A DNA stretch of 64,000 nt. Source: Paludisphaera borealis. GTDB taxonomy: Bacteria > Planctomycetota > Planctomycetia > Isosphaerales > Isosphaeraceae. Below the pieces are notes generated by a model. That model did no database searches, was not told the origin of the DNA, and saw nothing but the letters and a program-made list of their open reading frames with translations. Location: contig NZ_CP019082.1 in assembly GCF_001956985.1 (NCBI RefSeq), positions 6,200,001 to 6,264,000 on the forward strand. The letters run 5' to 3'. This document shows, piece after piece, positions 1 to 64,000 of this stretch. The first letter of the stretch is position 1; the number at the start of each line of letters is the position of its first letter. Both the position numbers and the translations under genes were made by a program.

Positions 1-924
1 CTCGTCGCGGAGAAGCCCGCGCACGTCGTGGAACCGACGCCGGCACCGGAGTACGAAGACGACCCGAGGGACGGCGATCCGTGGCCTTTCGGCGACGACG
101 AGCCCTCGCCGCCCCCGCCCGCCCCGATCGCTACGCCGCGGAATCCGAGTGAAAAATGGGAGGAGGTGCGCCGCCGGGCCGAGACCCTCGCGCGGACGCC
201 GACCTTCCTGCGGCGTTTCGAGGACAACCTGTCCAACCTGGAGGACAAGGCGGTATCCGCCGTGCTCCAGCTGACCAAGCTCGGGACGATCCAGGAAGTG
301 CGCGCCGAGGGGGCCAAGAGTCGCGAAGGCAACCTGGCCAGCTTCGACGACTTCCATCGCATCCATCGCGACTTCCCTGTCCGGCTCTCCGTCGGGCGGT
401 ACGTGTTCCACTACGACGACGTCGCCACTAACCTGCTCAACGACGTGACGTCGTCCTCGATGTACTCCGCTTGGATCGACCTGCGTTCGCGATACCCGCA
501 CGAGAAGCGGCTGGGCGTCATCTTCCCCTGGTCGCGGGTCAAGACGGGCGTACGCGGCTGCGGGAGTTTCTGCGTCCTCCACAACCATCACAGCGACGTG
601 GCGCAGCGGGACCGGAGCTTCCGGATCTCGTTCGCGCTCAAGTCCGGCCTCCTGCTCCACCTGGAGCCGCTGCCGGCGTTCGTCGCTTCTCTCGCGGTGT
701 CGGCCGCCTGCCCTCCCGTTCCCGAGCCAGCCCCCGCCGCCGCGCCCGTCGGCCCCGCGCCCGCCGGCCCTGAGAGCTGGTCGCTCGATCGCGACGACGT
801 GATGCCCGCCGACGAATCCGCGCCCGAGCCCGTTTTTCCGGACGATGCGCCCGAGTCTGGGTCTGTCAGGAAGCCGATGAGACCCGCCTGGTTCGTCGCC
901 GCGCGGGCCGCCTTATCTTCCTGA
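1..924 (+). CDS. Hypothetical protein, 5' end beyond window
   Basis: The reading frame is open from base 1, so the true start probably lies left of the window; the first in-frame start codon visible is a GTG at 28. I recognise no family. The visible part begins with an acidic, proline-rich stretch, then about 160 residues of mixed alpha/beta character with an 'SMYSAWIDLRSRYPHEKR' segment and a GSFCVLHNHHSD stretch, and ends in a low-complexity Pro/Ala tail of roughly 90 residues. It lies upstream of and co-directional with the excisionase-like, primase-like and integrase genes, so it is probably cargo or replication-associated DNA of the same integrative element. No catalytic motif is evident. 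Confidence 0.6.
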   Translation, partial: LVAEKPAHVVEPTPAPEYEDDPRDGDPWPFGDDEPSPPPPAPIATPRNPSEKWEEVRRRAETLARTPTFLRRFEDNLSNLEDKAVSAVLQLTKLGTIQEVRAEGAKSREGNLASFDDFHRIHRDFPVRLSVGRYVFHYDDVATNLLNDVTSSSMYSAWIDLRSRYPHEKRLGVIFPWSRVKTGVRGCGSFCVLHNHHSDVAQRDRSFRISFALKSGLLLHLEPLPAFVASLAVSAACPPVPEPAPAAAPVGPAPAGPESWSLDRDDVMPADESAPEPVFPDDAPESGSVRKPMRPAWFVAARAALSS

Positions 925-1001
925 ATCCCCGACCCTTCTCCCTCCGGAATCCACCGCCTTGTCCGAACCATCTCCCGAAGTCTGGAACCCCGCCTGCGCC
1001 G

Positions 1002-1205
1002 TTCGACCACGCCTACTCGGTCTCGACCTGGGGCCGCTCCGCCCATGGCGAGAAGAACAGCTGCGCCAAGCTCACCGACGCCGACGTCGCGACTATCCGA
1101 TCGCTGGTTGGCGAACTTACACAGAAAGTGATCGCTTCGCGGTTCGGGATCGCCCCTCAGACCGTCTCAAACATAGTCACCCGGCGCACCTGGTCCCACA
1201 TCTGA
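1002..1205 (+). pseudogene. Helix-turn-helix fragment without a start codon
   Basis: Translated in the frame ending at the TGA of 1203-1205, this stretch reads as an HTH module: a GEKNSCAKLTDADVATIRS helix, then ASRFGIAPQTVSNIV as the turn and recognition helix, then RRTWSHI at the end. This pattern (charged GE/H motif, AKLT..DV..IR, FGI...TVS.I, TW.H) is typical of the C-terminal DNA-binding module of phage-type HNH endonucleases and related proteins. No ATG, GTG or TTG lies in frame between the preceding gene's stop and this segment; the frame stays open back into that gene. It is therefore either a decayed remnant, or the continuation of the upstream gene after a frameshift. Confidence 0.4.
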
Positions 1206-1498
1206 CCAGCTGGGCGATTAACGTTAATCGCCGGCCCTAAACCATTACGAAAATGGGATTTGCAACGCGACTCGGCCCTTTCCGCGATCTTCCCCTAGAC
1301 CGCTGGCAGGGCTTTTTTTCTCGATTTCTCCACTACCCCCCTTGCCGCCGTAATCGATCGCCCTAAGCATTTCAACAGAGACCAGGCCCCTCCCTGCGCG
1401 TTGGGGCCCCTCGACCGGACTTCCCGGATATACGCGACCGCTCCGCCCTGGAGCACACGCGGCATGCCCCGCAAACGCCTCATCTTGAAGGCAGCAAC

Positions 1499-1726
1499 AT
1501 GCCAATCATTCTTCCTCCAACGGCGCCCCGCGCCAGCTCCACGCCCACTCTCGCCCCGCTTCTCTCCATCACGGACCTGGCGCAGCACCTATCGTGCAGT
1601 CGCCGCGTAGTCGAACGACTTCGGGCCGCAGGTAAACTGCCCCGGCCCGACCTGCACGTCGGGAAAATGCCGCGGTGGCGGGTCGAGACGATTCGCACCT
1701 TCATCGAGAATGGCGGCCGCCCATGA
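1499..1726 (+). CDS. Excisionase/AlpA-like helix-turn-helix protein
   Basis: A 75-residue protein whose second half is a MerR/excisionase-type winged helix: LLSITDLAQHLSCSRRVVERLRAAGKLP, then a short wing and WRVETIRTFI. Such small proteins bind DNA and in integrative elements act as recombination directionality factors or as regulators of the replication genes. Its stop codon overlaps the start of the next gene (ATGA at 1723-1726), so the two are translationally coupled. With the primase-like gene and the integrase downstream it forms a compact replication/integration module. The first 20 residues are low-complexity, so a later start is possible, but no better one is visible. Confidence 0.75.
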   Translation: MPIILPPTAPRASSTPTLAPLLSITDLAQHLSCSRRVVERLRAAGKLPRPDLHVGKMPRWRVETIRTFIENGGRP

Positions 1727-3351
1727 CGGACGCCCCAGCCTCCTCTTCCTCGTTCCCGGGGGCCGACCAGCCCCCGGGAGTCCGGGAGTCTCGGACTTCT
1801 CCGGGCGCGAATCTTCGATTGATCACGGGCTATGAGCCCGAAGCCCCGGCTTCCGCAGCCGGACTACGGCCCGACCGGATGATCCTCCCGTGGGACCACG
1901 ACGCCGCCGTCGCCGCTGACAGTGCCATGAGCGCCCTGGAGGCCGCGCCCGATCTTTATCTGCAAGGCGGCAAGCTGGTCGAGTTCACGCCGACAAGCGA
2001 GACGCCGCGACTTCAACCGCTCGACCAGCCGCGAATCCGCGAGCATCTCGACCGCCGCGTGGGGTGGTTCAACGTGGCTACCGGCAGGACGATCTCGCCG
2101 CCGCCCTCAGTCCTGTCACTGGTCTTGGCTCGCGCCCCCGACGGCCGCTTTCCCGTGGTTCGCGGCGTGCTCGACGCGCCGACGATCCGCCCCGACGGCT
2201 CGATTCTTTCCGTGCCTGGTTACGACCCGCTCACGGGGTTGATCCTGGCGCCCAACATCGTCATCGAACCGACCCCGGCGAATCCCTCGCTGGAGGACGC
2301 CAGAGCCGCCTGGGAGCGTCTCCGCGGCGAAGTGCTCGTGGACTTCCCGTTTCGCGGCGACATTGATCGAGCGGTCGCCCTGGCGTCGCTTCTCACGCTG
2401 GTCGGGCGGCCGACCTATTCCGGCCCGACGCCGCTGTTCGGCGTGTCGGCGAACCGCCGGGGGACCGGCAAGGATCTTCTCGTGCGATCACTCGCGACGA
2501 TCGCCGCCGGCCGTCCGCTGGACTCGTCGCCGCCGCCCGAGTCCAACTCCGAGATGCGGCGACGCATCACGGCCATGGCGCGATCGGGCGTCCGGGTCGT
2601 GTTGCTGGGCAACGTCACGGAACCGTTGGGGGGCGCCGCCCTGGAGGACGCCATGACGACCGTGAACTGGACGGATCGCGTCCTCAATCAGAGCACCATG
2701 ACGCCGTCGCTCACCCTGTCGCTGACATGGTTCGCGACCGGGAACAATCTCCGTACGAAAGGAGACTTCGCCCGCCGCATGCTCCCGATCCACCTGGCGT
2801 CGGCCGACGAGTTCCCCGAGATGCGGACGGGGTTTCGGCACGACAGCCTACTCGCCCACGTCGCGGCCGACCGAGCCTCATTGCTCCGCGACTGCCTCGT
2901 GATCCTGCGGGCTTTCCACGTCGCGGGGCGCCCCGAGCCGCCGACTAGGCTGGGAAGCTTCGAGGCGTGGTCGGAGGCGATCGCCGGCGCCGTCCACTGG
3001 GTGACGGGCGTGGACCCGATCGCCGCGCAGGCCGCCGTCGTCGCGACGGATGTTGGGGAGGATTTCCGCCGTCGCCTCATCGAGGGCTGGGCCGCGATCC
3101 CGGGAGGAACCGAGGGCCTGACGGTCCGCGACGCCGTCGCGGCGATCCAGACCCGAGACGACCTCGCCGGCTTCCGCGAAGCCCTCGAGGCGGAGTTCGC
3201 CACGAGCGATCCGCGCGTTCTCAAGAGGAAGCTCGGAAACCATCTCCGAACGCTCTATGGGTGCGTGGTCGACGGTCGCGTCCTGACCAAAGTCGGACGG
3301 GACGGCGTCCAGAACGTGGCCCGCTGGGCGGTCCGGCCGCAAACCCTATAG
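1723..3351 (+). CDS. Primase/helicase-type P-loop ATPase of the integrative element
   Basis: A 542-residue protein beginning at the ATG that overlaps the stop of the excisionase-like gene. The centre has a Walker-A-like GVSANRRGTGKDLL, followed about 70 residues later by a hydrophobic Walker-B-like strand (VRVVLLGNV) and a TWFATGNN sensor-like motif, the order seen in helicase domains of phage and plasmid primase-helicases. The C-terminal 150 residues are helical and probably regulatory. It presumably supports replication of the excised element; substrate and partners are inferred from context only. Oddity: residues around 36-45 (GYEPEAPASA) are encoded by DNA resembling the dispersed 24-bp repeat found near 15.7 kb, so a repeat copy seems to have been absorbed into the coding sequence. 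Confidence 0.7.
   Translation: MTDAPASSSSFPGADQPPGVRESRTSPGANLRLITGYEPEAPASAAGLRPDRMILPWDHDAAVAADSAMSALEAAPDLYLQGGKLVEFTPTSETPRLQPLDQPRIREHLDRRVGWFNVATGRTISPPPSVLSLVLARAPDGRFPVVRGVLDAPTIRPDGSILSVPGYDPLTGLILAPNIVIEPTPANPSLEDARAAWERLRGEVLVDFPFRGDIDRAVALASLLTLVGRPTYSGPTPLFGVSANRRGTGKDLLVRSLATIAAGRPLDSSPPPESNSEMRRRITAMARSGVRVVLLGNVTEPLGGAALEDAMTTVNWTDRVLNQSTMTPSLTLSLTWFATGNNLRTKGDFARRMLPIHLASADEFPEMRTGFRHDSLLAHVAADRASLLRDCLVILRAFHVAGRPEPPTRLGSFEAWSEAIAGAVHWVTGVDPIAAQAAVVATDVGEDFRRRLIEGWAAIPGGTEGLTVRDAVAAIQTRDDLAGFREALEAEFATSDPRVLKRKLGNHLRTLYGCVVDGRVLTKVGRDGVQNVARWAVRPQTL
1831..1853 (+). repeat. Diverged copy of the dispersed 24-bp repeat inside the primase-like gene
   Basis: The bases starting TATGAGCCCGAAGC match the left arm of the inverted repeat at 15739 (ACGAGCCCGAAGC...) over most of about 20 positions. 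The copy is in frame and adds the residues YEPEAPAS to the N-terminal region of the primase-like protein. It is diverged beyond the GAGCCCGAAGC core, so the assignment is moderate. Confidence 0.45.
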
Positions 3352-3427
3352 GAGTCGAGGGGGCGGGATCGTCGCCGGCGGTCCCGCACCCCTGATTCGA
3401 ACTCTGAGACAACAGGAGAGGAACTCG

Positions 3428-5005
3428 ATGGCGAGTCTGCGAAAGCGTGGTAGGGCTTGGTATTACCGATTCACCGACGCCGACGGCCAGAAGGTCGAGA
3501 GGAAGGGATGTTCCGACAAACGCGCGACCGAAGAGCTGGCTCGGGCCGCCGAGTCCGAGGCCGCGAAAATCAAGGCAGGGCTGGTCGATCCCCGCGACCT
3601 GGTGCGGCGAGAGCATGAGGCCCGACCGATCGGCGAGCATATCACTTCGTGGGGGGACGCAATCCGGGACAAGGGAGGGACGCCGCGTCACGTCTCCATG
3701 TCGGTTTCCCGCGTCCGCCGCCTCGTGGCGATCGTTCGAGGGGCGGCGCTTTCCGATGTCGAGTACCCACGAACCGCGAAGCGCGCCGACCTGCCCCAAC
3801 ATGAAGCGAGGGTGGCCGGGTGGCTGGCGTCGGCCCGGCTTGGCGACCTGACGACTGAAAGCGTGCAAAAGGCCCTGGCGGCGCTCCGGTCGCAAGGCAT
3901 GTCGCTCCAGTCGCTCAACCATTACCGCGCGGCCGTGCGGTCGTTCGCCATCTGGTGCCACGACACGAACCGCACGCGAGAGAGCGTCTTGCGAGGGGTG
4001 AAGACGTACAACGCCAAGGAAGACCGACGCCACGATCGACGAACCATCGCCGTGGCCGAACTGCACAAGCTCGTGGAAGCCGCCCGCACCGGCCCTGTTG
4101 TTCTGGGAATGACCGGCCCGGCCCGAGCCTTGTGCTACCGGCTGGCCGTCGCCTCTGGCTTGCGGTATGCGGAGCTGGCGAGCATCACACCCGCGTCGTT
4201 CGACTGGACGGCCGATCCGCCCACCGTCGCCGTAAGCCCCGCCTACACGAAGAACGGCGAAGCCGCGACGATGCCTCTGCCTGGCGACCTGGCAAGCGAC
4301 CTACGGCCCCTCGTGACGTCCACGGCCAATGATGCGGCCGTCTTCCCTCTGCCCGTCGACAAGGGAGCCGAGATGCTGCGCGCCGACCTGGCGACCGCCG
4401 GCATCCCCTACGTGGATGCATCCGGCCGATTCTTCGACTTTCATTCCCTTCGATGCCAAACCGCGACGTTACTTGACGCCGCCGGGGTGACGCCGCGCGT
4501 CGCCCAACGCATCATGCGGCACAGTACGCCCGGCCTGACCGACCGCTACACGAAGCCCCGAGCCGTTGACGTGGAACGCGCGGCCTTGTCTCTGCCGTCG
4601 CTACGTTCTCCCGAGCCTTTTCAAGCCGCCCTATTCATCCAGACCGCGACGGGAACCGCTGGTCTTGCCCACCGTCTCGCGGTTCCCTCTGAGGGGCCGA
4701 ACCCCACCGATCCGGTGAATCACTGGACAGAAGGCCAACCCATAAGCGATGTCTTTGCCCACCATTTGCCCACCGGAGGGGACGGATTGGGGCGGGATCT
4801 GTCGCATCCTGACGTTTTGACGGGATCGGATGAGCAATCGGCGATGAAGGGTTCGCCCCGAGAAAAGACGGATCTAGACGCAAAAAGCCGCCTTACGGCG
4901 GCTTCTGCGTCGAGTGACCGGGGTGGGGCTCGAACCCACGACCAACGGATTAACATACCTCATCGGCTTTCACCGACCAACCGATCCGCCGAGGATCGGT
5001 GTTGA
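3428..5005 (+). CDS. Tyrosine recombinase (integrase)
   Basis: A phage-type integrase of 525 residues. An N-terminal arm-binding-like segment (SLRKRGRAWYYRFTDADGQ) is followed by a SAM-like core-binding domain and the catalytic domain. Expected catalytic residues are visible: Arg in SGLRYAEL, Lys in TKNGE, the H..R box as FHSLR, and His/Tyr in RHSTPGLTDRY. A good AGGAG ribosome site lies upstream of the ATG. The catalytic domain ends near residue 390; the last 130 residues look non-homologous, and the final ones (GGARTHDQRIN) are simply antisense translation of the tRNA 3' exon and part of its intron. This places attachment at that tRNA. It ends the element module whose other genes lie to the left. 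Confidence 0.93.
   Translation: MASLRKRGRAWYYRFTDADGQKVERKGCSDKRATEELARAAESEAAKIKAGLVDPRDLVRREHEARPIGEHITSWGDAIRDKGGTPRHVSMSVSRVRRLVAIVRGAALSDVEYPRTAKRADLPQHEARVAGWLASARLGDLTTESVQKALAALRSQGMSLQSLNHYRAAVRSFAIWCHDTNRTRESVLRGVKTYNAKEDRRHDRRTIAVAELHKLVEAARTGPVVLGMTGPARALCYRLAVASGLRYAELASITPASFDWTADPPTVAVSPAYTKNGEAATMPLPGDLASDLRPLVTSTANDAAVFPLPVDKGAEMLRADLATAGIPYVDASGRFFDFHSLRCQTATLLDAAGVTPRVAQRIMRHSTPGLTDRYTKPRAVDVERAALSLPSLRSPEPFQAALFIQTATGTAGLAHRLAVPSEGPNPTDPVNHWTEGQPISDVFAHHLPTGGDGLGRDLSHPDVLTGSDEQSAMKGSPREKTDLDAKSRLTAASASSDRGGARTHDQRINIPHRLSPTNRSAEDRC
4882..4902 (-). terminator. Rho-independent terminator of the tRNA gene
   Basis: On the minus strand GCCGCC, loop GTAA, GGCGGC is followed directly by TTTTTG, a textbook intrinsic terminator. 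It lies 13 bases beyond the tRNA discriminator base, so it ends the tRNA transcript. It lies inside the 3' part of the integrase reading frame on the other strand. Confidence 0.85.
4915..4953. other. Integration site (att) region: tRNA 3' exon
   Basis: These 39 bases are the 3' exon of the split tRNA: half of the anticodon loop, the 3' anticodon stem strand, variable loop, T-arm and 3' acceptor strand. The integrase gene on the opposite strand runs through them, as is usual when an element uses a tRNA 3' end for attachment. The crossover point within the segment cannot be placed without the second copy. Confidence 0.6.
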
Positions 5006-5253
5006 AAGTCTGGACTATCTCTTCGCCATCACAGGCGTGCCGCGTCTAGTCTCTGAGGCTGGGGCCGATGATCCATCGGTCCCTTGCCTGCTGATTACCC
5101 AATCCCCTCGGCTTTTCAACCTTCACGATCGCCGTCGCCGGCCTCGTTGTGGTGCAAGGGGCTCTCAGGGCGTCCCAGCATACTGCGGCATCCACTCGTC
5201 GCGGTTCGGTTTCTTCCCGCGCGAGGCTCCGAATGCAGTGCAAACCGCAACTG
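4954..5253 (-). ncRNA. Group I self-splicing intron in the tRNA anticodon loop
   Basis: The 300 nt between the exons carry the conserved core of a group I intron in the right order on the minus strand: Q-like ATCAGCAGGCAAG (5095-5083), R element TCAGAGACTAGACG (5056-5043) and S element AGATAGTCC (5020-5012). GACTA of R can pair with TAGTC of S to form P7, the guanosine-binding site. The intron ends in G, the expected omega-G. Size and position after U34 resemble the small tRNA introns of cyanobacterial tRNA-Leu. No homing endonuclease frame is present. The P1 helix is not clean: bases 8-13 of the intron pair best with the exon bases ending at U33, leaving U34 opposite a C, which is the main uncertainty about the exact 5' splice site. 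Confidence 0.88.
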
Positions 5254-5579
5254 AAGTCCGTTGCTCTACCGACTGAGCTACCCGGTCGCTAAATGTCAAA
5301 GACACGACTAAGGTACGCTTTTCAGCCTCGCGAGTCCAGCCCCCGTTGCTCAGCCAAGGCATGTTTGGAACGGCTCGCCGCGCACTCATCGACTTCAGTC
5401 GTCACCGTCGGGATAACCGGATCGTCCTCCGCCATCGCGTTTCGCGGCGACCACGGATCGATCGTCCGTACTGGACGCCTCCACGAGCGTCCGGTATAGT
5501 TTCGATGCCGACGATTGTTAATCAAGCCTCAAATAATTACGGCCGGGCGGGTTCGTTTTGCGCTGGGGGATCGATCGCG

Positions 5580-6953
5580 ATGGCAAGCCCCTCCGAAGCT
5601 TTCGGCTGCGGTGATTTCCGGCGTCAGAACGTCTCACGCCGCGAAGCGCTGCGGGCCGGAGCCCTGGCATTGACCGGCCTGAGTCTGCCGCAGCTCTACG
5701 CGAGGGGGCAGGGGGCAGGGGCCAACGGGTTCGGCCGCGCCCGGGCGTGCATCCTCATTTTCCAGTGGGGAGGTCCCAGCCACCTGGACACCTGGGACCC
5801 CAAGCCCGACGCTCCGGCGGGCATTCGCGGCGAGTTCTCGACGATCGCAACGAGTACGCCCGGCCTGATGATCAGCGAGCACTTCCCGATGCTCGCGGCG
5901 CGGTCGCATCGGCTGGCCGTCATTCGGTCGATGACCCACGACGACGCGGCCCATCTTTCGACGGCCCATCGCGTCGTGACCGGACACCTGGCGCCCCGGC
6001 CGAATTCGGACGACGCCGGCCCGTCGCCCAATGACTGGCCCCACCTGGGCGCGCTCGTCGCCAAGGTTCATCCTCGAAGCGGTGCCATACCCGACTCCGT
6101 GACGATGCCCTGGACGGTCGCCCACCCGGCGGCGCCCGGAGGGAAGGCGCCCGGTCAGCATGGCGGCTGGCTCGGCAAGGTCTACGATCCATTCCGGATC
6201 GACGGCGACCCCAACGCGCCCGATTTCCGCGTGCCGGGGCTCGGCCTGCCCGACGGCGTCTCGCTCGGACGGCTCGACGAGCGGCGGGCGCTGCTGGCGA
6301 GCTCGAACGATGCGCTCGACCTCCCCGCGTGGGACTCCTACCAGGCCCGGGCGCTCGACGCGTTGGGCTCGGCCGAGGCGCAGGGCGCGTTCCGCATCGA
6401 CGGCGAGGCCCCGCGAATCCGCGAGATGTACGGTCGGAACATCCACGGACAATGCCTGCTGATGGCCCGTCGCCTGGTCGAATCCGGCGTCCGGCTCGTC
6501 ACGGTCAACTGGCACAACGACGGCCAGAACTTCTGGGACACGCACGGCGACAACTTCAACCGTCTCAAAAACGATCTGATGCCACCGGCTGATCGCGGCT
6601 TCTCGGCCCTTCTGGACGACCTGCACGCGCGGGGGCTGCTCGACGAGACCCTGGTCGTCTGGGTCGGCGAGTTCGGTCGAGCCCCGAAGATCACCGCCGC
6701 CAATGCGGGGCGCGAGCACTGGCCGCGCTGTTATTCGGCCGCCCTGGCCGGCGCGGGAATCGGCGGCGGCCAGATCTGGGGTACCTCCGATCGCTGGGGT
6801 GCCTACCCGGCGCGCGACCCGGCCAGCCCCGACGACCTCGGCGCCACGATCCTCCACTCCCTGGGCGTCGATCCGGCCAGCGAGATCCCCGACACCTTCG
6901 GCCGACCGATGCGGATCAACACCGGCGCGGCCTTGACGAGCCTGTTCGCCTGA
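5580..6953 (+). CDS. DUF1501 family exported protein
   Basis: A 457-residue member of the DUF1501 family, a sulfatase/alkaline-phosphatase-like fold abundant in planctomycetes with no firmly known substrate. The N-terminus has a twin-arginine signal (NVSRREALRAGALALTG). Family motifs are present: FQWGGPSHLDTWDPKPDAP, SMTHDDAAHLSTAHRVVTGH, NFWDTHGDNFNRLK, VVWVGEFGRAP and GREHWPRCYSAALAG. I chose the ATG at 5580 because GGGGGA lies about 10 bases upstream and the Tat signal follows; the frame is open further upstream. Unlike the other two DUF1501 genes here it has no DUF1549/DUF1553 partner and is followed by a sugar-phosphate isomerase, so the two may act on one substrate. That is inference. 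Confidence 0.93.
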   Translation: MASPSEAFGCGDFRRQNVSRREALRAGALALTGLSLPQLYARGQGAGANGFGRARACILIFQWGGPSHLDTWDPKPDAPAGIRGEFSTIATSTPGLMISEHFPMLAARSHRLAVIRSMTHDDAAHLSTAHRVVTGHLAPRPNSDDAGPSPNDWPHLGALVAKVHPRSGAIPDSVTMPWTVAHPAAPGGKAPGQHGGWLGKVYDPFRIDGDPNAPDFRVPGLGLPDGVSLGRLDERRALLASSNDALDLPAWDSYQARALDALGSAEAQGAFRIDGEAPRIREMYGRNIHGQCLLMARRLVESGVRLVTVNWHNDGQNFWDTHGDNFNRLKNDLMPPADRGFSALLDDLHARGLLDETLVVWVGEFGRAPKITAANAGREHWPRCYSAALAGAGIGGGQIWGTSDRWGAYPARDPASPDDLGATILHSLGVDPASEIPDTFGRPMRINTGAALTSLFA

Positions 6954-7028
6954 CCGATCCTTGGCGAGTGCGGCCGAGCGTCACGCCGCTTTCGGTCGAT
7001 CTTCAACTCGAGCACGGGAACGCGGATC

Positions 7029-7808
7029 ATGCAGCTCGGCACCGTCACGTACAACATCGCCAAGGATTGGGACCTCCCGACGATCATCAAGACGCTCGGG
7101 ACGCTCGGTTACGAGGGGGTCGAGCTGCGGACGACTCACGCGCACGGCGTCGAGGTCGGGCTGAACGCCGGGCAGCGGGCCGAGGTTCGCAAGCGGTTCG
7201 AGGATTCGCCGGTGCAGCTCGCGGGGCTCGGCAGCGCGTTCGAGTATCAGGCGGCCGACCCGGCCGTGGTTCGCAAGAACGTCGAGGGGACCAAGGAATA
7301 CGTCCTCCTCGCCCACGACGTCGGCTCGCCCGGGGTGAAGGTCCGGCCCAACGGGATACCCGCCGGGGCGAACCTCGATCAGACGCTGCGGCAGATCGGC
7401 CGGGCGCTTCACGAGGTCGGCGAGCACGCCTCCGGCTTCGGCGTCGAGATCCGGGTCGAGGTGCACGGCGCGGTCACGTCCGAGCTTCGCAACCTCGCCA
7501 AGATCATCGGGTACGCCGACCATCCCAACGTCTACGTATGCTGGAACTCGAATCCGTCCGACGTGGTCGACGGCTCGATCAAGGAGACGTTCGCGCTGGT
7601 GGCGCCCAAGATTCGCGAAGTCCACCTCCGCGATCTCTTCGACGCCCAGTACCCCTGGCGCGAGCTGTTCGCCCTCCTCGCCGGTCAGCAGTACGACGGC
7701 TTCACGCTCGCCGAGATCCCCGAAAGTCGCGATCCCGAGCGCGTCTTGCGCTACTTTCGCGCTCTCTGGACCGCGTACCAGCCGAAGGCCGAGGCCGACG
7801 GCCGCTGA
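7029..7808 (+). CDS. Sugar phosphate isomerase/epimerase, xylose isomerase-like TIM barrel
   Basis: A 259-residue AP endonuclease-family-2 type TIM barrel (IolE/hydroxypyruvate isomerase/sugar epimerase superfamily). Strands and family motifs visible include LGTVTYNIAKDW at the start, LGYEGVELRTTHAHG, GVEIRVEVHG, the VYVCWNSNPSD strand and KIREVHLRDLF with a metal-ligand-like histidine, and FTLAEIPES near the end. It lies 75 bases downstream of the DUF1501 gene on the same strand and probably shares its transcript. The substrate is unknown. No signal peptide, so it is cytoplasmic. Confidence 0.85.
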   Translation: MQLGTVTYNIAKDWDLPTIIKTLGTLGYEGVELRTTHAHGVEVGLNAGQRAEVRKRFEDSPVQLAGLGSAFEYQAADPAVVRKNVEGTKEYVLLAHDVGSPGVKVRPNGIPAGANLDQTLRQIGRALHEVGEHASGFGVEIRVEVHGAVTSELRNLAKIIGYADHPNVYVCWNSNPSDVVDGSIKETFALVAPKIREVHLRDLFDAQYPWRELFALLAGQQYDGFTLAEIPESRDPERVLRYFRALWTAYQPKAEADGR

Positions 7809-7817
7809 GGCGTCGAG

Positions 7818-9221
7818 TCATTTCGCCCGGGACCGGATCAGTCGGGCGATGAACCGGGCTTCGCAGTCGTGAATCTGGGGCCAGATCTGGAGGATGCCGG
7901 TCGTCGACGCTTCTTCGAGCGGGTTCGGGAACGGGTCGAGCTGGAACTCGGGATGGTCCGCGAGAAACTTCGTGACCAGCCCCTGGGTTTCACAGAGCGT
8001 GGCCGTGGCGACGGTGTAGACGATGACGCCTCCCGGTCGAACGGCCGTGGCCGCCAGTTCGAGAAGCTGGCGCTGGCGCTCCACGAATAGGGCGAGCTGC
8101 GGCTTGCGGACGATCCAACGGACCTCGGGGTGACGCCGCCAGACGCCGACGCCCGAACAAGGAGCGTCGAGCAGCACGCCGTCGTAGGTGCCCGACTTGC
8201 CGGGCGCGTACTTGCCGTCCCAGACTTTCGCCGCGACGTTGCGGAAGGGGCTCTTGCGCAGCCGCAGCGCGGCCGCGTGACGGGCGGCGTCGTGGTCGAA
8301 GGTGGCGATGACCGCCCCCTTGTTCGCCATCTCGGCGCCGAGGTCCAGCGCGTGCAGCCCGGTGCCGCCGCAGGCGACCCACCAGCGCTCGCCGGGGTCG
8401 GGATCGCAGACCTTGGCCACGGCCTGCGAAGCGAGGTCTTCGACGACCACGAAGCCCTGATTGACGGGTTCCAGCGATCCCACGTCGGTGTCGCGGTCGA
8501 GCTTCGCCGCGGTCTCGATCCGGCGGTGAATCCAGGGCTTGAGGCCCGTGTCGCGCAGCTCGTTCCAGACCGGCTTCTCGGGCTTGCCGCGGACGCCCAC
8601 CCAGAGCGGCAGCCGGGTCTGTAGCGAATGCAGGAAGGCCAAGCGGCGGCTCTTGGCGGGCTCGTCGCCGGGAGGCACCGGAAGCTCGTCGCGGAGCCAG
8701 GCCGGAAACAGCATCCAGGGGTCGGCGGTGACCGTCTTCCCGTCCATGAACCGCTTCAGGCCCTGCGCCCGGGCCGTCCAGTTGGGGGCGTCGCCGCTGG
8801 AGAACAATCGGTCGGGGTCGCGCATCGACTTGTTCGCCCAGAACCGGCAGACCGCCGGGACGTCGGGCGCCTCGAGCAGCCAGGCGAGCAGAAGCTGATC
8901 CTCGACGTGGACCAGCTTGAGCGGTTCGATCCAGCCCCACCACCGGACGAGCGACGACAACGCGCGGTAGATCAGCCGACGGTCGGCGCGCGGCAGACCG
9001 CGCATCGATTCGTGGGCGGCGGTGAGCGAGGTCTCCAGCCGCTTGTCCTTCTCGACGACGTCGCGGAGGACTCCCGGGGCGAGCGAGGCGATCAGGCTGG
9101 CGAGCGCGGGGATCGACTTGCCGCGAGCGGGACCGACCGGCCGTCCGCCCGCCGAGAGTCGACGGTTCGTTGAGGGTTTTGAGGTTCTTTTACGAGGAGG
9201 TTGGGTGTTTTTGCGCGACAT
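7818..9221 (-). CDS. RsmB/NOL1-NOP2-Sun family RNA m5C methyltransferase-like protein
   Basis: A 467-residue SAM-dependent methyltransferase of the RsmB type. A basic N-terminal tail (RKNTQPPRKRTSK) precedes a NusB-like helical region and the Rossmann domain. Visible are the SAM-binding region (WWVACGGTGLHALDLGAEMA), motif IV DAPCSGVGVWRRHPEVRW with its cysteine, and the late strand GGVIVYTVATATLCETQ. In the usual enzymes that last strand ends in a TC pair whose cysteine is the nucleophile attacking C6 of cytosine; here the pair reads VA, with a cysteine a few residues later. Either the nucleophile is displaced or catalysis is altered. It ends 10 bases past the convergent isomerase gene. Confidence 0.85.
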   Translation of the reverse strand: MSRKNTQPPRKRTSKPSTNRRLSAGGRPVGPARGKSIPALASLIASLAPGVLRDVVEKDKRLETSLTAAHESMRGLPRADRRLIYRALSSLVRWWGWIEPLKLVHVEDQLLLAWLLEAPDVPAVCRFWANKSMRDPDRLFSSGDAPNWTARAQGLKRFMDGKTVTADPWMLFPAWLRDELPVPPGDEPAKSRRLAFLHSLQTRLPLWVGVRGKPEKPVWNELRDTGLKPWIHRRIETAAKLDRDTDVGSLEPVNQGFVVVEDLASQAVAKVCDPDPGERWWVACGGTGLHALDLGAEMANKGAVIATFDHDAARHAAALRLRKSPFRNVAAKVWDGKYAPGKSGTYDGVLLDAPCSGVGVWRRHPEVRWIVRKPQLALFVERQRQLLELAATAVRPGGVIVYTVATATLCETQGLVTKFLADHPEFQLDPFPNPLEEASTTGILQIWPQIHDCEARFIARLIRSRAK

Positions 9222-9305
9222 GCCGGAGCGACCTCGGAGGGGGAAATCGAGCGAAAGTCGCCGGCTGACGCGGTCGGCCTGGCGACGGAATATCGGGGGC
9301 GAGCC

Positions 9306-11387
9306 TCAGCGCGATTTACGCTTCTGGGCGGTGCGGCGGTGGGGTCGATAACCCCCTCCGGCGCCGGCCCGCTTGGGAGGCTTCGCGCCCGGGGCGGGGG
9401 TCGGCTTGTCGCCGTCCTTAGAAGGGATCGTATGGACGTATTTCCCTTCGCCGAGCGAGCGCTGGGCGTCGGCCATCCGCGATTGCAGGGCGGCTTTGGG
9501 AGGTTGAGCGGGGATCAGGGCGTCGCAGCCCGAGCCGATCAGGTCTTGTCGACCGGCCGCCATGAGCGCTTTGCGGACCTCGAAGTAATTCTCGGGCCGG
9601 AAGTACTGGAGAAGCGCCCGCTGAAGCTTGCGGTCGCGGAGGTGCTGGGCGACGTAGACCGGCTCGCCGCTGAACGGGTCGAAGCCGGTGTAATACATGC
9701 AGGTGGCGATGTCGAACGGGGCTGGGATGAAGTCCTGCACCTGGTCGGGCCGGTAGCCGTTGCGCTTCAGGAACAGGGCCAGGTCGATCATCGCGTCCAG
9801 GTCGCTGCCCGGATGCGAGGCGATGTAATAGGGCACGAGGAACTGCTTCTTGCCCGCCTTGGCGCTCGCCGCCTGGAACGCCTCGGCGAAACCGTCGTAG
9901 TCGTTCGAGTTCGGCTTCTTCATCAGCTTCAGGACGTTCGAGTCGGTGTGCTCGGGCGCGACCTTGAGATGGCCGCCGACGTGGTGCCGCGCCAGCTCCT
10001 CAAGGTACTCGGGCGACTTCTGCGCGAGGTCCATCCGGATGCCCGAGGCCACGAGCACCTTGTCGATTCCCGCCACCTGGCGGCTCTCGCGCATCACCTC
10101 GATCAGCGGGCCGTGGTCGGTCCCCAGCAGTTTGCAGACCGTCGGATGGACGCACGACAGCCGCTTGCACTTGGCCTCGACCTCCGGCTTCGTGCAACGC
10201 ATCTCGTACATGTTCGCCGTCGGGCCGCCGATGTCCGAGACCACGCCGGAGAACTTCGGGTCGCGGCCCATCTGCTGAAGCTCGGTGAGGATCGATTCCT
10301 TCGACCGCGACTGGATGATCCGCCCCTGGTGGGCCGTGATCGAGCAGAACGTGCAGCCGCCGAAGCAGCCGCGCATGATCGTCACCGAGTCCTTGACGAC
10401 CTCGTAGGCCGGAATCCGCGCGCCCTTATACATCGGGTGCGGACGGCGGGTGTAAGAGAGGCCGTAGACGCGATCCATGTCTTCCTGGCTGATCGGCAAC
10501 GGAGGCGGATTGCAGATGATCGCCTGGCGGTCGTGGTACTGCACGAGCGTCTTGGCGTTGAGCGGGTTCGTCTCGTGGTGGATGGTCTTGGTCGCCAGGG
10601 CGAACTTCCGCTTGTCGGTCTTCACCTCTTCATACGATGGCAGCTTGAGGGCGAGTTCCGGCGGGGTCTCGCTCGCGCCCAAGGCGTAGGCGATCCCGCG
10701 CATGTCGCGGAGGTCCTTGACGGTCTCGCCGGCCGCGAGCCGTCGGGCGATCTCGACGATCTGCTGCTCGCCCATGCCGAAGACGACGAGGTCGGCCTTG
10801 GCGTCGAGCACGATCGACCGCTTGACGGTGTCGCTCCAGTAGTCGTAATGAGCCAGGCGGCGGAGCGAGGCTTCCACGCCTCCGGCGATGATCGGCACGC
10901 CCGAAAAGGCTTCGCGGGCGCGATGCGAGTAGGGGATCGTCGCGCGATCGGGACGCAGGCCGATCTGGCCGCCGGGGCTGTAGGCGTCGTCGTTGCGAAC
11001 CTTCTTGTTCGCGGTGTAGTGGTTGATCATGCTGTCCATGTTGCCGGCGCTGATGCCGAAGAACAGCCGGGGGCGGCCGAACTGCCGCCAGGGGGCGGCG
11101 CTCCGCCAATCGGGCTGGCTCAAGATCGCCACCCGAAATCCGGCCGCCTCCAGCACGCGGCCCAGAATGCCCATGGCGAACGCCGGGTGGTCGACGTAGG
11201 CGTCGCCGGTGACGAACACCACGTCCACGTAGTCCCATCCGCGCGCGTCCATCTCGGCCCGAGACGACGGCAGGTGCGGAAGCGTGAGCGGAACGAGCGG
11301 CAGTACCGGCAGTTGCGTCGGCGCCTCGTTCGGACCCGCGTTCCGGGAAGAGCAGGGGGGTGGGGCGATCGCCACGGGATTCATCAT
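9306..11387 (-). CDS. ygiQ: YgiQ family radical SAM protein (UPF0313)
   Basis: A 693-residue protein of the YgiQ/UPF0313 family; function in the family is not settled. An N-terminal B12-binding-like region ([18 protein letters not shown]...[17 protein letters not shown]) is followed by the radical SAM domain with the cluster motif [18 protein letters not shown], then [14 protein letters not shown] and a [15 protein letters not shown] segment typical of the family. The C-terminus is basic and lysine-rich, ending [10 protein letters not shown]. The ATG at 11387 begins MMNP; the frame is open further upstream, but the family N-terminus begins soon after this point, and the length agrees with the usual 680-740 residues. 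Confidence 0.92.
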
Positions 11388-11684
11388 TCTCGATTGGCCA
11401 ACACGGTAAGCGTCTGATCCAGAACCAGGGAATCTTACCATTATGCTCCAGGCGTCAACCGTAACACAAGGCACGCTGAAGACCCAGCCGCCGTCGCAAG
11501 AGGCTTGGGCCAATAAGCGATGAGTCGAATGCGGCGCTTTTGAAAAATCGAAAAGTGAGGGATCTGCACGTCGTTTACAGGGAGTTCGGCCGGTCTTATG
11601 CTCAGATGGCAATTCGCGGCGTGTCTGACTGAGCGCATGCAATGCGGGCGAAGAAGACCCGGATTCCTCGAAGGGCGACTCCCA

Positions 11685-12170
11685 ATGTATATCCTGAAGC
11701 GGATCGCCGCGTACATGATTGACCTGATGGTGGTCGTGGCCCCGCTCTCTGCGCTCTCCGCCTTCGCCGAGAACGAGGTTTTCGAACGAGTCCCCTCGCA
11801 GTTCCTCAGCTTCGGTTCCCCGGTTTCCTGGGCGCTTCCTCTGGCGCTCCCGGTCCTGTTCCTCGGGACGGTTACGGGGCTGACCGGTCGCTCGCCAGGC
11901 AAGTTGATCACCTTCTTGAAGGTCGAGGACGGCGGAGGCGACCCGCCCGGGATCGCGCAAGGGATCGTCCGGGAACTCATCAAGGCCGTCTCCCTGGCTT
12001 TCATCCTTGGCATCTTCTGGGCGATTCAGAGCCTCGCGACCCGACGCCGGACCTTCTACGACGAGTGGCTCGATCTCGAAGTGGACGACCTGCGGCCGAC
12101 CGGCCTGACCCCGACCCAGAAGAATTTCCGGAAGTACATGCGAGAGCAGGCCAGGCGGCAGAAAGGCTAA
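11685..12170 (+). CDS. RDD family membrane protein
   Basis: A 161-residue membrane protein. It starts [20 protein letters not shown], where the Arg...Asp spacing of the first helix is the RDD signature, continues with a hydrophobic hairpin ([18 protein letters not shown]), the [13 protein letters not shown] loop and a final helix ([17 protein letters not shown]). AAGGG lies about 10 bases before the ATG. The function of RDD proteins is mostly unknown (transport or envelope homeostasis have been proposed). The gene is divergent from the YgiQ gene across a 297-base spacer in which I see no other gene. Confidence 0.85.
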
Positions 12171-12199
12171 CACTCGCCGCCTCCGACTCGACCGCGTTC

Positions 12200-13189
12200 T
12201 CAGTCGCCTTGATTCGAGGTAAACCAATGCCTTGCCAGCCCAGGCGCGAGCGTGAGAACGCCCATCTGCGCGGCGAGTCGGGGATCGGCAAGGATCGTGG
12301 CGACGATCGCCGGCGCGAGATGGACCGATCGGCCGAGCGCCGCGCGGGCCAGCTCGATCCGGCCGGCGCGGAGTGCGTCATACGCGCGGTTGAGATATGC
12401 GCGGGCGAGTTTGCGGCGGCAGGCTCGCTGATCGAGAGCCGGGAATTTGGCCGTGATCCGTGCGGTTTCTTCCAGATCGTCGAGGGTCGCCTTGAAGCGA
12501 TGCGTCTCGCTAGCCGCGTGCCACCGCACGGAGACGGTCGCCGGGCCGTTGCACCACGCCACGCCGAACCGCTCGGCGACGCGGATCCAGAAATCCCAGT
12601 CGACGGCGTAGCGAAGCGACGAGTCGAAGCCGCTGACGATCTCGTGAGCCCGCTTGTTCGTCGTCACGGCCGAGCATCGGAGAATGTTGCCGCTCGCGAG
12701 CGACCTCACGAATCCACCTGGCTGGTAAAGCCCGATTCGGCCCGGGCTGGCCCCGGTCGAGTCCGGAACGCCACCGGGGTCGACGACGTCGGCGGCGACC
12801 GGCTTACCCGACTCGTCGACGACGTCGGCAGGGCCGGCGATCAAGCCCAGCGCGTAGGGCCGTTCGCGGTCGATCGCTTCGAGATGGTCGCGAAGATGCC
12901 CCGGCCGCATCACGTCGTCTTGATGAAAAATCGCGACCCAGGGGGTGCGGCTCTCGGCCATGCAGCGGTTCCAGTTCGCCGCCAGGCCGAGCCGCTCCGA
13001 GCCGGTCACGATTCGCGCGCGGTCGCCGGCCTCGGCGCGAACCCATTCGAGCGTGCGGTCGTCCGAAGAGTCGTCGCAGACGAGAAGGTCGAACGCGGCG
13101 TCTTCCTGGGCCAAGATCCCGCGCAGGGCTTCGGTAATGTGGCGTTCGCCGTTGTAGGTGGGGATCGCGACGGTGATGGTCGGCGTCAC
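12200..13189 (-). CDS. Family 2 glycosyltransferase
   Basis: A 329-residue GT-A fold glycosyltransferase. The N-terminus [23 protein letters not shown] and [12 protein letters not shown] are the nucleotide-sugar binding part, and [16 protein letters not shown] carries the metal-binding acidic motif. It starts with a GTG that overlaps the TGA stop of the DUF971 gene (GTGA), indicating translational coupling. The acceptor is unknown; a cell-surface polysaccharide or glycoprotein is usual for this family. It ends about 30 bases from the convergent RDD gene. No transmembrane segment is obvious, so it is likely a cytoplasmic, membrane-associated enzyme. Confidence 0.9.
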
Positions 13190-13491
13190 GGGATCTCGGT
13201 GGCCAGGTTGTGAAGCATCTCCCAGGTGTAGATGCCCGACGAATGGCCGTCGCTCCACGAGGGCTGGACCGCGTAGTTGCCGACCATCTCCATCCCGGCG
13301 AGCTTGACGTCCTCGCGGACGTGCTCGATCCGGATGATCCGCTCGCCGGTCCACTCGTCCCGGCAACTGGCGCACGGGCATTCCGAGCGGAGGAACCGGT
13401 ACGGGAACCGATTCACCGCGCCGTCGGGCCAGACGATCTCGAGAAGCTGCTCGGCTTGATGGGCCCGGATATTGCTGGGAGGATCAACCAT
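13186..13491 (-). CDS. DUF971 domain protein
   Basis: A 101-residue protein matching the DUF971 (GBBH-like N-terminal) domain: LEIVWPDGAVNRFPYRFLRSECPCASCRDEW, then IRIEHVREDVKLAGMEMVGNYAVQPSWSDGHSSGIYTWEML. The CPCASC cysteines and a later histidine form the zinc or cluster site known in related proteins, which are linked to iron-sulfur cluster handling (in ApbC/Mrp fusions) or occur fused to gamma-butyrobetaine hydroxylase. The ATG at 13491 fits the domain boundary; the frame extends 24 codons further. It is coupled by overlap to the glycosyltransferase gene. Confidence 0.88.
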   Translation of the reverse strand: MVDPPSNIRAHQAEQLLEIVWPDGAVNRFPYRFLRSECPCASCRDEWTGERIIRIEHVREDVKLAGMEMVGNYAVQPSWSDGHSSGIYTWEMLHNLATEIP

Positions 13492-13543
13492 GGCCACGAA
13501 GCCCCGAAAATCAGAATCAGCCGCCGCTCGCGGGATCGCAAGC

Positions 13544-13864
13544 ATGAGACACCAGGATAGCAAAAAACGTCCCTGGCACGAAGAGGCGACGCCCCCGGAA
13601 CACGCCGACGCCGACGCACTTGATGGACGATTCTACGTCCTGGCCCCGAGCGTCAACGCCGTGCGTCGGGCGCTGTTTCGCGCCCCCGGCGGTGCCAAAG
13701 TCGTCGGCCGGCACGACCGCGAGACGATCGCCTGCTCGCACACGATGGACGCCCACAGCCTCGCTCGCCACTGGTCGATCCTCGTCAGCCGCCTCGGCAA
13801 GGCCGGCCTGCGCGTGGTGCCTCGGCCGGGATCGGTCGACAACCGAATCCGGCACGAGATCTGA
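13544..13864 (+). CDS. Hypothetical protein
   Basis: A 106-residue basic protein that I do not recognise. A polar N-terminus (KKRPWHEEATPPEHADADALD) is followed by a compact domain, GRFYVLAPSVNAVRRALFRAPGGAKVVGRHDRETIACSHTMDAHSLARHWSILVSRLGKAGLRVVP, with regular hydrophobic spacing suggesting a folded alpha/beta unit. It is divergent from the DUF971 gene with about 50 bases between starts. Codon use matches the surroundings; the reverse strand also carries a long open frame, so a wrong call cannot be excluded. An IS110 copy sits just downstream. Confidence 0.5.
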   Translation: MRHQDSKKRPWHEEATPPEHADADALDGRFYVLAPSVNAVRRALFRAPGGAKVVGRHDRETIACSHTMDAHSLARHWSILVSRLGKAGLRVVPRPGSVDNRIRHEI

Positions 13865-13938
13865 CTTGAGCAGCGGCAGCCGCCCACCGACCCGACTCGC
13901 GGAAATTGGCTTCTTCTGAAAATCTTCCGGGCCATGTG

Positions 13939-15087
13939 TCAGGCTGCAGGGGCTGGTAGTTGGCGTTCGCGGTAGTCGGCCCCGTTCTTGAGCAGGTGCC
14001 AGATCACCACCAGGATCTTGTGCGCCACGGCGATGAGAGCCTTCTTTTTCCCGAGTCGTGGGACCCATCGACGGTAGCAGATGCTGAAGGCGGTGTTCTT
14101 GGCGTGGCTGGCCGACCACGCCGACTGCACCAGGAGCGAACGCAGCCACGGACTCCCCTTGGTCGTCTTGCCGCTGCGGCGTTTGCCGGCGCTTTGGTCG
14201 TTGCCCGGGCACAGCCCCGCCCAGGAGCAGAGGTGGCCCGCGGTCGGGAACGACTCCACGTCCGGCCCGATCTCCCCCACGATCACCTCCGCCGCCCGAT
14301 CCCCCACTCCGGGGATCCCCTGGAGCCGGCCCGCCGCCTCGTCGAACGGCCTCATGGCCTCGTCGATCCGCTCGTCCAGCCGCTCGATCAGGCGTTCCAA
14401 CGCGTCGATCTGATCCGTCAGCAGCCGGAGCACGAAGCGGTGGTGGTCGGTGACCCGGCCCAACAGCGCCCGCCTCAGCTCGGGGATCTTGCCCCGGAGC
14501 CGCTGCTTGGCCAGATCGGCCAGCTTCTCCGGGTCGTCCTGGCCGTCGATGATCGCCCGGATCATGGCGCGCCCCGAGGCCCCCAGGACGTCGCTGGCCA
14601 CCGACCCCAGCTTGACGTTGGCGTCCTCCAGCGTCTTCTGGAGGCGATTGGCCACCGCGGCGCGGTCGCGGACCAACTCGGTGCGCTGCCGGGTCAGGTC
14701 GCGAAGCTCGCGGATCTCCGGCTTGGGGATGAAGCTGGGCGACAGCAGCCCGTGCTGGAGCAACTGGGCGATCCACTCGGCGTCCTTGACGTCGGTCTTG
14801 CGGCCGGGGACCTGCTTGAGCCGCCCGGCGTTGACCAGCATCACGTCGAATCGCCCTTCCAGGATGTGGAAGATCGGCTTCCAGTAGACGCCCGTGCTCT
14901 CCATGGCGACCTCGCGGACGCCGTGGGCGTCGAGCCAGTCGGCCAGGGCCAGCAAGTCCGCGGTCATCGTGCCGAAGGTGTGGACCACCGAGGCGACCGA
15001 GCCGTCGGGGTTGATGTGGCGGACGCAGGCGACGACGGTCTTCTTGTGGACGTCGAGCCCGGCGCAGCGATCGTGAACGATGTCCAT
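13939..15087 (-). CDS. IS110 family transposase
   Basis: A 382-residue IS110-type recombinase. The N-terminal RuvC-like DEDD domain shows GLDVHKKTVVACV (first Asp), AMESTGVYWKPIF (Glu) and KTDVKDAEWIAQLL (Asp pair). A coiled linker follows, and the C-terminal Tnp domain has GIPGVGDRAAEVIVGEIG and CSWAGLCPGNDQSAGKRRSGKTTKG with the serine thought to act as nucleophile. It appears full length and undisrupted. The ATG at 15087 is chosen because it opens the DEDD domain; upstream in-frame sequence is non-coding and structured (see the bridge-RNA candidate). Confidence 0.95.
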   Translation of the reverse strand: MDIVHDRCAGLDVHKKTVVACVRHINPDGSVASVVHTFGTMTADLLALADWLDAHGVREVAMESTGVYWKPIFHILEGRFDVMLVNAGRLKQVPGRKTDVKDAEWIAQLLQHGLLSPSFIPKPEIRELRDLTRQRTELVRDRAAVANRLQKTLEDANVKLGSVASDVLGASGRAMIRAIIDGQDDPEKLADLAKQRLRGKIPELRRALLGRVTDHHRFVLRLLTDQIDALERLIERLDERIDEAMRPFDEAAGRLQGIPGVGDRAAEVIVGEIGPDVESFPTAGHLCSWAGLCPGNDQSAGKRRSGKTTKGSPWLRSLLVQSAWSASHAKNTAFSICYRRWVPRLGKKKALIAVAHKILVVIWHLLKNGADYRERQLPAPAA

Positions 15088-15420
15088 GACGTCCCCTCCA
15101 ACTCGAGTGGTCGGAAACGAAGCAGTCCGAGCCGGTGGGACGACCTCGGGGCGTAAAGCAGTTTCTTCTACGTGCTCCCCCGCTTCCGGGGGGCGACAGG
15201 ACGGGGTTCGACGTGAAGTCGAGCCGAGGCCGGGACCAAGTTCCTTCGCGGGTTCGCGACACCAAAGCCAATGACGGCCTCTCGCCCAGGGCCGGACATC
15301 CGCAGCATAACCCAACCCGACCCCATTTTCATGGGACGGGTTGAGCCAAAGGCTCATGACCGTTCCTTCGTAGAGGAACCAGCGAGTCGCCCCAGGTAAA
15401 GCGGGCGGCACTGTCCGTTC
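15088..15420 (-). ncRNA. Candidate IS110 bridge-RNA region
   Basis: IS110 elements are known to encode a bridge RNA, for this family usually in the non-coding left end before the transposase, which pairs with both target and donor DNA. Here the 330 bases upstream of the transposase hold three consecutive hairpins: CCCAT/ATGGG (15322-15335), TGAGCC-AAA-GGCTCA (15342-15356) and GTTCCT/AGGAAC (15362-15379), plus a CCCCCCGGAAGCGGGGGA hairpin on the minus strand nearer the gene. Position and structure fit; RNA ends and guide loops cannot be set without the insertion site of a second copy. Confidence 0.5.
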
Positions 15421-15738
15421 CAAGCTTCACCGTTGTAATGCTTTCGGGCGATGGCTATGCCTCACGCCGCGCCGCCGGATTGGCTTCGATCGCTCGGAAC
15501 ACGTTGGTTATCGACCCTGCTTCCGCCGCCCCGGCCGTCCGCTGGTCAATTAGGTTGGTTCGCGCGGATTTGGGATGGTTCGACGTCGCTTCCGCCTTCA
15601 CCGATACCGAATTGTCAACGAGCCAGGACGCTCCGGACGGAGATTCCCTTACCTAAAGCATACGACGCGATCGCCCAGTTTGGGGGGCCCGTCCTCATGA
15701 AAATGGACTCCGGGTCGTGCCGCGAGCGCCCTCCCTAA

Positions 15739-15829
15739 ACGAGCCCGAAGCGCCAGCGAGTGCATTGGTTTGCGTTCGCTGACTCGGCACGCTGACGGGG
15801 GAATTCACTCGCTGGCGCTTCGGGCTCGT
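15739..15829. repeat. Perfect 24-bp inverted repeat, 43-base loop (dispersed palindrome)
   Basis: The arm at 15739-15762 (ACGAGCCCGAAGCGCCAG...) is an exact reverse complement of 15806-15829 (...CTTCGGGCTCGT). A near-identical single arm is found at 60665-60688, and a diverged copy lies in the primase-like gene at 1831. The minus strand would translate as YEPEAPASEF, a kind of peptide I recall as a recurrent spurious translation in planctomycete genomes. It behaves like a REP/MITE-type non-coding mobile repeat. The 450 bases of 15430-15880 hold this repeat and nothing else I can support. Confidence 0.8.
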
Positions 15830-15880
15830 ATTTCGCTCTCCCGATCGTCCCACGGACTATTTTCATGGCAACCCGGTCGA

Positions 15881-18800
15881 TCACTCCTTCGGCGGCGACG
15901 GCTTGAGCTGACTCCAACTCGGCAGCGCCGCGCGGATGACGATCGGCGGGCTCTGGTCGGGGTGGGCCTCGCGCGAGGTCGGCGACTTCCAATCGAGGCC
16001 GGAGCCGTCGTTCAGCTCAACCGTTTGCTCGGGCAAGTTGCTGAACCGAAACCGCCCGTCGTCGTCCGTCACCGATTCCGGGTCGAATCGCCGGTAGCTG
16101 CCCGGAATGCCCGGATCTCGCGTCATCGCGTACATCTCGACGCCGGGGATCGGCCGACCCGTCGACGCCTCCACGACCCGGCCCTCCAGCCGCCTTCCGC
16201 GCTCGACCTGGATCTCCGTGGGGCCGCCGCCGGGGTGCAGCGACGCCTTGGTGGGCTGGAAGTCCTTCCGGAAGTTCAATTTTGCGGCGTACCCGTTCCT
16301 ATCCGCCGCAAGATCGTCGAACCGGAATCGGCCGTCGTGATCGGTCAAGACCGGCGACCCCCAACTGGTTCCCACAAGGGGGTCTTCGAGGACCAGGGAG
16401 ACGGGCGCGTCACGCAACGGACGGCCGTCGGGTCCGAGGACCCGGCCGGTCGCGACGGTTGTGCGCGGCAGTCGGATCTCGACCTCCTTCGTCGGCTCCA
16501 CCTCGTCGAGCAGGATCGAATCGCCGGCTTGCGGTGCATGGCCGCGACTCGCGACCGCGACGTAGGTCCCTCCCAGCGGCAGCGGAGAGATGAAGAACCG
16601 GCCGCCGGCGTCCACGCTGACGTTGTTGACGTGCAGATACTGGTCGGCGAGACCCGCGGGGGGCTTCACGCACTTGCAGTTCAGGCTCACATTCTCAACA
16701 ATCGCCGCGCCGTCGACATTGAGCACCCGACCCACGATCGCGCCCGCCGGGATCGCCTTGATCTCGACCGTTTGATCGTCGTCTCCCGGCTTCACCGTCA
16801 GGTTGCCGCTTGCAAACCAATAACCGGCCAACGCTTCAAGCTCATAGCTCACCTGACTGCCGACTGGCGCGTCGAAACCCGCTCGTCCATCGCGAAGCTC
16901 GACCTTGCGATCGAGATCGACGTCGCCGTTCTTGTAAAAGATCCGGATCAAGCCCGGGGAACGAACCGCCCCATCCGCCGAGACGACATGAAGCGCGACG
17001 CGACGGTCGGCCGGCCCCTTGAGGGCTTGATTCAGGTCGACGATCAGCGGGGCGGTCGTCGCGGGGATCGTATACTTCCAGACTCGATTCCCGGACCGGA
17101 TGGACATCGCGCCAGGGACGAGGTTCTCAAGCTTGAAGCCGCCGGATGGATCAACGGCGACTCTCCCGTTGGATCGCGTCGTCTCCGGTCCGCTCGCGCC
17201 CTTCGCGACGAAACCGGTCGGCACGTCCTGGGTCGACCAGAGGATCGGCACGCCGTGGTGATGCTCCAGGGCCTTCAGATCTCCCACGACTCGACCTTCG
17301 AGAGTCGGGCATGGGACGACCGTCGCCCGCAGATCGTTCTGCCCCGGCTGCACGTTGGGAATGAAGCCGCTATCCTTGGTCTTGGACTCGACGAGAAGCA
17401 AGTATCTGGCCCCGTCCGACAGGGTGTCGATTCGAAATCGGCCTTCGGCGTCGGTCTTGCCGACGATCGGCCCATTGGTTCCATTGTCGCGACCGCCTCG
17501 GTCGGGTTGGTGTTCCGCCATGATCCGGATGGTCGCGTCGGCCACCGGGCGGCCGTCGCGATCGACGACGACTCCGCGCGTCTCCTGGGCGTGCTGAAGG
17601 GAGAAGCTCGCCGTTCCTCCCGGCTCAGGAGTCGCTCGGAAGTTCGTATCGGGGATCTGGAAACCGTGAGCCGAGATCGAGAAGCCGTAGGTCCGAGCCG
17701 CGGCGTGTGCGATCGTCGCGACGCCGTTCGCATCCGTCGTCCAGCCCGGGCGGCTCGACGACCAACTGCCCCTGCTGAGCAAGTTCCCTTTGACCAGAGC
17801 GCCCGCGATCGGCTTGCCGCGATCGTCGATCACGCGAACTCGGTAAGGGAAGCCTGGATCGAGGACGATCGCGATGTCCTCGATCGTCTTGCCGGCTTCG
17901 GCCTTGAAAGGGCCGACCAGCCTGGGAGCGTAATCGTCGGCATCGGCCAAGATCCAGGCGGAGCCGGTTCCCGACTCGATGGAGAACGTGTCACGGAAAT
18001 CGCCGGCCGTCCCCTGGCTGCTGCTGTTGCCGTTGGATGTGAGCAGGAACAGCGTCCCCCCCGAGGCGAGCGCCTTGCCGTCCGACGTCCGGATCGTCCC
18101 CTTGAGCACGGCTTTGCCGCCGGAACCGACGCCGTAGATCGCCTGCGCCTGCTCGATCTTCTCGACGCGTTGGGCGGGCGTGAGGGCCTGAACGGCCAGG
18201 ACGACGGCGGCCTGGGTCCCCTTCCAGAGCAACGCCAGCAAGATCGGGCCGATCGCCAGCAGGACGAACAGACTCGCAAGCGAGATCCGCTGGGGGCCGA
18301 ACCGCTCGCCGGGGCGGAGGACGCGGCGAATCCGCTCCAATAATGTGGAAGGTCGACCGTCACCGCTCCAGGCCGCGACGCCGAGGGGGACGCTCATCAT
18401 GCCGGCCCATTCCGCCAGGGCGTGCGAGTAGGCCAGTGGATTTCCCAGCAGGCGGACGGCCAGGGCGTCGCAGCAGGCCTCGCGCTCGATCCGAACCTGT
18501 CGGCCCAACCACCAGACCGTCGGATTGAAGTACAAGAGCGACTCGATAAGCATCTGCAACAGGTTCACGGCGTAGTCGTGACGACGGATATGGGCTAATT
18601 CATGAGCCAGGATCGCGCGGACGGCGTCGGGCGGCAGGCCCGTCATCAGCGCGATCGGCAGGATGAGCGTCGGCCGGATCATTCCGAGCACGGCGGGACC
18701 GGCGATCGTTTCGCAGGCGACCACCCGGATCGGACGTCGGATTCGAAGCTCCCCCCGCAGCCGATCGAGCAACGAGACGATCGAGGGTTCCGTGACGCGT

Positions 18801-19243
18801 GATCCGCGAGCCAGGCGATGGGCCGAGAGAACAGACCCGGCGCTCCTGAGCAGCATCAAGCCGACGCCCGCCAGCCAGCCGATCGCGAGGACCGGAACCC
18901 AGGTCGATTCGACGATGATGGATGCCGGCTGTACTGGCTTCGCCATCGGTTCGGTGACGATCTCGGGCGTCGCCTTCTCGATGGCGGCTTCCCGACGGAC
19001 CGGAGAGACGGGGACGGCGGCCTCGGGGCGTTCGAGCCAGCCCCAGGTCGTCAGCCCCGCGAGCAAGACGCTGAACTGCGCGGCGAGAGTCAGCAGGTAG
19101 CGTGTCTCGTGTCGGCCGGCCGGCAACTTCCGCAGCACGAAGGCTAATAGCAAAGAGATCAAGGCCCCTTGCCAGAGCGTGTGCAGGAGAGCCGCGACCA
19201 GGAAGCGCCACAACGGTTCGTCGAAGAGGCTCAATCCGATCAT
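15881..19243 (-). CDS. M56 (BlaR1-like) membrane metallopeptidase with carboxypeptidase-regulatory-like repeats
   Basis: A 1120-residue protein. The first 450 residues are an M56/BlaR1-type membrane peptidase: transmembrane segments near 10-35, 50-70, 110-135 and 320-350, with the zinc site HELAHIRRHDY at about residues 214-224. Instead of the penicillin-binding sensor of BlaR1, the long C-terminal part consists of repeated Ig-like carboxypeptidase-regulatory (CnaB-type) domains, seen as recurrent GRV/GxPVADA and TDAEGRFRI/TDDDGRFRF motifs. Its ATG overlaps the stop of the BlaI-type repressor gene, so the two form a sensor-protease/repressor pair. The signal sensed is unknown. Confidence 0.88.
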   Translation of the reverse strand: MIGLSLFDEPLWRFLVAALLHTLWQGALISLLLAFVLRKLPAGRHETRYLLTLAAQFSVLLAGLTTWGWLERPEAAVPVSPVRREAAIEKATPEIVTEPMAKPVQPASIIVESTWVPVLAIGWLAGVGLMLLRSAGSVLSAHRLARGSRVTEPSIVSLLDRLRGELRIRRPIRVVACETIAGPAVLGMIRPTLILPIALMTGLPPDAVRAILAHELAHIRRHDYAVNLLQMLIESLLYFNPTVWWLGRQVRIEREACCDALAVRLLGNPLAYSHALAEWAGMMSVPLGVAAWSGDGRPSTLLERIRRVLRPGERFGPQRISLASLFVLLAIGPILLALLWKGTQAAVVLAVQALTPAQRVEKIEQAQAIYGVGSGGKAVLKGTIRTSDGKALASGGTLFLLTSNGNSSSQGTAGDFRDTFSIESGTGSAWILADADDYAPRLVGPFKAEAGKTIEDIAIVLDPGFPYRVRVIDDRGKPIAGALVKGNLLSRGSWSSSRPGWTTDANGVATIAHAAARTYGFSISAHGFQIPDTNFRATPEPGGTASFSLQHAQETRGVVVDRDGRPVADATIRIMAEHQPDRGGRDNGTNGPIVGKTDAEGRFRIDTLSDGARYLLLVESKTKDSGFIPNVQPGQNDLRATVVPCPTLEGRVVGDLKALEHHHGVPILWSTQDVPTGFVAKGASGPETTRSNGRVAVDPSGGFKLENLVPGAMSIRSGNRVWKYTIPATTAPLIVDLNQALKGPADRRVALHVVSADGAVRSPGLIRIFYKNGDVDLDRKVELRDGRAGFDAPVGSQVSYELEALAGYWFASGNLTVKPGDDDQTVEIKAIPAGAIVGRVLNVDGAAIVENVSLNCKCVKPPAGLADQYLHVNNVSVDAGGRFFISPLPLGGTYVAVASRGHAPQAGDSILLDEVEPTKEVEIRLPRTTVATGRVLGPDGRPLRDAPVSLVLEDPLVGTSWGSPVLTDHDGRFRFDDLAADRNGYAAKLNFRKDFQPTKASLHPGGGPTEIQVERGRRLEGRVVEASTGRPIPGVEMYAMTRDPGIPGSYRRFDPESVTDDDGRFRFSNLPEQTVELNDGSGLDWKSPTSREAHPDQSPPIVIRAALPSWSQLKPSPPKE

Positions 19244-19638
19244 ACCGCACCCTCCTCGGGCTTGAGATCGCTCTCGGCTTGAGCGATGACCTTGCGGATC
19301 TCTTCGAGGTCGCCCGGCCTGACGTCCGCGCCGTCGAGCAGCGACTGAAGCGCCCGCGCCGGGCTGCCGCCGAACGCGTTGCGCAGCAGGTCCTTCATCA
19401 TCGGGCCGAGAACCTGCCCGCGCTTGTGCTTGGGGTGATACACGTTGGCCTGCCCCAGCCGCGTGTGCCGGACCAGCCCCTTCTTCTCCAAAACCTGCAA
19501 GACCGAGAGGATCGTCGTGTATGCGCGATCCTTCCCGTCGGGCATCGCTTCGAGGATCTCGCGGACCGGCGACGGCCCCCGATCCCACAAGACACCCAAG
19601 ACTTGCAGCTCCAACTCCGACGGTCGCGCCTGTCCCAT
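19240..19638 (-). CDS. BlaI/MecI/CopY family transcriptional repressor
   Basis: A 132-residue penicillinase-repressor family protein: LGVLWDRGPSPVREILEAM and RAYTTILSVLQVLEKKGLVRH form the winged helix, followed by a C-terminal dimerisation helix region. In the family the partner M56 protease leads to repressor cleavage and derepression of both genes. GGAGG lies about 10 bases upstream of the ATG. A 34-base dyad starts 30 bases upstream of the start codon and is the obvious operator. The last codons overlap the start of the M56 gene. Confidence 0.93.
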   Translation of the reverse strand: MGQARPSELELQVLGVLWDRGPSPVREILEAMPDGKDRAYTTILSVLQVLEKKGLVRHTRLGQANVYHPKHKRGQVLGPMMKDLLRNAFGGSPARALQSLLDGADVRPGDLEEIRKVIAQAESDLKPEEGAV

Positions 19639-19667
19639 GAGGAATCCGCCTCCGCCTCGTTCTTGGT

Positions 19668-19701
19668 TACTATGTTCGCAGTATATACTGGAAACATAGT
19701 A
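19668..19701. promoter_or_regulatory. Operator dyad upstream of the BlaI-type repressor
   Basis: A 34-base dyad: TACTATGTT at the left, CAGTATATACTG at the centre and AACATAGTA at the right, with 15 of 17 base pairs symmetrical. BlaI/MecI-family repressors bind AT-rich dyads of this kind upstream of their own operon. Local composition is much more AT-rich than its surroundings. It probably overlaps the promoter of the repressor-M56 operon and could also affect the divergent DUF72 gene. Confidence 0.75.
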
Positions 19702-19838
19702 TCTTCAAGCGGGGACGTCGCGATTCGTATGAGGGATTCGAACTCTGTTCGAAGGGGCGTCGTCATCGGGCACCCGGAGAACTAGAATGGGGACGTCGCG
19801 ATACGTGGAAATGCGCTTCGTCCGATCGACAGGTGATC

Positions 19839-20816
19839 ATGGCCCAACTTTCGCTGTTCGACTCCGAACCCGACGACGATCAGCCAGCCCGGGCGGCATC
19901 GCTGGCGCCGAAGCTCCGCGCCTTGGCGGAGAAGAACTTGTTTTTCGGAACTTCGTCGTGGAAGTACGAGGGGTGGCTGGGATCGATCTATCGAAGCGAC
20001 CGCTACGAGACGCGCGGGAAGTTCTCGCAGAAGAAGTTCGAGAGCGAGTGCCTGCGCGAGTACGGCAGGGTTTTCCCGGTCGTCGGCGGGGACTTCAGCT
20101 TCTACCAGTTTCCGTCGGCGGCGTACTGGAAGACGCTGTTCGACGACGCGCCCGAGCCGCTGCGGTTCGGGCTCAAGGTCCCCGAGGAGGTGACCGTCCC
20201 GCGCTGGCCGCAACACGCGCGTTACGGCAGCCGGGCGGGGAAGGTCAACGAGGGCTTCCTCGACGCGAAGCTGTTCAAGGAGCTGTTCGCCCGGCCGCTC
20301 TGGCGGCATCGCGATCGGGTCGCCGTGTTGATGTTCGAGTTCGGCACGATCGCTCGATCGACGTTCGCCAGGCCCGAGGATTTTTACGAGCGGCTCGGCC
20401 CGTTCCTCGACGAGCTTCCGCCCGGCTTTCGGTACTCCGTCGAGGTTCGCAACCCGGAATACCTGGGCGCGGATTATTTCTCGCTCCTCCGCGCCCACAA
20501 CACGGCCCATCTGTTCAACGCCTGGACGCGGATGCCCGAGCCGCTCGAACAGATCGACATGCCAGGCGCGTTCACGGCCGATTTCAGCGTCGCCCGCGCC
20601 TTGCTCAAGCACGGCCGGCCGTACGCGCAGGCAGTCGAGAGGTTCAGCCCCTATCAATCCGTTCAGGAACCGAACCCGGCGGTGCGTAAGGCGCTGCGGA
20701 TCATCGCCGAACGGTCGTGGCGAGCCTCGCAGCCGGCTTTTCTGTTCGTGAACAACCGGATCGAAGGCTACGCGCCGGGGACGATCGAGGCAGTCGTCGA
20801 CGACCTGGCGGTCTGA
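19839..20816 (+). CDS. DUF72 (YecE-like) protein
   Basis: A 325-residue DUF72 TIM-barrel protein: FGTSSWKYEGWLGSIYR near residue 35, VVGGDFSFYQFPSAAYW, LKVPEEVTVPRW, FRYSVEVRNPEYL, and the C-terminal FLFVNNRIEGYAPGTIEA. DUF72 proteins are widespread and of unknown biochemical role. I take the ATG at 19839; a GTG two codons earlier is also possible. It is divergent from the BlaI-type gene, with a 19-base near-repeat (GGGGACGTCGCGAT) at 19711 and 19789 in the shared spacer. Confidence 0.88.
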   Translation: MAQLSLFDSEPDDDQPARAASLAPKLRALAEKNLFFGTSSWKYEGWLGSIYRSDRYETRGKFSQKKFESECLREYGRVFPVVGGDFSFYQFPSAAYWKTLFDDAPEPLRFGLKVPEEVTVPRWPQHARYGSRAGKVNEGFLDAKLFKELFARPLWRHRDRVAVLMFEFGTIARSTFARPEDFYERLGPFLDELPPGFRYSVEVRNPEYLGADYFSLLRAHNTAHLFNAWTRMPEPLEQIDMPGAFTADFSVARALLKHGRPYAQAVERFSPYQSVQEPNPAVRKALRIIAERSWRASQPAFLFVNNRIEGYAPGTIEAVVDDLAV

Positions 20817-20834
20817 GAGGCGACGACCTCGCCG

Positions 20835-21689
20835 TCACGGCCTTCGTTCGCCGCCCAGCGGCTTCCAACGCCCCCCCGCCCACCGCGCCAGAAGCGATAG
20901 AAAACCAAGCATTCCGAGTCGCAGCGACGACGCCTCCGGCACTGTGCGAGGACCGCCCGGGTCGTTCCCGCCGGGGTCTCCACCGAGGTCTCCGCCAGGG
21001 TTCCCGCCGGGATTCCCGCCAGGTTCTCCGCCGGGGTTCTGGTTGGGTTCCCGGATCGTGATCGGGCTTGAGAGGGCGTAAAGGTGGTATGTGGTACCCG
21101 GGAACAGGTACGCATTCGCGAGCCAAGACGGGAAGATGGATGTAAGGTCACCCTGGGCCATGAGTGGCGCGGCGCTACCGAACGTCGGCCCCGGAGAACT
21201 CACGCCGCTGGCGTTGGACCCAGTGCCGACATATCCCCAGAGGAGCTGATTCCCGGATTCCGTTGTGTTGATCGGGTTGTTCAAAAACTTCGACGTGGTG
21301 TTCCAGAGGCCCCCCGGGACCGCTGTGATGAGGAGCGAGTCGACGTCATAGACCGGCGCGATTTGCGGCGCGTTGTCGCGAGCGTTGACTGTCGCGGTCG
21401 AGATGATCGCGGTCCATGTCACCGGCTGACCATTGATGACATCGAGTCCGGCCGCCGCGGCCGCGAGCGTGACGAAGTTGTTGTAAACGGCGATATCGCT
21501 GGATTCCGCGGTCAATGTGCCATTGGTGACGAACGCCACCTGGAACGTCTGTCCCGGCTTGAGATCCGCGGGAAGAAGGATCGTGTCGGCCTGGGCGGAA
21601 AGGCCGACGCCGAAGACCCCGCAGCTCAATGCCAGGACCCGGGGCACGACCACGAGCCCCGAGGGACGGTTCAACTTGCTTCGTTTCAT
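20835..21689 (-). CDS. Secreted protein with PEP-CTERM-like sorting tail
   Basis: A 284-residue exported protein. The N-terminus MKRSKLNRPSG, a hydrophobic run, then SAQADT is a Sec signal peptide. The body is beta-rich and not recognised. Near the C-terminus is a Gly/Pro/Asn linker of repeated NPGG units, then TVPEASSLRLGMLGFLSLLA followed by basic residues: a VPE motif, a membrane helix and a positively charged end, which is the PEP-CTERM architecture read by exosortase systems. The motif is slightly degenerate. A surface or matrix role is likely. Its stop is 18 bases from the convergent DUF72 gene. Confidence 0.75.
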   Translation of the reverse strand: MKRSKLNRPSGLVVVPRVLALSCGVFGVGLSAQADTILLPADLKPGQTFQVAFVTNGTLTAESSDIAVYNNFVTLAAAAAGLDVINGQPVTWTAIISTATVNARDNAPQIAPVYDVDSLLITAVPGGLWNTTSKFLNNPINTTESGNQLLWGYVGTGSNASGVSSPGPTFGSAAPLMAQGDLTSIFPSWLANAYLFPGTTYHLYALSSPITIREPNQNPGGEPGGNPGGNPGGDLGGDPGGNDPGGPRTVPEASSLRLGMLGFLSLLARWAGGRWKPLGGERRP

Positions 21690-22514
21690 GATCTTGGCCC
21701 GCCGGGCGATGGCCATTCCCACGCGAACAACGCGCATGCGAACATCTGTTCCATGTTCGCGCCTGGAGGATCTGGGAAGGCCAGGTCTTACGAGATTCAA
21801 ATAGTCGCCGGGACGATCATAAGAGAACGAAGTCATGCGTGCACCGAGAAAGCCGCCTGTGTCGCTTTATTTAATCACATGGTGTGCTTCAGACTCACCA
21901 ACTCTCTGATTTAATGAAAATTAACAACTTCGGTGCCGTGGAAGGTGGAAAGACATGGTAGATTGCGGGGTTTTCCCCTGCGCAAACCGGTAGCCATGCG
22001 GCGAACCAGGGCCTTGACGCCGTGGGGCGGGCCGGTAAGGGGCGGACGCTTGAAGCCCAAGGACGGGACGGTCCCGGCGTGGCGGAATCGCGACGCCGAT
22101 CGTAAACGGAAGGGCCGCTTGGATTTTCCGGACGTCGCGACGCGATGAGCGGCGGACGGAGCCGGAAGGGAGATAGGCCGCGACGTCGCCCTTTTCGCCT
22201 TCGAGACGGGCGCGAACGCGATACCCTCAGGATGCGAGGAGAGATGATCGGCACGCCCTGTTTCCCGAGCGTGGCTGCTCTGTTTTAAGCTGAACGACTC
22301 CCGCGACGTCGAGCGCGATGCGGTTCATGTGGGAATAATTAGGAGGTGCGCGTCTGGGCGCGATCTTCGTGCGGCGCGAGATGAGTCAAGGCGTGGCGAA
22401 GGGGGCGGTGGTGGGTCGTGGAATGCGAAACAGGCCGGGGGGGCCCCGGCCTGTTTCGCAGCACGTCGGCCCCCCGCCAGCGGCGGGGGAGCCTGTGTCG
22501 AGTCGTAGTTGACG
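21690..22514. other. Intergenic region without a supported gene
   Basis: About 825 bases between the PEP-CTERM-like gene (5' side) and the end of the QGNG-repeat gene. Codon-like open frames here look like composition shadows. 21830-21930 is more AT-rich than the surroundings and may hold the promoter of the PEP-CTERM-like gene. The only definite structure is the 17-bp hairpin at 22424-22460. Confidence 0.6.
22424..22460. terminator. Perfect 17-bp stem hairpin, probable terminator of the QGNG-repeat gene
   Basis: TGCGAAACAGGCCGGGG (22424-22440), a GGG loop, and its exact complement (22444-22460). It begins 55 bases past the stop of the minus-strand repeat-protein gene. No T-tract follows on either strand, so it may act as a stabilising 3' hairpin rather than a classical terminator. 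Confidence 0.6.
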
Positions 22515-24938
22515 TCAGACGACGTTGTAGTTGGCAGAGGCGGTGACCCCGTCGTTGCCGCCGGCGTCGAAGAACGTGTTGCCGTCCCCGCCGCCGTCGA
22601 TCGTGAAGTCGAAGCCGAAGTACGAGCCCCAGTCGACGGTGGTGTTCGTGGCCATGACGAATCCGCCGCCGCCCGCTCCGGTGTTCACGTCGAGGTAGGC
22701 GGTCTCGAACGAGGAACTGTCAGAGCCGAGGATGACGGTGTTGCCGGCGCCGTTCTGGCAGATCAGCGTGTACCCGCCCGCGGTGACCGGGCTCTGGTCG
22801 CCAATGTTGACAAGGTAACCACCGACGGCGTCACTGCTGCCCTGGTGGATCACGATGTCGCTGGTGATGATCGAGTCGTTGATGTTGACGGTGTCGCCCG
22901 GGTAGCCGTCGCAATCGGGCGTGAAGATGTTGTCGCCCTGGCAGACGTAGACGTTGTTGGCGCTGTCGCCGTCGACGTTGGCCGTGTCACCATAGCCGTT
23001 GCCCTGGGTGATGCTGATGTTGCCGTCGCAATCGATGAAGTAAAGCAGGTTGCCGGCGTTGTCGTAGACGGGCTCCAGATACCCGACGGCGGTGGAGTTG
23101 GTGACCGACGCCGTGTCAAGATTGCCGTCGCCCTGGCAGATCGTGATGTTCCACCCGGCGGTGCTGCTGTCGACCACGGCCGTGTCGCCGTTGCCGTTGC
23201 CCTGGGTGATGCTGATGTTGCCGCCGGCGGTGGAGGAGCTCACGAAGGCTTGGTCGCCGTCGCCGTTGCCCTGGCAGATCGAGATGTTGCAATACGCATC
23301 GGCGTTGCTAATCGAGGCGTAGTCGCCGCCGCCGTTGCCCTGGGTGATCCAGACGCTGCCGTTCGAGCTGGTGACGGTGTTGATCAAGGCGGCGTCGCTG
23401 CCGCCGTTGCCCTGGCAGATCGAGATGTCGCACGCGGCGAGGGCGTTGGAGATGGAGGCGTAGTCGCCGCCGCCGTTGCCCTGGGTGATCGCGATGGCGC
23501 CGTAGAGGGTGCTGACGGTGTCGATCATGGCCCAGTCGCCATTGCCGTTGCCCTGGCAGATGAAGATGCCCCACTGAGCGTCGGAGTTGGTCACCGAGGC
23601 CTGGTCGTAGTTGCCGTCGCCCTGGCTGACCTTGATGGTGCCCGCGAGGCCGGTGACGCCGTCGACGATGGCGATGTCGCCGAACAGATCGTTATTGATC
23701 GGGCCGCCGTTGCCCTGGGTGACCAGGACGCAGCCATTGACCTTGGAGCTGGTGACCGAAGCGAAGTCTTCGTTGCCGTTGCCCTGGCAAACGTAAACGT
23801 TGTTGGCGTTGACGCCGCTGACCACGGCCTGGTCTTGGGCGCCGTTGCCCTGCTTGATCGACACGTTGCCGAAGTACAGGTAGCCCTTGATCACGAACCC
23901 GGCGCTGCTATCGGTGATCGAGGCCGAGTCGTTGTTGCCGTCGCCCTGGCAGATCGAGATATTGCCCGGAACGATGGAGTTGGTGACCGAAGCGGTGTCG
24001 CCGTTGCCGTTGCCCTGGGTGACGTAGATGCTGGGGATGATCTGCGGATTGTTGGGCACGAGGCCGGTGACGGTCACGTTGTTGATCGTCGTCGTGTCGT
24101 TGTTGCCGTTGCCCTGGGTGGTGATCACGCCGAAGCTGGTCGAGGCGATCTTGAGGCCGTCGACGGAGATCGAGTCGCCGTTGCCGTTGCCCTGGCAGAC
24201 GGTCAGATCCTTGACGGTGTTGTTCGTGACGGTGATGGTGTCGCCGTTGCCGTTGCCCTGGGCGAGGTAGGTCGATCCGAGCTTGCTGTCGTGGACGTTG
24301 ATGACGTCCTTGTCGGCGCTGCCTTCCTTCACGCTGACCGAGCCGGCGATGGCGTCGTTGCCCAGCTCGACGGTGGCCAAGCAGCAGCCCTGGCTCTGAT
24401 CGATTGACAGCGCGGTGAACGTGCTGTTGAGGACGGTGGCCGTGAGCTTGCCCTTGGTGGTGAGCGTGAACGCGCCGGTGTTGTCGACGTTGTTCACGCT
24501 GAGGTTGAGGTAGGTCTTGTCCACGGTGAAGTCGACGGTCTTGACCGTCGTCGCCGTGGTCTTGCCGGCGCCCACCAACTGGATGACGTCGGAGTCGGTG
24601 GTGCCGACGAGGTTGACCTTGATCGCCGTGACCGCGGAAGGCGTCTGGTAAGCCGCGGCGGTCGAGTTGATCGTGGTCGCGGGCGTCAGCGAGGAGACGG
24701 TCACCTTTCCGCCGGCGGCGGCGGTGGTTTCCGTGATCTTGAACGAGTTATTGAACTGGTCGGCGTTGATAGTCAGGATTCCGGCCGAGAAGCTGGCCGA
24801 CACGTTACTGAGAACGAGACGCTGCTCAAGGTTCTCCAGCGTCATCACACGGCGACGTTGCTTGGTCGTGCGGTTGAGGGTGGCGGCGTGTCGGTGAAGA
24901 CTGGGGGTCGCGGGGAGCAGGCGGGAAAGCCAAGTCAT
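22515..24938 (-). CDS. Secreted beta-repeat protein with about 20 QGNGNGD repeats
   Basis: An 807-residue exported protein. The N-terminus has basic residues and MTLENLEQRLVLSN, the planctomycete export motif of the LEPRxxLS type. After about 230 residues come roughly 20 imperfect repeats of 23-28 residues with core QGNGNGD followed by a short beta strand (xAxVxxS). From about residue 350 many copies alternate between an ICQGNG and an ITQGNG form, so a cysteine recurs at every second repeat. The pattern suggests a beta-solenoid, and the Asn/Gly/Asp turns recall calcium-binding RTX repeats; both are inference. A strong AGGAG lies about 10 bases before the ATG. The gene is preceded by an ECF-type sigma gene on the same strand. 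Confidence 0.85.
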   Translation of the reverse strand: MTWLSRLLPATPSLHRHAATLNRTTKQRRRVMTLENLEQRLVLSNVSASFSAGILTINADQFNNSFKITETTAAAGGKVTVSSLTPATTINSTAAAYQTPSAVTAIKVNLVGTTDSDVIQLVGAGKTTATTVKTVDFTVDKTYLNLSVNNVDNTGAFTLTTKGKLTATVLNSTFTALSIDQSQGCCLATVELGNDAIAGSVSVKEGSADKDVINVHDSKLGSTYLAQGNGNGDTITVTNNTVKDLTVCQGNGNGDSISVDGLKIASTSFGVITTQGNGNNDTTTINNVTVTGLVPNNPQIIPSIYVTQGNGNGDTASVTNSIVPGNISICQGDGNNDSASITDSSAGFVIKGYLYFGNVSIKQGNGAQDQAVVSGVNANNVYVCQGNGNEDFASVTSSKVNGCVLVTQGNGGPINNDLFGDIAIVDGVTGLAGTIKVSQGDGNYDQASVTNSDAQWGIFICQGNGNGDWAMIDTVSTLYGAIAITQGNGGGDYASISNALAACDISICQGNGGSDAALINTVTSSNGSVWITQGNGGGDYASISNADAYCNISICQGNGDGDQAFVSSSTAGGNISITQGNGNGDTAVVDSSTAGWNITICQGDGNLDTASVTNSTAVGYLEPVYDNAGNLLYFIDCDGNISITQGNGYGDTANVDGDSANNVYVCQGDNIFTPDCDGYPGDTVNINDSIITSDIVIHQGSSDAVGGYLVNIGDQSPVTAGGYTLICQNGAGNTVILGSDSSSFETAYLDVNTGAGGGGFVMATNTTVDWGSYFGFDFTIDGGGDGNTFFDAGGNDGVTASANYNVV

Positions 24939-25183
24939 GGTCGGAACTCCTGAATCCAGGTGCCTACTTTTGTGACCATGCGTCGAGGAGGACCCTCCAG
25001 GGAAAGGGCCTCGGCCGAAGGTCACGGGAATGAGATGCTCACTCGTCTGGCGCGGTGGTCCGAAGCGATGGATCCCAATCCACCCGGAGGCGGCTCGTCG
25101 TCAGGATTGTTCGCATCATCGTCGCATCGCACCAGACACAAGGTAATGCTCCGCAAATCGCCAATTCCTGACGAAATAGGAAC

Positions 25184-25834
25184 TCAATTATTCTGGAGCA
25201 TGTACGTCCGAAATTTTTTCATGACGCGGCTGCGAAGTTTCCACTCATTGCAGGTGGAAACCTCCGCCCGACCGCCGAATTCCGACACGCTCATCAGGAT
25301 CGACATGCAGAATTCGCGTTCGCGAGGGGTCAATGTGGCCAGGAATTCCTGAAGCACGAGGCCCCGCCCGACTTCGTCCCGCGTCGATTCGCTGCGGGCG
25401 GCCTTGCACTCGCGAAAGCGGCGACTCCGCTCGGATCGTCTTCGCCGCCATATCTCCCCGCGGGCCAAGGATTTGAAATACTTCAGCAATCCGCCGGCCC
25501 GCGGATCGTATCGGCCGAAGTGCGTGGAAGCCCCGCACCAGAGGGCGCACCAGACCGCGGCGGCCACCTCCTCGGCTTGCTCCCCGCTCCCACCTTGCGA
25601 CATAACCGCTATATAAGCAACCAACTTAGGATGATAGTTCTTGAACACCGCCTTCCAGGCGTCGTTCTCACCTCGCAGGCACCCCTCAAGCAGACGCGCC
25701 TCTTCAGCACGTGAATCACTGACCGGTCCCACGCTTGCCTCTCTCGTACGGTCCTCTCGGGTTCTCGAGGGAGACCTCGACGGATCAGCGGCTCCTGGGG
25801 TGCGGAATTCCCCTTCGCAAACCATCGCTTTCAT
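25184..25834 (-). CDS. ECF-like RNA polymerase sigma factor
   Basis: A 216-residue sigma-70-like protein of a planctomycete ECF type. A variable N-terminus of about 40 residues precedes the sigma-2-like region (LLEGCLRGENDAWKAVFKNYHPKLVAYIAVMS) and the helix after it (ARGEIWRRRRSERSRRF), followed by a LATLTPREREFCMSILM segment resembling region 4. It would direct RNA polymerase to a specific promoter set. The nearest same-strand target is the QGNG-repeat protein, 245 bases downstream. No anti-sigma gene is adjacent. The region-4 helix-turn-helix is weak, so the assignment is good but not certain. Confidence 0.75.
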   Translation of the reverse strand: MKAMVCEGEFRTPGAADPSRSPSRTREDRTREASVGPVSDSRAEEARLLEGCLRGENDAWKAVFKNYHPKLVAYIAVMSQGGSGEQAEEVAAAVWCALWCGASTHFGRYDPRAGGLLKYFKSLARGEIWRRRRSERSRRFRECKAARSESTRDEVGRGLVLQEFLATLTPREREFCMSILMSVSEFGGRAEVSTCNEWKLRSRVMKKFRTYMLQNN

Positions 25835-26812
25835 GTGGCAGCCTTTCTCCGAGTGTTGACCTGCGCCGAGCAGCGCCTTTTGAATCGCTCACGTATGTTT
25901 CCCAGACGAAGGTTGTCGAGTCGTCCATGAATGATTGCGTGCAGTCTGCTGCTTGTTGTTTGTCGCTCCGACACCGTGCTGATTGATGTGGATGGTGTTT
26001 GAATCGATTTATCAGTGGCCAGTCTCCGTGTCTAGCACCCTCTACGGGAAAATACCAACGTGTTCAGATTAAAGACGCATTCCGGGGGGAATTCGCAACT
26101 TGAAAACTCTATATAGGCTTAAATCGGCTTATTCATGCGACCATGCCGTTCTGTAAGGTCAGTAATCCCATGCTTTTAAGAGCTGGTCGCAATCGCGAGC
26201 GCGGGCGAAATCGGACGTGTTTGATACCAGGCGTTATGATCCGACATGAACACCTAAATAAGAGTCGGCTTCGGCATGCATAGTCCGTCTTAAGATAACT
26301 GAAATGATCGCGCGGCGGCCGAGGACGCGCGACGGCCTTCCGAGAGCCGGCGTCGCCGATTCAAAGTCCGGTTTTGCAATATCAGAAAAAAAAGTTTCGA
26401 ATCATCCTCGACGAAATCAAGTCGTGCCATTCAATGCGTCGTTCGCCGTTCGGCGTGTGCGATGCTCAGGGGCGGCGAGCGAACAGCACCACGAAACGTT
26501 CAGAAACCCAGGGATGTGGACGTGAGATTTGTGGGGCCGCGCAAGGGCCGCCGACTCGGGCTGACGCGAGCCGGAGTTCGACCTTCACCGTTCACGACGC
26601 GCCCTCTCTCGTAGGATGGAGGAAGCTAGGGCGTCGGCACTCGATCGTCACGGGGCGACGGGGGGGCTGTCCGGTTTGGAACCGAGCCATGTGAGGTGGG
26701 AGAATCTTCCGGCGCGCGATCCGAGATCACGCCGGCGTCGCCGACTTCGAGTGAACGTTCTCGAAGCCGAGCTTGGCTTGCGACGCCGGGAGGGGACCGA
26801 CGATAAGCGGCG
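25835..26812. other. Intergenic region with AT-rich stretch, no supported gene
   Basis: Nearly 1 kb between the ECF-like sigma gene and the TPR gene, both on the minus strand. The part 25880-26310 is clearly more AT-rich than the rest of the window, with a CTATATAGGCTTAAAT-like stretch near 26110. It lies upstream of the sigma gene and should hold its promoter and control region. No open frame here looks coding, and I see no tRNA or hairpin that would define an RNA gene. Confidence 0.55.
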
Positions 26813-28246
26813 TCATGCGGGCCACTTGCTGATCGGGCACTGTTCATGGGCCATCCGGCTCTTCACATCCGTGAAGCAGCCGCAGATCCGGCAGCGGAGG
26901 CCCGTGTGATGCTCGCAGGTCCGGCAGGTCGCGAGCCGCGTTTGCTGGACGTCGGCCGGCGCGGTCTTCATGCCCGAACCGAGGAACGTCGCCATCGCCT
27001 TGGTGGCCGACAAGGCCATCCGGAGGAGCCCGGGGCCGGCCTTCGGATCGGGCGCGGTCTGGGCCGTTGTGACGGCGCCGGCGTAGATCGGCCCTCCCAT
27101 GAAGTCCGGCGTCGGCGCGGCCAGAACCGACGCATCCAATTGATACTTCTGAATCTGAGCCTCGTACCACGACGCTTCGGGCTTTCCATCGGCGCGGAGG
27201 AAGGCCACGGAGGCCTTCCCCTTGGCGATCGCCTGGTCGGGTCGATTCATCTCGGCCAGGGCGATCGCCTGCCTCCAGAGGAGGCGTGGCTCCTGCTGGC
27301 GGTCGCCGGCCGCGCGGGCCATCTCCAACGCCCGGTTCAAGTGCCACAGCGCGCCAGCCGGGTCCTGGAGGTTGGAGTGCGCCATGCCCAGGCGCTCGAG
27401 CACGAGCTTTTCGGCGTAGACGTCCCGCGACTCGCGCGCCAGGACGAGGGCGGATTCCAGGGTCTCACGGGAGGACTGGGCCTGGCCGACGCCGAGCAGG
27501 GCGAACCCCAGGTTGCACAGGACGTCGGTCTCGCGCTCGCGGTCACCCAACTCGCGGCACAAGCCCAGCGCCTTTTGCAGATGCGTCACGGCGTCGCCGG
27601 CGTTCCCTCCGATCAGGACGACCAGGGCCAGGTCGGTTAGCGCCTGAACCTCCGATCCGGCGTCCCCGCGCTGGCGAGCCGATTCCACGACCTGCGCCGC
27701 CGCCGTGGCCAGGTCGACCGGCGCGGCCGGCTTGATGAGACTCTCAGGGCTCGCGGGGCTCTCCATCTCCGATCGCGACCGCTCGCCCACGCCCTCGCCT
27801 TCGACCAGGAACAGGTCGGAGGCGAGCGATTGGAACCGGCGGAATTCGGGCCATCGTCTCCGCAGACTCTGTTCGTCGAGCGTACCGGTTTTCTCGTCCG
27901 GCCAGGCAAGCGCCACGTCGGTTCTTCGCTCGCCGCAGCGCTCGACCTCTTTCCCGTCGGGCAAGGTCCAGGTCGTCTCCGGGTCGCGCTTGCTCAGCTT
28001 CCTGGCGAGCTTGCTGAAGAGGCCGTTGGACAATCGCCTCCGGGCGCGGATCGCCACGGCGGGCGTCGCGTCGATGCCGTGCTCGCTGGTCGCCTCGGCG
28101 CGGGCCGTCATGGCGATCCGTTCCCAGTACTGGAACTCGCCGTCGCTTGAGCCGGACAACCAGAGAACGACTCGCCCATCTCCCCGCACGGGTTCGGCGA
28201 GCACGCCGTCATTGAAAGCCAGACTATTCCAATCGACGTTCCGCAT
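26813..28246 (-). CDS. TPR protein with C-terminal Cys-rich (zinc-ribbon-like) tail
   Basis: A 477-residue protein. The N-terminal 170 residues (LWLSGSSDGEFQYWERIAMTARAEAT...) are an unrecognised domain. Residues about 190-370 are TPR-type helical repeats, visible as recurring GNAGDAVTHLQKALGLCRELGDRE and ALWHLNRALEMARAAGDRQ units. The last 35 residues hold CRTCEHHTGLRCRICGCF and EQCPISKW, five to six cysteines in CxxC pairs that should bind zinc. The domain set suggests a protein-protein adaptor. I chose the ATG at 28246, which has GAGG 7 bases upstream; another ATG lies 5 codons earlier. Confidence 0.7.
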   Translation of the reverse strand: MRNVDWNSLAFNDGVLAEPVRGDGRVVLWLSGSSDGEFQYWERIAMTARAEATSEHGIDATPAVAIRARRRLSNGLFSKLARKLSKRDPETTWTLPDGKEVERCGERRTDVALAWPDEKTGTLDEQSLRRRWPEFRRFQSLASDLFLVEGEGVGERSRSEMESPASPESLIKPAAPVDLATAAAQVVESARQRGDAGSEVQALTDLALVVLIGGNAGDAVTHLQKALGLCRELGDRERETDVLCNLGFALLGVGQAQSSRETLESALVLARESRDVYAEKLVLERLGMAHSNLQDPAGALWHLNRALEMARAAGDRQQEPRLLWRQAIALAEMNRPDQAIAKGKASVAFLRADGKPEASWYEAQIQKYQLDASVLAAPTPDFMGGPIYAGAVTTAQTAPDPKAGPGLLRMALSATKAMATFLGSGMKTAPADVQQTRLATCRTCEHHTGLRCRICGCFTDVKSRMAHEQCPISKWPA

Positions 28247-28480
28247 GGCAACCTCGCTCATCAACCGCAGAGCCTGGTCTTCACTCGATCTTGAGTGAAT
28301 TCTACCTGGGAGCGATTCACGCCGACATGCTTGATTAAAAAATCCGGGCACCCGCGAATCGCTGTTGCCGAACGTCGACATCCCAAAGGCGCGCGTTCCG
28401 ACTGACGCTCCAACGGGGTCTAAACCCAAGACGAACTCCAGAAGATGGAGGCGTTGAATGCGGCGGCGGCCGTTCGTCTT

Positions 28481-29866
28481 CTAGGAGAAGATACTGGTGA
28501 TCGGCTGGCCCGCGGCGATCGGCAAGGGGCGGCCAAGAGTGTCGCGGACCTCGGTGGCGGGGTCGATCCCGAGCGCCCAGAACATCGTGGCGGCGACGTC
28601 GTCGGGGGTGACGGCGTCGATGGCCGGGTACGCGCCGATGCGGTCGCTCGCGCCGTGGATCGCCCCCGGGGTAATCCCGCCGCCGGCCATCAAGACCGTG
28701 TAGCAGTTCGGCCAGTGGTCGCGGCCGTTTGGGCCGAACTGCTTGGTGTTGGTGACGCGAGGCGTGCGGCCGAACTCGCCCATCCAGACGATCAGCGTCT
28801 CGTCCAGCAGCCCCCGGGCCGCCATGTCGCGGATCAGGGTCGGCACGGTCTGATCGGTCATCGGCAGAAGCTTGTTCTTGAGCTGGTTGAAGTTGTCGCC
28901 GTGAGTGTCCCAGCCCCCCTTCGGTCCGCCGATCGTGGGCGAGAAGTAGACCGAGACGAACCGGACGCCGGCTTCGAGCAGTCGACGAGCCAGCAGGCAG
29001 CTCTGACCGTAGGTCGTCCGGCCGTATTCATCGCGGAGCCGGTCCGGCTCTTCCGACAGGTCGAACGCCCGCTTGACGCGCGGCGAGGCCAGCATCGTCA
29101 GGGCGCGATCGTAGAAAGCGTCGATCCCCTGGGCGGTCTCGGACCACGACATCAGGTCGGTCTGCGAGTCGATCAGCCGCTGGAGACCGCGGCGGTCGTC
29201 GAGCCGATCGAGCGAGAGCTTGTCGGGCAGCGTCAGCTCGGGGAGTCGAAAGTTCTTGCGGTTCGGGTCCTGACCGATGAAGAACGGGTCGTACGCTTTG
29301 CCGAGGAAGCTGGCGTGCTGGCCCGGCGTGACGCTGCCGTCGCGCATCACATGCGGGAACGCCATGAACGAAGGGATCGCCGGATCGTCCGAGGGCGCCA
29401 GCCGCGCCACGGTGCTGCCGTACGCGGGGTAAAGTTCCTGGGTGTCGCGGAGGCGAATGTCGTCGAGCAGAGGCGCGTGGCCGGTCAGGCTGTAATAGGT
29501 CGCTGAGTTGTGGTTCCGCATCTTGTGATGGACCGACCGGATCTGGGCGAAGCGGTCGACGACCGTCGCGAACCGGGGCAGGTGCTCCGAGACGCGGAGG
29601 TCGGGTTGGTTGGTCGCGATCGGCGAGAACTCGCCGCGGATGCCGTCGGGGGCGTCGGGCTTCATATCAAACGTATCAAGATGCGACGGCCCGCCGAACT
29701 GATGGAGGAAGAGAATGTGCTTGGCCGGGGCCCGGGCGCCCGGGTTGGCCGCCGCCCGCAGCAAGCTCGGCAGTGCCAGCCCCGCGAGGCCCGCCGTCCC
29801 GGCTCGCAGCAGACACCGACGCGACATCCGCGAGGTCGCCCGAAAATCGCCGCACGCGATGGTCAT
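28481..29866 (-). CDS. DUF1501 family exported protein
   Basis: A 461-residue DUF1501 protein with a Tat-type signal (RMSRRCLLRAGTAGLAGLALP). Family motifs: FLHQFGGPSHLDTFDMKPDAP, SVHHKMRNHNSATYYSLTGH, WDTHGDNFNQLKNKLLP, IVWMGEFGRTP and GRDHWPNCYTVLMAGGG. The aspartates and histidines are in the usual places. It lies 31 bases downstream of a DUF1549/DUF1553 gene, the standard planctomycete pair, and the two are most likely co-transcribed. Role in the cell unknown; an exported phosphatase/sulfatase-like activity has been suggested from the fold. Confidence 0.93.
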   Translation of the reverse strand: MTIACGDFRATSRMSRRCLLRAGTAGLAGLALPSLLRAAANPGARAPAKHILFLHQFGGPSHLDTFDMKPDAPDGIRGEFSPIATNQPDLRVSEHLPRFATVVDRFAQIRSVHHKMRNHNSATYYSLTGHAPLLDDIRLRDTQELYPAYGSTVARLAPSDDPAIPSFMAFPHVMRDGSVTPGQHASFLGKAYDPFFIGQDPNRKNFRLPELTLPDKLSLDRLDDRRGLQRLIDSQTDLMSWSETAQGIDAFYDRALTMLASPRVKRAFDLSEEPDRLRDEYGRTTYGQSCLLARRLLEAGVRFVSVYFSPTIGGPKGGWDTHGDNFNQLKNKLLPMTDQTVPTLIRDMAARGLLDETLIVWMGEFGRTPRVTNTKQFGPNGRDHWPNCYTVLMAGGGITPGAIHGASDRIGAYPAIDAVTPDDVAATMFWALGIDPATEVRDTLGRPLPIAAGQPITSIFS

Positions 29867-29897
29867 GAGGTCTTTCCTTCCACGTCCGCCGGCCGGG

Positions 29898-32375
29898 TCA
29901 ATGTCGGAGCAGGAATTCCTTGCTGTTCAGCAATGCCCAGGCCAGGTCTTCCCACGCGGCCCGACGATCGCCGGAGCGGTGCAGATGCTCGATCGCCCGC
30001 GATCGTTCGGCGGCCGACGGCTCGCGGCAGAGCGCGGCGAGATACAGCTCGTCGAGGATCTGATCGTCGGCGGCCTTGCGAGCGGTCAGCTTGCCGATCC
30101 GGTTGTCGCGGTCTTCGAGCTGACGGCGCACGGATTCGCCGTTGATCATCTGGAACGCCTGGGCCAGCGTGGTCGCCTCGGAGCGTTCGCACTCGCAGGT
30201 CAGTAGCCGCTCGGGCTTGCCGAACGTCTCCAAGAACGCGACGTCGCGGGCGACGCCCGGCAACTGCACGGCGCGCAGGCCCGGGGGACCGCCTCGATAA
30301 TCGCCGGGAACGTCGAGCGCCTGGGAGATCGCGTCGATCAGCACCTCGGCGGGCAAGAGCCGGACGACGGTTTTCGAGAAGTTCGCCGCGTCGTCGGCGT
30401 TCGAAGAGTTGGGCGTCGCGCCGAGCTGGTAGACGCTCGACTTCATGATCAGGCCCGCCAGCGGCCTGAGCCGCATCCCTCCCGCTTCGAGCTGGTCGCT
30501 CAACGCGTCGAGCAGCTCGGGGTTGGACGGAGGATTGGAATCGCGGAAGTCGTCGACCGGATCGACGATCCCTCTCCCCATCAGGTTGTACCAGACGCGG
30601 TTGGCCATGTTGCGGGTGAACTGACGGTTGCCGACGGTCAGCCACGACGCCAGGTGGTCGAGCGGATCGGTCTGCTTCGCCCGGGGCGAGTCGCCGTGCA
30701 ACGGCTTCGGTTCGAGCCGGGCCCGCGTCCGTGGGTCGATCATCCCAGATGGGCCGGAGACGTAGATGTATTCGTCGCCGTTGATCTCGTGCTTGTCGAG
30801 CATGTCCTTGCGGACCGTGATCGGCTGCTTGCGGGCGATGTTGCCGAAGTAGGCGGCGAGGCCGTAGTAGTCGTCTTGCTTCCATTCGTCGAACGGATGG
30901 TTGTGGCACTTGGCGCACTGGAGACGAAGACCGAGGAAAACCTGGGCCACCGTTTCGGCCGCCGCGGTGGGGTCGCGGTTGGTCCGATAGAAGCTCGACG
31001 GCGGATTCGACCAGTTCGAGCCGCGACCGGCGACGATCCGCCTCGTCATCTCGTCGAGCGGGACGTCGGCGGCGATTTCGTCGCGCAGCCAGCGCTGGAA
31101 GACCCAGACCCCCTTCTGACCCATCGCTTTCTCTTCGTTGCGAAGCAGGTCGGCCCACTTGAGCGCCCAGAAATCGGCGAACTCCGGTCGTTCGAGCAGG
31201 GCGTCGATCATCCGTTCGCGGTTCGCGGGGGCGCGATCGGCCAGGAACGCGCGGGTCTCGGCGGGGGTCGGCAGCCGACCGATGGCGTCCAGATAGGCGC
31301 GGCGCAGGAAGACCGAGTCGGTCGACAGGGTGGAAGGCTGAATCCGCAACGCCTTGAGCCGGGCGAAAACGAGCTTGTCGATGAGGTTTCGCTCGGCCGG
31401 GCCGTTCCACGCGACGACCGGCCCTTCCGGAATGAACGCAAGCCGGCTGACGGCCCGGCCGTCCATGTAGCGGACGGCCACCGCGATCTCGCAGGTCCTG
31501 TCGACGCGGACCATGCCGTCGGCGGAGACCTCGGCGATCATCGGGTTGCTCGGGTCGTACGCGGCCTGGCGAGTCACGTCGCGCTCGGTTCCGTCCGCGA
31601 AGACGGCGGTCACGACGAGCTGCTGATTCCGACCGCCCGGCGCGGCGATTCGCTCGGTCGGAAAGACGCGGACCGATTTCAGCCGAGGCGCGGTCGCGAC
31701 GTCGTCGCTCGCGCCCGAGGCGATCCATTCGCGAATGGCCCGCGACTCCGGCGAATCGGCCCCGAATCGAACACCCCCCTCATGAGCGACGCGACCCGTC
31801 GGCTTGAGCACCATCAGGCTCTGATCGGGCGCGCTCCGGTTGATCCGACGGCCGAGGGCGTCATGGGTCAGCATCAGCCAGTCGAAAGCCGGGTCGTCCC
31901 CACGCAGGCTGAGGCGGAACCCTCCCTTGCCGCTCAGGTTGCCGTGGCAGGCGCCCATGTTGCAGCCCGCTTTCGAGAGCACCGGCGCGACGTCGGTGCG
32001 ATAGCTCGCGACGCGACGCCAGGACGCTCGATCGACCTGAAGCTCGACGGCCGTCTCATGCGAGCCGTGCCGGATGTGAAGCGTCGCTCGGCCGTCGGTC
32101 CTCGGCCTCACCACGCCCGTGCGCGAGACTTCAGCCACGCCAGGGGGCTCAACGCGATAGTCGCATCGGTCGGTGACGTCCGCGATCGTGCCGTCTGCCT
32201 GGCGCAAGGTGACGGCGGTCTGCTGCCGCGCGTATGCCCCGATCAGCTCCAAGCGGCGCGGCTCGGCCTCAATCCCTTCGGATGCATGGCCCGCTTCCGC
32301 GAGCGACGCAACCGCCAAGACCGCGAACAAAACCGAAGCAAGCCAGCGCAAGACCCGGTGATCGGTGATCGTCAC
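29898..32375 (-). CDS. DUF1549/DUF1553 protein with Ig-like domains and cytochrome c motif
   Basis: An 825-residue exported protein. A signal peptide (RWLASVLFAVLAVASLAEAGHA) is followed by a BIG2-like Ig domain, a region with CNMGACHGN (CxxxxCH), a second Ig-like stretch, then DUF1549 (NLIDKLVFARLKALRIQPS...DSVFLRRAYLDAIGRLPTP) and a CAKCHNHPFDEW heme-type CxxCH, and DUF1553 at the C-terminus ending NSKEFLLRH. The PSD1-type c-type cytochrome motifs suggest a periplasmic redox protein. It starts at GTG 32375 after a GGGGGTG ribosome site. It is the first gene of a pair with the DUF1501 gene. Confidence 0.9.
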   Translation of the reverse strand: MTITDHRVLRWLASVLFAVLAVASLAEAGHASEGIEAEPRRLELIGAYARQQTAVTLRQADGTIADVTDRCDYRVEPPGVAEVSRTGVVRPRTDGRATLHIRHGSHETAVELQVDRASWRRVASYRTDVAPVLSKAGCNMGACHGNLSGKGGFRLSLRGDDPAFDWLMLTHDALGRRINRSAPDQSLMVLKPTGRVAHEGGVRFGADSPESRAIREWIASGASDDVATAPRLKSVRVFPTERIAAPGGRNQQLVVTAVFADGTERDVTRQAAYDPSNPMIAEVSADGMVRVDRTCEIAVAVRYMDGRAVSRLAFIPEGPVVAWNGPAERNLIDKLVFARLKALRIQPSTLSTDSVFLRRAYLDAIGRLPTPAETRAFLADRAPANRERMIDALLERPEFADFWALKWADLLRNEEKAMGQKGVWVFQRWLRDEIAADVPLDEMTRRIVAGRGSNWSNPPSSFYRTNRDPTAAAETVAQVFLGLRLQCAKCHNHPFDEWKQDDYYGLAAYFGNIARKQPITVRKDMLDKHEINGDEYIYVSGPSGMIDPRTRARLEPKPLHGDSPRAKQTDPLDHLASWLTVGNRQFTRNMANRVWYNLMGRGIVDPVDDFRDSNPPSNPELLDALSDQLEAGGMRLRPLAGLIMKSSVYQLGATPNSSNADDAANFSKTVVRLLPAEVLIDAISQALDVPGDYRGGPPGLRAVQLPGVARDVAFLETFGKPERLLTCECERSEATTLAQAFQMINGESVRRQLEDRDNRIGKLTARKAADDQILDELYLAALCREPSAAERSRAIEHLHRSGDRRAAWEDLAWALLNSKEFLLRH

Positions 32376-32632
32376 GCCGCACCCCCATGGTGACTCGCCG
32401 CACGGCCGTGAGACGACCGGTGGGCTAAGCTTCTCGGTGGGCTTCGTCGAATGTTGAAACGATATCAAACATAGTGGTAAATGCAGTCCGTCGTCAAGGG
32501 AGTGGTCCCGAGGGCGGCTGTTGGGTCGACGGATCGTGCGAGGTGCGAGCAGGGGGGCGGGACGTCCGTCGGACCTCGTTGATCGGCCCGACGGACGAAT
32601 CGTCTCGAAGAGAGAGAGGGATGCGTGGGCGC

Positions 32633-33586
32633 TTACTTCGTCTCGTCGGCCGAGATGGTCTCGCCGCCGTTCCGGGTCATCAACTTGTTGAGTACGAGCT
32701 TGTTGATGTTGCTGTTGACGGTACGGATGCTGCCGTCGCAGTTGACGAAGTTGACCAGGCCGGGATGCTTGCTCGACCAGTAGGTGTAATAGTTGACCCC
32801 GCCCGAAACGATCGGCTTGTTGATGGTCCGGTCGATGTTCGTGCGAACGCAGCAGCTCGTCGCCTGGGACCAGACGCCGGAGGGGGCGATGGTCTCGCCG
32901 AAGAGGCAGGTGTTGGTCGTCCCGTCGGTGATGTCGGCCATCCCGACCGACGAGTTCTGATAGGTCAACCCGTTGTCGAAGTTGAGGCAGAACGGATTCG
33001 TGGGGTCTTGAGTCGGGCAGTTGCCCGAGGAATCGGGCAGGATCATCCCGGCCGCCATGTTGCCGCGATAATCCGACGGCCCGAGCTTCTGGATCGAGCC
33101 GGTCTGCGTGGTCGCTTCGGGACGACGGTTCGAGGGACAGACGAACCCCGTCATCGTTCGCCGCACGGCCGTCGTGTTGATCGGCGTGTTGGGGGCGAAC
33201 GAAAAGTTGATCTCATTGTACAGGTTGCCCTGCTCGATCTTGGTGAACAGGCCGACGATGCCGGCCCACTGGTAAGGCTGGTACGGCGTGCCGACCGTCG
33301 CGCAGCCCGTGACGTCGCCGGAGACGAGCGTGTTGTTGGCGTCGTAGACCGGAACCACGCAGTACCAGCCCGCGGGGAAGGCGTTGAACGAGTCGTGATA
33401 CTCTTGCGCCGCCAGGCCCAATTGCTTGAGGTTGTTCTGGCACTGCGCACGGTTGCCCGCCTCACGCGCCGACTGCACCGCGGGAAGCAGCAACGCGACC
33501 AAAACGCCAATGATGGCGATCACGACGAGCAGCTCGATCAGCGTGAAGCCCGATTTGCAAGGTCGATCCAGGCGAGTGCGGCGCAT
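32633..33586 (-). CDS. DUF1559 protein with prepilin-type N-terminus
   Basis: A 317-residue DUF1559 protein, an abundant planctomycete family. The N-terminus reads [33 protein letters not shown]: a prepilin cleavage site G/F with Glu at +5, then a hydrophobic helix. The rest is beta-rich with several cysteines, and the usual WGSxHPG-like segment appears here as [17 protein letters not shown] near the end. Such proteins are pseudopilin-like surface or matrix components exported by a type II or type IV machinery; the exact role is not known. No partner gene is adjacent. Confidence 0.93.
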
Positions 33587-33754
33587 CGCGATTACCTCGG
33601 CGAGAGGGGGGGTCGATCCGTTTCCGGAGAGCTGTGCAGCCTGACAAGAGTCCTATAGCTTTAACCTACACAATCCTGGACCGCCACGCCACCAAAGTCC
33701 GCGAAATTGCTCCGAAGCATTCATGGCGACGTGCGACGGCCCTGGCGCGCGGGA

Positions 33755-34387
33755 TCATTCCAGCTCGACCGACCAGTAGGCGGCGTCGAGAAACGCCTTC
33801 CAGCTTCGGTATTTCCGGTGCGACAGTTTGAGCCGAAGCGCTGGGCTGGTCTTGGGTTCCACGGGCTCGCGGATCAGGCGAATTCCGGCCTGGACCGGGG
33901 TTCGCCCCCCCTTGCGGACGTTGCACCGGAGGCAGGCGCAGACGATGTTCTCCCACGTGGCCCGCCCCCCTTGAATCCGCGGGACGACGTGGTCGAGGCT
34001 CAGCTCGCTGGTGGTGAACCGCCGGCCGCAGTATTGGCAACGGTTGCCGTCGCGGGCGAAGATGTTGCGACGGTTGAACTTGACCCTCTGGCGCGGGAGG
34101 CGGTCATAGGTCATGAGCCGGATGATCCGGGGGACCTGGATCTCGAAATGCACGGTGCGGACGAATTCGTCGTCCGGCTCTTTGAACCGCAACCGGGCTT
34201 CGGACACCTCGCGCCACGAGGCGAAATCGAACGACGAGTACTGGCCGTCGTCGATCGTGACGACCTCGGCCAGATCTTTGAACAGCAGGCAGAACGCTCG
34301 GCGGGCCGAGATCACGTGCACTGCCATGAAGAACTTGTTGAGGACGAGAACGCTTCCATCAAGGGCGTGACCGGCGCCGAGGCTCAT
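33755..34387 (-). CDS. HNH endonuclease
   Basis: A 210-residue HNH nuclease-domain protein. The N-terminal 100 residues (VLVLNKFFMAVHVISARRAFCLLFKDLAEVV) are typical of a conserved bacterial HNH group. The nuclease part shows NIFARDGNRCQYCGRRFTTSELSLDHVVPRIQGG, then ENIVCACLRCNVRKGGRTP, with the two CxxC knuckles binding zinc and the DH of LSLDHV as the catalytic/metal motif. The chromosomal setting, with no restriction-modification or phage genes nearby, suggests a housekeeping role, but none is established. Confidence 0.9.
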   Translation of the reverse strand: MSLGAGHALDGSVLVLNKFFMAVHVISARRAFCLLFKDLAEVVTIDDGQYSSFDFASWREVSEARLRFKEPDDEFVRTVHFEIQVPRIIRLMTYDRLPRQRVKFNRRNIFARDGNRCQYCGRRFTTSELSLDHVVPRIQGGRATWENIVCACLRCNVRKGGRTPVQAGIRLIREPVEPKTSPALRLKLSHRKYRSWKAFLDAAYWSVELE

Positions 34388-34569
34388 AGGCGAAACTCTC
34401 CCTGTTTGACGGTGGCGGACGAGACGCAGCGTGCCTTGTATTCAAACAAGGCCGTCGAACCCTGGCCGCTTCGAAATGCGGCGGTCGAGTCGAGTCTGGT
34501 CGGTCGGATCGCCGGCCGCGGGAGAGATCGCCCGGGCTTTTCAACCCGGGCGCGGCGCTCGTCTGGTCG

Positions 34570-35676
34570 TCAGTCGAGCGCGTCCCGGACCGCGTTTCCC
34601 ACCTCGGCGGTCGTGTTCTTGCCTCCCAGGTCGGGGGTTTTCGGAGTTGGCCGCGCGAGAACCGAGGCGACCGCGCGGCGAATCCGCTCGGCCGACTTCC
34701 CCGCGCCTACGTGGTCAAGCATCATGGCGGTTGAAAGGATGGCGGCCAGCGGGTTCGCGATCCCCTGGCCGGCGATGTCGGGCGCCGAGCCGTGGACCGG
34801 TTCGAACATGCTGGGCGCGGTCTTGTCGGGGTTGAGATTGCCGGACGAGGCCAGGCCCATGCCTCCCTGAAGCACCGCGCCCAGGTCGGTGATGATGTCG
34901 CCGAACATGTTGGTGGTGACGATCACGTCGAACCGTTCCGGATTCGTGACCATCCGCATGCAACAGGCATCGACGTGCTGATAGTCGCACTTGACGTCCG
35001 GGTAGTCACGCGAAGTTTCGGTGAACGCGCGCATCCAGAGGTCGTGGGCGAACGTCAGCACGTTCGTCTTGGCCACGAGGGTGAGCTGGCGGACGAATCC
35101 CTTGCGCTTGTCGTCGTCGGAAAGGCCGTGGAACGGCCCGCGCGAGGCCCGCGCCCGCGCCGCCTCGAACGCGTACCGGATGCAGCGTTCGACTCCCGCC
35201 CGGGTGTTGATCGAGGTCTGGATCGCGACCTCCTCGGGCGTCCCCTTGTAGGTGAAGCCCCCCGCGCCGACGTAGAGGTCTTCGTTGTTTTCGCGGACCA
35301 CGACCATGTCGATGTCGTCGGGCCCCTTGCCGCGGATCGGAGTCGGCGCGCCGGGATACAGGCGGATCGGGCGGAGATTGACGTACTGGTGGAAGTCGAA
35401 CCGCAGCTTGAGCAAAATCCCCTTCTCGAGCACCCCCGGGGCGACGCCTGGGTGGCCGACGGCGCCCAGCAGGATCACGTCGCAGCGACGGAGCCGGTCC
35501 AGGTCGTCCTGCGGCAGCACGTCGCCGGTCGCCAGGTAGCGTTCGCCGCCGAGGTTGAAATGCTCAAGCGTGTATTCGATCCCGTCCTGACGAGCCACCT
35601 TCTCCAGGATCGCCAGGCTCGCCTCAATCACTTCCGGCCCGACGCCGTCGCCGGGTATGACGCCGATTTTCAACAA
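34570..35676 (-). CDS. leuB: 3-Isopropylmalate dehydrogenase family protein
   Basis: A 368-residue member of the IPMDH/isocitrate/tartrate dehydrogenase family, which oxidatively decarboxylates a 2-hydroxyacid with NAD. Motifs: KIGVIPGDGVGPEV, LLKLRFDFHQYVNLRPIRLYPG with substrate-binding arginines, VVVRENNEDLYVG, KTNVLTFAHDLW, YQHVDACCMRMV, NMFGDIITDLGA and SMFEPVHGSAPDIAGQG (NAD site). Sequence style is closest to actinobacterial-type LeuB, but tartrate dehydrogenase is hard to exclude. It begins at a TTG at 35676 (a second TTG follows), preceded by GGAGGGG; no ATG gives the family N-terminus. Confidence 0.82.
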   Translation of the reverse strand: MLKIGVIPGDGVGPEVIEASLAILEKVARQDGIEYTLEHFNLGGERYLATGDVLPQDDLDRLRRCDVILLGAVGHPGVAPGVLEKGILLKLRFDFHQYVNLRPIRLYPGAPTPIRGKGPDDIDMVVVRENNEDLYVGAGGFTYKGTPEEVAIQTSINTRAGVERCIRYAFEAARARASRGPFHGLSDDDKRKGFVRQLTLVAKTNVLTFAHDLWMRAFTETSRDYPDVKCDYQHVDACCMRMVTNPERFDVIVTTNMFGDIITDLGAVLQGGMGLASSGNLNPDKTAPSMFEPVHGSAPDIAGQGIANPLAAILSTAMMLDHVGAGKSAERIRRAVASVLARPTPKTPDLGGKNTTAEVGNAVRDALD

Positions 35677-36087
35677 CGACCCCTCCGCCTCTGATTCGGA
35701 ATACCTCAGGATGTTCGACGACCGCGATCCCTGCGTTTCCGACCCGTTGGTCGGTCGCATCAGCCGCGGGCGCCTTGAATCGCATGTCTCAAGAAGAGAC
35801 ACTAGAATCATAGCGGACGTTCAGGAGTCCCACAAGCTTCGCCGCCGGCCCCGCCGGATGCGAAACTCCCGAACGTCGAGTCGAGCGCGACACAAACCGC
35901 CGCGAGCCGGGTAATTGATTGACAAAGGCGGTTCGCGCGATCAAGTTACAGACAGTCGAGGTTCGCCGCGGGCTTCCTTCATCTCCGCCGCCGCGCTAAA
36001 CCGATACGATTTACAGTCCGCAGGTATTTGAATAGGGCTTCCGTCGACCCTGTTTGAGGGGTTGGTGGAGGGCACGGAGACGGCTGC
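35677..36087. other. Intergenic region between leuB-like and kinase genes
   Basis: About 410 bases between two divergent genes, presumably holding both promoters. I see no gene, tRNA or strong hairpin. A CGCGATCAAG/AATTGATTGACAAAGG stretch near 35910-35945 is the most AT-rich part. Confidence 0.5.
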
Positions 36088-37389
36088 ATGGCCACCCCGG
36101 CTGACACCGGCGAGACGCCGAAAGACGCCCGAGGACTCTCGGCGCTCGACGAGACGAACCTCGAAAAATCGATCGTCCGCCGCGGCCTGGCGACGCCAGG
36201 CGAGGTCGAGGCGTGCAAGGCGCATCGGGCCAAGCTCGCGACCCAGGACAAAGACAGCGCGCGGAGCCAGAACCTGCTTGAGATCATGGTCAACGCCAAG
36301 GTGTTGACCCGCAGCCAGGTCATGCGGTTGCTCCAGGAGCGCGGCGAGGGTGCCCGCAAGCTGGAGATCCCCGGCTACACGATCATCGACAAGCTGGGCA
36401 AGGGGTCGATGGGGGTCGTCTTCAAGGCCAAGCAGATCAGCGTCAACCGGATCGTCGCGATCAAGGTCTTGCTCGACTCGCTGGCGCAGAACAAGGAGTT
36501 CATCCGCCGGTTCGAGCGCGAGGCGCAGATCGCGGCCAAGCTGTCGCACAACAACATCGTCAACGCGATCGACGCGGGCGAGGCCGGCGGGCGGTTCTTC
36601 TTCGTCATGGAGTACGTCGAGGGGCCGACGATCAAGGACTACATCGACAAGAACAAGATCTTCGAGGAAAAAGAGGCCGTCCGGATCGCCATGGCCGTCG
36701 CCGAGGCTCTCAAGCACGCCAACCAGCGCGGCCTCATCCACCGTGACATCAAGCCCGAGAACGTGATCCTGACCAAGGACGGCGGCGTCAAGCTCGCCGA
36801 CCTCGGCCTAGCCCGGCTCACGGGCGACGAGAAGTGGGGGCTCGCCGAGGCCGGCATGGCCATCGGCACCCCCTACTACATCAGCCCCGAGCAGGTCCGC
36901 GGCCAGACCGACATCGACATCCGGGCCGACATCTACAGCCTCGGCGCGACGCTTTATCACATGATGACCGGCCAGGTCCCCTACGGCGGCGACACGCCGT
37001 CGGAAGTGATGCGCAAGCACGTCGACCCGCGCGTCGAGCTGGTCCCCCCCGACCACGTCAACACCCGGATCTCCAGCGGCATGGGCATGGTGATCGAAAC
37101 CATGCTCGCCAAGAACCGGGAGAACCGCTACTCGAACCCCGACGACCTGATTCTCGACTTCAAGTGCCTGCTTCAGGGGGACAGCCCGATGATCGCCGGC
37201 CAGAACCCCGACAGCCTCGAAGCGCTCGCCCAGGGCGACGTCGACGAGTTCGGACCCACCGCGGTCAGCGAGGACCAGATGGTCGAGGTCGCCGGCTACG
37301 TCAACAGCCGCAATCAGATTATCGCCGCCATGGCCGTGATCCTGGCCCTGTCGATCGTCACGAACGTCATCATGCTCGTCGTCCGATAG
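36088..37389 (+). CDS. Membrane-anchored serine/threonine protein kinase
   Basis: A 433-residue Hanks-type kinase. About 90 N-terminal residues form a helical accessory region, then the kinase domain: glycine loop LGKGSMGVVFKAK, VAIKVLL (Lys), HRDIKPENVIL catalytic loop, LADLGLAR (DLG in place of the usual DFG), GTPYYISPEQ activation segment and a DIYSLGATLYHMMTG helix. The last 25 residues (IIAAMAVILALSIVTNVIMLVV) are a single transmembrane helix at the C-terminus, so the kinase is cytoplasmic and tail-anchored with almost nothing outside. The variant DLG occurs in active bacterial kinases. Confidence 0.92.
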   Translation: MATPADTGETPKDARGLSALDETNLEKSIVRRGLATPGEVEACKAHRAKLATQDKDSARSQNLLEIMVNAKVLTRSQVMRLLQERGEGARKLEIPGYTIIDKLGKGSMGVVFKAKQISVNRIVAIKVLLDSLAQNKEFIRRFEREAQIAAKLSHNNIVNAIDAGEAGGRFFFVMEYVEGPTIKDYIDKNKIFEEKEAVRIAMAVAEALKHANQRGLIHRDIKPENVILTKDGGVKLADLGLARLTGDEKWGLAEAGMAIGTPYYISPEQVRGQTDIDIRADIYSLGATLYHMMTGQVPYGGDTPSEVMRKHVDPRVELVPPDHVNTRISSGMGMVIETMLAKNRENRYSNPDDLILDFKCLLQGDSPMIAGQNPDSLEALAQGDVDEFGPTAVSEDQMVEVAGYVNSRNQIIAAMAVILALSIVTNVIMLVVR

Positions 37390-37488
37390 GCCGAACGAAC
37401 CACCGAGCCATGCGAAGCGAGCGGAGCGGCCACGACGCCGAGCGGAAGCCCGGCGTTCGACGGCGGCCGTCGCGATTGCGGTCCCAGC

Positions 37489-37797
37489 TCAGTTCTTGCT
37501 GAAGTCGAACTGGTGAAGCGTTTCCTTGCCGAGCGGGTCGCGCACGAACTTGTGGTGGCAGGTCGAGCAGAGATCGAACCGGAAGCCTTTGGTCTGGGTC
37601 TTGGCGACGTCCTCCGACGACAGGCTCTCGTCGCGCTGAAGGAGCTGGGAGACGGCTTCCATCGGATCGTCGTCGAGGTCGTCTTCCTTGATCTCGTTGG
37701 GATCGAAACCCGGGTAGGCTTCCATCTTGACCACGTATCGACCATCCCCGGACGTGGTCATGTCCTTGCCGCAGAGATCGCACGTGAAGTGGACCAT
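37489..37797 (-). CDS. Small zinc-ribbon-like conserved protein
   Basis: A 102-residue acidic protein. It starts MVHFTCDLCGKDM and has a second cysteine pair in FDLCSTCHHKF, together making a CxxC...CxxC zinc ribbon separated by a 60-residue acidic stretch (KEDDLDDDPMEAVSQLLQRDE). I recognise no named family. It lies 52 bases upstream of, and in the same direction as, the YfhO-type gene, with the kinase gene convergent. A regulatory or assembly-factor role would be speculation. Confidence 0.75.
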   Translation of the reverse strand: MVHFTCDLCGKDMTTSGDGRYVVKMEAYPGFDPNEIKEDDLDDDPMEAVSQLLQRDESLSSEDVAKTQTKGFRFDLCSTCHHKFVRDPLGKETLHQFDFSKN

Positions 37798-37849
37798 CAG
37801 CGTTTCATCCTCAAAATGACGTGCCGGTCACCGTTCCGGCCAGAACCAC

Positions 37850-40222
37850 TTAGCTGGATTCTAACCGGCGGGCTCGGGTCCGTCCAAGCCCTCTCCTGGC
37901 TATTCCACAAATCCGCGACCAGGCCGATCCTGTCAAGCCGAGTATCGTCACGACCAGGGCCGACGACGACGCGGCGAGCCCCCAACGCACCTCCATGGGA
38001 TCATACGTAAGCTCGATGATGTGCGATTTCGACTGCAGCGGAATTTGCATGAACGCATCGCGATATCGTTCGACCTTCACGGGCGAGCCGTCGACTTTCG
38101 CCGTCCATCCGGGGTCCCAGGCTTCGCGCGCGACGAGGGGGCCGACGGCGCCGGCCGGAACCTCGATGCGGATCGTTCCCGCACCGGGGCGAATCGACGA
38201 AAGCGGCGGCCCGTCGGGGCTTGCGTCGGCCCAATCGCGGGCGTCGAGCCAGCCGATCCAGGCGTCGCCGACCCGCTCAACGCGTTCAAATAGGCCGGGA
38301 TTCGGAGGCGGCGAGGCCGCGACCACGGCGACCACGGCGCTCTCCTTGAGCCGGGGCAGGGCTTGCTCGACGGTCCTCCAGCTCACCGTGCGCCGGCTGC
38401 TCCGCGCCTCGTCGGTCGGCTCGTAGAGCGCGTCGAGCCAGTCGAGGCTGCGCGTCAACTCGACCGAGTCGTAATTCCTCGGGTCGGCGAGCCCGTACCG
38501 CATCAGGACGTTGGGCGGCAGTTCCTCCTCGACTCCCAGCGCGCGGTCGCCGGGGCGCATCCGCTCGCGGAGCCGCGCGATCACCGGCGGGATTCGGTCC
38601 TGCGTCGCGCGGTCGACGGTCGGGTTCAAGCCGATCCCAAAATCGAACAGTTCGACGACGGTCAGCACGATCAGGCTCACCGGAAGCGCGCGCCCGAGCC
38701 GAGCGGAGCGACGGGCCCCCACGGCCAGGCCGGCGAAGGCCAGGAACTCGACGGCCGCGAGGCCCAACCGCCGAGGCACGAAATCGAGGGCCGCGCGGAC
38801 CTGCCGTTCGGCCCGACTCGCGGCCTTCATAGAGTCGAGCGCCGCTCCTGGAGCGTTCTGGTAATGCCGCTCCGCCCGAGCGCGGAGCATCGGCTCGGCC
38901 ATCGGCGCCAGGACAGCGCCGACTCCGAGCACGCCTGCCGCCGCCAGCCACGCCCAGAGCCAGCCCCGGGGCAGGAAGTCGCCCCGGGCCAGGCGATCAA
39001 TCCCGAAGCCTCCCAGCATCGTCAGGGCGAACGCGACCCAGAGCGTCAGCCGGCGGTTGTCGGTGACGTTCAACACCGGCAACGCGCGGAGGATGTTGTC
39101 GACGGGTGGAAGTCGAAACGCCCCCATCGTGCCTACCGCGAGCATCGCCGCGAGGAACGTCGCCTCCCTCGAACTGCGCCGAGCGCGGAGACCCAGCGGC
39201 ACGAGCCAGACCAGGGTCGCGAGGCCCGCGTAACCGCCGGCCGACTCGTTGAGGTTGTTGAGCCCGAGCCCGCGCGCGAGATTCGGATGCCCGCGCCGTT
39301 GACTGCCGTAAAGGTAGGGGAGTCCCGTGCAGGCCGATTCGAGGAGTCTCGGCTTCGACAAGACCCACCACGGCGGATGCTCGCGCCGGCGTTCGCTCCA
39401 GACCGGACTCTTCGAGAGGTAAACGCCCAGCGGCACGATCTGGACGGCGGCGATCCCCAGCCCGAGCACGATCCCGAACGACCAGGCGAGCCCGAATCGC
39501 CATCGGCCGACAGCCGGCCGCGGAAGCTCGACCAGCCGCCAGGCGGCCAGTCCTCCGGCCGCCAGCAACACATGGGCGCTGGTCTGGATATGGCCGGCCG
39601 CCACGACGGAGCCGACGCACAGGGCGAGCAGAGCGGACGACCGCACGCTCGGCCGCTGGATCGCCCGGTCCGTCGCCAGCAAGATCCAGGGGAGCCAGAT
39701 GGCGGCCGGGGTGACCGGGTAGAGCAGCCAGACGACCAGGAACCCGCAGAACGGATAGATCAGGCCGGCGAACCATCGCCCTGCCGCCGCGATTCCCCAG
39801 GATCGGGCCAGGAGGAACGCTCCGAGGCCCGCGAACCAGAGCCGGGCGGCCGCGACCCAGGCAAGAGCGTCGGGCCAGGGGCCGAGGTAGATCAGGAGCT
39901 GGAACGGGTCGAACACCGCGCTCTGGCCGTTGGCCAGGTGCGGGGTCCCGCAGCCGGCGTAGGGGTTCCAGAGCGGTAACCGGCCCTGGCGGATCTCGGC
40001 CCGGTTGAACGCGAGCCAGGGCTGAAACTGAAGGACGGGGTCCATCAGCAGGCGGTTGAACGGCTGGTAGTCGTCGTCGCCCGGCTCTCGGAAGCTCGCC
40101 TCGACCAGCAGGACGTCCGCCGGGCTCAGTACGCGAACCGTCAGGAGCGCGTCGTGGAAGAAAATCGTCACGCAGACGGCCAGAACGACGCCGAAGCCGA
40201 TCATCTCCGTGCGTCGCTGCAT
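37850..40222 (-). CDS. YfhO-like multi-pass membrane protein
   Basis: A 790-residue integral membrane protein with about twelve hydrophobic segments. The N-terminal loop after helix 1 has LLMDPVLQFQPWLAFNRAEIRQGRLPLWNPYAGCGTPHLANGQ, the extracytoplasmic signature of GT-C type YfhO proteins, with the following helix DPFQLLIYLG. The C-terminal 150 residues are a soluble domain ending in a membrane helix. YfhO proteins are thought to be lipid-linked sugar glycosyltransferases, e.g. modifying teichoic acids in firmicutes; the acceptor here is unknown. The ATG at 40222 (MQRRTEMIGFG) fits, since the helix begins right after. Confidence 0.85.
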   Translation of the reverse strand: MQRRTEMIGFGVVLAVCVTIFFHDALLTVRVLSPADVLLVEASFREPGDDDYQPFNRLLMDPVLQFQPWLAFNRAEIRQGRLPLWNPYAGCGTPHLANGQSAVFDPFQLLIYLGPWPDALAWVAAARLWFAGLGAFLLARSWGIAAAGRWFAGLIYPFCGFLVVWLLYPVTPAAIWLPWILLATDRAIQRPSVRSSALLALCVGSVVAAGHIQTSAHVLLAAGGLAAWRLVELPRPAVGRWRFGLAWSFGIVLGLGIAAVQIVPLGVYLSKSPVWSERRREHPPWWVLSKPRLLESACTGLPYLYGSQRRGHPNLARGLGLNNLNESAGGYAGLATLVWLVPLGLRARRSSREATFLAAMLAVGTMGAFRLPPVDNILRALPVLNVTDNRRLTLWVAFALTMLGGFGIDRLARGDFLPRGWLWAWLAAAGVLGVGAVLAPMAEPMLRARAERHYQNAPGAALDSMKAASRAERQVRAALDFVPRRLGLAAVEFLAFAGLAVGARRSARLGRALPVSLIVLTVVELFDFGIGLNPTVDRATQDRIPPVIARLRERMRPGDRALGVEEELPPNVLMRYGLADPRNYDSVELTRSLDWLDALYEPTDEARSSRRTVSWRTVEQALPRLKESAVVAVVAASPPPNPGLFERVERVGDAWIGWLDARDWADASPDGPPLSSIRPGAGTIRIEVPAGAVGPLVAREAWDPGWTAKVDGSPVKVERYRDAFMQIPLQSKSHIIELTYDPMEVRWGLAASSSALVVTILGLTGSAWSRICGIARRGLGRTRARRLESS

Positions 40223-40652
40223 GGTTGGCTCGCTCCCTGTCCCTAGGTGCGTCTTGCGTCCCGGTTCATCGAGGTGGCAGCATACGGCCACCCCGGCGTA
40301 TTGGGCAACCCGAAGCGTTTCCACCCCGGCGCGCGGGCTTTCGGGGTGGAATGGGGCAGGTCGACCTTGAAACTCGCCGCGAAACAGGGATAATCAGATT
40401 TTCCCCGCGAGTGATTTGCGGCATTCCGTTTTCTGGGGCCCCCGAATTCCGTCCTGAGGGAACTCAGCCACACCGGCCCGCCGGGGGCGCTGCCAGATCC
40501 CGAGCCGCAAAACGTTGTGCCGCAAGCGGAACCGCAACTGCCGGTTCGCCGAGGGAAAGCCGAAGAATCACGCGACCAAGAACGAGACGGCGAAGACGAC
40601 GGGTTCTCGAACGGGGAGAACCGGATCGCCGGATCGGCAGGAGAAGGTTACG
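40223..40652. other. Intergenic region upstream of rpmB
   Basis: About 430 bases between the divergent YfhO-like and L28 genes. It probably contains both promoters; open frames here are shadows. I see no other gene. Confidence 0.5.
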
Positions 40653-40973
40653 ATGGGCCGCCAGTGTGAAGTCAGTGGAAAGAAGACCACGTTCGGCAAT
40701 CGCAAGACCGAACGCGGCAAGGCGAAATACCTCGGCGGCGTCGGCAAGAAGACGACCGGCATCAGCCGCCGCATGTTCAAGCCGAACTTGCAGTGGATTC
40801 ACGTCTGGATGCCCAACGGCACGACCCGCTACGTCCGCGTGGCGACCTCGGTCATCCGCAGCGGCCAGTTGACGCTTGAGGTCGACGGCAAGATCCAGAC
40901 CTTCCCCCTGATCAAGGCCTCCAAGGGGAGCGCCGAGGCTCGCAAGACCCTCAAGCACCTCTACCCTATCTGA
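40653..40973 (+). CDS. rpmB: 50S ribosomal protein L28
   Basis: A 106-residue bL28: MGRQCEVSGKKTTFGNRKTERGKAKYLGGVGKKTTGISRRMFKPNLQ, then VRVATSVIRSGQ and KASKGSAEARKTL. The protein is longer at the C-terminus than the E. coli protein (78 residues). AGGAGAAGG lies 7-10 bases before the ATG at 40653; longer in-frame starts are not supported. A terminator follows. It is not next to rpmG, as it often is elsewhere. Confidence 0.95.
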   Translation: MGRQCEVSGKKTTFGNRKTERGKAKYLGGVGKKTTGISRRMFKPNLQWIHVWMPNGTTRYVRVATSVIRSGQLTLEVDGKIQTFPLIKASKGSAEARKTLKHLYPI

Positions 40974-41015
40974 TCGACCGACCCAACGAGTCGACTCGAC
41001 CGAAACCGACCACCG

Positions 41016-41056
41016 AACGGAGCCGTGCAACAGCGATGCACCGGCTCCGTTTCTTT
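41016..41056 (+). terminator. Rho-independent terminator after rpmB
   Basis: AACGGAGCCG and CGGCTCCGTT form a 10-bp stem (41016-41025 / 41042-41051), extended by TGCA/TGCA, followed by TTCTTT. It lies 43 bases past the rpmB stop. The rest of the 359-base spacer up to rpmF shows nothing else I can support. Confidence 0.8.
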
Positions 41057-41332
41057 GCGCGCTGGTCGTCAATCGATATCGTAATGCATATCTCGGCAAT
41101 GCCGTAGGGTCGTCGCGGCTCAACGTTCGACCGCAATCGGGCCGTCCTGAATCGGACCGCGCAGCGTCGGATTCACCCCAGGGTGGTCGCCCTGGGGTTC
41201 CTCACGATCGCGGTCGAATTGACTGAAGGGCAGTCGACGTCGAACCTGGCCCCTGTCGTGATGAAGGGGCGGTTTCGAGACGTCGCGGCGGTCCCGAGGC
41301 GGGAGCCGGGCGGAAAGGAATCCGCGAGTCGA

Positions 41333-41518
41333 TCAGAAGGGCATGCGGCCGGGCGCGCCGCTTTTCATGTGCTCGGCGAGGCACTCCGCGTGTACGCGGT
41401 GCGTGGGAACCGACTGCTTGCACATCGGGCAAATGGTCAGGTTGATCGGGGTCAGGGCGTCGTGACTTCGGCGCTTCCCCTTGGCGGACACGGATTTACG
41501 TCTCTTCGGTACGGCCAC
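41333..41518 (-). CDS. rpmF: 50S ribosomal protein L32
   Basis: A 61-residue bL32 starting at GTG 41518 to give (M)AVPKRRKSVSAKGKRRSHDAL, then ICPMCKQSVPTHRVHAEC, which carries the cysteine/histidine zinc site (CPMC...H..C). GGGAG lies about 10 bases upstream. The frame is open further upstream, but the conserved family start is at the GTG. Confidence 0.95.
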   Translation of the reverse strand: MAVPKRRKSVSAKGKRRSHDALTPINLTICPMCKQSVPTHRVHAECLAEHMKSGAPGRMPF

Positions 41519-41654
41519 GTCTACATCTCCCGGCATCAATGCGGAATACGCTGTCACTGACGAAAGGACCATTATCCGTAGTTTCCGACAAATTGCAACT
41601 CGATCGTAGCCGCAAGTAACTGCAAGGCGACGATCGAGTTGCAACCGTCGGGGC

Positions 41655-43640
<1,986 letters not shown>

Positions 43641-43761
43641 GCTCGCACGCTCCACGATCGCGAAAAAGAGGTCCGACATGCTCACACGGCAGCGCAGCCG
43701 CAAGCAGTAGAAGGAATTCGGGCCTGGGGTGATCGGATCTTAAGTCTCTTCAGACGGTGAG

Positions 43762-44463
43762 TCAATCGGACGCCGCCTCGGCGGTCGCCGCGAGCAAGAG
43801 GCCGAGTTCGAGCCTCTGGAGTCGACGGGCCAACCCCGCCTGCGCGGTCCCAGTCTTCGCCGTCGCGCAGAGGTCGATCATCGCGGATGGGTTCCAGGCG
43901 CCCGTGCCCGTCAGCCGGGCGGTCAGGCGGTCGTCTCCGTATTCGAGCAGCAACGGCGCGGCGGCCTCGGCGAGGGCTGGAAACAGCGGATGCTTGCCGA
44001 CGCGCCGGAACCAGTACGAGGCGTTGCCGGGATCGGGCTCGCGACGATGCGCGACGGCGTGCCAGTAGGCCGAGAACCGGCGCTCGCCCAGGTCGTCGGC
44101 TTCCTGGGCCGCCTCGTGGCTGGGCTCCCAGAAGTCGTGAATCTGCAACAGGCCCGCCGACAGCGCCAGGATCGCGACCCGCGGTGCGTTGGGGAACAGG
44201 CGACCCAGCTCCGGCGCCGACAAGGCCTCGTCCAGTCGCGGGCGGCCGGGGGGCTGTTGCACTAGCGAAGGGCCCTCGGACGAGTCGTCGCCGAGGGCCG
44301 CGAAGGCCAACGCGGCGATCAGGTCGAGCGGCTGGCCGGCCGCGACCTTCACCGTCGGCTCGCCCCCTTCCAGGCGGCGAACGACGTCGTCGACCGACTG
44401 GCCGGTCGCTTTCACGATCGGCCGGCCGTCGACGATCTCGATGCGGTCTTGAAGCGGATTCAT
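43762..44463 (-). CDS. Conserved hypothetical protein
   Basis: A 233-residue soluble protein that I do not recognise. Its centre has a helical region with RVAILALSAGLLQIHDFWEPSHEAAQEADDLGERRFSAYWHAVAHRREPDPGNASYWFRRVGKHPLFPALAEAA, containing several His/Trp/Arg residues in a pattern (H...E, HR.E.D, YWFRR.G.HP) suggestive of a conserved ligand or substrate pocket. It lies 30 bases downstream of rseP on the same strand, so it is probably in the dxr-rseP transcript. No signal peptide or membrane segment. Confidence 0.75.
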   Translation of the reverse strand: MNPLQDRIEIVDGRPIVKATGQSVDDVVRRLEGGEPTVKVAAGQPLDLIAALAFAALGDDSSEGPSLVQQPPGRPRLDEALSAPELGRLFPNAPRVAILALSAGLLQIHDFWEPSHEAAQEADDLGERRFSAYWHAVAHRREPDPGNASYWFRRVGKHPLFPALAEAAAPLLLEYGDDRLTARLTGTGAWNPSAMIDLCATAKTGTAQAGLARRLQRLELGLLLAATAEAASD

Positions 44464-44492
44464 GTCGCGCCTCCGGGGCCGTCAACCCACGC

Positions 44493-46523
44493 TCAGAAGA
44501 AGTATCTCGTCAGGAGTCGAAACACATCCTGGTAGGTTGCGAACACCATCAGGCAGAGGACGAGCAAGAGGCCGACGTACGTCCCCGCGATCAGCGCCGA
44601 GTCGGGCAGGGGGCGGCCGCGAACCTTCTCGGCCAGCAGGAAGACCATCTGGCCGCCGTCGAGCGGGGGGATCGGCAGGAAGTTGAGCACGGCGAGGTTG
44701 ATGCTGATGAAGCCCAGGAACGAGAGGAACGCCCCCAGCCCGCTGTCGGCCGCCGAATACGCGACCTGAGCGATCAGGATCGGGCCGCCGAGGTTCTTGG
44801 GGCTCACCCGACCCGAAAAGAGGCTCCGGATCATCGCGTACATCGCCGACACGTTGTCGATCGTCTCGTTCAGCCCCTCTTTCAGCGCGGCCAGGGGGGC
44901 GAGCGGCGGCATCGTGCGGGTGGCCGGCCAGAGTTCGAGCCCCCGATCCGAATCAAACCAATCGGGCACGATCTCGGGCTTGATCGACACAGGCTTTTCC
45001 GCCTTGTTGATCGTCAACCCCACGTCCTGGAGCGGAAACGATTGGACGAGGCTGAAGGCGAACGGCCAGGCGGCCGTATTGTCGTCGAACCGGTACGTCT
45101 GCTCACGCGAGGAAAGCCACACGTCCTGCCCGCCAGACTTCAGGTCGTGAGACCGCCCCTTGGTCTTGGGCACGGTGATGGCGTTGATCACGTCGCCCGG
45201 CTTGAGGCCCGCCTTCGCGGCCGGAGAATCGGGACGGACCGCTTCGATCGTGGTCCGGATCGGAAAGCAAAGTCCCAGGCTGGAAACCTCGAAGTCCTCG
45301 GTCTGGACGATCTCGCCGTAGTTAAAGGTCGGCGGCGCGGCGGCGGGCGTGACCGTGAGCGTCACCGTTTTGGGGGTCGCCTCGCCCGACTCGGTTCTCT
45401 GGACCTCGAACGTCATCGGCGAACCAGCGTGGTCGAAGCATTCGGTCGCCAGCCTCATTGGGTCGAAGTCGTCGCGGCCGTCGACCTTGACGATCCGGTC
45501 GCCGACGCGGAACCCGGCGGCCTGCGCGGGCGAGTCCTTCTGGATCGACCGAATCGGCTCGACGCCCAGTCGAAAGCCGAAATCGACGATGTGGTTCGGA
45601 GGCAAGACCACGCTGACTCGTTCGGGGGTCGACGCCCCTTCCTTGGGCTTGGCCGGCTGATGTTCGATCGTGATCTCCATCGGCTTCTCGCGATTCCGGG
45701 CCGAAAGGATGCGGAAGGCCTCGTAATCGCTCAACGCGACGGAGGGCTCGCCGACCGGGCCGGCGGCGACGATCGTCTCCAGCATGGGATCGGCCGATTT
45801 GGCCGCCCACGGAAACGTCGGCGGATCGACCGTTCCGGCGGGGGGCTGATAGCCGACGACATGCAGCGACAGACCCGGCATGACGCCGATCATCGGCCGA
45901 TCGCTGGCCCCCTCACGCCTCGGCTGAATCGCGAAGTCGAGGGTTTTCTCCACCTCCGGACGCTGGACGTGAAAGACGATCACCTGCCCCTGCGAGCTGA
46001 GGTTGACGACGCGATTGAGGTCCTGAAATCCGATATCGGCGCTGCTGCCGTCGATTCCGACGATGTTGTCGCCCGGGCGCAGGCCCACCTCGTAAGCCGG
46101 AGAGCCGGCGATGACCTCGCCGACCCGCGCCAGCAGCTTCTCACGCTCCTGACCGAAGGCGTAGGCGAAGCAGCCGAGGCCGAGGATCAGGTTCATGATC
46201 ACGCCGGCCGAGATGATCGCCATCCGCGCGCCGACCGACTTGTTCGAGAACGAGCGCGGGTCGGTGGATTTGCCTCCCCCTTCCTCCTCGGTCCCCTCGC
46301 CGAGCATCTTCACGAAGCCGCCCAGCGGGATGGCGGCCAGGACGTACTCGGTCTCGCCGCGTTGGAACCCGAAGATCGTCTTGCCGAAGCCGATGGAGAA
46401 CTTCTCAACCTTGACGCCGTTCCATTTCGCCAAGAGAAAGTGACCCAGCTCGTGGATGAAGACCACGAAACCAAGCCCCAACGCGACCTTCAGGATGTTC
46501 CAGATCGAACTCAGGGTATCCAA
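44493..46523 (-). CDS. rseP: Site-2 intramembrane protease, RseP type
   Basis: A 676-residue M50-family protease, longer than E. coli RseP (450). The first helix carries the zinc site FVVFIHELGHFLLAKWNG, followed by EKFSIGFGKTIF and YVLAAIPLGGFVKMLGEG. The large middle has several PDZ-like segments (AYEVGLRPGDNIVGIDG, AGFRVGDRIVKVDG, AAKAGLKPGDVINAI), more than the usual two, explaining the extra length. The last helices include NLAVLNFLPIPPLDGGQMVFLL, the second metal-binding motif. It cleaves anti-sigma factors or signal peptides within the membrane. It overlaps the end of dxr by 13 bases, as in many bacteria. Confidence 0.93.
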   Translation of the reverse strand: MDTLSSIWNILKVALGLGFVVFIHELGHFLLAKWNGVKVEKFSIGFGKTIFGFQRGETEYVLAAIPLGGFVKMLGEGTEEEGGGKSTDPRSFSNKSVGARMAIISAGVIMNLILGLGCFAYAFGQEREKLLARVGEVIAGSPAYEVGLRPGDNIVGIDGSSADIGFQDLNRVVNLSSQGQVIVFHVQRPEVEKTLDFAIQPRREGASDRPMIGVMPGLSLHVVGYQPPAGTVDPPTFPWAAKSADPMLETIVAAGPVGEPSVALSDYEAFRILSARNREKPMEITIEHQPAKPKEGASTPERVSVVLPPNHIVDFGFRLGVEPIRSIQKDSPAQAAGFRVGDRIVKVDGRDDFDPMRLATECFDHAGSPMTFEVQRTESGEATPKTVTLTVTPAAAPPTFNYGEIVQTEDFEVSSLGLCFPIRTTIEAVRPDSPAAKAGLKPGDVINAITVPKTKGRSHDLKSGGQDVWLSSREQTYRFDDNTAAWPFAFSLVQSFPLQDVGLTINKAEKPVSIKPEIVPDWFDSDRGLELWPATRTMPPLAPLAALKEGLNETIDNVSAMYAMIRSLFSGRVSPKNLGGPILIAQVAYSAADSGLGAFLSFLGFISINLAVLNFLPIPPLDGGQMVFLLAEKVRGRPLPDSALIAGTYVGLLLVLCLMVFATYQDVFRLLTRYFF

Positions 46524-47680
46524 CGTTGCACCTCCAGGCGGGCCCAGGCGTCAATTTTCCACAACTGATCGAGCGTGGGCCGGGGATCGAATTCGTGATG
46601 ATCGAGAACCGACCGGCAGGCGCGGGGGATGTCGAGAAAGCCGATCTCGCCGCCGAGGAACCGCCCCACGGCGACCTCGTTGGCGGCGTTCAATGCGGCC
46701 CCCGCCGTCCCCCCGCGCTTCATGACCTCGTAGGCCAGGTCAAGCGCCGGGAAGGTCTCGCGGTCGGGGGGCTCGAAGTGCAGGGCCGACGGCTTGGTCA
46801 GGTCGAGCAGCGGCCCGGGGCAAGGGGAACGGTCGGGGTAGGTGAGCGCGTACTGGATCGGCAGCCGCATGTCGGGGGGCGAAAGCTGGGCGATGACGCT
46901 GCCGTCCACGAACTCGACCATCGAGTGGATCATGCTCTCGGGATGGATCACGACCTCGATCTGGTCGGGCTCCAGGTCGAACAGCCAGCGGGCCTCGATC
47001 ACCTCGAGCGCCTTGTTCATGAGCGTCGCCGAGTCAATCGTGATCTTCGGCCCCATCCGCCAGGTCGGGTGATTGAGAGCCTCTTCGGGCGTGACCTTCA
47101 ACAGCTCGCGCCGGGTCTTGCCGCGGAACGGGCCGCCCGACGAGGTCAGGATCACGCGGCGGACTTCGCGACGGTTCCCGGACTGGAGCGCCTGGAAGAT
47201 GGCCGAATGCTCGCTGTCGACCGGCAGCAGCCGCGCGTTGCGGCGGCGGGCCAGGTCCATGATCAGCGGTCCGGCGACGACGAGCGTTTCCTTGTTCGCG
47301 AGGGCGACGGTCTTGCCGGCTTCGAGGGCCGCCCAGGTGCCGTTCAGACCGGCGGCACCGACGATGGCGTTGAGCACGCGATCGGTCGCCGGGTCCTGCA
47401 CCATGCGGATGACGCCCTCGACGCCGGTCAGCACCTCGACGTCCGTCCCGCGAAGAGCCGCGCGAACCTCGTCGGCCGGCTGATGGTCCGTGACGGTGAC
47501 GAACCGGGGTGAGATCGCGCGCGCCTGGTCGGCCAGCCGCCGCCAGTTCGAGTGGGCGCTCAGGCCATGGGCGCGGAGCCGCCCCGAGCCGTCGGACTCG
47601 ATCACGTTCAGCGTGCTCAGCCCGATCGACCCCGTCGAGCCCAGAACCACGACGCGCGTGGTGGAATCCCCTCGCTCCAT
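46511..47680 (-). CDS. dxr: 1-Deoxy-D-xylulose 5-phosphate reductoisomerase
   Basis: A 389-residue Dxr, converting DXP to 2-C-methyl-D-erythritol 4-phosphate with NADPH in the MEP isoprenoid pathway. Motifs: VVVLGSTGSIGLSTLNVI (NADPH fold), ANKETLVVAGP, LPVDSEHSAIFQ with metal-binding Asp/Glu, SSGGPFR, HPTWRMGPKITIDSATLMNKALEVIEARWLF and HPESMIHSMVEFVDGS. Cytoplasmic. The ATG at 47680 has GGAG 5-8 bases upstream; another ATG lies 4 codons earlier. First gene of the dxr-rseP-hypothetical cluster. Confidence 0.97.
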   Translation of the reverse strand: MERGDSTTRVVVLGSTGSIGLSTLNVIESDGSGRLRAHGLSAHSNWRRLADQARAISPRFVTVTDHQPADEVRAALRGTDVEVLTGVEGVIRMVQDPATDRVLNAIVGAAGLNGTWAALEAGKTVALANKETLVVAGPLIMDLARRRNARLLPVDSEHSAIFQALQSGNRREVRRVILTSSGGPFRGKTRRELLKVTPEEALNHPTWRMGPKITIDSATLMNKALEVIEARWLFDLEPDQIEVVIHPESMIHSMVEFVDGSVIAQLSPPDMRLPIQYALTYPDRSPCPGPLLDLTKPSALHFEPPDRETFPALDLAYEVMKRGGTAGAALNAANEVAVGRFLGGEIGFLDIPRACRSVLDHHEFDPRPTLDQLWKIDAWARLEVQRWIP

Positions 47681-47921
47681 CTCCGCTCCCATGTTCCCGA
47701 AGGACCGGCGAAGTCCCCGCCGGAGTCCGATCCCGCGCCCCAAGTCGTGCCGCATTGAGTCGTTCGGCGCAGCCTCGCGGCCTGCTCGCGACGTTCACTA
47801 GCACTATAGGAAACCCTCCTCCCGGCGACAAGGCGGGCAGGGCGCGGGATCGACTCCTCGGGGCGCGTCCGTGCAATCGAGATGGGTAGAGGATGGTCGT
47901 CGCTACAACGCGAAATTTCGA

Positions 47922-49076
47922 TCAGAACCGATAGGTCGCCGCCGCACCCGAGTCGGTCGGCATCCGGTCGGTCGGCACCACCACCACGTCCCCCCCTTGT
48001 CGCAGCACAAGCTCCGCGAGGTCGTCGAGCAGGTCGTCGCCCGTCGGGTGCGAGGGGTCGTCGAAGGTGACGGCGCCCGTGGCGTGATCGAGCGTGCCGG
48101 GGATCAGCTTGCCGCCGTCCACCAGGAGCGCGCCGACCCGGCCCGCAACCGCGGCACGGGCGATGTCGGCGACATCGCCCGATCCAAGATGCTTGGAGCG
48201 AGCTGCCTGGAACTTCTCCACCAGATCGGCCAGCCGCTGGAGGTAATACGGCTGGACCACCTTCCAGACCTCTTCGCGGAGGCGGTCGGCCGTGAGCGAT
48301 GCGGGGTCGAGCCTCACGCCTTCAGCCAGTAACGATGGATTGTGGCTGACCCGTCGAAAGATGTCGTGATTCTCGGTCGCCGACACCAGGATGAGAGGCA
48401 GGGGGGCCGACAGGGAGTGGTGCTCGAGGATTCCCCGATCGACGGCCCTGAAGAATCGCTCGGCATTGCCCTCGGCGACGTCTTTTTCCGAGCCGTGACC
48501 ACTGCGCGCGACCGCGTCGCCCTTGGCCGACCCGCCGTAAACGTCGGTCGACCGCTCCGGCTTGTTCGGCGCGCCTTCTCCCAGGGCCTCGGCGTTCGTC
48601 CGAGGTATTTCGGCAGCCATGTCGACGGCGTCGAGCGCGTCGCGATTCCCCTCGTAGAGCTTCACATCGTCACGGCGCAGGCAAAGGACCTGATAGCGGT
48701 CCGCCGACTGGACGAATCGCACGAGGGGTTTGATGTGCAGGCTGTCGGCGACGACGGCCAGTTCGGGCACGCTCCGCTGAAGTCGGAAGGCCTGGAAGGC
48801 CCCGGTCGATCCGAAGACCGCCAGCCCGTCATGGGTGTAACTCCAGAAGTCGCGATCGTCCGTCAGGGCCCGGAACGGCTCAAGGAGCGACTGCGCCTCG
48901 CACTTGGGATATTTCTGGCGCAGCGACTCCTCCAGCTCGGTCACCTGGTTGCGGTACCGAATGGGGTCCTGATGCCGATCCGGGAAGGTTCGATGCGTCG
49001 GCTGGTAGAGGGAAAGGCAGGGAGGAGCCAGCGGTTCCAGCAGTTCGCGCAAGCGATAAATGGACATGCTTCTCAT
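47922..49076 (-). CDS. Archaeo-eukaryotic release-factor-like protein (baeRF family)
   Basis: A 384-residue protein of the bacterial baeRF type, related in fold to aRF1/eRF1/Pelota. It opens with MSIYRLRELLEPLAPPCLSLYQPTHR and PIRYRNQVTELEESL, has the FWSYTHDGLAVFGSTGAFQAFRL strand region and VLCLRRDDVKLYEGNRDALDAV, then an AGRVGALLVDGGKLIPG segment. The family has been proposed to act in ribosome rescue or stress response, but this is not well tested. I use the ATG at 49076 because AAGGAG lies 11 bases upstream. Confidence 0.8.
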   Translation of the reverse strand: MRSMSIYRLRELLEPLAPPCLSLYQPTHRTFPDRHQDPIRYRNQVTELEESLRQKYPKCEAQSLLEPFRALTDDRDFWSYTHDGLAVFGSTGAFQAFRLQRSVPELAVVADSLHIKPLVRFVQSADRYQVLCLRRDDVKLYEGNRDALDAVDMAAEIPRTNAEALGEGAPNKPERSTDVYGGSAKGDAVARSGHGSEKDVAEGNAERFFRAVDRGILEHHSLSAPLPLILVSATENHDIFRRVSHNPSLLAEGVRLDPASLTADRLREEVWKVVQPYYLQRLADLVEKFQAARSKHLGSGDVADIARAAVAGRVGALLVDGGKLIPGTLDHATGAVTFDDPSHPTGDDLLDDLAELVLRQGGDVVVVPTDRMPTDSGAAATYRF

Positions 49077-49242
49077 GGCCGATTCTCCTTGGCTGTTCGT
49101 TTTTCGACGCACGATCCGGGACGTCGGAGGAAGGATTCCTCTCATGTCGTCGAGCACGTCGCGCGCCGAACCACTTACTCTATCGCCGGCCGGAGAGGTG
49201 CATCTACCAACCAGAATCGGTCGCGACGCGATCGACGTGGGG

Positions 49243-50103
49243 TCAATCGACGGTCCAGCGCCGCGACGGAGTGACCTCGAACTTCCCCCGAGGCGGCGAG
49301 AAGCGGACGCCAGTCTGCCAAAGCAGGTCGGGCTGGTGCTTGGCGAGGAGGTATTTCATCACTACCTCGTCGGACGGCGGCATGCCGGGATCTTGGAAGA
49401 CCACGCAAAGACGGCAGACGGGGCGCTTCGTGGCGACTTCCCAGACCTCGATCAGCGCGTGCGGCCGACGCGGGATGCGGTAGTAATTCTCGCCGTTGCG
49501 AACGGTCACGCAGTCGAACTGGCAGAATTCGTGGAATTCCTTGGGCTCGACGACGTCGCGGATCAGCTCGGCGGCGACCAGCTCGGGCACCCCTTGCTGG
49601 TAGTCGGCGGCGTCGATCCGGATCGGTTCGTTCGACGTCGGCTGCGGCTTGCTCTTGCCCTCGATGACGCGGAAGACCTCGTTCTCGACGAGCCTGGCGT
49701 ACCCCGACCGCAGCGCCTGGCTGGCGATGACGAGCTGGGTGAACGACGACGCCACGCGGACGACCTCGTGGGCGAAGGCGCTCGCCTCGCGCTGGAGCTT
49801 GTCCATCCAGTAACGGAGCATCTTGGCGCGGTCGGCTTCGGAGTAGCGGAACAGGCGAGGGCCGACGTCGGGAATGGTCAGCTCGACCTCGCCGCGCTTC
49901 TCATCGATCGTTCGGAGCACGCTGTCGTACGAGGCGTCGCCGCGAACGAACTGCGCGGCGGCGTCGGCGTGGTTGGTCGTCCGGACGCGGACGACGCGGT
50001 GGGTGGGACGGGCGAGAAAGACGACTTCGCGGGCCAGGGCGTCGGCGGCGCAACGGACGTCCTCGACCTCGATCTCCCAGCGCAAATATCCGGTGCGAAT
50101 CAT
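49243..50103 (-). CDS. Conserved hypothetical protein
   Basis: A 286-residue soluble protein that I do not recognise. The first 90 residues are beta-rich (MIRTGYLRWEIEVEDVRCAADALAREVVFLARP), the centre helical (FAHEVVRVASSFTQLVIASQALRSGYARLVE), and the C-terminal region contains AELIRDVVEPKEFHEFCQFDCVTVRNGENYYRIPRRPHALIEVW, rich in His/Cys/Tyr. No signal peptide. Starts with ATG 50103; co-directional with the baeRF gene and the small gene at 50188. Confidence 0.7.
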   Translation of the reverse strand: MIRTGYLRWEIEVEDVRCAADALAREVVFLARPTHRVVRVRTTNHADAAAQFVRGDASYDSVLRTIDEKRGEVELTIPDVGPRLFRYSEADRAKMLRYWMDKLQREASAFAHEVVRVASSFTQLVIASQALRSGYARLVENEVFRVIEGKSKPQPTSNEPIRIDAADYQQGVPELVAAELIRDVVEPKEFHEFCQFDCVTVRNGENYYRIPRRPHALIEVWEVATKRPVCRLCVVFQDPGMPPSDEVVMKYLLAKHQPDLLWQTGVRFSPPRGKFEVTPSRRWTVD

Positions 50104-50187
50104 TGCGATCGGTCCCCGATCGTGCGGCCCGCTCCAAGTCAATCCCCGGGCGGGCGCGACGACTCCGGCCGAGGACCCGAGGGTGCC

Positions 50188-50415
50188 TCAGCCCCCTTGA
50201 ACGGCGGGGACGATGAGAATTTCCGGCGCCGCCGCGTCAAATTCCTTGATCACCCGCGTCTGGCCCGGGCCGTCGAGCCGGAAGGCCAGCCGACCGGGCG
50301 TGACGTGCTCGGTGAACAGGGCCGCGGCCGTCTCCACCGTGTCGGGCCGTTGCTTGTCCCACTCGGCGAGCGTCAGATCGCCGTGACCCGTCTTCAGCAG
50401 GCGTAATTTGGCCAT
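50188..50415 (-). CDS. Small conserved hypothetical protein
   Basis: A 75-residue protein starting MAKLRLLKTGHGDLTLAEWD and ending AAAPEILIVPAVQGG; GTEAAA-like helices and a RVIKEFDAAAPEILIVP strand suggest a small alpha/beta unit. GAGG lies about 12 bases before the ATG. It sits between the bTHX gene and the hypothetical gene at 49243, all on the minus strand. Unknown function. Confidence 0.6.
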   Translation of the reverse strand: MAKLRLLKTGHGDLTLAEWDKQRPDTVETAAALFTEHVTPGRLAFRLDGPGQTRVIKEFDAAAPEILIVPAVQGG

Positions 50416-50647
50416 GGCTTGGTATCCCTCGCAGGCCCGTTCGACCTTCTCCGTCCCAACCCCAACTGACTGAACCAAATTCCGACCGCCGATGCAACCC
50501 GAACCGACATCGGCCCCGAGTGCGTAAGAGATCGGCCGGAAAAGTCTCGGAAGCAAGAGGACGGTTCAACGCCGATCGACGCGCCGTCCCTGCTTCCGAA
50601 GCACCGTTCAGTCTGATTGTAGTACGCAAACGGCGGACGGGAAAGCG

Positions 50648-50788
50648 TCAGCCCTGCGTCGTTGCGGCGGCGGTGGCGGCGGCGACCACGGGCTTGACCA
50701 TCGAGCCGGACTTGAGGCGGGGCCTCTTCTTGCCGAACGTGCCCCGGAACACCTTGCCGCGCTTGCTTCGCCTATCGCCTTTGCCCAT
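50648..50788 (-). CDS. 30S ribosomal protein bTHX
   Basis: A 46-residue basic protein, MGKGDRRSKRGKVFRGTFGKKRPR, then KSGSMVKPVVAAATAAATTQG. The MGKGD...RRGK..RG.FGK core is that of the small ribosomal peptide THX known from Thermus, which fills a cavity at the top of the 30S head. The Ala/Thr tail is an addition not seen in Thermus. It is easily missed because a longer open frame runs across it. Confidence 0.85.
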   Translation of the reverse strand: MGKGDRRSKRGKVFRGTFGKKRPRLKSGSMVKPVVAAATAAATTQG

Positions 50789-50868
50789 CGTCGGAATCCC
50801 TCGCGGCTCGCCGTCGTATCCCCGGAACGTCCTCGGATCGGCGGGTCGAGCGTTTTGGTTTTTTGTGT

Positions 50869-50896
50869 TTGCTGTCTCTACCGAGTGCGATACAAT
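50869..50896 (+). promoter_or_regulatory. Sigma-70-like promoter for the DUF1549/DUF1501 operon
   Basis: TTGCTG, 16 bases, TACAAT, on the plus strand 65 bases before the start of the DUF1549 gene. The -10 hexamer is close to consensus and the -35 fair. It is divergent from bTHX. Confidence 0.5.
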
Positions 50897-50960
50897 TTCA
50901 TCTGACGTTTGTCGTGAGACCGTCAGATTTCGATTTTTCGACGGGAAGGAGACAAATCCC

Positions 50961-53510
50961 ATGCCCCGTCGCTGGGTCGGCCCGATGATAGCGGCTTGTC
51001 TGACGGTCGCCCATGCCGGTTGCGGCCGAGCCACTCCGCCGGCGGTTACGCCGCCCAGGAGCGACGCGAGTCCACCGCGAGCGGACGGGCCGACGTCGAC
51101 GCCGCATCCCCCCCCGATCGTCCAGACTGAAGCCCGCCCCATCTTCAAAGTCGAGCCCTCGTCCTTTACGATAGCGGCCGACGACCCTGGCGTGCAACTG
51201 CTGGCGATCGGAACCGATGCGGGAGAGGCCGGTCGCGACCTCACGTCCCGGGTGATCTGGCGGGTCGAACCCTCGGGAATCGCCACGATCGACTCGTCAG
51301 GTTATGTGCTTCCACTATCGGCCGGAGCGGCCGCGATCGTCGCGTCCGACGGCGGCGGCGAGGTTCGAGCCAATGTCATCGTCGCGCCTCGAGACGGCCG
51401 TTCGTGGGATTTCGCGACCGACGTCGCGCCGCTCCTCTCCAAGCACGGGTGCAACACCGGGGCGTGCCACGGCAAGGCGGAGGGCCAGAACGGCTTCCAC
51501 CTATCGCTGTTCGGCTATGACACCGAAGCCGACCTCGCGGCCATGGCCCGCGACGGCGGCCAGAGGCGGATCTCGCCGTTTGACCCCCGCGAAAGCCTGC
51601 TGCTGACCAAATCCACCGGCCGGACGCCGCACGCGGGAGGTCCGCGGATCGCCCTGGATTCGCCCGACTACCAGACCCTTTTCCAGTGGATCAAGGCCGG
51701 CGCGCCGGCTCGGACCGGCAAGGAGCGCGGGGGACTGGCGCGGATCACGATCGAGCCGTCGGGCGCGACGCTGGCGGGGCCGGGCGTCCAACAGCTTCGC
51801 GTGCTCGCCGAGTTCGCCGACGGCCGCCGCCGCGACGTCACCCGACAGGCCGTCTACAAGTCGCTCGACGAATCGAGCGTCACCGTGGACCCGCGCGGCA
51901 AGACCGAGCTTCTGCGACGCACCGAGGCCGACGTGACGGTTCGATACGGCCCTCAGGTCGCGAGCGTCCGGCTTTCGACTCCGGTCAACCCGGGGCTCGT
52001 CTTCGATTTCCGGGCGCTGCCCCGGGCGAACCTGATCGACGACGAGCTTTTCAAGCGGCTGGAGAGCCTGAAGGTCCCCCCCAGCCCCCCGGCGACCGAC
52101 GCCGCGTTCCTCCGCCGCGCGTCGCTCGACCTGACCGGCGCCCAGCCCTCGCCGGCGGAGGTCCGCCGGTACATCGGCGACAAAGACCCGGACAAGCGCG
52201 TCAAGCTCGTCGATTCGCTGCTGGCGCGTCCCGAGTTCATCGCGTTCTGGCGGATCAAGTTCGGCGACCTGCTTCAGATCAGTGTGGCGCGGCAGGGCAA
52301 CGGCGCGTACCGCTATCAGGAATGGGTCGACGAGTGCCTGGCGAAGAACACGCCCTGGGACGAGATGGTCCGGACGATGCTCACCGCCGTCGGCGATCCC
52401 ACCGCGATCGGGACCGGCGGCCCGGTGAATTACGCGATGGACGCCCTCGAACCGATCATCGCCGCCGAGCAGTCGGCCCAGCGATTCCTCGGCCTCCGGA
52501 TGCGATGCGCCCAGTGTCACGACCATCCGTTCGACGTCTGGACCCAGGACGACTATTTCGGCTTTGCGGCTTTCTTCGCCAAGGTCCAGCGCGGCGGCAT
52601 GGGCATGCCCGGCGCCATGATGGGCAAGCCGACCATCGTCATCAATCCCAAGGGCCAGGTCGTCCACCTTCGCACCCAGAAACCCGCCACGGCCCGGCTG
52701 CTCGATGGCAAACTCGTGACGATCGCCGAGAAAGACGACCCTCGCGCCGAACTCGCCCGCTGGATGACGGCCGCCGACAACCCGTATTTCGCGAAGGCGG
52801 CGGTCAACTGGGTCTGGGCCCAGTTTTTCGGCAAGGGTCTGGTTGATCCCGCCGACGACATGAGCCGCGCCAATCCGGCCGTCCATCCCGAACTACTCGA
52901 CGCGCTGGCGAAGCGGTTCGCGACCAAGAAGTTCGACCTCCGCGACCTGATCCGAACGGTCGCGACCTCGCAAACTTACGGGCTGTCGTCGGCGACCGTC
53001 GCGGGCAACGAGCGCGACACGCGGCTGTTCTCGCACCAGACGCCCCGGCCGCTGACCGCGCACCAGATGGCCGACGCGCTGGCCCAGGCGACCGACGTGC
53101 CCAACCGCTTTCCGGGGGCCGACCCGTTCCGCCGAGCGATCCGCGTGGCCGATCCGTCGGTGCAAAGCATGATCCTCGACACCTTCGGCCGGTGCCCGAG
53201 GACGTCCGCCTGCGCCTCGGTCCAGACACCTCCGCTCAGCCTCAAGCAGTCGCTCCTGCTGATCGGCGGCGACGTCGTCGAGAGCAAGGTGGCCAGCCTC
53301 AACGGCTATCTCGCCAGCGTCCTGAAGCTCGAACTCGAGCCCGAGGAGCTGGTCGAAAACCTGTACTTCCGGACCGTCTGTCGGCCGCCGACGGCGGAAG
53401 AGTCGTCGCGATGGACGGCCGAGCTGAAGCAGGCGACGTCGCTTCAGGAGGCGGCCGAAGACCTGTTCTGGGCGTTGCTCAACTCGCGTGAGTTCGCGTT
53501 CAATCACTGA
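50961..53510 (+). CDS. DUF1549/DUF1553 lipoprotein with Ig-like domain and cytochrome c motif
   Basis: An 849-residue paralogue of the protein at 29898. The signal MIAACLTVAHAGC looks like a lipobox, then an 80-residue Pro-rich stretch, a BIG2-like Ig domain, CNTGACHGKAEGQNGF, DUF1549 (DAAFLRRASLDLTGAQPSPAEV), CAQCHDHPFDVWTQDDYFG (CxxCH) and DUF1553 ending NSREFAFNH. It lies 37 bases upstream of a DUF1501 gene on the same strand. GGAAGGAGAC precedes the ATG. Confidence 0.9.
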   Translation: MPRRWVGPMIAACLTVAHAGCGRATPPAVTPPRSDASPPRADGPTSTPHPPPIVQTEARPIFKVEPSSFTIAADDPGVQLLAIGTDAGEAGRDLTSRVIWRVEPSGIATIDSSGYVLPLSAGAAAIVASDGGGEVRANVIVAPRDGRSWDFATDVAPLLSKHGCNTGACHGKAEGQNGFHLSLFGYDTEADLAAMARDGGQRRISPFDPRESLLLTKSTGRTPHAGGPRIALDSPDYQTLFQWIKAGAPARTGKERGGLARITIEPSGATLAGPGVQQLRVLAEFADGRRRDVTRQAVYKSLDESSVTVDPRGKTELLRRTEADVTVRYGPQVASVRLSTPVNPGLVFDFRALPRANLIDDELFKRLESLKVPPSPPATDAAFLRRASLDLTGAQPSPAEVRRYIGDKDPDKRVKLVDSLLARPEFIAFWRIKFGDLLQISVARQGNGAYRYQEWVDECLAKNTPWDEMVRTMLTAVGDPTAIGTGGPVNYAMDALEPIIAAEQSAQRFLGLRMRCAQCHDHPFDVWTQDDYFGFAAFFAKVQRGGMGMPGAMMGKPTIVINPKGQVVHLRTQKPATARLLDGKLVTIAEKDDPRAELARWMTAADNPYFAKAAVNWVWAQFFGKGLVDPADDMSRANPAVHPELLDALAKRFATKKFDLRDLIRTVATSQTYGLSSATVAGNERDTRLFSHQTPRPLTAHQMADALAQATDVPNRFPGADPFRRAIRVADPSVQSMILDTFGRCPRTSACASVQTPPLSLKQSLLLIGGDVVESKVASLNGYLASVLKLELEPEELVENLYFRTVCRPPTAEESSRWTAELKQATSLQEAAEDLFWALLNSREFAFNH

Positions 53511-53547
53511 CACCCCATTCCCATTGATGCGTCCGGGAGGTTTTCCC

Positions 53548-54876
53548 ATGTCGCGCACGTCTCCTCCGATCGTCTGCGCCGGTCCCTCCCGGAGATCGAT
53601 CCTGAGGGCCGGAGTTCTCGGCTTCCTCGGCCTGGGAATGGACGACCTGTTACGGCTTCGCAGCCTGGGGGCGTCGCCGTCGCTGCCGCCGACCAAGGCC
53701 AGGAACTGCATCTTGATCTGGCTGGCCGGCGGCGCGTCGCACATCGACACGTTCGACCCCAAGCCGGACGCTCCGGCCGACGTCCGCGGCGAATTCAAGC
53801 CGATCGCGACCTCGGTCCCCGGCCTCCAGCTCAGCGAGGTCTTGCCGAATCTCGCGAAGATCATGGACCGCGCGACCCTGATCCGGAGCATGACCTCGCC
53901 CGAGGCCGACCACGATCGGGCCTCGCACCACCTGCTCACCGGCTACCGGCCGATGCCCGCGCAGGTGTTCCCCAGTTACGGCAGCGTGGTCTCGAAATGG
54001 CGTGAAGCCCATCGTGGGATGCTCCCGCCGTACGTGGCGATCCCCGATCCTCCGGCCTTCTCGTCGAGCGGCTACCTGACGCCGGCCTACGACCCGTTCG
54101 CGGTCTCTGGCGATCCCAACCAGGAGGGTTTCCGGGTCAGCAACCTGTCTCCCCCCGACCGCTTGACTCTCGAACGGCTGCTGCGGCGGCGGGCGATGGT
54201 CAAGAGCCTCGACGAGTTCGCCCGCGACGTTCCGCCGACCCCGTTGACCAACAGCCGCGACCAGTTCGCCGACCAGGCGTATTCCTTGATGACTTCGAGC
54301 GCCGCGCAGGCCGCGTTCCGGATCGCCGACGAGTCGCCGGCCGTCCGCGAGAAGTACGGCCGCAACCCGTTCGGCCAATCGTGCCTGCTCGCCCGGAGGC
54401 TGATCGAGGCCGGGGTCTCGTTCGTCACGGTCAATGACCGGGGCGCGGGGCCGCTGGGCTGGGACACTCATGCTCAGAACTTTCCGACGATCAAGAACAC
54501 ACTCGCGCCGCCGCTCGATCTGGGGCTTTCCGCGCTCATCTCCGACCTGGCCGACCGCCGGCTGCTCGACGAGACCTTGGTCGTCATGATGGGTGAGTTC
54601 GGCCGGACGCCCAAGATCAACCCGAACGCTGGCCGCGACCACCACGGCCGCGCTAACAGCGTGCTCCTGGCCGGGGCGGGGCTCCCCGGCGGCCTCGTCC
54701 TGGGGAAGACCGACGAGCGCGGCGACAACCCCGCCGAACGGCCGATCACCCCGGCGGACCTGGCCTCGGTCCTTTATCAGAAGCTCGGCATCAACCCCGA
54801 GCACACCTACGACTCGCCCGACGGCCGCCCGCTTCGCCTCGTCGACCGCGCCCAGCCCCCCAAGGAACTCCTCTGA
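53548..54876 (+). CDS. DUF1501 family exported protein
   Basis: A 442-residue DUF1501 protein with a twin-arginine signal (PSRRSILRAGVLGFLGLGM). Family motifs: LIWLAGGASHIDTFDPKPDAP, SMTSPEADHDRASHHLLTGYRP, GWDTHAQNFPTIKN, VVMMGEFGRTPKI and GRDHHGRANSVLLAGAG. The ATG at 53548 has GGGAGG 8 bases upstream. Third DUF1501 paralogue in the window; it shares the DUF1549 gene upstream. Confidence 0.93.
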   Translation: MSRTSPPIVCAGPSRRSILRAGVLGFLGLGMDDLLRLRSLGASPSLPPTKARNCILIWLAGGASHIDTFDPKPDAPADVRGEFKPIATSVPGLQLSEVLPNLAKIMDRATLIRSMTSPEADHDRASHHLLTGYRPMPAQVFPSYGSVVSKWREAHRGMLPPYVAIPDPPAFSSSGYLTPAYDPFAVSGDPNQEGFRVSNLSPPDRLTLERLLRRRAMVKSLDEFARDVPPTPLTNSRDQFADQAYSLMTSSAAQAAFRIADESPAVREKYGRNPFGQSCLLARRLIEAGVSFVTVNDRGAGPLGWDTHAQNFPTIKNTLAPPLDLGLSALISDLADRRLLDETLVVMMGEFGRTPKINPNAGRDHHGRANSVLLAGAGLPGGLVLGKTDERGDNPAERPITPADLASVLYQKLGINPEHTYDSPDGRPLRLVDRAQPPKELL

Positions 54877-54932
54877 GAATGAGAACGATCGCCCCTCTCT
54901 CTCGGCGAGACGGGAGGGGCGACCTCCAGGCG

Positions 54933-55382
54933 TCAAGCGGCCTTGGCGCAACACGCGCGACAGGCTTGCTCGCACGCGCGGCAGGCCTCGGCGCATTTCT
55001 TCATGACTTCGTCCTGGCCTTTCTCGCAGGCCGCAGCGCAGTCGCGGCAGGCGTCGGCGCAGGCCTGGTGCGCGTACATCGCCAGCGGACTGTGACGCGC
55101 CATCAGGGTCGCGGCCTGGACGCAGAACGACTGGCAGTCGTTCGTCATTTCGAGGGCTTTCGCGTGCATCTCGCGATTCTCGGAGCCCTCCTTCTTGAGC
55201 TGTTCAAGGCAGTGGTGGGCCGTCGCGTTGCAGACGAGGGCGCACTTGCCCATTTTCTCTAGGTGCTCGTGACGGGCCTGCTTCTCCTCGTCCGAGTCCC
55301 CCGGCGCCCCCTTGGCCGAGCCGCTCATCAGGAGGCCCGCCGCCCCGACGCCCAGCATGCCCAAAAGTTCACGACGTTCCAT
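54933..55382 (-). CDS. Copper-storage-like four-helix bundle, Tat-exported
   Basis: A 149-residue Cys-rich protein, with a twin-arginine-type signal (ERRELLGMLGVGAAGLL) followed by a helical bundle carrying 15 cysteines: KCALVC, HHC, NDCQSFC, QACADACRDCAAAC, KKCAEACRACEQACRACC. This matches the Csp1 family, whose cysteines line the inside of a four-helix bundle and bind many Cu(I) ions. Export suggests a periplasmic store or buffer. It is convergent with the DUF1501 gene and next to nothing obviously copper-related. Confidence 0.88.
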   Translation of the reverse strand: MERRELLGMLGVGAAGLLMSGSAKGAPGDSDEEKQARHEHLEKMGKCALVCNATAHHCLEQLKKEGSENREMHAKALEMTNDCQSFCVQAATLMARHSPLAMYAHQACADACRDCAAACEKGQDEVMKKCAEACRACEQACRACCAKAA

Positions 55383-55787
55383 GAGTCTTCTCCTCAATGT
55401 GATGTCGAAGCTCAGATGGCCGCACGATCTCAACGCGCCGCACGCGGCGCGGCCGGTGTCTGGGTCTGTCTAGGAAGGTTCCTACCCAGCGGCATGCAAG
55501 GAACTGCCTGGGCTGGCGCGACGTCGCGCGGCTCTCGCCGCGGCGAAACCGAGGCGCCGGGGTTCTTTCCCGACTTCCCGACCGGCGGACGCGATCGTCC
55601 GCCTCGGTGGAAAGGCAAATGGAAGGCCAAGCGATTTCAGCCCCGGGGGCGGGCGGGTTCGCGGCCGTCGCTGAAGGAAGTCGTTGCTCCACCCGTCGGC
55701 GGGGTGTCATGATGGTGCGAGGAGACGCAGGCGTCTCCCCCGGTTCTTCTCCGACCCCCCTCCCGTCGCGCCTCGAGAGCCACCGTC
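55383..55787. other. Intergenic region between Csp-like and dehydratase genes
   Basis: About 405 bases between divergent genes. It should contain both promoters; no additional gene is supported. The 55690-55785 part is rich in CCTCC/GGAGG-like runs and gives only shadow frames. Confidence 0.5.
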
Positions 55788-57779
55788 ATGCCGATTGAAG
55801 GATCTTCCCAAGTACGGAACTGGACAAGCCTTGTCGATTCAGCCGAGATCGACTGGAACGACGTCAAGACCTGCGCCGAGGGGCCGCAGGGGACGTTGCC
55901 GCTGACGGACGAGATGCTTCGGCAGTGGCCTTCCGGGGACCTCTTCGGCCTCAGTCAGAACGCCGGCATGGGCTGGGAGGCCGCCAATGTGGCTCGCGAC
56001 CCGTATTTGATCCTGAGCACCCAGGGGGGGCTGCGAGCCCCCGACGGGTCGCCGATCGCCCTGGGGTATCACACCGGGCACTGGGAGATCGGGCTGCTGG
56101 TCAAGGAGGCCGCCGAGGAGCTGAAACGGCTCGACGCGGTCCCGTTCGCTGGGATGGTCTCCGACCCTTGCGACGGCCGGACGCAGGGGACGACGGGCAT
56201 GATGGACAGCCTGCCGTACCGCAACGACGCCGCAATCGTCTTCCGCCGCCTGATCCGCTCGCTGCCGCTCCGGAAGGGCGTGCTGGGCGTCGCCACCTGC
56301 GATAAAGGCTTGCCGGCCATGATGATGGCGCTCGCCGGCGCGACCCAACTCCCGGCCGTCCTGGTCCCCGGCGGCGTGACCCTTCCCCCCCGCGACGGCG
56401 AGGACGCCGGCAAGATCCAGACCATCGGCGCGCGCTACGCGCACGGCGAACTGAGCCTCGAAGAGGCCGCATCGCTCGGCTGCCGCGCCTGCGCCAGCCC
56501 CGGCGGCGGCTGCCAGTTCCTCGGGACCGCCGCGACGGCCCAGGTGGTCGCCGAGGCACTCGGGATGACCCTCCCCCACGCCGCGCTCATCCCGTCGGGG
56601 CAGGCGATCTGGACCGACCTGGCCCGGCGGTCGGCCCGGGCGCTCGTGAACCTGGCGAAGAGCGGCCTAACGACCAAGTCGATCCTCACCGACGCCGCCA
56701 TCCGCAACGCCATGATCGTCCACGCGGCGTTCGGCGGCTCGACGAACCTGTTGCTGCACATCCCGGCCGTCGCCCACGCCGCCGGCCTGCGACGGCCGGA
56801 CGTCCACGACTGGCATGAGGTCAACGTCAAGGTCCCCCGGCTGGTCAGCGTCCTCCCCAACGGCCCCCATTACCACCCGACCGTCCGGGCCTACCTGGCG
56901 GGCGGCGTTCCCGAGGTCATGCTCCACCTTCGCGGCCTGAACCTGCTCGACGAGAACGTGACGACCGCGACGGGGGCGTCGCTGGGCCGGATGCTCGACT
57001 GGTGGGAATCCAGCGAGCGCCGCAAGCGGTCCCGCGAGCGGCTGTTCCAGGAGGACGGCGTCGATCCCGACGACGTGATCATGAGCCCCGAGCGGGCCGC
57101 CGAGAAGGGGCTCACCAGCACCGTGACCTTCCCGGGGGGCAACCTCGCGCCGCAAGGGTCGGTCATCAAGAGCACGGCCATCGACCCGTCGGTGGTCGAC
57201 CCCGACGGCGTCTACCGCAAGACCGGCCCGGCCCGGGTCTTCACCCGCGAGCTGGACGCCATCGCGGCGATCAAGGGGCAGGGGCCCGACCCGATCAAGC
57301 CCGGCGACATCGTGGTCTTGATGGGACGCGGGCCCATGGGCGCGGGAATGGAAGAGATCTACCAGATCACGGCGGCCTTGCGGCACCTCTCGTTCGGCAA
57401 GCAGGTCGCCGTGTTGACCGACGCCCGGTTCTCCGGGGTTTCCACCGGGGCCTGCGTCGGCCACATCAGCCCGGAAGCCCTGGCCGGCGGGCCGATCGGC
57501 AAGCTTCGCGACGGCGACCTGATCCGGATCGTCGTCGACCGCCTGAAGCTCGAAGGCTCGATCGACCTGGTCGGAGCGGACGGCCTCGATGTGGGCGAGG
57601 CGGAAGGCTCGCGCATCCTCGACGGCCGCGCCACCCACCCGACGCTCTCGCCCGACCCCGACCTGCCCGACGACACCCGCCTCTGGGCGGCCCTCCAGGC
57701 CGTCGGCGGCGGCACATGGGGCGGCTGCGTCTACGACGTGGACGGTATCATCGAGGCGCTTCGGACCGGGTCGAATTAA
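55788..57779 (+). CDS. YjhG/YagF-type sugar-acid dehydratase (IlvD/Edd family)
   Basis: A 663-residue dehydratase of the IlvD/Edd superfamily, by length and N-terminal layout ([30 protein letters not shown]) closest to the D-xylonate dehydratases YjhG/YagF. Iron-sulfur ligand motifs are [22 protein letters not shown] and [17 protein letters not shown]. Also seen are the C-terminal [20 protein letters not shown] and the RRS-like [12 protein letters not shown]. It would convert a sugar acid (xylonate or similar) to a 2-keto-3-deoxy acid. Convergent with myo-inositol oxygenase; both may belong to sugar-acid catabolism. Confidence 0.88.
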
Positions 57780-57804
57780 GGCCATTCGATCGATCGAGTC
57801 AAAC

Positions 57805-57863
57805 GGAAACACTTGGGGCGTAACGAGTTTCGCCACAGGGACCGTTCTCCCCCAAGTGTTTCC
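57805..57863. terminator. Bidirectional hairpin between dehydratase and MIOX genes
   Basis: GGAAACACTTGGGG (57805-57818) and its exact complement (57850-57863) form a 14-bp stem with a 31-base loop, placed between the two convergent stop codons (57779 and 57887). No long T-tract follows, but its position makes it a shared terminator. Confidence 0.6.
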
Positions 57864-57886
57864 TTCACGAGTCGTCTCCAGCTGGC

Positions 57887-58753
57887 CTACCAGTCGATCT
57901 GGGCCGGGAAATACTCGGCGATGAGCTCCTGGTAGAACGGCTTGAGCTTGGCGACGTCGGGGGGGGCCTCGCCCTTGGAGTAGAGGTCGTAGGGGTTGAA
58001 CTTGCGGACCCAGGCCAGTTTGCGCTGATCGTCCTCGCTCATCAGCTCGGCGTAGGCCCCCTCGCGGTGGGCCGGGTAGAACGAGTGGTAGCGGATCATC
58101 GCGAGCGCTTCGTCGGGGAGGTAGTCCTTCACGACGTGGTAGAGGTACTCGTCGTGGCCCCACGACATGTGGACCTTGTCGAGCCCGCAGTTGGGTTCGT
58201 AGACGCCCGTGGGGGTCTGGTACTCAGGATTCTTCGAGTCGGGATTGGCGTCAAAGTAGTCGTGGAAGACGATCTTGTCGGAGTAGCGGCAGCCGACGGG
58301 GAAGGTGTCGCCGACGACGGCCCACTGGGGCTCTCCCCAGAGGCAGAGGATCTTGCCGAGGTCGTGGATCAGGCCGGTCAGGATGAACCATCGGGGATGA
58401 CCGTCGGCCCGGACAGCCTCGGCGGTCTGCATCAGGTGCTCGATCTGCGTCAGCTCGGTGTCCGGGTCGCTGTCGTCGACCAGGGTGTTGAGGAACTCCA
58501 TCGCCTCCCAGATTCCCATCTTGCGCCGCGACTTGCCGAGGAACTCGTCCTCCTTGGCTCGGACGAACTCGAACGTCTGGTGCGTGTGGTTGAGGCGGTA
58601 GAACTCCCGAACGCCGGGCCGGACGTTGTCGCCGTAATCGCGGAACGCGTCGGCCTTCTCCGGTTCGGGGTAGCGTTCGAGCAGGAAGTCCTCCCACTCG
58701 TCCAGATCGGCCAGGGGGTTGGTCTCGGACGGCTTCCGAGGTTGTCCCGACAT
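57887..58753 (-). CDS. myo-Inositol oxygenase
   Basis: A 288-residue MIOX, oxygenating myo-inositol to D-glucuronate at a di-iron site. Motifs: FRDYGDNVRPGVREFYRLNHTHQTFEFVRAKE, ILTGLIHDLGKIL (HD pair), VVGDTFPVGC, VHMSWGHDEYLYHVVKDYLP, MIRYHSFYPAHREGAY. Similar length to eukaryotic MIOX (about 285). The enzyme occurs in scattered bacteria; horizontal exchange is plausible but not shown by the sequence. Cytoplasmic. Confidence 0.95.
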   Translation of the reverse strand: MSGQPRKPSETNPLADLDEWEDFLLERYPEPEKADAFRDYGDNVRPGVREFYRLNHTHQTFEFVRAKEDEFLGKSRRKMGIWEAMEFLNTLVDDSDPDTELTQIEHLMQTAEAVRADGHPRWFILTGLIHDLGKILCLWGEPQWAVVGDTFPVGCRYSDKIVFHDYFDANPDSKNPEYQTPTGVYEPNCGLDKVHMSWGHDEYLYHVVKDYLPDEALAMIRYHSFYPAHREGAYAELMSEDDQRKLAWVRKFNPYDLYSKGEAPPDVAKLKPFYQELIAEYFPAQIDW

Positions 58754-59211
58754 CGGTCAATACCCTCCAAGTAACTGAGGAAAGACTTTTTAGCAAAGAA
58801 GTTATGGCGATTCCAATGACGCGGGACCGGGCCGAGAAGCCGCGAACGCGTTCAGGGCCTGGATCAAGGATCGAGCCGGACGCCCCCCTGCGAGCGCCTG
58901 AAATCCGGACGCTGGTCGAAGTTTGGAGGCCCCGAGCGCCGATGATGCTGATAGTGAGTGTCGGATCGGTTGTACGAGCGGGGGCTAAGGCGTGTCGAGT
59001 CAAGGCAAATCGGTGACGGATTCCGGAAATTCCTCACAGCCCGAGTCGCCCGCGAACGATAACTAGACCACATAGACCGGTCGCGATGATAGTGATAAGT
59101 CGCCGGAACGATCGGTCGTCTCAAGTCCAAGCGATCCCGGCGCCAGTAAGTCGGTGAGGCAGGAGCGCCTCCCGGCGTGTTCGCGCACGTTCCCAAGGAG
59201 GGGATAAGACC
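58754..59211. other. Intergenic region between MIOX and lipoprotein genes
   Basis: About 460 bases between divergent genes, presumably with both promoters. No gene, hairpin or repeat I can support. Confidence 0.5.
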
Positions 59212-59865
59212 ATGTTCCGATCCGCGCGGCACCTGAGCCCGACAACCCCGCGCTGGGTTCGCGGCCTTATGACCGGTGCCTTCTTGACGGTACTCTGCAC
59301 CACGAACTTCGGGTGCGGGCTGTCTTACGTCTTTCGCAATATCTCGCCGCTGCACCCCACCGGCTGGTCGTTCGCTTGGCCGATCTTCGCGTCGCAATCG
59401 CAGCGGCTCGAAGAAGACATCAAGCGAGAGGAACGCGATAAAATCCCGATCCTCGACCCGATCCCGACCGAGTTCGCCCCCGCGGCGTGCCTCGATCCGC
59501 CGAGCGAGGAAGAAGTCTGGAACAAGGTGCCCAAGTTCAAGCACGGTTCCCCCGTCTTCTACGAAACCCAGCGGAACAACGTCCGGTTCCTGATCGAGAA
59601 GATCGGCGAGAAGGTCGACCCCTGCAAGGTCTACCCGCTGGCCGGCCCTTGCCAGCTCGTGCATTGCCACTACAAGTGCACCGTTTACTATGACGAGCTG
59701 TACTGGGCCGACTACCCGATCCCGTTCAACCACGTCGACCACAAGGTCGAGGTCGTCTATATCGACAAGGACCACCTCCGCCGGTGCGCCGGACCGCCGG
59801 CCGTCGACGCTCCCCCGGCGCCGCTGCCGGTCAACCCGACCACCGGGGCCACGATGTCGCACTGA
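59212..59865 (+). CDS. Putative lipoprotein, conserved hypothetical
   Basis: A 217-residue exported protein. A basic N-region and the hydrophobic LMTGAFLTVLCTTNFGCGLS end in a cysteine that could be a lipidation site. The mature part has paired cysteines (VDPCKVYPLAGPCQLVHCHYKCTVYYDELYWADYPIPF), many Tyr/His, and a Pro/Ala C-terminus. AAGGAGGGG is an excellent ribosome site before the ATG. No family recognised. Confidence 0.75.
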   Translation: MFRSARHLSPTTPRWVRGLMTGAFLTVLCTTNFGCGLSYVFRNISPLHPTGWSFAWPIFASQSQRLEEDIKREERDKIPILDPIPTEFAPAACLDPPSEEEVWNKVPKFKHGSPVFYETQRNNVRFLIEKIGEKVDPCKVYPLAGPCQLVHCHYKCTVYYDELYWADYPIPFNHVDHKVEVVYIDKDHLRRCAGPPAVDAPPAPLPVNPTTGATMSH

Positions 59866-59953
59866 CGTCGAACCAGCCTCGACTCTCGAACCCACGAACC
59901 GGCGACCCCAGCGCAAGCTCGGGCCGCCGGTTCGCTTTTCCGTCCCCTCCGCG

Positions 59954-60345
59954 TTTGGGTTCGTTCGCGCCGAAATTCCCTCGCCTCCTCGCCTTCGCCC
60001 GCCCGACGCGTTTGGGTTCGTTCGCGCCGGTGTCTCGCCCTCGCCACAATCAACGACCCGCGGGGGCCCAGTGCACCGAACCTCCCGAATTTGGGTTCGT
60101 TCGCGCCCGCGTTGCAAGCCGTCCTTGATCTTTATCCTTAGATGATGCAAGGCTTTAATCCACTCGATGGCGTTTGGGTTCGTTCGCGCCGAAATTCCCC
60201 CGCTCGTCACTCGGCGTTACCTCCTCGGTCAGTTCGACACCGGAAACCAAGAGCGGCGGATTGGGTTCGTCCGCTCGTTTTTGCGATCCAATTCGACCGT
60301 CGAAGCCAAGCCGTCGCCGAGCGAAATTGGCTTCGCTCGCACGGA
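59954..60345 (+). repeat. Interspersed direct-repeat array, six copies
   Basis: Core TTTGGGTTCGTTCGCGCC starts at 59954, 60011, 60090 and 60173 (exact or almost so), with degenerate copies near 60260 (TTGGGTTCGTCCGCTCG) and 60326 (TTGGCTTCGCTCGCACG). Some are followed by GAAATTCCC. All lie in one orientation; spacing is 57-87 bases with unrelated sequence in between. Minus-strand translation gives NFGANEPKR. Confidence 0.85.
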
Positions 60346-60541
60346 AATCGGTCTGCGAGACATGCTTCGCCGCAGCGCGTTCCGAGGATCGGTGGAACTC
60401 AACCGTCGCGCGCATTCCGGTTCACCGACCGGCTGCTGCTCTGAAAATGCCCCGCGACGGCATTCCCCGATACGAACCATCATGACGCCGTGGCGACACA
60501 AAAAATGGGGGGCTTTTCGCCTGGCGTCGCGACCAGGTCCG

Positions 60542-60627
60542 GTAGGGGCGCCCCTTGTGGGTGCCCGGTTCGTTTCACGTCGACCGCTCACGCTCGGCGA
60601 TAGGGCCCCCACAAGGGGCACCCCTAC
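60542..60627. repeat. Imperfect 24-bp inverted repeat
   Basis: GTAGGGGCGCCCCTTGTGGG... (60542-60565) pairs with 60604-60627 at 22 of 24 positions around a 38-base loop. It has the same architecture as, but different sequence from, the palindrome at 15739. Confidence 0.75.
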
Positions 60628-60664
60628 GGCAAACCACAGACCGGAATTTTCAGAGCAGTCGATT

Positions 60665-60688
60665 CACTCGCTGGCGCCTCGGGCTCGT
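60665..60688 (+). repeat. Single arm of the dispersed 24-bp repeat
   Basis: CACTCGCTGGCGCCTCGG... matches the right arm at 15806-15829 at 23 of 24 bases. No second arm is found nearby. Confidence 0.7.
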
Positions 60689-61160
60689 AATCGGACTCGG
60701 CCGAACGTGCTCCCTGATTTTCATGAGGCCGGGTGTCCCGGCAGCGCCATGAGGGTTCGGCAATCTCCCTTCAGCCGACATGTCAAAGATCCGACGGGCA
60801 CAATCATCCATCATAAGTATGGATCACGACGGCCAACGGCGAACACGAGCTCCACGCCACCGCCTGGCCGATTTTTCGTGTCGTGGCGATTAGACCGACA
60901 GGATGAAATCTACCGCCGAAGCGGAACCACCCGCCGACCTGTTCACCGGCCAATCCTTTCGGATAGAACATCGGGACGGCCAGTGCCTCATCGACTCGCT
61001 TGGCCCCGACCGCAAGAACGGCCATGGCGCGTTCGATCCGAGGCGGTGATGAAAGGCGGCCCCGACGACGTGGGCGCGCGAGGATGGGACGTGCCCTTGC
61101 GTCGTCGGCCGGCGGCCAGAGTGGAGAGTCTATCGATGTCGGGGCAGGGCGGCTGAAGCT

Positions 61161-62111
61161 TCACTCCGCCGCCGCCTCCCCAAAGAACGGGAAGATGCGG
61201 AGCAGGTCGCCTTTCGAGGGGCGTCGGCCGTACTCGCAGATTTCGAAGGCTTCGACGAGCTTGACGGCTTTGCTCCGATCGGGACCGAGGAACTCGATGA
61301 GTTTGGCCCGATAGGCATCGCTCCTGACGCTGTACCGCTGCTCGACGTGCTTCCTGAACCAGGCCTTGCGGGCTTCCTTGTCCTTGGGGACTTGATCCAG
61401 GTAGTGGTCGATCCAGGGGAGCCATTCGTAGAACTGCGATTCGATCGCGTCGAGCGCCGCGAATTTCTGGTCCATGACGGAATCGATCGGCACCACGACG
61501 TCGGGCGTGAACGGGTTGGGCTTCTGGAACGAGTCGTGGACGTAGAGGAAGACCGGGTTGTCGGCGAGCGCGGGGACGTCGGGGCAGAAGCTGGGGACGG
61601 TCACCATGTAGGCGGCGTCCTGGACCAGAACGCCCGTGTAGCGGTGGTCGGGGTGGTAGTCGTTCGGCCGCGGGGCGATCACGACGTCGGCCTTCCAGTC
61701 GCGGATCAACCGGGTGACGGAGCGGCGATTCTCCAGGGTGGGCATGAGCTCGCCGTCGTGGTTGTCGAGCACCTGGGTCTCGACGCCCAGGATCGCGGCC
61801 GACTTCTTGACCTCGGCGAGCCGGCGACGCGCCAGGAAGGCGCCGGCGATCTCGTGATGGCCGATGTCGCCGTTGGTCAAGCTGACGAACTTGACCGCGT
61901 AACCGGCCTTCGCCCAGCGAGCCGCCGTGCCGCCGGCGCCCAGCTCGCAGTCGTCCGGATGGGCGCCGAAGACGATCACGCGGTACGTCTTGGCGTCGGC
62001 GTTTGCGAATTCTCCGCCAAGGGCCGACGTTCCGGCCGCTCCTGAGTACATAATGAAAGAGAGGACGGCCGACGCGACGCACAGCCAGCGACGGCGGGGC
62101 AGGGGGTTCAT
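61161..62111 (-). CDS. PIG-L family deacetylase, exported
   Basis: A 316-residue LmbE/PIG-L type N-acetylglucosamine deacetylase-like protein. A signal peptide (LPRRRWLCVASAVLSFIMYSGAAGTSALGG) is followed by the zinc motif GAHPDDCELGAGG, then VSLTNGDIGHHE, a PRPNDYHPDHRYTG segment providing a further His ligand, and DQKFAALDAIESQ. The export signal is unusual compared with cytoplasmic MshB/BshB enzymes and suggests an envelope sugar substrate; that is inference. Confidence 0.9.
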   Translation of the reverse strand: MNPLPRRRWLCVASAVLSFIMYSGAAGTSALGGEFANADAKTYRVIVFGAHPDDCELGAGGTAARWAKAGYAVKFVSLTNGDIGHHEIAGAFLARRRLAEVKKSAAILGVETQVLDNHDGELMPTLENRRSVTRLIRDWKADVVIAPRPNDYHPDHRYTGVLVQDAAYMVTVPSFCPDVPALADNPVFLYVHDSFQKPNPFTPDVVVPIDSVMDQKFAALDAIESQFYEWLPWIDHYLDQVPKDKEARKAWFRKHVEQRYSVRSDAYRAKLIEFLGPDRSKAVKLVEAFEICEYGRRPSKGDLLRIFPFFGEAAAE

Positions 62112-62272
62112 CGATGGTGCTCCTTTCGCGGATCAGGTGGAATCGAACGACGATCGGACGCGCATTGCGGGCGTCCGCCGAGCGTCCCAGCGTACCATTC
62201 CCGGCCGACGCCTCGACGGGGGTAGCGGCGAAAGCTTGTCGCGCGCGAAAACCACCTCGTACAATCACACTC

Positions 62273-64000
62273 ATGAACGCCAACCGCGCCGCACAGACTG
62301 GTTTGGGGACCATCGGAACGGCCGCCGTCGCCTTGGCCGCGGCCTGGCTCGTCGTGCAAGGCCCTTCGCGGGCCGCGGCCGACGAGCCGAAACGCGTCGA
62401 GCGACTGGAGCAGGAGGGCGGTCCGCCGCTGGAGGGACGCCTGCTGCTCGACCCACGCGCGGGATTTCGATTCCAGGCTTCAAGCGAGCCGGCGACGTCG
62501 AGCCGCCCCGTTGAGGCCGGGCGGGTGATCGACTTCGCCGACAGGGAGCCTTCGGCGTCGTCCATCCCGCCGTTGTTCCAGGCCCGGATCGGTGAATCGG
62601 CGCGGATCTCGGGGATGCTGCGGCGGGTGGCCGAGAACGGGCTGCAGATTTCGGTCCCCTGGCAGGCTCAGGCGATCGAACTGCGGCGGCCCGGCGTGCA
62701 ATCGCTGGTGCAGCGGATCGGCGAGGCCCGCGTCCTCGTCGACTCGTTCGACAAACTCGACGGCGCGACGTGGGCGGTCGGCGGCACGCCCGAGATCGTC
62801 GCCGACGCGGGCCCCGCGCCGGCCGACCGGGCGCTGCGGTTGCCTCCGGGGGGGGCGTCGATCGAGCGCCGATTCGAGGAGGCGCTGGGCGCCGGGCGGA
62901 TCGACCTGACGTTCCGCGACGACGGCAAGATTCATCCCGATCAGCAATGGACGCTCGTCCTGACGCTCCGCGAGCCGACCGGCCCGGCGAACATCCGGAT
63001 CGTCCTGGGATGGTCCGAAGACAGTCTGGCGGTCGAGTCGCCGGCGGGCCCGGCGCTCGCCGTGCAGCGGCTGGCTCGGGCCGAGGGCTGGCGCCGGCTG
63101 GCCGTCCGGTTCGACGCCGACCGCACCGAGATCGCGGTCGACGGCAAGGAGCTGGCGCACGGCAAGGGGCCGCCGGGACCGCTCGAATCGATCCGCATCG
63201 CCTCGTCGGGCCCTCCGTCCGAGAACGCCGGGCCAGGGGGGATCATCGGCGAGATCCAGGTGGCCCGGTTCGCCCAGCCGCCGTCGAGCCTGGAGATCGA
63301 CCCCACGCAGGACGAGGCCCGCCTGGTCGTCGGCGACCAGCTTTTCGGCGCGATCCGCCAGGGCGATTCGGACCGCGTCGAGATGACCGTCGACGACCGC
63401 CCGGTCGTGCTCGATTGGAGCGACCTGGCCGGCGTCTTCCTGCGACGCACTCCCGCCGAGGGCGCGCCCGTGCAAGGCGCGCTGGCCCGGGTGGAGTGGC
63501 GCGTGTCGGCCGGCGACCCCACGCGGGATTTCGACTTCGCCGAGGGGGCGGTGTCGGCTCTTTCGGATTCGACGCTGACCCTGGCCACGCCGTTCGCCGG
63601 CACGCTTCAGATTCCCCGCGATCGGCTGATTCGGCTCCGCGTTCTGGAGCCCGGCTGGCGACTTGTGATCGACCCCGCCTCCCATCACCTGGGCAACGAG
63701 ATCGAACCCCGGCTCGATCCTCCGCTCCCCGAGGGAAGCGTACTGGAGCGGTCGTTCGAGCTGCCGAACGGGCTCGACGGGCCGAAATTCCTGGCGCTCG
63801 ACGTGATCCTGGTCGTGGGCGAAACGCCGGGCCTGCCGTTTTCGGACTTCGTCCGGCGCGGCGAGTTGAAGACCTTCGTCGAGATCAACGGCGTCCGCTT
63901 CGATTATCTGAACCGCTTCGTCCACACGGCCAACGAGACGCCGGAGCGAATTCGAATCCCGATCCGCGCGGACCTTCTCAAGCCGGGCAAGAACCAGCTT
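62273..64000 (+). CDS. Hypothetical exported protein, 3' end beyond window
   Basis: The frame starting at ATG 62273 stays open for 576 codons to the window edge. A signal peptide (GLGTIGTAAVALAAAWLVVQGPSRAAA) comes first. The rest is beta-rich with a LamG/concanavalin-like feel (DLTFRDDGKIHPDQQWTLVLTLRE..., RLAVRFDADRTEIAVDGKEL, RIASSGPPS...GGIIGEIQVARF) and two domains of similar style. The last visible part is FVEINGVRFDYLNRFV. No family recognised; a surface protein with carbohydrate-binding-like domains is plausible. Shadow frames on the other strand reach 481 codons, but the signal peptide and domain-like pattern favour this one. Confidence 0.75.
   Translation, partial: MNANRAAQTGLGTIGTAAVALAAAWLVVQGPSRAAADEPKRVERLEQEGGPPLEGRLLLDPRAGFRFQASSEPATSSRPVEAGRVIDFADREPSASSIPPLFQARIGESARISGMLRRVAENGLQISVPWQAQAIELRRPGVQSLVQRIGEARVLVDSFDKLDGATWAVGGTPEIVADAGPAPADRALRLPPGGASIERRFEEALGAGRIDLTFRDDGKIHPDQQWTLVLTLREPTGPANIRIVLGWSEDSLAVESPAGPALAVQRLARAEGWRRLAVRFDADRTEIAVDGKELAHGKGPPGPLESIRIASSGPPSENAGPGGIIGEIQVARFAQPPSSLEIDPTQDEARLVVGDQLFGAIRQGDSDRVEMTVDDRPVVLDWSDLAGVFLRRTPAEGAPVQGALARVEWRVSAGDPTRDFDFAEGAVSALSDSTLTLATPFAGTLQIPRDRLIRLRVLEPGWRLVIDPASHHLGNEIEPRLDPPLPEGSVLERSFELPNGLDGPKFLALDVILVVGETPGLPFSDFVRRGELKTFVEINGVRFDYLNRFVHTANETPERIRIPIRADLLKPGKNQL

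Follow-up and report, generated by a model that had tools for sequence, protein, structure and literature searches.

Group I introns of bacterial tRNA-Leu(UAA) genes are inserted in the anticodon loop directly after U34, and the tRNA-Lys(UUU) gene of the wetland bacterium Paludisphaera borealis is interrupted likewise. The alphaproteobacterial tRNA-Leu(UAA) genes even share the end of the 5' exon, GGACTT, with the lysine gene (six of nine typed), but the tRNA is another one, the 3' exon starts with AAAAT, and the core model of the lysine introns gives 46-55 bits for the tRNA-Leu(UAA) introns against 178-219 bits for those of the host family. The gammaproteobacterial introns in tRNA-Arg(UCU), also located after U34, are the best matches outside the planctomycetes with up to 73.5 bits; they differ in the tRNA and form their own branch in the core tree. 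Introns in tRNA-Ile(CAU), initiator tRNA-Met and tRNA-Arg(CCU) interrupt the anticodon loop of other tRNAs, the CAU type differing further by an insertion after U33, ahead of the anticodon. CAU and initiator types occurred in planctomycetes, initiator and Arg(CCU) types in cyanobacteria. For a lysine tRNA, an intron claimed as group I was described in the tRNA-Lys(CTT) gene of Gloeocapsa PCC 73106 (PMC5733544). It is alike in tRNA and anticodon loop, however with 22-49 nt the inserts fall far short of a group I core, and the gene is of the CTT, not the UUU type, thus it is not counted as a precedent here. Group I introns of tmRNA reside as well in a structural RNA gene that is a frequent integration target, but in the T loop instead of the anticodon loop (PMC11915505). 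Missing genes for initiator Met and Ile2 were explained by group I introns in the tRNAscan-SE 2.0 paper, the accessible part of which does not mention lysine as an intron host (PMC8450103). Neither lysine nor planctomycetes appear in the accessible part of a 2014 review of bacterial group I introns (PMC3984707), and the main text of the P. borealis genome paper, as far as accessible, mentions no intron (PMC5352709). No earlier description of tRNA-Lys(UUU) as the host of a group I intron was found in the literature searched, in which subscription papers were partly covered. The locus presented here would add tRNA-Lys(UUU) to the hosts of group I introns, in a class for which no report was found.

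In the window, which is the whole stretch of 64,000 nucleotides of P. borealis DNA analysed, the tRNA gene occupies positions 4915-5287 of the minus strand as two halves with 300 bases between them. An earlier note had claimed that two minus-strand segments at this distance rebuild a tRNA. The positions were as claimed, and ARAGORN called the joined exons tRNA-Lys(ttt) with a length of 73 nt. The gene comprises the following features:

5254..5287, minus strand: 5' exon of tRNA-Lys(UUU), 34 nt, with acceptor strand, D arm, 5' anticodon stem, C32, U33 and U34
4954..5253, minus strand: group I intron, 300 nt, starting with CAG, terminal guanosine G4954
4915..4953, minus strand: 3' exon of tRNA-Lys(UUU), 39 nt, with U35, U36, A37, A38, 3' anticodon stem, T arm, acceptor strand and discriminator A73
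4887..4899, minus strand: terminator-like hairpin with T tail directly past the tRNA, a consensus match only (two in the region against 0.5 expected)

The insertion site lies between anticodon bases 34 and 35, and the 3' exon has no encoded CCA. Discriminator A73 and the anticodon fit the identity elements of lysine. The boundary rules applied were a U before the 5' splice site and a G at the intron end (PMC11915505). Over the window, the gene was not found by plain ARAGORN, and Rfam gave no match at gathering scores. A genome with such a gene can therefore seem to lack a tRNA for AAA codons. The covariance models that the earlier note had recommended did yield a match in a permissive Rfam search of 4850-5350 (501 bases), where Intron_gpI (RF00028) spanned 4997-5263 with 25.3 bits and an E-value of 1.9e-4; taken alone this score is suggestive only, since it is below the gathering score of 50. 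Sequence comparison indicates that the match is far above chance, the unit being conserved in the host family and covarying as a group I intron. RNAI and the remaining matches of the permissive search, all under their gathering scores, were set aside. We consider it very probable that a group I intron separates U34 from U35 in the tRNA-Lys(UUU) gene of P. borealis.

The fold was derived by writing out P1 to P9 on the window sequence; the pairs were then counted over an alignment of 35 sequences (A1), which omits L096, a near-copy of L065 and second copy in one draft genome, and both contig pieces of G036. A further alignment (A2) holds 20 of the 35 sequences. The predicted helices are:

5227..5256, minus strand: P1, C32, U33, U34 and the first intron base (5253-5256) with the guide GGAG (5227-5230)
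5195..5225, minus strand: P2 hairpin, 9 pairs, 95.5 % of cells paired, both-side changes in 5
5185-5190 with 5038-5043, minus strand: P3, 6 pairs, 99.5 % paired, both-side changes in 3
5176-5180 with 5089-5093, minus strand: P4, invariant, 100 % paired
5097-5171, minus strand: P5 and extension, enclosed by P4, P5 97.1 % paired, 14 pairs of the extension with both-side changes
5057..5088, minus strand: P6 and extension, 11 pairs, 96.9 % paired, both-side changes in 5, all within the extension
5047-5051 with 5013-5017, minus strand: P7, the catalytic helix, crossing P3, 5 pairs, 100 % paired, one pair AU in 25 sequences and CG in 10
5024..5037, minus strand: P8 hairpin, 4 pairs, 100 % paired, one pair GC in 27 and AU in 8
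4963..4976, minus strand: P9-region hairpin UCGG-UGAAAG-CCGA upstream of the 3' splice site, 4 pairs, 100 % paired, one pair UA in 32 and CG in 3

Over the 35 sequences, 97.7 % of 3132 cells were paired in the P1-P9 structure. Both-side changes were present in 34 of 90 pairs; the mean of shuffled alignments was 18.4, and none of 500 shuffles reached the observed value. Sliding the partners by one column reduced the pairing to 41-42 %, a comparison in which the structure is favoured by having been drawn first on the window sequence. RNAalifold independently recovered the nested intron helices and drew the tRNA D arm otherwise; P7 is absent from its output because it crosses P3. The U34-G59 wobble (numbering from the tRNA start), which marks the 5' splice site, occurred in all 35 sequences; in P1, the pair of the first intron base was CG in 29, UG in 3 and UA in 2 sequences, and the base was unpaired in one. 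The anticodon stem covaries across the intron (AU in 29, GC in 4 and unpaired in 2 sequences). The pairing of the 5' with the 3' exon amounted to 100 % of cells in the acceptor and 98.9 % in the anticodon stem. The group I core of P3, P4, P6, P7 and P8, including the crossing of P3 and P7, is present, with both-side changes in P3, the P6 extension, P7 and P8. The R, S and Q elements announced in the earlier note were recovered in this core: R takes in the 5' strand of P7 and reaches into P3, S lies over the 3' strand of P7, while a Q-like element takes in the 3' strand of P4 and reaches into P6. The R and S elements resemble those of the Azoarcus and Anabaena introns, subgroup IC3 being a candidate assignment. 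The intron model built here also matched introns in other tRNAs, with E-values from 7e-4 to 1e-15. Fold and boundaries are shown by comparison with the related sequences. An endonuclease gene is absent, as the intron is too short for one; at 281-338 nt, none of 36 introns of the family leaves room.

These 36 introns at the tRNA-Lys(UUU) site were obtained from 35 genomes of the host family; in one further genome, G036, the intron was split over two contig pieces. A DNA search had matches in 41 of the 45 family genomes, the core model in 36. Each intron was preceded by CGGACTT, ended with G and was followed by TTAATC. The search expression contained ACTT before and TTAAT after the intron and did not include the terminal G, in which 36 of 36 family introns end, as the earlier note had claimed for the insert in the anticodon loop, here 4954-5253. 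Nine genomes had no core-model match: G016 to G020, all of one genus, and G013, G021, G025 and G034. Three of them (G013, G021, G025) are less complete genomes (68-89 %), while G034 (93 % complete) yielded no intron and no uninterrupted tRNA-Lys(UUU) gene either. G017-G020 possess an intronless gene reading CGGACTTTTAATCCG, in all four cases called Lys(ttt) by ARAGORN. The intronless joint falls exactly at the predicted splice site and leaves the anticodon TTT, in agreement with the lysine reading of the earlier note. Over the 35 genomes, both the exons and the intron are strongly constrained. With 36 of 45 family genomes the intron is not sporadic, and in P. borealis no substitute gene was found. 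A ribozyme without mobility gene that is precisely absent in one genus presents a clean case for the study of intron persistence and loss.

In the class sample, 51 of 397 genomes had a core-model match; 36 of them belong to the family and 15 to the 352 genomes outside it. Six of these 15 carry the intron at the same site of tRNA-Lys(UUU) and represent two other planctomycete families (G075, G140, G245 and G356; G228 and G281). Another six of the 15 outside matches were inside large-subunit rRNA genes, five of these named as group I intron by Rfam, two were in a CAU tRNA and one was probably in an initiator tRNA. The tRNA-Lys(UUU) gene was inspected in 32 other planctomycete genomes: it was intact in 24, intron-bearing in three (G075, G140, G228) and permuted in one (G055), and in G049, G051, G082 and G120 no tRNA-Lys(UUU) was found. 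A phylum sample had matches in 7 of 392 genomes, three of them known already; the four additions were two introns in large-subunit rRNA and two in tRNAs that did not read as lysine. Beyond the phylum, matches were obtained in 7 of 194 genomes of one cyanobacterial class, in 22 of 321 Gammaproteobacteria (24 matches) and in 17 of 240 Alphaproteobacteria (18 matches). Of these 49 matches, 37 were examined as loci (L201-L237). The types were Arg(UCU), Leu(UAA), Arg(CCU), CAU and initiator, and a Lys(UUU) splice was recognised in none of the 37 loci, among which ARAGORN called no intron-containing tRNA at L217 and L218, L223 and L226 offered no split that abides by the boundary rules and several more were ambiguous. 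A patescibacterial genome had two core-model matches (L199 and L200). Weak relatives can be missed due to the strict filters and a model from one family. A degenerate pattern scan of the genome contigs gave 23 stretches that were rejected as chance, none matching the intron model at an E-value of 0.01.

The descent of the intron was followed with a marker tree of one protein, a YgiQ-like radical SAM protein matched in 27 of 31 genomes, of whose 30 loci 26 were used. Among its tips are four genomes of the genus without the intron (g13), of which three are known to be intronless; the fourth is G016. Together with the intron-bearing G014 they form one clade (0.997), which belongs to a wider group that includes Paludisphaera and others (0.998). 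The G014 draft genome, which has 9 % contamination, was placed among the g13 genomes (0.924), thus the intronless genus is not a clade on this tree; this may reflect two losses, a regain or an error of the tree. On this one marker tree the absence of the intron appears derived, and together with the precise joint this points to a precise loss. Intron and marker distances of the 20 genomes with both sequences correlated with a Spearman coefficient of 0.43, which was reached in 41 of 9999 permutations. This moderate agreement fits an intron that seems to be inherited mostly vertically. For the tRNA-Lys introns of the other two planctomycete families, a separate entry without a shared insertion event is conceivable, although we lean slightly against it. 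In the core tree, based on alignment A3 with 75 loci (left out were, among others, L151, L156, L160, L216-L218 and L222), the lysine introns of these two families group at 0.999 and those of the host family at 0.685. The two groups do not pair up on their own: the clade that unites them (0.93) has 40 tips, and 12 of these are introns from outside tRNA-Lys, chiefly from planctomycete rRNA. The intact gene in 24 of the 32 other planctomycete genomes also speaks for separate entries. Against them stand the identical position of the insertion, the likeness of the 3' ends and the summed BLAST scores, which are higher with the lysine introns of the host family (best values of 145-198 bits) than with other introns (90-117 bits; 36 compared versus 14), and the core tree rests on 124 columns only. 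Via its guide sequence an intron may have moved among the tRNAs for Leu(UAA), Arg(UCU) and Lys(UUU).

The two-step, guanosine-initiated mechanism of group I introns is established. At the split tRNA-Lys(UUU) gene, the precursor would fold such that the last exon base, U34, wobble-pairs with the guide GGAG; an external guanosine bound in P7 would cut after U34, and the freed 5' exon would attack past the terminal G of the intron. The anticodon loop CUUUUAA would be joined and the spliced RNA would read CGGACUU followed by UUAAUCCG. We infer both steps from the family membership, the conserved covariation and the precise absence in relatives. That removal of the intron needs a host protein, the RNA alone being inactive, is unlikely: the core is complete and compact and the sequence gives no sign of such a need, although some group I introns do require proteins, e.g., CYT-18 (PMC3984707).

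The product of this predicted splicing would matter for the decoding of lysine codons, as the AAA codon is read by a UUU anticodon. AAA codons of P. borealis would consequently depend on splicing of the intron. In six reading frames of the window, the integrase among them, 16 of 2969 codons were AAA. The genome, that of strain PX4T, totals 7,651,896 bases on three contigs; the largest has 7,497,544 bases, and the plasmids are published with 111,833 and 42,519 bases (PMC5352709). A genome-wide search revealed 67 Rfam tRNA matches, around which ARAGORN called 70 genes. An intact tRNA-Lys(UUU) elsewhere in the genome, which the earlier note had regarded as counterevidence, was not found among these 70 genes. 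One Rfam match (L041, 32.9 bits) was not called by ARAGORN, and its anticodon loop is not TTT by eye. Three genes each were present for Lys(CTT), two of them within a 21-tRNA array, and for Asn(GTT), one within this array. The other UNN anticodons of split boxes are represented by Leu(TAA), Gln(TTG), Glu(TTC) and Arg(TCT), thus Lys(TTT) is the gap filled by the split gene. The published number of tRNA genes is 79 (PMC5352709) against 70 found here, therefore a few tRNA genes, maybe another Lys(UUU), may have escaped.

Two features of the window suggest an integrated element next to the tRNA:

3428..5005, plus strand: integrase-family gene adjoining the tRNA, PF00589 with 41.4 bits and E-value 1.7e-10 on 3428-4900
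4913..4961, minus strand: putative attachment core of intron end and 3' exon, second copy at G000:C1:6131159-6131207

This neighbourhood, with an adjoining integrase gene and a 3' half duplicated about 73.8 kb away, would also be expected of a decayed, unspliced tRNA retained only as attachment site of the element. We regard such a decay as very improbable, given the strong constraint on exons and intron in 35 genomes and the AAA codons in use while no other AAA-reading gene was found. Weakest is the alternative of the earlier note, a tRNA-Asn(GUU), in which the intron would start and end one base further upstream; the intron mode of ARAGORN reported it as Asn(gtt) for the P. borealis locus and three homologues in other families. 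This reading can practically be dismissed: intronless relatives read TTT, separate Asn(GTT) genes exist, the shift would turn the last G of the intron into an exon base and break the U-G pair present in all 35 sequences, and the same mode, whose splits are not known to be bound by group I rules, gives Leu(taa) for three further homologues.

The integrase-family frame continues across the tRNA end; the search for integrases covered the window only. The second copy of the tRNA 3' half is 98 % identical over 49 bases. An integrated element presumably lies between the tRNA and this copy, and the integrase-family gene is read as part of the element. Integrated elements appear to target tRNA-Lys(UUU) in the family, as six second copies were detected in five intron-bearing genomes. 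Beyond the exon, the exact match to the intron end of the host extended over 10 bases in G029, 8 in G030 and 7 in G006, so at least 7 bases were matched exactly in just three of the six copies; the copy in G028 and the second one in G030 are degenerate. If these are attachment sites, an element with the intron end in both of its copies must have brought this end, wherever the crossover lies. For the window's own element the case for an adaptation to the intron is thin, with 3 bases exact at the intron end or 7 of the last 10. The chances seem evenly balanced that elements are adapted to the intron by using the 3' splice junction of the ribozyme as attachment site: the last intron bases and the 3' exon would be brought in, integration would rebuild a spliceable tRNA, and the intronless genus would be served by an exon-exon version. 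If true, the set of elements able to integrate at a tRNA changes when it acquires or loses a group I intron, and the attachment sites could serve to test whether integrating elements track intron gain and loss. In the intronless G020, the second copy matches instead the 5' exon for 7 bases.

Tandem circularly permuted tRNA genes were observed in bacteria of another planctomycete family, f3. In these genes the 3' half precedes the 5' half, separated by a linker of 3-8 bases, and the acceptor arms pair. The same scan that covered the f3 loci detected no permuted tRNA gene in 805 kb of other loci. The permuted genes were located in three genomes:

Genome G055, locus L268 (G055:C1:1262000-1276000), about 5725-6325: four consecutive permuted tRNA genes
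Genome G111, locus L272: two permuted tRNA genes
Genome G171, locus L271: one permuted tRNA gene

One of the four genes in G055 reads as tRNA-Lys(UUU). The flanks of the permuted genes share motifs that appear, by eye, mutually complementary. A 14-base flank motif was present in 6 of 95 f3 genomes, against 2 of 95 for the reversed control; in three of these six genomes a permuted tRNA gene was not seen. A literature search for permuted tRNA together with Gemmata, a genus that we would guess to belong to f3, yielded no report.

Other planctomycetes carried group I introns within large-subunit rRNA genes (loci L152, L153, L154, L157, L158, L166 and L167), with two introns sharing one gene at L154; L155 presented an unnamed match in a large-subunit rRNA gene. 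At the planctomycete loci L159, L160 and L161, group I introns interrupt a CAU tRNA that may be Ile2, as well as a probable initiator tRNA.

Known tRNA hosts of group I introns include Arg(CCU). Insertions into another arginine tRNA were read at the following loci:

L201, L208-L216, L221, L222: tRNA-Arg(UCU) with group I intron

In the gammaproteobacterial sample tRNA-Arg(UCU) was a frequent host, and in the cyanobacterial sample it was read once. The Isosphaeraceae genome G034 (93 % complete) revealed neither the Lys intron nor an intact tRNA-Lys(UUU); its best DNA match was a tRNA-Arg(TCT).

One array in the P. borealis genome (G000:C1:1528259-1530276, locus L028) holds 21 tightly packed tRNA genes, some of them low-scoring. 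Such tRNA arrays are common in phages or plasmids.
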